From positions 3,648,949 through 3,661,228 of the forward strand of contig NZ_LT984884.1 in assembly GCF_900258515.1 (NCBI RefSeq): 12,280 nucleotides of DNA, written 5' to 3'. A model generated the notes under the pieces. It was not told the origin of the DNA, searched no databases, and saw nothing but the letters and a program-made list of their open reading frames with translations. The DNA is from Lentibacillus sp. Marseille-P4043. GTDB taxonomy: Bacteria; Bacillota; Bacilli; Bacillales; Amphibacillaceae. Made by a program: the position numbers and the translations under genes. Shown in pieces: positions 1-12,280 of this stretch. Position 1 is the first letter of the stretch. Each line of letters starts with the position of its first letter.

Positions 1-134
1 GAGTGAGGAGGCTGAAGCGTTCCCCATGGAAAGCGAGTATTTTTCCGCAGCGCCGGTTTAGCACTCGTCTTATAAAGAATGGAAGAAAGTCACATAAAAG
101 TTATTGCGCATTATATAGCTTATGTGTCATAAAC
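1..134 (+). repeat. dispersed intergenic repeat, copy 1 (5' end cut by window)
   Basis: Positions 5-112 align, at roughly 80 percent identity by eye, with the reverse complement of 3191-3302. The shared landmarks are GAGGAGGCTGAAGCGTTCCC, GGAAAGCG, AAAGAATG, AAGTCACATAAAAGTTA and TGCGCATT. The tail at 103-134 recurs at 6298-6322 and continues at 6537-6562. The element has no reading frame and lies just upstream of the exporter gene. I recognise its head as a repeat seen many times in Bacillaceae genomes, but I cannot name a family. The real 5' end lies outside the window. Confidence 0.75.
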
Positions 135-271
135 AACTATCCTTTAGAAAACAGCCTTTATTAATTTGACACCCATGTTCCACCCCCCTTTCAAATTTAA
201 TAATTGAATATAAATATATGATTGTCATCGTAATTTTTATGTAAAATTTAAACTATTTTAATTCCCTTTCT

Positions 272-279
272 GATATGAT
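272..279 (+). promoter_or_regulatory. extended -10 promoter of the exporter gene
   Basis: TGATATGAT gives a TGn extension followed by TATGAT, 38 bases before the chosen start codon. No good -35 hexamer is visible at 17 bases, which is usual for extended -10 promoters. It lies in AT-rich DNA directly upstream of the gene. Confidence 0.45.
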
Positions 280-317
280 TATTGATAAACATACTTACAA
301 GGATTTGGAGGGAGACA

Positions 318-1274
318 ATGAAAGCAACAGGAATTGGTATCTTGGCGGCCTTATTTTTTTCCGTAACATTTATCCTAAATCGATCAATGGAATTGGAGGG
401 CGGAAGCTGGGCATGGAGTGCATCACTTCGCTTTCTATTTATGTTGCCAATGCTGTTCATCATCGTTGGATATCAAAAAAATATAAAACCTGTTATCGCG
501 CACATAAAAAAGCAGCCTGTCGCATGGACCATTTGGAGCACGGTTGGGTTTGGACTGTTTTATGCACCACTTACATTTGCAACCATTTATGGCCCAGGTT
601 GGCTTGTTGCGGCAACATTTCAAATCACAATCATCGCCGGGTCTTTGCTTGTACCATTTTTAAGTAAAAAGAAAAAACAGCGCATTCCAATTCAGAGTGT
701 CTTCATTTCACTGGTTATACTAGCAGGAGTCTTTATTATGCAGATGGAACACGCATCTTCTGTCTCGATAACAAGCGTTATACTGTGTGTCATCCCTTTA
801 ATCGTTTCTGCGTTTAGTTATCCACTTGGCAATCGGAAAATGATGCAGGTCGTAAACGGTGATTTAAATACATTTCAACGGATTTTTGGTATGACAATTG
901 CAAGCATGCCATTTTGGATTGTGTTATCGATCTATGGGTTGGCTACCCAAGGACTACCGAGCTCAAGCCAAATTTTACAAACGTTTATTGTGGCAGTGTC
1001 TTCTGGAATCATCGCTACGGTACTATTTTTCTATGCAACGGAACTGGTCAACCATGATAATCAAAAACTAGCTGCTGTTGAAGCGACACAATCTGGTGAA
1101 GTTGTTTTTGCCTTATTTGGAGAGTTACTCATCTTGAATGCACCACTGCCAAGCCCAATCTCATTTACCGGGATGGCACTAGTGGTTGTAGGAATGATTT
1201 TACATAGTGTTGTATCTGCAATAGGACAACGAAAAAAGGAACTTAGTCACGTGAAAGTATCAGGAAATAATTAA
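318..1274 (+). CDS. DMT/EmrE-type multidrug efflux transporter family membrane protein
   Basis: This 318-residue, very hydrophobic protein shows about ten membrane segments with short charged loops, such as SKKKKQR near residue 120 and a basic tail QRKKE. The N-terminus MKATGIGILAALFFSVTFIL followed by NRSMELEGGSWAWSASLRF matches what I know of the putative multidrug resistance efflux transporter family (Pfam EmrE-like, DMT superfamily), which sits in the cytoplasmic membrane. The substrate cannot be read from sequence. I chose the ATG at 318 because GGAGGGAG at 307-314 is correctly placed for it. The frame is open upstream to 282 but has no ribosome binding site there. The gene is monocistronic and converges on the VOC gene across a long hairpin at 1281-1336. 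Family placement is fairly secure; actual drug export is inferred. Confidence 0.85.
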   Translation: MKATGIGILAALFFSVTFILNRSMELEGGSWAWSASLRFLFMLPMLFIIVGYQKNIKPVIAHIKKQPVAWTIWSTVGFGLFYAPLTFATIYGPGWLVAATFQITIIAGSLLVPFLSKKKKQRIPIQSVFISLVILAGVFIMQMEHASSVSITSVILCVIPLIVSAFSYPLGNRKMMQVVNGDLNTFQRIFGMTIASMPFWIVLSIYGLATQGLPSSSQILQTFIVAVSSGIIATVLFFYATELVNHDNQKLAAVEATQSGEVVFALFGELLILNAPLPSPISFTGMALVVVGMILHSVVSAIGQRKKELSHVKVSGNN

Positions 1275-1280
1275 AATAGG

Positions 1281-1336
1281 CCTCTAGATGGAAACGAAAG
1301 GACTAACGTAATGTTCGTCTTTTCGTTTCTAGGAGG
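1281..1336. terminator. bidirectional hairpin between convergent genes
   Basis: A long interrupted inverted repeat pairs CCTCTAG (1281-1287) with CTAGGAGG (1329-1336), and GAAACGAAAGGAC (1291-1303) with GTCTTTTCGTTTC (1317-1329). It fills the gap between the stop of the exporter and the stop of the VOC gene. Neither side has a strong U-tract, so it may end transcription less sharply than a canonical intrinsic terminator. Confidence 0.6.
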
Positions 1337-1339
1337 TTA

Positions 1340-1711
1340 TTAATCCAGCCATTCCAAAAATTCCAACCGATTCCCAAATGGATCATAAAGGTAGAACCGA
1401 TTCGCTTTTGGAAGGTTTTCATCCTCCGTAAATGTCACATTACACATACGCAAATACGTTTTCAACGCCTCAATATCCTCAACCTGAAATGCTGGATGTG
1501 CTTTCTCAGCAGGTCGAAAATCTTTTTCAACGCCAATGTGTAAGTGGATGGAACCTAGTTGGAACCAAACTCCTCCACGTTTTTGTAATGACTTCGGTTT
1601 GGCTACTTCCTGAAAGCCCAACAATCCTTGGAAAAACGTTCTCGCATGGTCTTCCCCGCCAATTGGTGCTGCAAGCTGTACATGGTCAATTTTATCAATT
1701 TGAAACGACAT
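1340..1711 (-). CDS. VOC family protein (glyoxalase/bleomycin resistance fold)
   Basis: This 123-residue protein has the layout of a single-chain vicinal oxygen chelate protein. IDHVQLAAP begins the first beta-alpha-beta unit, GGVWFQLGSIHLHIGVE closes it, AHPAFQVEDIE begins the second, and FYLYDPFGNRLEFLEW ends it. His10, His56 or His58, His72 and Glu117 stand where the family places metal ligands. Members are metal-dependent lyases, dioxygenases or antibiotic-binding proteins; nothing here identifies the substrate. I chose the ATG at 1711 because AGGAGGAAG lies just upstream at about 1717-1725; the frame is open further upstream without a better site. The gene is monocistronic with its own promoter at 1763-1792. 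Confidence 0.85.
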   Translation of the reverse strand: MSFQIDKIDHVQLAAPIGGEDHARTFFQGLLGFQEVAKPKSLQKRGGVWFQLGSIHLHIGVEKDFRPAEKAHPAFQVEDIEALKTYLRMCNVTFTEDENLPKANRFYLYDPFGNRLEFLEWLD

Positions 1712-1762
1712 ATAACTTCCTCCTCTTCTATGTTTTATCTTATCGTTATGAAGAAGGAATGT

Positions 1763-1792
1763 ATAATACTCTTTTACGATCAACTATGTAAA
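1763..1792 (-). promoter_or_regulatory. sigma-A type promoter of the VOC gene
   Basis: On the minus strand TTTACA (1792-1787) and TATTAT (1768-1763) are separated by 18 bases, ending about 50 bases before the VOC start codon. Confidence 0.6.
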
Positions 1793-1845
1793 GTTTTACT
1801 TATACGACTTTTCCTATAGTTCGGTAAATATATTGGCGGTATGTG

Positions 1846-1874
1846 TTAACTAAATATAAAAAATATAGTATAAT
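1846..1874 (+). promoter_or_regulatory. sigma-A type promoter of the small membrane protein gene
   Basis: TTAACT (1846-1851) and a perfect TATAAT (1869-1874) are separated by 17 bases, with the start codon at 1942. It is divergent from the VOC promoter, with about 55 bases between the two -35 boxes. Confidence 0.65.
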
Positions 1875-1941
1875 TGAACTATACATGTAATATGCTCAAT
1901 TGATGTTACAGGTTAAAGTTGATTTTTAGGAGGTGAAATTA

Positions 1942-2256
1942 ATGAAGGCAAGTCTGGAAAATGAAATTGGATTATTTAAAGAGGTTAAAGTTGGTTTTAG
2001 TTGGACTACATTCTTTTTTGGTTTTTTCCCTGCATTATTTAGAGGAGATTTAAAATGGGCTGCCATTATGTTCGTTGCTGCAGTAGCCGTCGCAATTATA
2101 ACAGCAGGTATGGGTACATGGATTATTTCCATCATTTTTTCATTCATTTATAACAAAATCTACATAAAAGAACTTATTGAAAAAGGCTATCGACCTGCAA
2201 GTGAAGAGTCAAAAAGAAAACTAGAGAGTATTGGAATCACATTGAAAACAGCTTAA
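1942..2256 (+). CDS. small membrane protein, DUF2628/HrgC-like
   Basis: This 104-residue protein has a short charged N-terminus (LENEIGLFKEVKVG), the conserved stretch FSWTTFFFGFFPALFRGD near residues 19-36, two membrane segments (about 40-55 and 58-71), and a polar C-terminal tail after NKIYIKELIEKGYRPAS. The SWTTFFFGFFPALFRGDLKW block and the YIKxLIExGYxPA tail are typical of the DUF2628/HrgC family of small membrane proteins, whose function is poorly known. The ATG at 1942 is chosen because AGGAGGT at 1928-1934 is seven bases upstream. The gene is monocistronic, with a promoter at 1846-1874 and a strong terminator at 2265-2302. Confidence 0.8.
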   Translation: MKASLENEIGLFKEVKVGFSWTTFFFGFFPALFRGDLKWAAIMFVAAVAVAIITAGMGTWIISIIFSFIYNKIYIKELIEKGYRPASEESKRKLESIGITLKTA

Positions 2257-2264
2257 TTGAAAAG

Positions 2265-2302
2265 GAGATCACGCCTAGTAATGGCTTGATCTCTTCTTTT
2301 TT
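2265..2302 (+). terminator. intrinsic terminator of the small membrane protein gene
   Basis: GAGATCACGCC pairs with GGCTTGATCTC (2283-2293) with one mismatch, and is followed by TTCTTTTTT ending at 2302. It starts nine bases after the stop codon. Confidence 0.85.
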
Positions 2303-2355
2303 GAGAAGTTTTTCCTTTCATGTTTAAAAGATTATGTTCATGGATGTTTTGTATG

Positions 2356-2388
2356 TAAAAAGACCAGTTCCTAATAAGAAACTGGTCT
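2356..2388 (-). terminator. intrinsic terminator facing leftward
   Basis: AGACCAGTT (2361-2369) and AACTGGTCT (2380-2388) form a perfect 9-bp stem. Read on the minus strand the stem is followed by UUUUU (from 2361 into 2357), so it ends leftward transcription. The nearest leftward gene is csgA, whose stop is about 280 bases away. It could end that transcript, or be left over from a gene that has been lost. Confidence 0.6.
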
Positions 2389-2430
2389 GTCATAGTTGTA
2401 GTTAACAGCCACAAGTGCCGTAATTGTTAT

Positions 2431-2553
2431 ATAAAAAGTTTTAAACCACCACTTCACAAAGTGGGTGTTTGCAGAAACCTTCCTGTCTTCCGCTCAGGGC
2501 GGCCCGACATTAGAGCTCCGATCTAAAACTCCCTATTATCACATTAGAGGTTA
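2431..2553. other. structured non-coding segment, possible IS200/IS605-type end scar
   Basis: The 370 bases between the terminator at 2302 and the csgA stop hold no gene. Within them, CCACTT-caca-AAGTGG (2449-2464) sits inside an outer AAAC/GTTT pair (2443-2470) and is followed by a GC-rich stretch with CCGC-tcagg-GCGG (2490-2502). A compact hairpin followed by GC-rich structured DNA resembles the right end of tnpB-carrying IS200/IS605 elements. This is a resemblance only: no transposase or TnpB remnant is readable. A conserved intergenic RNA is an equal alternative. Confidence 0.25.
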
Positions 2554-2670
2554 AAACTTATTATGATTACGAACATCGTAGCTTGTATTTATATAGTACA
2601 TCTTCATGCAGGATATTTCAATGGTATTTTTACCCATTTTATTAAAAAACACGTTTGGGTCATTGATGTA

Positions 2671-2931
2671 TTAAAGTACTAACAATTCATAGACCTCATT
2701 CAGTTCCTTTACCCTGCTATCATTTTGGACATTTTTTGCGTAATTTATTTCCCTTTCCAACATCGCATTTAAATAGGACATTTCATCATCATCCAAATCA
2801 CGCACAAACTCTTCTTCGCTACTATAATTCCTTGATTCCACTTTTTCATAAATTTGTTGACATAGATCATTTTCAATATAGTTTGATAACGATTCACGTA
2901 AGTAATCTAATGTATGATCGATTTGAATCAC
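2671..2931 (-). CDS. csgA: CsgA-type sporulation-specific small acid-soluble spore protein
   Basis: The last 83 residues, from IDHTLDYLRESLSNYIEND to LNEVYELLVL, match the Bacillus CsgA protein almost throughout: TLxYLRESLSN, EEEFVRDLDDDEMSYLN, LEREINYA, VKELNEVYELL. In B. subtilis csgA is transcribed under sigma G in the forespore; its role in the spore is unclear. The start is odd. B. subtilis CsgA begins with Met at the residue that is Ile here (codon ATC, 2922-2920), and AAGGTGA (2933-2927) stands exactly at Shine-Dalgarno distance from that ATC. The nearest legal codon is the GTG at 2931, which overlaps that Shine-Dalgarno, so I give 2931 as the formal start and regard 2922 as the likely ancestral one. 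The frame is open to an ATG at 3021, but GGAGG abuts it with no spacing and it would overlap the upstream small gene. Confidence 0.8.
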   Translation of the reverse strand: MIQIDHTLDYLRESLSNYIENDLCQQIYEKVESRNYSSEEEFVRDLDDDEMSYLNAMLEREINYAKNVQNDSRVKELNEVYELLVL

Positions 2932-2953
2932 CTTCTTAGCGAAAATTGCAGTA

Positions 2954-3094
2954 TTAAATTTTTGTGTTTCGCTTTTTAGCCCGTTGTTCCAGTTGCGATT
3001 TTGGCCTTTGATTTGCTTCATCCTCCGTTAGACCCTGTGGATTAACACTAGAATCCGGTCTACGCTTCTTCCAATTATTTTCTTTTTCACTCAT
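2954..3094 (-). CDS. small basic hypothetical protein upstream of csgA, possible spore protein
   Basis: This 46-codon gene starts at ATG 3094, six bases after a full AGGAGGTG (3108-3101). The product begins MSEKENNWKKRRPDSSVNPQ and continues through EDEANQRPKSQLEQRAKKRN. It is very hydrophilic and rich in Lys, Arg, Asn and Gln, with no hydrophobic core, like many minor spore proteins. I do not recognise a specific family. It ends about 20 to 30 bases before csgA on the same strand, so the two are probably one transcription unit. The strong ribosome binding site is the best evidence that it is real; a spore role is inferred from its neighbour and composition. Confidence 0.65.
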   Translation of the reverse strand: MSEKENNWKKRRPDSSVNPQGLTEDEANQRPKSQLEQRAKKRNTKI

Positions 3095-3188
3095 TGAAAA
3101 CACCTCCTGTGATTAGTGTTGCAAATTTGTTAGGTTTATATTCTAAGGATATTTTCGTAATGTTTGTTGCTTTTTATTTCGCAGTTGA

Positions 3189-3348
3189 TATAAAATGCGC
3201 AGTAACTTTTATGTGACTTCCTCTCATTCTTTACAAGATGAGTGGAAATCGCGGCTTGGGGGAAATACACGCTTTCCGTGGGGAACGCTTCAGCCTCCTC
3301 GCGAGCAAAAACCGCTCACTGCGGGGTCTTCAGACAGTTCCTTTCCCA
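3189..3348 (-). repeat. dispersed intergenic repeat, copy 2
   Basis: Read on the minus strand, this is the same element as copy 1, here with more of its 5' part: CTGAAGACCCCGCAGTGAGC, GGTTTTTGCTCGCGAGGAGG, then CTGAAGCGTTCCCCACGGAA and the rest to TGCGCATTTTATAT at 3198-3185. It directly follows the 3' end of the group II intron and forms its 3' exon. The two copies differ by scattered substitutions, so they are not recent duplicates. No coding frame is conserved. Confidence 0.75.
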
Positions 3349-3403
3349 GTCGAGTAAGCGGGAGCGACGCCCACTTGGCGGGCGTGCTCCTCAACTCCTC
3401 ACA
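3349..3403 (-). ncRNA. group II intron domain VI with branch-point adenosine
   Basis: After domain V, GGAGC-A-CGCCC and GGGCG-TC-GCTCC pair around a GCCAAGT loop, with an outer GAGT/ACTC pair. An unpaired A at 3355 in CTTACTCGAC is the likely lariat branch point, seven positions from the proposed 3' splice site. Confidence 0.65.
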
Positions 3404-3436
3404 GAACCGTGCGTGCAGTATTATTGCACACGGCTC
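3404..3436 (-). ncRNA. group II intron domain V (catalytic hairpin)
   Basis: The minus strand reads GAGCCGTGTGCAATAATACT then GCACGCACGGTTC. It is a 33-base hairpin with the conserved AGC triad at its 5' side and a matching GGTTC 3' side, the most conserved structure of group II introns. It lies 14 bases after the maturase stop. Confidence 0.9.
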
Positions 3437-3449
3437 TTCCTACCATCTT

Positions 3450-4766
3450 TCACAGAATATAGTTAATGTCTTTCTTTAGTTCATATATGTTCACTTTAAT
3501 CTTTGGTCTAGGTAACGGATATCTTCTAAGAAATAAGATAAATTTATCCCAGCTAAAAGATTTCCGTTGACTTCTTCGGTTCATCCACTTAAACAATATC
3601 TGCTTAACACGATCAAGAAAGTTTTCCACAGCTAGTAAATTGTCCGTGATACAATAGTAATTGTAATAACCATTGAGTGACCGTTTTAATCTATCCATGA
3701 TGACTTTAATATCCATGTTTCGATGAGTTTTGAGCCATTCCTTATGGTTCTTTAGCTTGTTATTTACTTTCTTTCGATTGCTTTTTCGTTTAACACGAAA
3801 CTTCCCTTTCTGGCTTTTGCTACAGTAGTGAGTAAAGCCCAAGAAGTCGAATGTTGGTGGTTTGCCTTGCCCATCTTTTTCAACGAACCGTCCAAAGGTA
3901 ATGATTTTCGTTTTATCCTTTGCAACTTCAAGATTAAACTTTTGCAGTCGTTTGATAAGAGCTGAATAGAAGGCTTCGGCATCACTTTTGTATTGAAAGC
4001 AACACACAAAGTCGTCTGCATATCGAACCATATAAGCTTGACCTTTACATTTCTTTCTAACCGCCTTCTCAAACCATAAGTCTAAGACATAGTGCAGATA
4101 CACATTAGCTAGAATAGGTGAAATGACACCCCCTTGAGGTGTTCCTTTGTCTATATCAAAGTATTTACCTTCCTCCATGTATCCGCCTTTTAGAAATCTC
4201 GCGATAATTCTTAGAAGGCTTGGGTCGTTGATACGATGCTTGAGGAATTTCATCATCCATTCATGGTCAACATTATCAAAGAAACCCTTAATATCGGCAT
4301 CGACAACGTAATTTGTTTTACGCTTCTCGATATACATATTAAGTATCTTCAGTGCATCATGACAGCTTCTAGATGGTCGAAAGCCAAAAGAGGAGTCGAG
4401 AAAATCATTCTCATAGATAGCGTTAAGAATTTTCGCTAACCCCCGTTGTACAACTTTATCCTCGTGGTCGGGAATGCCTAATGGTCTTTTCTTCTTTGTT
4501 CCTGGCTTATTGATATAAGTCCGTTTGACCGGGACTGGTCGATAAGCCTTCTTTTTGAGACGTTCCACTAAACCTTCAATGTTTTCGTTAAGGTCTTTAC
4601 CATAGTCCTCCTTGGTGATACCGTTTATACCTGTTGCTTTACCACTTGGAAGTTCACGATGGCATTGTTTGAGATAATCCTTGTTAAGTAGATGTGCCAG
4701 AGAAGTGAAAACCATATCATGATCTGCTTTCGCTAATTCTGCTATCCTTGTTAGTTTCGTTTCCAT
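3450..4766 (-). CDS. ltrA: group II intron reverse transcriptase/maturase (LtrA-like, no HNH domain)
   Basis: This 438-residue multifunctional protein binds the intron RNA, aids its splicing, and copies it into DNA at a target. The RT blocks are in order: SGKATGINGITKEDYG (about 41-56), KRPLGIPDHEDKVVQRGL, SSFGFRPSRSCHDALK (125-140), VVDADIKGFFDNVDHEW with the first catalytic Asp (154-170), GTPQGGVISPILANVYL (208-224) and the active-site YADD at 249-252. The maturase X domain is represented by LKRSLNGYYNYYCITDN, and the chain ends with a basic, proline-rich segment. There is no HNH endonuclease domain, so insertion probably uses single-stranded or replication-fork DNA. The ATG at 4766 follows AGGTGG at a suitable distance. 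All key residues are present and the frame is intact. Confidence 0.95.
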   Translation of the reverse strand: METKLTRIAELAKADHDMVFTSLAHLLNKDYLKQCHRELPSGKATGINGITKEDYGKDLNENIEGLVERLKKKAYRPVPVKRTYINKPGTKKKRPLGIPDHEDKVVQRGLAKILNAIYENDFLDSSFGFRPSRSCHDALKILNMYIEKRKTNYVVDADIKGFFDNVDHEWMMKFLKHRINDPSLLRIIARFLKGGYMEEGKYFDIDKGTPQGGVISPILANVYLHYVLDLWFEKAVRKKCKGQAYMVRYADDFVCCFQYKSDAEAFYSALIKRLQKFNLEVAKDKTKIITFGRFVEKDGQGKPPTFDFLGFTHYCSKSQKGKFRVKRKSNRKKVNNKLKNHKEWLKTHRNMDIKVIMDRLKRSLNGYYNYYCITDNLLAVENFLDRVKQILFKWMNRRSQRKSFSWDKFILFLRRYPLPRPKIKVNIYELKKDINYIL

Positions 4767-6125
4767 TACATATCCACCTCTGTGTGCAGTTAATGTTTCC
4801 CTTTCAAGGGCGGTGACAGGTAGCGAGCCTTCCCTCCATCAGCGTTACCCGACTTCATTGGTACTATGCTGCTATCCGACTTCCTTTAAGCATTTGACAG
4901 CCCTCACTTTATTATCGCTTGTTCGTCATTACCCTTCTCATTTTACTAGAGGGACCTAAAGGATCTCCCGAGTTGCCGTAATATATCAATGTGTAACGTG
5001 CCAAGGTCATCGACTCCGGGGAAGTCATTATTCTCTTGCCGTTAACGAGAATAACAATATTGCCTTCTGGGCTCCTGAACACATCAGCCTTCCCATTTAA
5101 CACGAATTTCGAAGCTCAATCCCTTCAACCGCTTGGCTTACGGCCCATTGTCGGGTAGAAAACTGGCGCGCACATTCATTAGAATTACGTTTCCAGTAGC
5201 CCCCCTGCGATCCCGGACGGTCGGTTTTCCCGAGTCCGGTTCTGACCTTGGATAAATCATATACAAGCCTTCCCAATTAACCGCAGGATTAAATGTAGGT
5301 ACACATATTCCCCCATCAATTAATGGTTTACTTTTATACTAGCCTGGAGTTCATTACAAGCTCCGAGTCTTGTTGTCCTTGCAATCCAAGTGCCCAGAGG
5401 TCCTTCGCTCTATCATAGGTGTTACCCTGATAGAAGTGTAATTTACTTACTCTTAGAAAGGAATTACCCTTTCCTCATAGCTACTACGTCCTCATGCGCC
5501 AGTCCTAAATCATCTTGTCAATTTCTATTGTGCCTCTTATATGACAAGTCTTCATTGATTAGTACCATATCAATTAGAAGTAGGACCTTCCCGTCGTTAT
5601 CTCTAAGAATCTTTCCACAGATGCAGGAACCCATGCCCCGGCTGCTCTTACAGTGCTTTTAACCGTTACTTCCTGTAAGACATCGGTCTTCCCCCACTAG
5701 GCAAAGGTCGACGCTAAGCAAATATCCCTCGGATAGCTTCATTGAGGGGCGTAGATTTCGGGACTGCAGTATTCGTTAAAGCCTTCCAGCCTCTGTGTTT
5801 GCTTGTCACGCTGACTATCCCAACCTTATCCTCTCTGTGTAGAATAGGCTGCCGTGACTTTTACTTCCAAGCAGAACGTAGTTTGTTACCTCCCCACGCA
5901 TTGGATATGCTAGTCATCCGAACCGGTTAATTGATGACAGGAGACTTTCACTCCATTAGATTCTTAGCCTTGACGGCTGCTCCACCTTGCTGTCTACGCT
6001 TAAAGGCAGTGCGTTACCACCTGCCCTCCAAGACTCGCTACGAGTGAATGGCTAATTCTTTCTCGACGGGAATCCCACCCGCTATATATTACGACCTATG
6101 CTCGGTCGCTCCAGGAGTCTCGCAT
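4767..6125 (-). ncRNA. group II intron 5' ribozyme region (domains I-III and start of IV)
   Basis: No gene is credible in these 1.36 kb; the short frames on both strands have no ribosome binding sites and are unlike proteins. The minus strand is full of local stems: CGACC-gagcata-GGTCG near 6098-6080, GGCAGGTG-GTAA-CGCACTGCC around 6027-6003 with a GNRA loop, and the CGGAC...GTCCG pair near 5237-5213. The stretch AAGTCGGATAGCAGCATAGT (about 4884-4865) followed by ACCAATGAAG resembles domain II/III junctions of bacterial introns. Usual bacterial introns have 0.5 to 0.8 kb here, so the region may hold an insertion. Four copies of GGAAGGCT recur at 5787, 5274, 5094 and 4834. Confidence 0.7.
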
Positions 6126-6575
6126 TTCCCCCAAGCCTAAGTCCGATTTTCTGTCCGTGGGAGAAGAAAACCACTTAATATTAAAATCATTAACAACTAC
6201 TCACAATCCAGAAAATTCTTATCAGCGAAGTATTCTGGTGGAGCGTATTCAAGCACCTCTGTTAATTAGAACAATTGAAGTCCTTGTAATATTCACTATT
6301 ACGCATTATATAGCTTATGTGTTGTATTTTGCAATGCGAGTTCTTAGAAAATTGCAATCACAAATCGAGAATGTTGCAACTTGACACGGAGCCTCTGTGA
6401 GCATGAGTGATTAGCCAAGAAGCCAGCTGTAATAAGGCTTGGCTAAGTTGATCATGGTATCATACTCACTTCTCCGTATAAAGTCGCAACGGCTTAATCC
6501 CCTTGCAATACTCTCGACTTTTACTTTGCACTAAACATGTGTCATAAAGCGGTTACCTTTATTCCGCTATACCCG
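6126..6575 (+). repeat. dispersed intergenic repeat, copy 3 (diverged and interrupted)
   Basis: TTTCCCCCAAGCC at 6125-6137 followed by CGATTTTC matches the head of the repeat in plus orientation. The tail at 6298-6322 matches 103-127 with one mismatch and resumes at 6537 with ATGTGTCATAAA and CCTTTA. The stretch 6150-6297 between them is not recognisably repeat and holds nothing I can name. AGCGG and CCGCT near 6548-6569 can form a small stem. The copy faces away from copy 2, so the intron sits between head-to-head copies. The tail match is firm; the head match is short. Confidence 0.55.
6323..6536. mobile_element. MITE-like palindromic insertion with ATGTGT direct repeats
   Basis: This 214-bp segment splits a sequence that is continuous at 103-134, and is flanked by ATGTGT at 6317-6322 and 6537-6542. 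Its two halves are imperfect inverted repeats in matching order: TTGCAA (6329), ATTGCAA (6351), GTTGCAACTT (6373), ACGGAG (6386), GTGAGCATGA (6397) and TTAGCCAA (6411) on the left. On the right are TTGGCTAA (6439), TCATACTCAC (6460), CTCCGT (6472), AAGTCGCAAC (6481), TTGCAAT (6503) and TTTGCA (6525). It encodes nothing. A non-autonomous transposable element is the best reading; a structured RNA gene is the alternative. Confidence 0.6.
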
Positions 6576-6710
6576 TTTGTACACCTTGCAGCACTTAGCG
6601 TTTATTATTAATTACAAATCCATGCGCCATTCAAAGTTCATGGAGGTGTTTTATATTGGTGGAAAATGTATACTAGAATCAGTAATAACTTTTTTAGGAG
6701 AGGTAAGATT

Positions 6711-7175
6711 ATGGCTAAACGCAATAAAGGGATTAAGCGGCACGAATCGTTATACCCACTTTCACACCACCATCATCATGCATTAGTTTTAGCATTAAAA
6801 TTAAAACGAATCGGAACAGAAAAAAGTGAGTTGACTGAGAATGAATTGAAAAGTGAGCTTGAGCGTTTTTGGGAAAAGGATGGTAACCAGCATTTTCGGG
6901 ATGAAGAGGAGATTCTGCTACCTGTCTATGTACAATATACATCTATTGAGCAGCCTGAAATAACCGAAATGTTATTGGAACATGTAACCATTCGATCACA
7001 TGTACATCAAATCCTTACATATGAAGATAATCTCGTTTCCTTAATGAATAACCTTGGCGAGCTTTTAGATACACACATTAGAAAAGAAGAGCGTGTTCTC
7101 TTTCCCATGATAGAAGCGGCATTACCGGAACATGAACTACAAAAATTAAAACCTTATTTACATATTGATGATTAA
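6711..7175 (+). CDS. hemerythrin domain-containing protein
   Basis: This 154-residue, probably cytoplasmic all-helical protein carries the residues of a hemerythrin-type di-iron site: a His-rich stretch HHHHH at 19-23, HFRDEEE at 61-67, HVTIRSHVHQ at 91-100, and HIRKEERVLFPMIE at 122-135. Family members bind two iron atoms and are linked to oxygen sensing or storage, or to repair of iron and nitrosative damage. Which applies here cannot be told. I chose the ATG at 6711 because AGGAGAGG at 6696-6703 precedes it at the right distance; the open frame back to 6666 has no such site. TATACT at 6669-6674 may be its -10 box, without a clear -35. It is monocistronic and ends before a hairpin at 7197-7235. 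Confidence 0.85.
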   Translation: MAKRNKGIKRHESLYPLSHHHHHALVLALKLKRIGTEKSELTENELKSELERFWEKDGNQHFRDEEEILLPVYVQYTSIEQPEITEMLLEHVTIRSHVHQILTYEDNLVSLMNNLGELLDTHIRKEERVLFPMIEAALPEHELQKLKPYLHIDD

Positions 7176-7196
7176 ACTACTCATAAAAAGCAATAT

Positions 7197-7235
7197 TAAT
7201 CCCTCATCAGCTTTTGCCAAGCATTTGAGGGATTA
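7197..7235. terminator. hairpin after the hemerythrin gene
   Basis: TAATCCCTCA (7197-7206) pairs perfectly with TGAGGGATTA (7226-7235). It lies 21 bases after the stop and between convergent genes. There is no U-tract on the plus side and only a loose U-rich stretch on the minus side. Confidence 0.6.
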
Positions 7236-7302
7236 CCTTCCATAAGTGCCTATCTCCCCTTGATAAGATTTGCCTTTTGATGTCTTTTAGTTATCCTGAA
7301 AA

Positions 7303-7866
7303 TTATTGAAAAATTTCTTCCAAATCAACCTGAAACCCTTTCAATACAGTAGATTGAATTACACCTTTACCCTTCAATATGTCTACTTGTTGATAAACTT
7401 GTTCATCCGTTAAAGCATATACTTGAATCGCATTTAGCATCGGGTTGACTACCCAATATTCTTTCACACCGTATTTCATATAAGCTTCCATTTTTGTTAC
7501 AAGATCATGACTTTGGTTAGATGGACTAAGAATTTCAGCAATCATTTTAGGCACGCCGACAAACCTATTTTCTTCCAGTCCTTCAACATCACAAATAACG
7601 GATAAATCCGGTATGAATATTTTCGTATCGTCTAGGTCATCCCTATACAGATGAATATCATAAGGGGCACCGAAAACTTGGCATTTTCCGCCGTCAAGAA
7701 AATTAAACAATTTTGCCAGTAGCCTGGTGGAAACCTGTTGATGACGCGTTGAAGGAGATGGTGACATAAAAACAATTCCATCAGCAAATTCCAATAAGTG
7801 ATCTGTCTCTTCTCGCATTTTATAAAAGGTTTCGACACTTACTTTCTTTTCCTCGGGAAGACTCAT
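7303..7866 (-). CDS. Uma2 family (DUF820) putative endonuclease
   Basis: This 187-residue protein has the hallmarks of the Uma2/DUF820 family, a PD-(D/E)XK nuclease fold common in Firmicutes and cyanobacteria. IPDLSVI (85-91) supplies the catalytic Pro-Asp, AEILSPSN (110-117) the Glu, and KMEAYMKYGVKEYWVVNP (125-142) the conserved helix and strand. The N-terminal LLEFADGIVFMSPSPSTRHQQV is the usual family opening. The biological role of Uma2 proteins is not established; many copies are scattered in genomes without partners, as here. I chose the ATG at 7866 because GGAGGAG (7879-7873) lies six bases upstream; the ATG at 7881 is itself part of that ribosome binding region. It is monocistronic with an extended -10 promoter at 7908-7900. 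Confidence 0.88.
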   Translation of the reverse strand: MSLPEEKKVSVETFYKMREETDHLLEFADGIVFMSPSPSTRHQQVSTRLLAKLFNFLDGGKCQVFGAPYDIHLYRDDLDDTKIFIPDLSVICDVEGLEENRFVGVPKMIAEILSPSNQSHDLVTKMEAYMKYGVKEYWVVNPMLNAIQVYALTDEQVYQQVDILKGKGVIQSTVLKGFQVDLEEIFQ

Positions 7867-7899
7867 GCAAATCTCCTCCATTTGTATACTTATTTACTT

Positions 7900-7908
7900 A
7901 TTATATCA
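7900..7908 (-). promoter_or_regulatory. extended -10 promoter of the Uma2 gene
   Basis: TGATATAAT on the minus strand gives the TGn extension and a perfect TATAAT, 34 bases before the start codon. No convincing -35 box is visible. Confidence 0.6.
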
Positions 7909-7923
7909 CAGGACGGAGCTTTC

Positions 7924-7958
7924 TTATGGGATTGCCCGGTATTCCATATTGAACCTCC
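7924..7958 (-). pseudogene. orphan translation start with 7-codon frame, possible gene relic
   Basis: On the minus strand GGAGG (7958-7954) is six bases before an ATG (7947) that reads MEYRAIP and then TAA (7926-7924). MEYR followed by a loop is how many aldo/keto reductases begin, so this may be the leftover 5' end of a deleted gene. It could also be a leader peptide or chance. It lies between the thioesterase gene stop and the Uma2 promoter. Confidence 0.25.
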
Positions 7959-8002
7959 GTTAATTGAATAAGGATATCCTTCATTAATAGTTGTTGCACT
8001 AC

Positions 8003-8458
8003 TTAATCTTCTCTATCAATTTCAACAAAATAACGATCCTTTCGGTAAGATACTGCGTCCATGGTTGCTATAAGATTATCCTTATGAAGTATGTCAATTC
8101 TATAAAAGCCAGTACGGAAATTTCGTCTTATTTCTGTTGCACAGGCAACTATTTTATCGCCTGGTTTAGCTGCTTCGATAAACTGGATTGTTGTCGAGAG
8201 TCCTACTGAAGTTTTTCCATAAGCATTACAGGCTGCTGAAAAAGCATGATCTGCTAAAGCATATATAACTGCTCCATGAACAGTTCCATATGCATTCACC
8301 ATATGACTCTTCACTTCTAGCATTGCTTCTGCAAACCCGGCCGCAAATTTTGTTAACTCAATTCCTAAAGCTTGTGCATACGGATCGTTTTTTACTTGTT
8401 TGTAAATTTCTTCGTAGTGTTTTTCATGAATTTGATATTCATCAATTTTCTTCCTCAC
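8003..8458 (-). CDS. PaaI-type hotdog-fold acyl-CoA thioesterase
   Basis: This 151-residue protein should hydrolyse acyl- or aryl-CoA thioesters to the free acid and CoA. The central motif MVNAYGTVHGAVIYALADHA (53-72) matches the PaaI-type hotdog thioesterase pattern, with Asn55, His61-Gly62 and Asp70 at the expected active-site positions; the usual HGG is HGA here. STTIQFIEAAKPGDKIVACA (88-107) is the next strand pair of the hotdog, and the length is normal. I start it at the GTG at 8458 because GGGTGA sits six bases upstream and no in-frame ATG fits. The neighbour on the same strand is an acyl-CoA synthetase, which suggests a shared acid pathway such as phenylacetate or fatty acids. A separate promoter (8570-8542) means it can be expressed alone. 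Whether its substrate is phenylacetyl-CoA is unknown, so I do not call it paaI. Confidence 0.88.
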   Translation of the reverse strand: MRKKIDEYQIHEKHYEEIYKQVKNDPYAQALGIELTKFAAGFAEAMLEVKSHMVNAYGTVHGAVIYALADHAFSAACNAYGKTSVGLSTTIQFIEAAKPGDKIVACATEIRRNFRTGFYRIDILHKDNLIATMDAVSYRKDRYFVEIDRED

Positions 8459-8541
8459 GATTATTCACCCTTTTGTTCTGTTCGTTTCATGAATTCCTAA
8501 AAAAGCTATTCCATTCCCTTCTTAAGCATATCTTAAAAATC

Positions 8542-8570
8542 TGTATATTAATTTTAACACAAATATTCAA
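8542..8570 (-). promoter_or_regulatory. sigma-A type promoter of the thioesterase gene
   Basis: Minus-strand TTGAAT (8570-8565) and TATACA (8547-8542) with a 17-base spacer lie about 85 bases upstream of the start. The leader also holds a 9-codon frame (ATG at about 8491, MKRTEQKGE) that ends just before the GTG; whether it is translated is unclear. Confidence 0.6.
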
Positions 8571-8602
8571 TTTATTTTATATAGGCTTACTGAAAATTAA
8601 AC

Positions 8603-8632
8603 ACACGCTATTTCGAATGTGAAATAACGTGT
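8603..8632 (-). terminator. terminator of the acyl-CoA synthetase gene
   Basis: ACACG-c-TATTTC (8603-8614) pairs with GAAATA-a-CGTGT (8621-8632) around a six-base loop. On the minus strand it is followed by a U-rich stretch (UUUAAUUUU). It lies about 70 bases after the synthetase stop and before the thioesterase promoter. Confidence 0.6.
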
Positions 8633-8701
8633 ATTTAAATAGGTAATTTAATTCTCCTGAAATAAAACCGTTAAGCATCTTGTTTTAAACCATCTTTTTA
8701 A

Positions 8702-10306
8702 TTATTTTGATCCAAGACCGTCATACTGATCTCTCAATGACCGTTTCAACACTTTACCACTTGGATTTTTTGGTAAGGTTTCTGCAAAATCTACATACTT
8801 TGGTGCTTTAAATGTAGATAGATTGGCTTTACAAAATTCCAGGACTGTTTCTTTTGTCAGGTTTGCCCCTGCTTTTGGCACAATTATTGCTGTAACAGCC
8901 TCAATCCAGTAAGCATCAGGTATACCTACTACAGCGACCTCGGATACTCCTTCCAATTGATAAATCATTTCTTCCACTTCTCGACTGGAAACATTCACGC
9001 CGCCAGTATTAATCATATCTTTTTTTCGGTCAATTATCGTTACATAACCATCTTCATCCATCACACCGAGATCACCACTATGGAACCATCCACCACGAAA
9101 GGCTTCAGTAGTTTTCTCAGGGTCATGTAAATAGCCTTTCATCGCGTGTGGGGTGCGATGGACAATTTCACCGATCTCGCCACGAGCTACTTCCTTATCG
9201 TTCTCGTCAACAATTTTCGTTTGCACATTTAACGAAGCAGTTCCGGCTGAACCCAATTTGCGGAGTTGATCTTCCGGCTGCAGAGCTGTCGCAAGCGGCG
9301 CTACTTCTGTTTGACCGTAAAAATTCCAGAAACGGGCATTTGGCAAGCGTTCAGCCAATTCTTTTAAAATTTCCCGGGGCATAATTGCCGCACCATAATA
9401 ACATTTCTCCAACGTCGACAGATCACGTTTTTCAAAATCAGGATGCCGCAAAAGTGCAATCCAGACAGTCGGCGGTGCAAACAGCTGTGTTGCTCCTTCT
9501 TCTTCAATCGTTTGCAAAATAAGTTCTGGGCTAGCTGCACCAAGAACAATTCCACTAGAACCTACATACACACTCGGTCCTAAAAACACATGGAGTTGTG
9601 CACTATGATAGAGTGGCAGGGCATGGATGGCAATATCTCGTGCTTCCATTTTTCCATCAACAATACAGCTGACATATTCACTCACTAACGATTTATGTGA
9701 CAACATCACCCCTTTTGGTCGGGATTCTGTTCCACTTGTGTATAGCACGTGAGCCAGTGTATCATCTGTAATATCGGCATCAACAAAATCCGTTGGCATT
9801 CCATCCCGGATGGCTGACAATAGCTGCCAAGAAGAAAGTTCATTTATCGGCACATACGCAGCTGGTAAATCCATTAAATAGCGATGAGCAATGTTTGCCC
9901 TACCCGATGCCTTGTCTAGTACAGGGGCATATTCCGCCGATGCAATGAATCCAGTTACTTCGGCATGTTCAACAATATATTGAATGTCCTCTTCCGTCAG
10001 CATGTAATTAATCGGAATCATGACTGCTCCAATACGCGCTAAAGCAAAATTGACGACAACGAAGTCCAAACTGTTTTTGGACATAACCGTAATCATTTCC
10101 CCTTTTTGCATCCCTTTTTGTAAAAAGGCCCGTGCTGTTTGATTTACCAGATCATCCAATTCCGCATACGTCAAATGCTCATCCTCATATTTAATCGCAA
10201 GCTTTTCCGGTGTCCGATCCCGCGTTCTTGCCAACAGATCTCCCAATGTGTTCCTTCTCGCACGTTGCAACAGACTTGTGAGCTCATCATTTACTTTTGA
10301 ATTCAT
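8702..10306 (-). CDS. acyl-CoA synthetase (AMP-forming, fatty-acid or related acid CoA ligase)
   Basis: This 534-residue ANL-superfamily enzyme activates a carboxylic acid with ATP to an acyl-adenylate and transfers it to CoA. In order it shows LTYAELDDLVNQTARAF, the ATP-binding loop YTSGTESRPKGVMLSH (189-204), NFYGQTEVAPLAT (328-340), GWFHSGDLGVMDEDGYVTI with the ribose-binding Asp412 (406-424), the hinge DRKKDMINTGGVNVS (426-440), and the catalytic Lys518 in NPSGKVLKR. The length is normal and no key residue is missing. The substrate cannot be fixed by motifs; similar genes are annotated as fatty-acyl-CoA synthases or long-chain acid ligases. The ATG at 10306 follows GGGGTGGGG, a G-rich binding site. 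A promoter lies at 10390-10362, with a minisatellite upstream of it. The downstream thioesterase has the opposite activity. Confidence 0.93.
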   Translation of the reverse strand: MNSKVNDELTSLLQRARRNTLGDLLARTRDRTPEKLAIKYEDEHLTYAELDDLVNQTARAFLQKGMQKGEMITVMSKNSLDFVVVNFALARIGAVMIPINYMLTEEDIQYIVEHAEVTGFIASAEYAPVLDKASGRANIAHRYLMDLPAAYVPINELSSWQLLSAIRDGMPTDFVDADITDDTLAHVLYTSGTESRPKGVMLSHKSLVSEYVSCIVDGKMEARDIAIHALPLYHSAQLHVFLGPSVYVGSSGIVLGAASPELILQTIEEEGATQLFAPPTVWIALLRHPDFEKRDLSTLEKCYYGAAIMPREILKELAERLPNARFWNFYGQTEVAPLATALQPEDQLRKLGSAGTASLNVQTKIVDENDKEVARGEIGEIVHRTPHAMKGYLHDPEKTTEAFRGGWFHSGDLGVMDEDGYVTIIDRKKDMINTGGVNVSSREVEEMIYQLEGVSEVAVVGIPDAYWIEAVTAIIVPKAGANLTKETVLEFCKANLSTFKAPKYVDFAETLPKNPSGKVLKRSLRDQYDGLGSK

Positions 10307-10361
10307 GTCCCCACCCCTTAAATGATTTTGCTGACTGTTTGAACTGAATTTTCCATCTTTT

Positions 10362-10390
10362 ATTTTATTTCAGATAACTGTACTTGGCAA
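10362..10390 (-). promoter_or_regulatory. sigma-A type promoter of the acyl-CoA synthetase gene
   Basis: Minus-strand TTGCCA (10390-10385) and TAAAAT (10367-10362) are 17 bases apart, 56 bases before the start codon. I see no clear FadR-type operator around it. The minisatellite starts about 70 bases upstream of the -35 box. Confidence 0.6.
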
Positions 10391-10441
10391 GTGTTCTTAC
10401 CTAATGAATAAATTGTCTTTTAAAAGTTGGGAATATTTTTT

Positions 10442-10790
10442 GAGGATCGTGCGCGGGTTGATGTTGCTGTTTTCGGGTTGATGTTTCCGTTCTCCGGCTG
10501 ATGTTCCTGCGATTCGGGTTGATGTTTCCGCTCTCGGGCAGATGTTTCATGTTTTCGCGCCGATGTTGCTGCTTTCGGGCTGATGTTCCTGCTCTCGAGC
10601 CGATGTTTCATGTTTTCGCGCCGATGTTTCATGTTTTCGCGCCGATGTTGCTGCTTTCGGGCTGATGTTCCTGCTCTCGGGCCGATGTTTCATGTTTTCG
10701 CGCCGATGTTGCTGCTTTCGGGCTGATGTTCCTGCTCTCGGGCTGATGTTTCATGTTTTCGCGCCGATGTTGCTGCTTTCGGGTTGATGT
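10442..10790. repeat. minisatellite of 20/21-bp units with 61-bp higher-order period
   Basis: Sixteen units beginning GATGTT run without gaps from 10460 to 10785, with a degenerate unit before and a cut one (GATGT) after. There are three main types: a, GATGTTGCTGCTTTCGGGCT; b, GATGTTCCTGCTCTCGGGCC; c (21 bp), GATGTTTCATG then TTTTCGCGCC. From 10541 the order is c-a-b-c-c-a-b-c-a-b-c-a, giving a 61-bp a-b-c period, while units 10460-10540 are more diverged. The lengths are not multiples of three and no frame is kept, so it is non-coding. It is clearly more GC-rich than its surroundings. The right end is cut by the IS256 element. Confidence 0.93.
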
Positions 10791-10794
10791 AGTC

Positions 10795-10815
10795 AAGTCC
10801 TAAATATTGTGTAAA
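10795..10815 (+). repeat. left terminal inverted repeat of the IS256 element
   Basis: AAGTCCTAAATATTGTG followed by TAAA. Its reverse complement is found with five mismatches at 12252-12272. A subterminal inverted repeat AAATATTGT/ACAATATTT overlaps it (10802-10833). Confidence 0.7.
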
Positions 10816-10856
10816 TCCCTTGATACAATATTTCAACTATTTATGGTTTATAGTTT

Positions 10857-10904
10857 AATTTTATTTGGTTGGGAAGGGGTACCCCTTCCCAACCAAATAA
10901 AATT
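10857..10904. repeat. perfect 48-bp palindrome without spacer
   Basis: The 24 bases on each side of the centre (between 10880 and 10881, in GGGGTACCCC) are exact reverse complements, from AATTTTATTTGG at the left edge to CCAAATAAAATT at the right. It lies inside the IS, 89 bp beyond the transposase stop. It is not a canonical terminator because the U-rich part precedes the stem on both strands. Confidence 0.95.
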
Positions 10905-10992
10905 TTCGCGCCAAAATCCCCCACTTTTTCATCTGCCAACCTTACGAATTTTTCCCGATTTACACTTCTTATCGTTTTGCCACACAGCAGCC

Positions 10993-12170
10993 TTAATCTT
11001 CATCACGATAAAAGAATCTTTTTTCACCGGGATCCATTGCTTCATCGCAATCCATGAGTACTGCATCAATTAAACGGAATGCAGAGTCTATATTAGGGAA
11101 TATTCGGATGACACTTTCTCTTCTTCTCACTTCAGAATTTAGTCTTTCCAGAACATTTGTAGTTCGTATATGGACGTGGGTGTCTTTATCCTCTGTATAA
11201 AATTGAGCGGCATCTTCATAGCCCTCATCTAACGTTTTAATGGCCTTTTCATACTTGTTATCGTCTTCGTATTTCTCGATGAATTCATTTTTTAACATTC
11301 TTGAGATTTTAGCTGTAGGTGCTTTGAAAATTTCCTTTAGATGATCACGTGCCTCTTTTGATCCTTTCTTAGGCATTTCTTTAATGATGTTCCGTAAAAA
11401 GTGTACTGTGCAACGTTGCCAGCTTGTATTTAGGAAACTTTCCGTAATTGCTGCCTTTAAGCCTTCGTGAGCATCAGATATAACTAATTTTGGTGCTTGG
11501 AGTCCTCGTGATTTCAAATATTTAAAAAACACACTCCAGGTTTCTTTAGATTCAGTGTTAGCTACCTTAAATCCTAAAATTTCTCTTTTGTCCTGGCTAT
11601 TAACTCCTAAAGCAATATAAACGGCCTTGGAAACCACCCTGTGATATTCACGAACTTTAATGCACATCGCGTCGACATAAATATAGTTATAATATTGTTG
11701 ATTTAGAGGTCTTTGAGCCCATTCCTTAACAATAGGATCCAGCTTCTTGGTTAGCCCGGATACCATCGATTTAGATACCTTTTCTCCGCAAAGCTGCTCG
11801 ACGACTTTCGTAACTTTACGGGTAGAGACACCGTTGATTACCATTTCCAACATGGAAAGCAAAAGGCTTTATCACAACGCTTATATTTTTCAAATAGCTA
11901 CGTTGAAAATTCCCCGCTGCGAGTACGTGGAACTTTTAATTTTACCTTTCCTATATTAAGAACCAAATCCCTTTCATAGTAACCGTTTCTGTAATCCTTT
12001 CGATCCTCCTCCCGTTTATATGGGGCGCTCTTCATATATTGGTTTCTTTCCATCTCCATGTACTCATTAAATAATAGAACGATAGATGATTTTACAACAT
12101 CATTTAAATCAGATTGAAAGACTTCCTGTTTTATTTTTTCAAAGTCTAGGTTAAACTGTAACTGGGTCAT
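10993..12170 (-). pseudogene. IS256-family transposase, inactivated by a stop codon and a frameshift
   Basis: The N-terminal part starts at ATG 12170 after AGGAGG (12184-12179) and reads MTQLQFNLDFEK to PRTRSGEFST, then hits TAG at 11900-11898. The same frame continues after the stop as LFEKYKRCDKAF, the expected family sequence. A one-base loss in the T-run at about 11864-11861 (minus strand) then shifts into the second part, SMLEMVINGVSTRKV to FFYRDED. Together they make about 393 codons, a normal length. The DDE residues remain: Asp in YIYVDAM, Asp in VISDAHEGL, and Glu in NVLERLNSEVRRRE. IS256 proteins cut and paste DNA through a circular intermediate; this copy should be inactive unless both lesions are bypassed. 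Confidence 0.9.
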
Positions 12171-12208
12171 TATTAATTCCTCCTACCTTGTTTATCGTGG
12201 TTGAAAAC

Positions 12209-12217
12209 ATTGTATCA
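12209..12217 (-). promoter_or_regulatory. extended -10 promoter of the transposase
   Basis: Minus-strand TGATACAAT gives TGn plus TACAAT, 39 bases before the start codon. The same nine bases recur near the other end of the IS (10821-10829) in opposite orientation, so they may instead be part of a subterminal binding site. Confidence 0.4.
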
Positions 12218-12251
12218 TAAGGAATTAATATGACCTTTTTTGTTTATCCTT

Positions 12252-12272
12252 TTTACACAATTATATAGACTT
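12252..12272 (-). repeat. right terminal inverted repeat of the IS256 element
   Basis: The minus strand reads AAGTCTATATAATTGTG then TAAA, matching the left end at 16 of 21 positions. The window ends eight bases further on. Confidence 0.7.
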
Positions 12273-12280
12273 AATCGTTG

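Follow-up and report, generated by a model that had tools for sequence, protein, structure and literature searches.

The question raised by this locus is whether the palindromic segment that splits a dispersed repeat is a mobile element or an original part of that repeat and, further, what its folded core might be doing. The window, by which we mean the whole stretch of 12,280 nucleotides analysed, comes from Lentibacillus sp. Marseille-P4043 and holds inverted copies of the dispersed repeat at 5-133 and 3173-3300; repeat-like sequence is also found upstream of the second copy of the element discussed below (L002). On the plus strand, the tail of the repeat is uninterrupted at 102-146, which by repeat matching is the empty form of the target, and is interrupted further along (left part 6297-6322, 96% identical to 102-127; right part 6538-6561, 76% identical to 122-146, with the match given for 6537-6561). 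The split repeat and its palindromic insert, as described in the initial annotation, are therefore present. The inverted self-match of the insert has a local score of 19.5 compared to a shuffle mean of 10.1 (sd 2.0), with 1 of 1000 shuffles scoring as high, and for 6297-6561 the z-scores of folding come to -3.6 (plus strand) and -4.2 (minus strand).

The insert had been taken for a MITE whose empty site is visible in the window, and this is borne out. A second copy is found in the same genome (G000:C1:3876070-3876284), identical at 214 of 215 positions (one mismatch) and flanked on either side by TGGGA, its own 5-bp duplication; copies in other genomes have other flanks again. Since the second copy bears TGGGA on both sides, the element spans 6323-6537 and its target duplication is the 5-bp TGTGT at 6318-6322 and 6538-6542. 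The duplication originally proposed, the 6-bp ATGTGT, has to be rejected on the same comparison: the sixth matching base, the A at 6537, is the end of the element, and once it is counted the insert is 215 rather than 214 bp long. The opposite view, that the palindrome is original to the dispersed repeat and that the copy at 102-146 is a deletion, might draw on the fact that a similar repeat motif is found close to each of the two copies in this genome. However, the second copy sits 27 bp beyond the corresponding point of that motif and has a different 5-bp duplication, and the relatives in other genomes have other flanks, so that the homologues do not share one point of one repeat. Because the two insertion points differ, the palindrome is no part of the repeat, and the deletion scenario, refuted by the second copy, retains practically no probability.

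To which family does the element belong? None had been recognised at first, and while the MITE assignment stands, the family can now be named. The element has TGT...ACA ends and no long frame of its own (the listed frames, each 60 aa or longer, overlap 6323-6537 in part only), and a search with it gives matches in 20 of 100 related genomes. In four of them (G009, G030, G033 and G050) only the outer 34 nt are in common with the MITE, and two of these, G030 and G050, have complete 2.4-kb IS21-type elements that agree with the MITE at both the left and the right end and carry two frames, one of 521 and one of 245-263 residues. The shorter frame is IstB (PF01695, 224 bits; tested for L264, from G050); the IstA-sized frame has no Pfam match. 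On the minus strand, comparison with these elements (L262-L265) matches 6489-6537 to their left, istA-side end (TGTTTAGTGCAAAG... with subterminal TTGCAA repeats) and 6323-6375 to their right, istB-side end (...TTGCAAAATACA). Their copies are flanked by 5-bp duplications (ACACT, TCTAT, CCAAA and CAATT), read by eye from the flanks, as were all duplications save those of the window MITE, its second copy and the IS21-type copies of its own genome. Since the ends, the 5-bp duplication and the autonomous relatives agree, the element is an IS21-type MITE.

A full transposase element with the same ends is thus known from G030 and G050; in the genome of the window itself none with the ends of this MITE was found. 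That genome does carry three copies of a different IS21-type element, with 26% identity to the IstA-sized frame, one of which has a clean 5-bp duplication (GTTGT in L319; none in L317 and L318). Its ends are those of four more hairpin-carrying MITEs there (L075, L076, L078 and L079), and L075 has a clean 5-bp duplication, ACATT; a fifth such MITE, L077, is more diverged. We regard it as nearly certain that the 215-bp segment is a non-coding IS21-family MITE that came into the dispersed repeat from elsewhere, most likely mobilised in trans by IstA/IstB.

The window has several other features of its own. On the minus strand, 3349-6075 holds parts of a group II intron, matched by Rfam at 3349-3438, 5004-5250 and 5959-6075; a frame of 438 aa at 3450-4766 looks like the intron's reverse transcriptase. 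The 5' model is matched in two separate places, which points to either a composite intron or two introns. A 6S RNA is found at 2402-2587 on the minus strand (Rfam, 75.4 bits). Towards the far end are a run of direct repeats about 20 nt in period, with 10 registered copies (10452-10832), a perfect loop-free palindrome with two 24-nt arms (10857-10904) and, at 10993-12170 on the minus strand, a pair of frames resembling, by eye, the two parts of a split IS256-type transposase.

The six inverted blocks of the insert turned out to be two nested systems: an outer one of IS21-type terminal and subterminal repeats, and an inner, separate conserved hairpin. Many relatives match only the middle of the MITE and have quite different surroundings. 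We described this middle by a covariance model (R1; 113 positions, 31 pairs) built from 17 aligned cores, the window copy included. The window copy lies at 6376-6488, with the minus strand as the folding strand, and scores 113.4 bits, as a member of the training set. On that strand the hairpin has three helices and an asymmetric bulge, AGAGG, in the 3' arm. It is no known Rfam RNA, as none of the six Rfam matches with E up to 1 falls in 6323-6537. A pseudoknot between AGCCT and AGGCT was considered and rejected, since in the alignment, judged by eye, the invariant AGCCTCT stands opposite a partner that varies without compensation. A version of the window MITE of about 104 bp without the hairpin exists in another genome (L038 1501-1604, G028:C1:70307-70410); it could be an empty site, or the hairpin may have been lost by deletion between the TTGCRAC repeats that lie at the base of the stem.

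The structure of the hairpin is kept by compensatory changes, and on one strand in particular. In the 17 rows, 92.0% of cells are paired compared to 29-39% with slid partners, and 13 of the 31 pairs have changed on both sides. A larger set of 95 distinct rows from named genomes and plasmids gives 92.6% compared to 30-41%, with both-sided changes in 21 of 31 pairs and 292 double-change cells against 111.8 in shuffles; these rows are partly dependent, as identical hairpins recur (for example, L253 and L019), some genomes are shared with the training rows and the alignment was fitted to the structure. One-sided departures read on the folding strand are mostly G.U rather than C.A: 35 cells against 5 in the 17 rows, 242 against 90 in 159 unique sequences, and 214 against 85 in the 145 of them outside the training set. 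The bias holds both where the hairpin is on the transposase strand (45:25) and where it is on the opposite strand (37:10). We therefore read the covariation together with the strand bias as selection on the fold of one particular strand. The suggestion made at the outset that the segment might be a structured RNA gains support as far as a covarying core with a preferred folding strand is concerned, but RNA and single-stranded DNA fit this core alike, and the G.U preference does not separate them.

The hairpin is by no means confined to the genome in which we found it. Model R1 detects it in 86 of 159 genomes of the same bacterial family, with 8 copies in the genome of the window and 15 in G116. 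An exact 26-base pattern matched at least 119 stretches in 84,980 species genomes; among the matches listed, the titles name Bacillus, Paenibacillus, Brevibacillus, Alicyclobacillus and relatives, some Clostridia and other Bacillota. Among plasmids, 10 of 72,556 records gave a match, and there was no match in 50,697 phage records. The loci from named genomes were picked by an exact pattern in the 3' arm, and the conservation of that arm is for this reason partly by construction.

What do the carriers of the hairpin have in common? At 202 loci, neighbouring frames no more than 120 nt away point their 3' end at the hairpin in 50 + 53 cases, as against 10 + 13 that face it with the 5' end. When 16 transposase and related seeds were run over 188 unique loci, a seed transposase was found within 1.5 kb at 79; in 61 of these the 3' end lies no more than 200 nt away, in 1 it is the 5' end, 5 overlap and 12 lie farther. 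Strand depends on the transposase family. For seeds within 350 nt, the hairpin is behind the gene and on the same strand in 30 of 36 IS3 cases, whereas its strand is opposite to that of the gene for IS256 (20 of 22), IS110 (11 of 11) and IS30 (4 of 4). Pfam identifies IS256/Mutator, IS110 and IS3 proteins among the hosts; the IS30-type host is assigned from a sub-threshold rve match (26.2 bits, cut-off 32.6) and reading of the sequence. PF06782, which we take to be the ISLre2 transposase, is found beside the hairpin at L201 and L096. Flanks resembling those of MITEs are found at many of the other loci. Several kinds have IS21-type ends, and one kind in G127 has 8-bp duplications (GATAAAAA, AAATTTCT, AATAAAAT) and ends resembling an ISL3 element of the same genome.

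Some loci are of interest for their neighbours. In Paenibacillus, hairpins lie behind a DarT1-associated NADAR antitoxin gene and a Kelch-type gene (L174 1577-1688 and L230 7076-7186), with no transposon ends recognised in the flanks read. On plasmid NZ_CP019642.1 (L256 2496-2609), the hairpin is 7 nt behind a UvrD-type helicase gene that itself follows an AAA ATPase gene, a pair presumably akin to a Gabija defence operon. In Alicyclobacillus (L160 6198-6310), it is near the 3' end of a TniQ gene, and the right flank ends like an IS21-type MITE.

The host range has limits as well. In 26 hairpin-rich genomes, the hairpin is within 450 nt behind 15 of 139 IS3 domains, 14 of them on the same strand at 34-67 nt, and behind 10 of 105 IS110 domains, 8 of these 10 in G116, where many IS110 rows are copies of one element. 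Listings compared by eye place it beside 0 of 42 IS66 domains and 0 of 75 ISL3 domains; L227, a candidate IS66 host, reads as a MITE within an IS66 gene, and IS66 was rejected. Among the matches listed for DDE_Tnp_1, it is behind 1 of 145 rows (L129), in a comparison that omitted some fragment rows and used 119 of 121 hairpin rows, two being reverse-strand duplicates; since the L129 hairpin lies behind an IS3-type orfB, this domain was also rejected as a host. IS4/IS5-type transposases have no adjoining hairpin after inspection. The available text of PMC9333248 lists eight copy-out-paste-in families (IS1, IS3, IS21, IS30, IS256, IS110, ISLre2 and ISL3), and the hosts of the hairpin correspond to seven of these eight, IS21 and ISL3 as MITEs only and IS1 not seen; the copies counted are not independent, and the domain counts cover IS3, IS110, DDE_Tnp_1, IS66 and ISL3.

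How the hairpin came to be in such different hosts can be judged from its own tree. Loci were labelled by simple flank patterns and the nearest transposase (46 of 202 have no host label), and identical sequences were merged into 137 rows; 5 of these were dropped and two labels corrected by hand. The resulting 132 labelled rows in seven host groups require 25 host changes, with 6 being the least possible and 64.7 the shuffled mean, and several of the changes are forced by well-supported branches. The hairpin type of the window (L002) falls in a 99/92 clade with 9 rows of IS21-type MITEs and 2 rows of ISLre2. The 25 changes thus imply that the module has moved between transposon families several times. 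We consider it very probable that the core is not specific to IS21 but represents a strand-polar, selected family residing in unrelated transposons, beside the 3' ends of their transposase genes or within their MITEs, and repeatedly passed between them.

The presence of the hairpin in unrelated transposon families suggests a common, though unproven, function. Tentatively, we favour the possibility that it may act in cis as a folded single DNA strand in a replicative step. The host families are reported to copy themselves out via a figure-eight, which replication would have to turn into a circle; the strand displaced at this circle-forming step would need a priming or protein-loading site, and the hairpin could supply one, much as rolling-circle plasmids need a single-strand origin. 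Such a role would explain why gene-less MITEs keep the hairpin, why promoter and terminator are absent and why there is a single folding strand, which may be that of the transposase in one family and the complementary one in another. In favour are the host range within seven of the eight copy-out-paste-in families, the gene-less carriers and the fixed strand. Against it stand the ISL3 domains and the examined autonomous IS21-type elements, which are without the hairpin, and the IS3 carriers, which are not more numerous per genome than non-carriers. In the IS3 subgroup inspected, the orfB stop lies a short way from the right inverted repeat, with no hairpin, at 10 of 20 loci; 8 have about 190 bp extra between the two, hairpin included, and 2 are ambiguous. 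Per genome, copies without the hairpin are at least as numerous (for example, 6 in G161, 5 in G168 and 3 in G105) as those that carry it, of which there is mostly 1. For the IS256-type host, a search for sister copies lacking the hairpin gave matches in 4 of 155 genomes. In addition, the accessible part of PMC7780238 shows the right end of an IS256-family element to be the donor. By reasoning from this, a right-end donor would displace the transposase strand, and the folding strand of the IS256 hosts is the opposite one, which would speak against a folded DNA strand.

Alternatively, the hairpin might act as RNA: the folding-strand transposase mRNA, or read-through RNA, would be bound or cut (by RNase III or an RNA-binding protein, for example), setting mRNA stability or limiting expression. 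The preference for G.U over C.A on one strand would agree with this, in IS3 and ISLre2 hosts the hairpin follows closely on the transposase stop codon and shares the strand of the gene, and, according to the portion of PMC3446304 available, the MITE-like repeats bcr1, bcr2 and bcr3 of B. cereus are often found in UTRs. Yet the folding strand runs antisense to the transposase gene in hosts of the IS256, IS110 and IS30 types. In the MITEs, moreover, the hairpin is preceded by about 50 nt, and promoter-like sites show no excess (17 of 102 compared to 15.1 expected). A small RNA transcribed from a promoter of its own was rejected on this count, and hairpin RNA from MITEs would consequently need outside promoters. 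We regard an RNA role as possible but rather unlikely.

A terminator, or an insulator at the 3' end of the transposase or against outside transcription, would agree with the placement of the hairpin at transposase 3' ends in either orientation. But there is no terminator-like site in 6200-6700, and at least five T in the 8 bases after the hairpin are found on the folding strand in only 19 of 169 unique copies and on the other strand in 27 of 170, so that an intrinsic terminator, which would have a U tract after the stem, was rejected. As this function would also leave the strand bias and the gene-less carriers unexplained, we find it quite improbable.

Finally, the hairpin might be a hitchhiker, either a small self-moving palindrome (REP-like and HUH-mobilised, for instance) or one spread by recombination, that piles up in transposons as safe and copied sites. 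Many unrelated hosts and 25 host changes are easily accommodated in this way, as are the hairpin-less version of the window MITE and the copies in whose flanks we recognised no transposon end (L174, L230). Nevertheless, the structure is kept by compensatory changes while the host transposases diverge, the IS3 subgroup carriers retaining it despite transposase drift to 75% identity, and both position and orientation follow the host family. No enzyme or target rule for movement of the hairpin itself was found, and L038 could equally be the deletion described above. We therefore consider a hitchhiker unlikely. The folded DNA strand remains the function that we tentatively prefer, and the explanation as a whole, which combines an IS21-family MITE, a shared selected hairpin and the folded-strand role, appears to us probable. 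It is tempting to go further and speculate, with low confidence, that one non-coding hairpin is an exchangeable cis-acting part whose single folding strand links seven unrelated transposase families, together with their gene-less MITEs, to the replication machinery of the host across Bacillota; it would then be a component of the transposition pathway and not of any one transposase family. A cis element of this kind that follows the copy-out-paste-in pathway in nature would open its replicative step to testing, and the hairpin model can already be used to search Bacillota genomes for transposons and MITEs.

With regard to known systems, the window MITE shares with IS21-family elements and their non-autonomous derivatives the TGT...ACA ends, subterminal repeats, 5-bp duplication and autonomous relatives, but it is without istA/istB and has a hairpin module that the examined autonomous relatives lack. 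Omega RNA and the bridge RNA of IS110 are structured non-coding transposon parts each belonging to one transposase type, whereas the hairpin module is common to unrelated types and has no Rfam match. Plasmid single-strand origins and primosome sites are hairpins that act in cis, on one strand and without a promoter. The likeness would lie in the mode of action, should the hairpin indeed work as a folded DNA strand; single-strand origins are plasmid sites, whereas the hosts of the hairpin are mostly chromosomal transposons. Bacterial MITEs with strong folds are common, as stated in the available sections of PMC3733652 and PMC2267715. The bcr1 and other MITE-like repeats of B. cereus and the Bhal-1 stem-loops are likewise short, mobile and strongly folding repeats of Bacillaceae, but the portions of PMC2267715 and PMC3446304 at hand describe no core common to different transposon families, a distinction drawn from descriptions and not from sequence. 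The stem-loop survey of PMC2267715, as far as its accessible text goes, set aside 28 IS-related cluster groups, which could have held the hairpin family unseen. The REP elements of RAYT transposases are also dispersed palindromes with an asymmetric hairpin, but they are 20-40 bp long according to the part of PMC3733652 available, whereas our module is about 113 nt long and lies inside transposons, and by length it was rejected as a REP element. In the open-access literature, which omits most subscription papers, we found no description of a hairpin module shared by transposon families, and four 16-base hairpin cores were absent from open-access paper texts. To our knowledge, no structured, selected and strand-polar module exchanged by unrelated transposon families, mostly near the transposase 3' end, has been reported. 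The MITE itself is thus an ordinary member of a familiar class, and the novel part is the strand-polar hairpin module that it shares with unrelated transposons.
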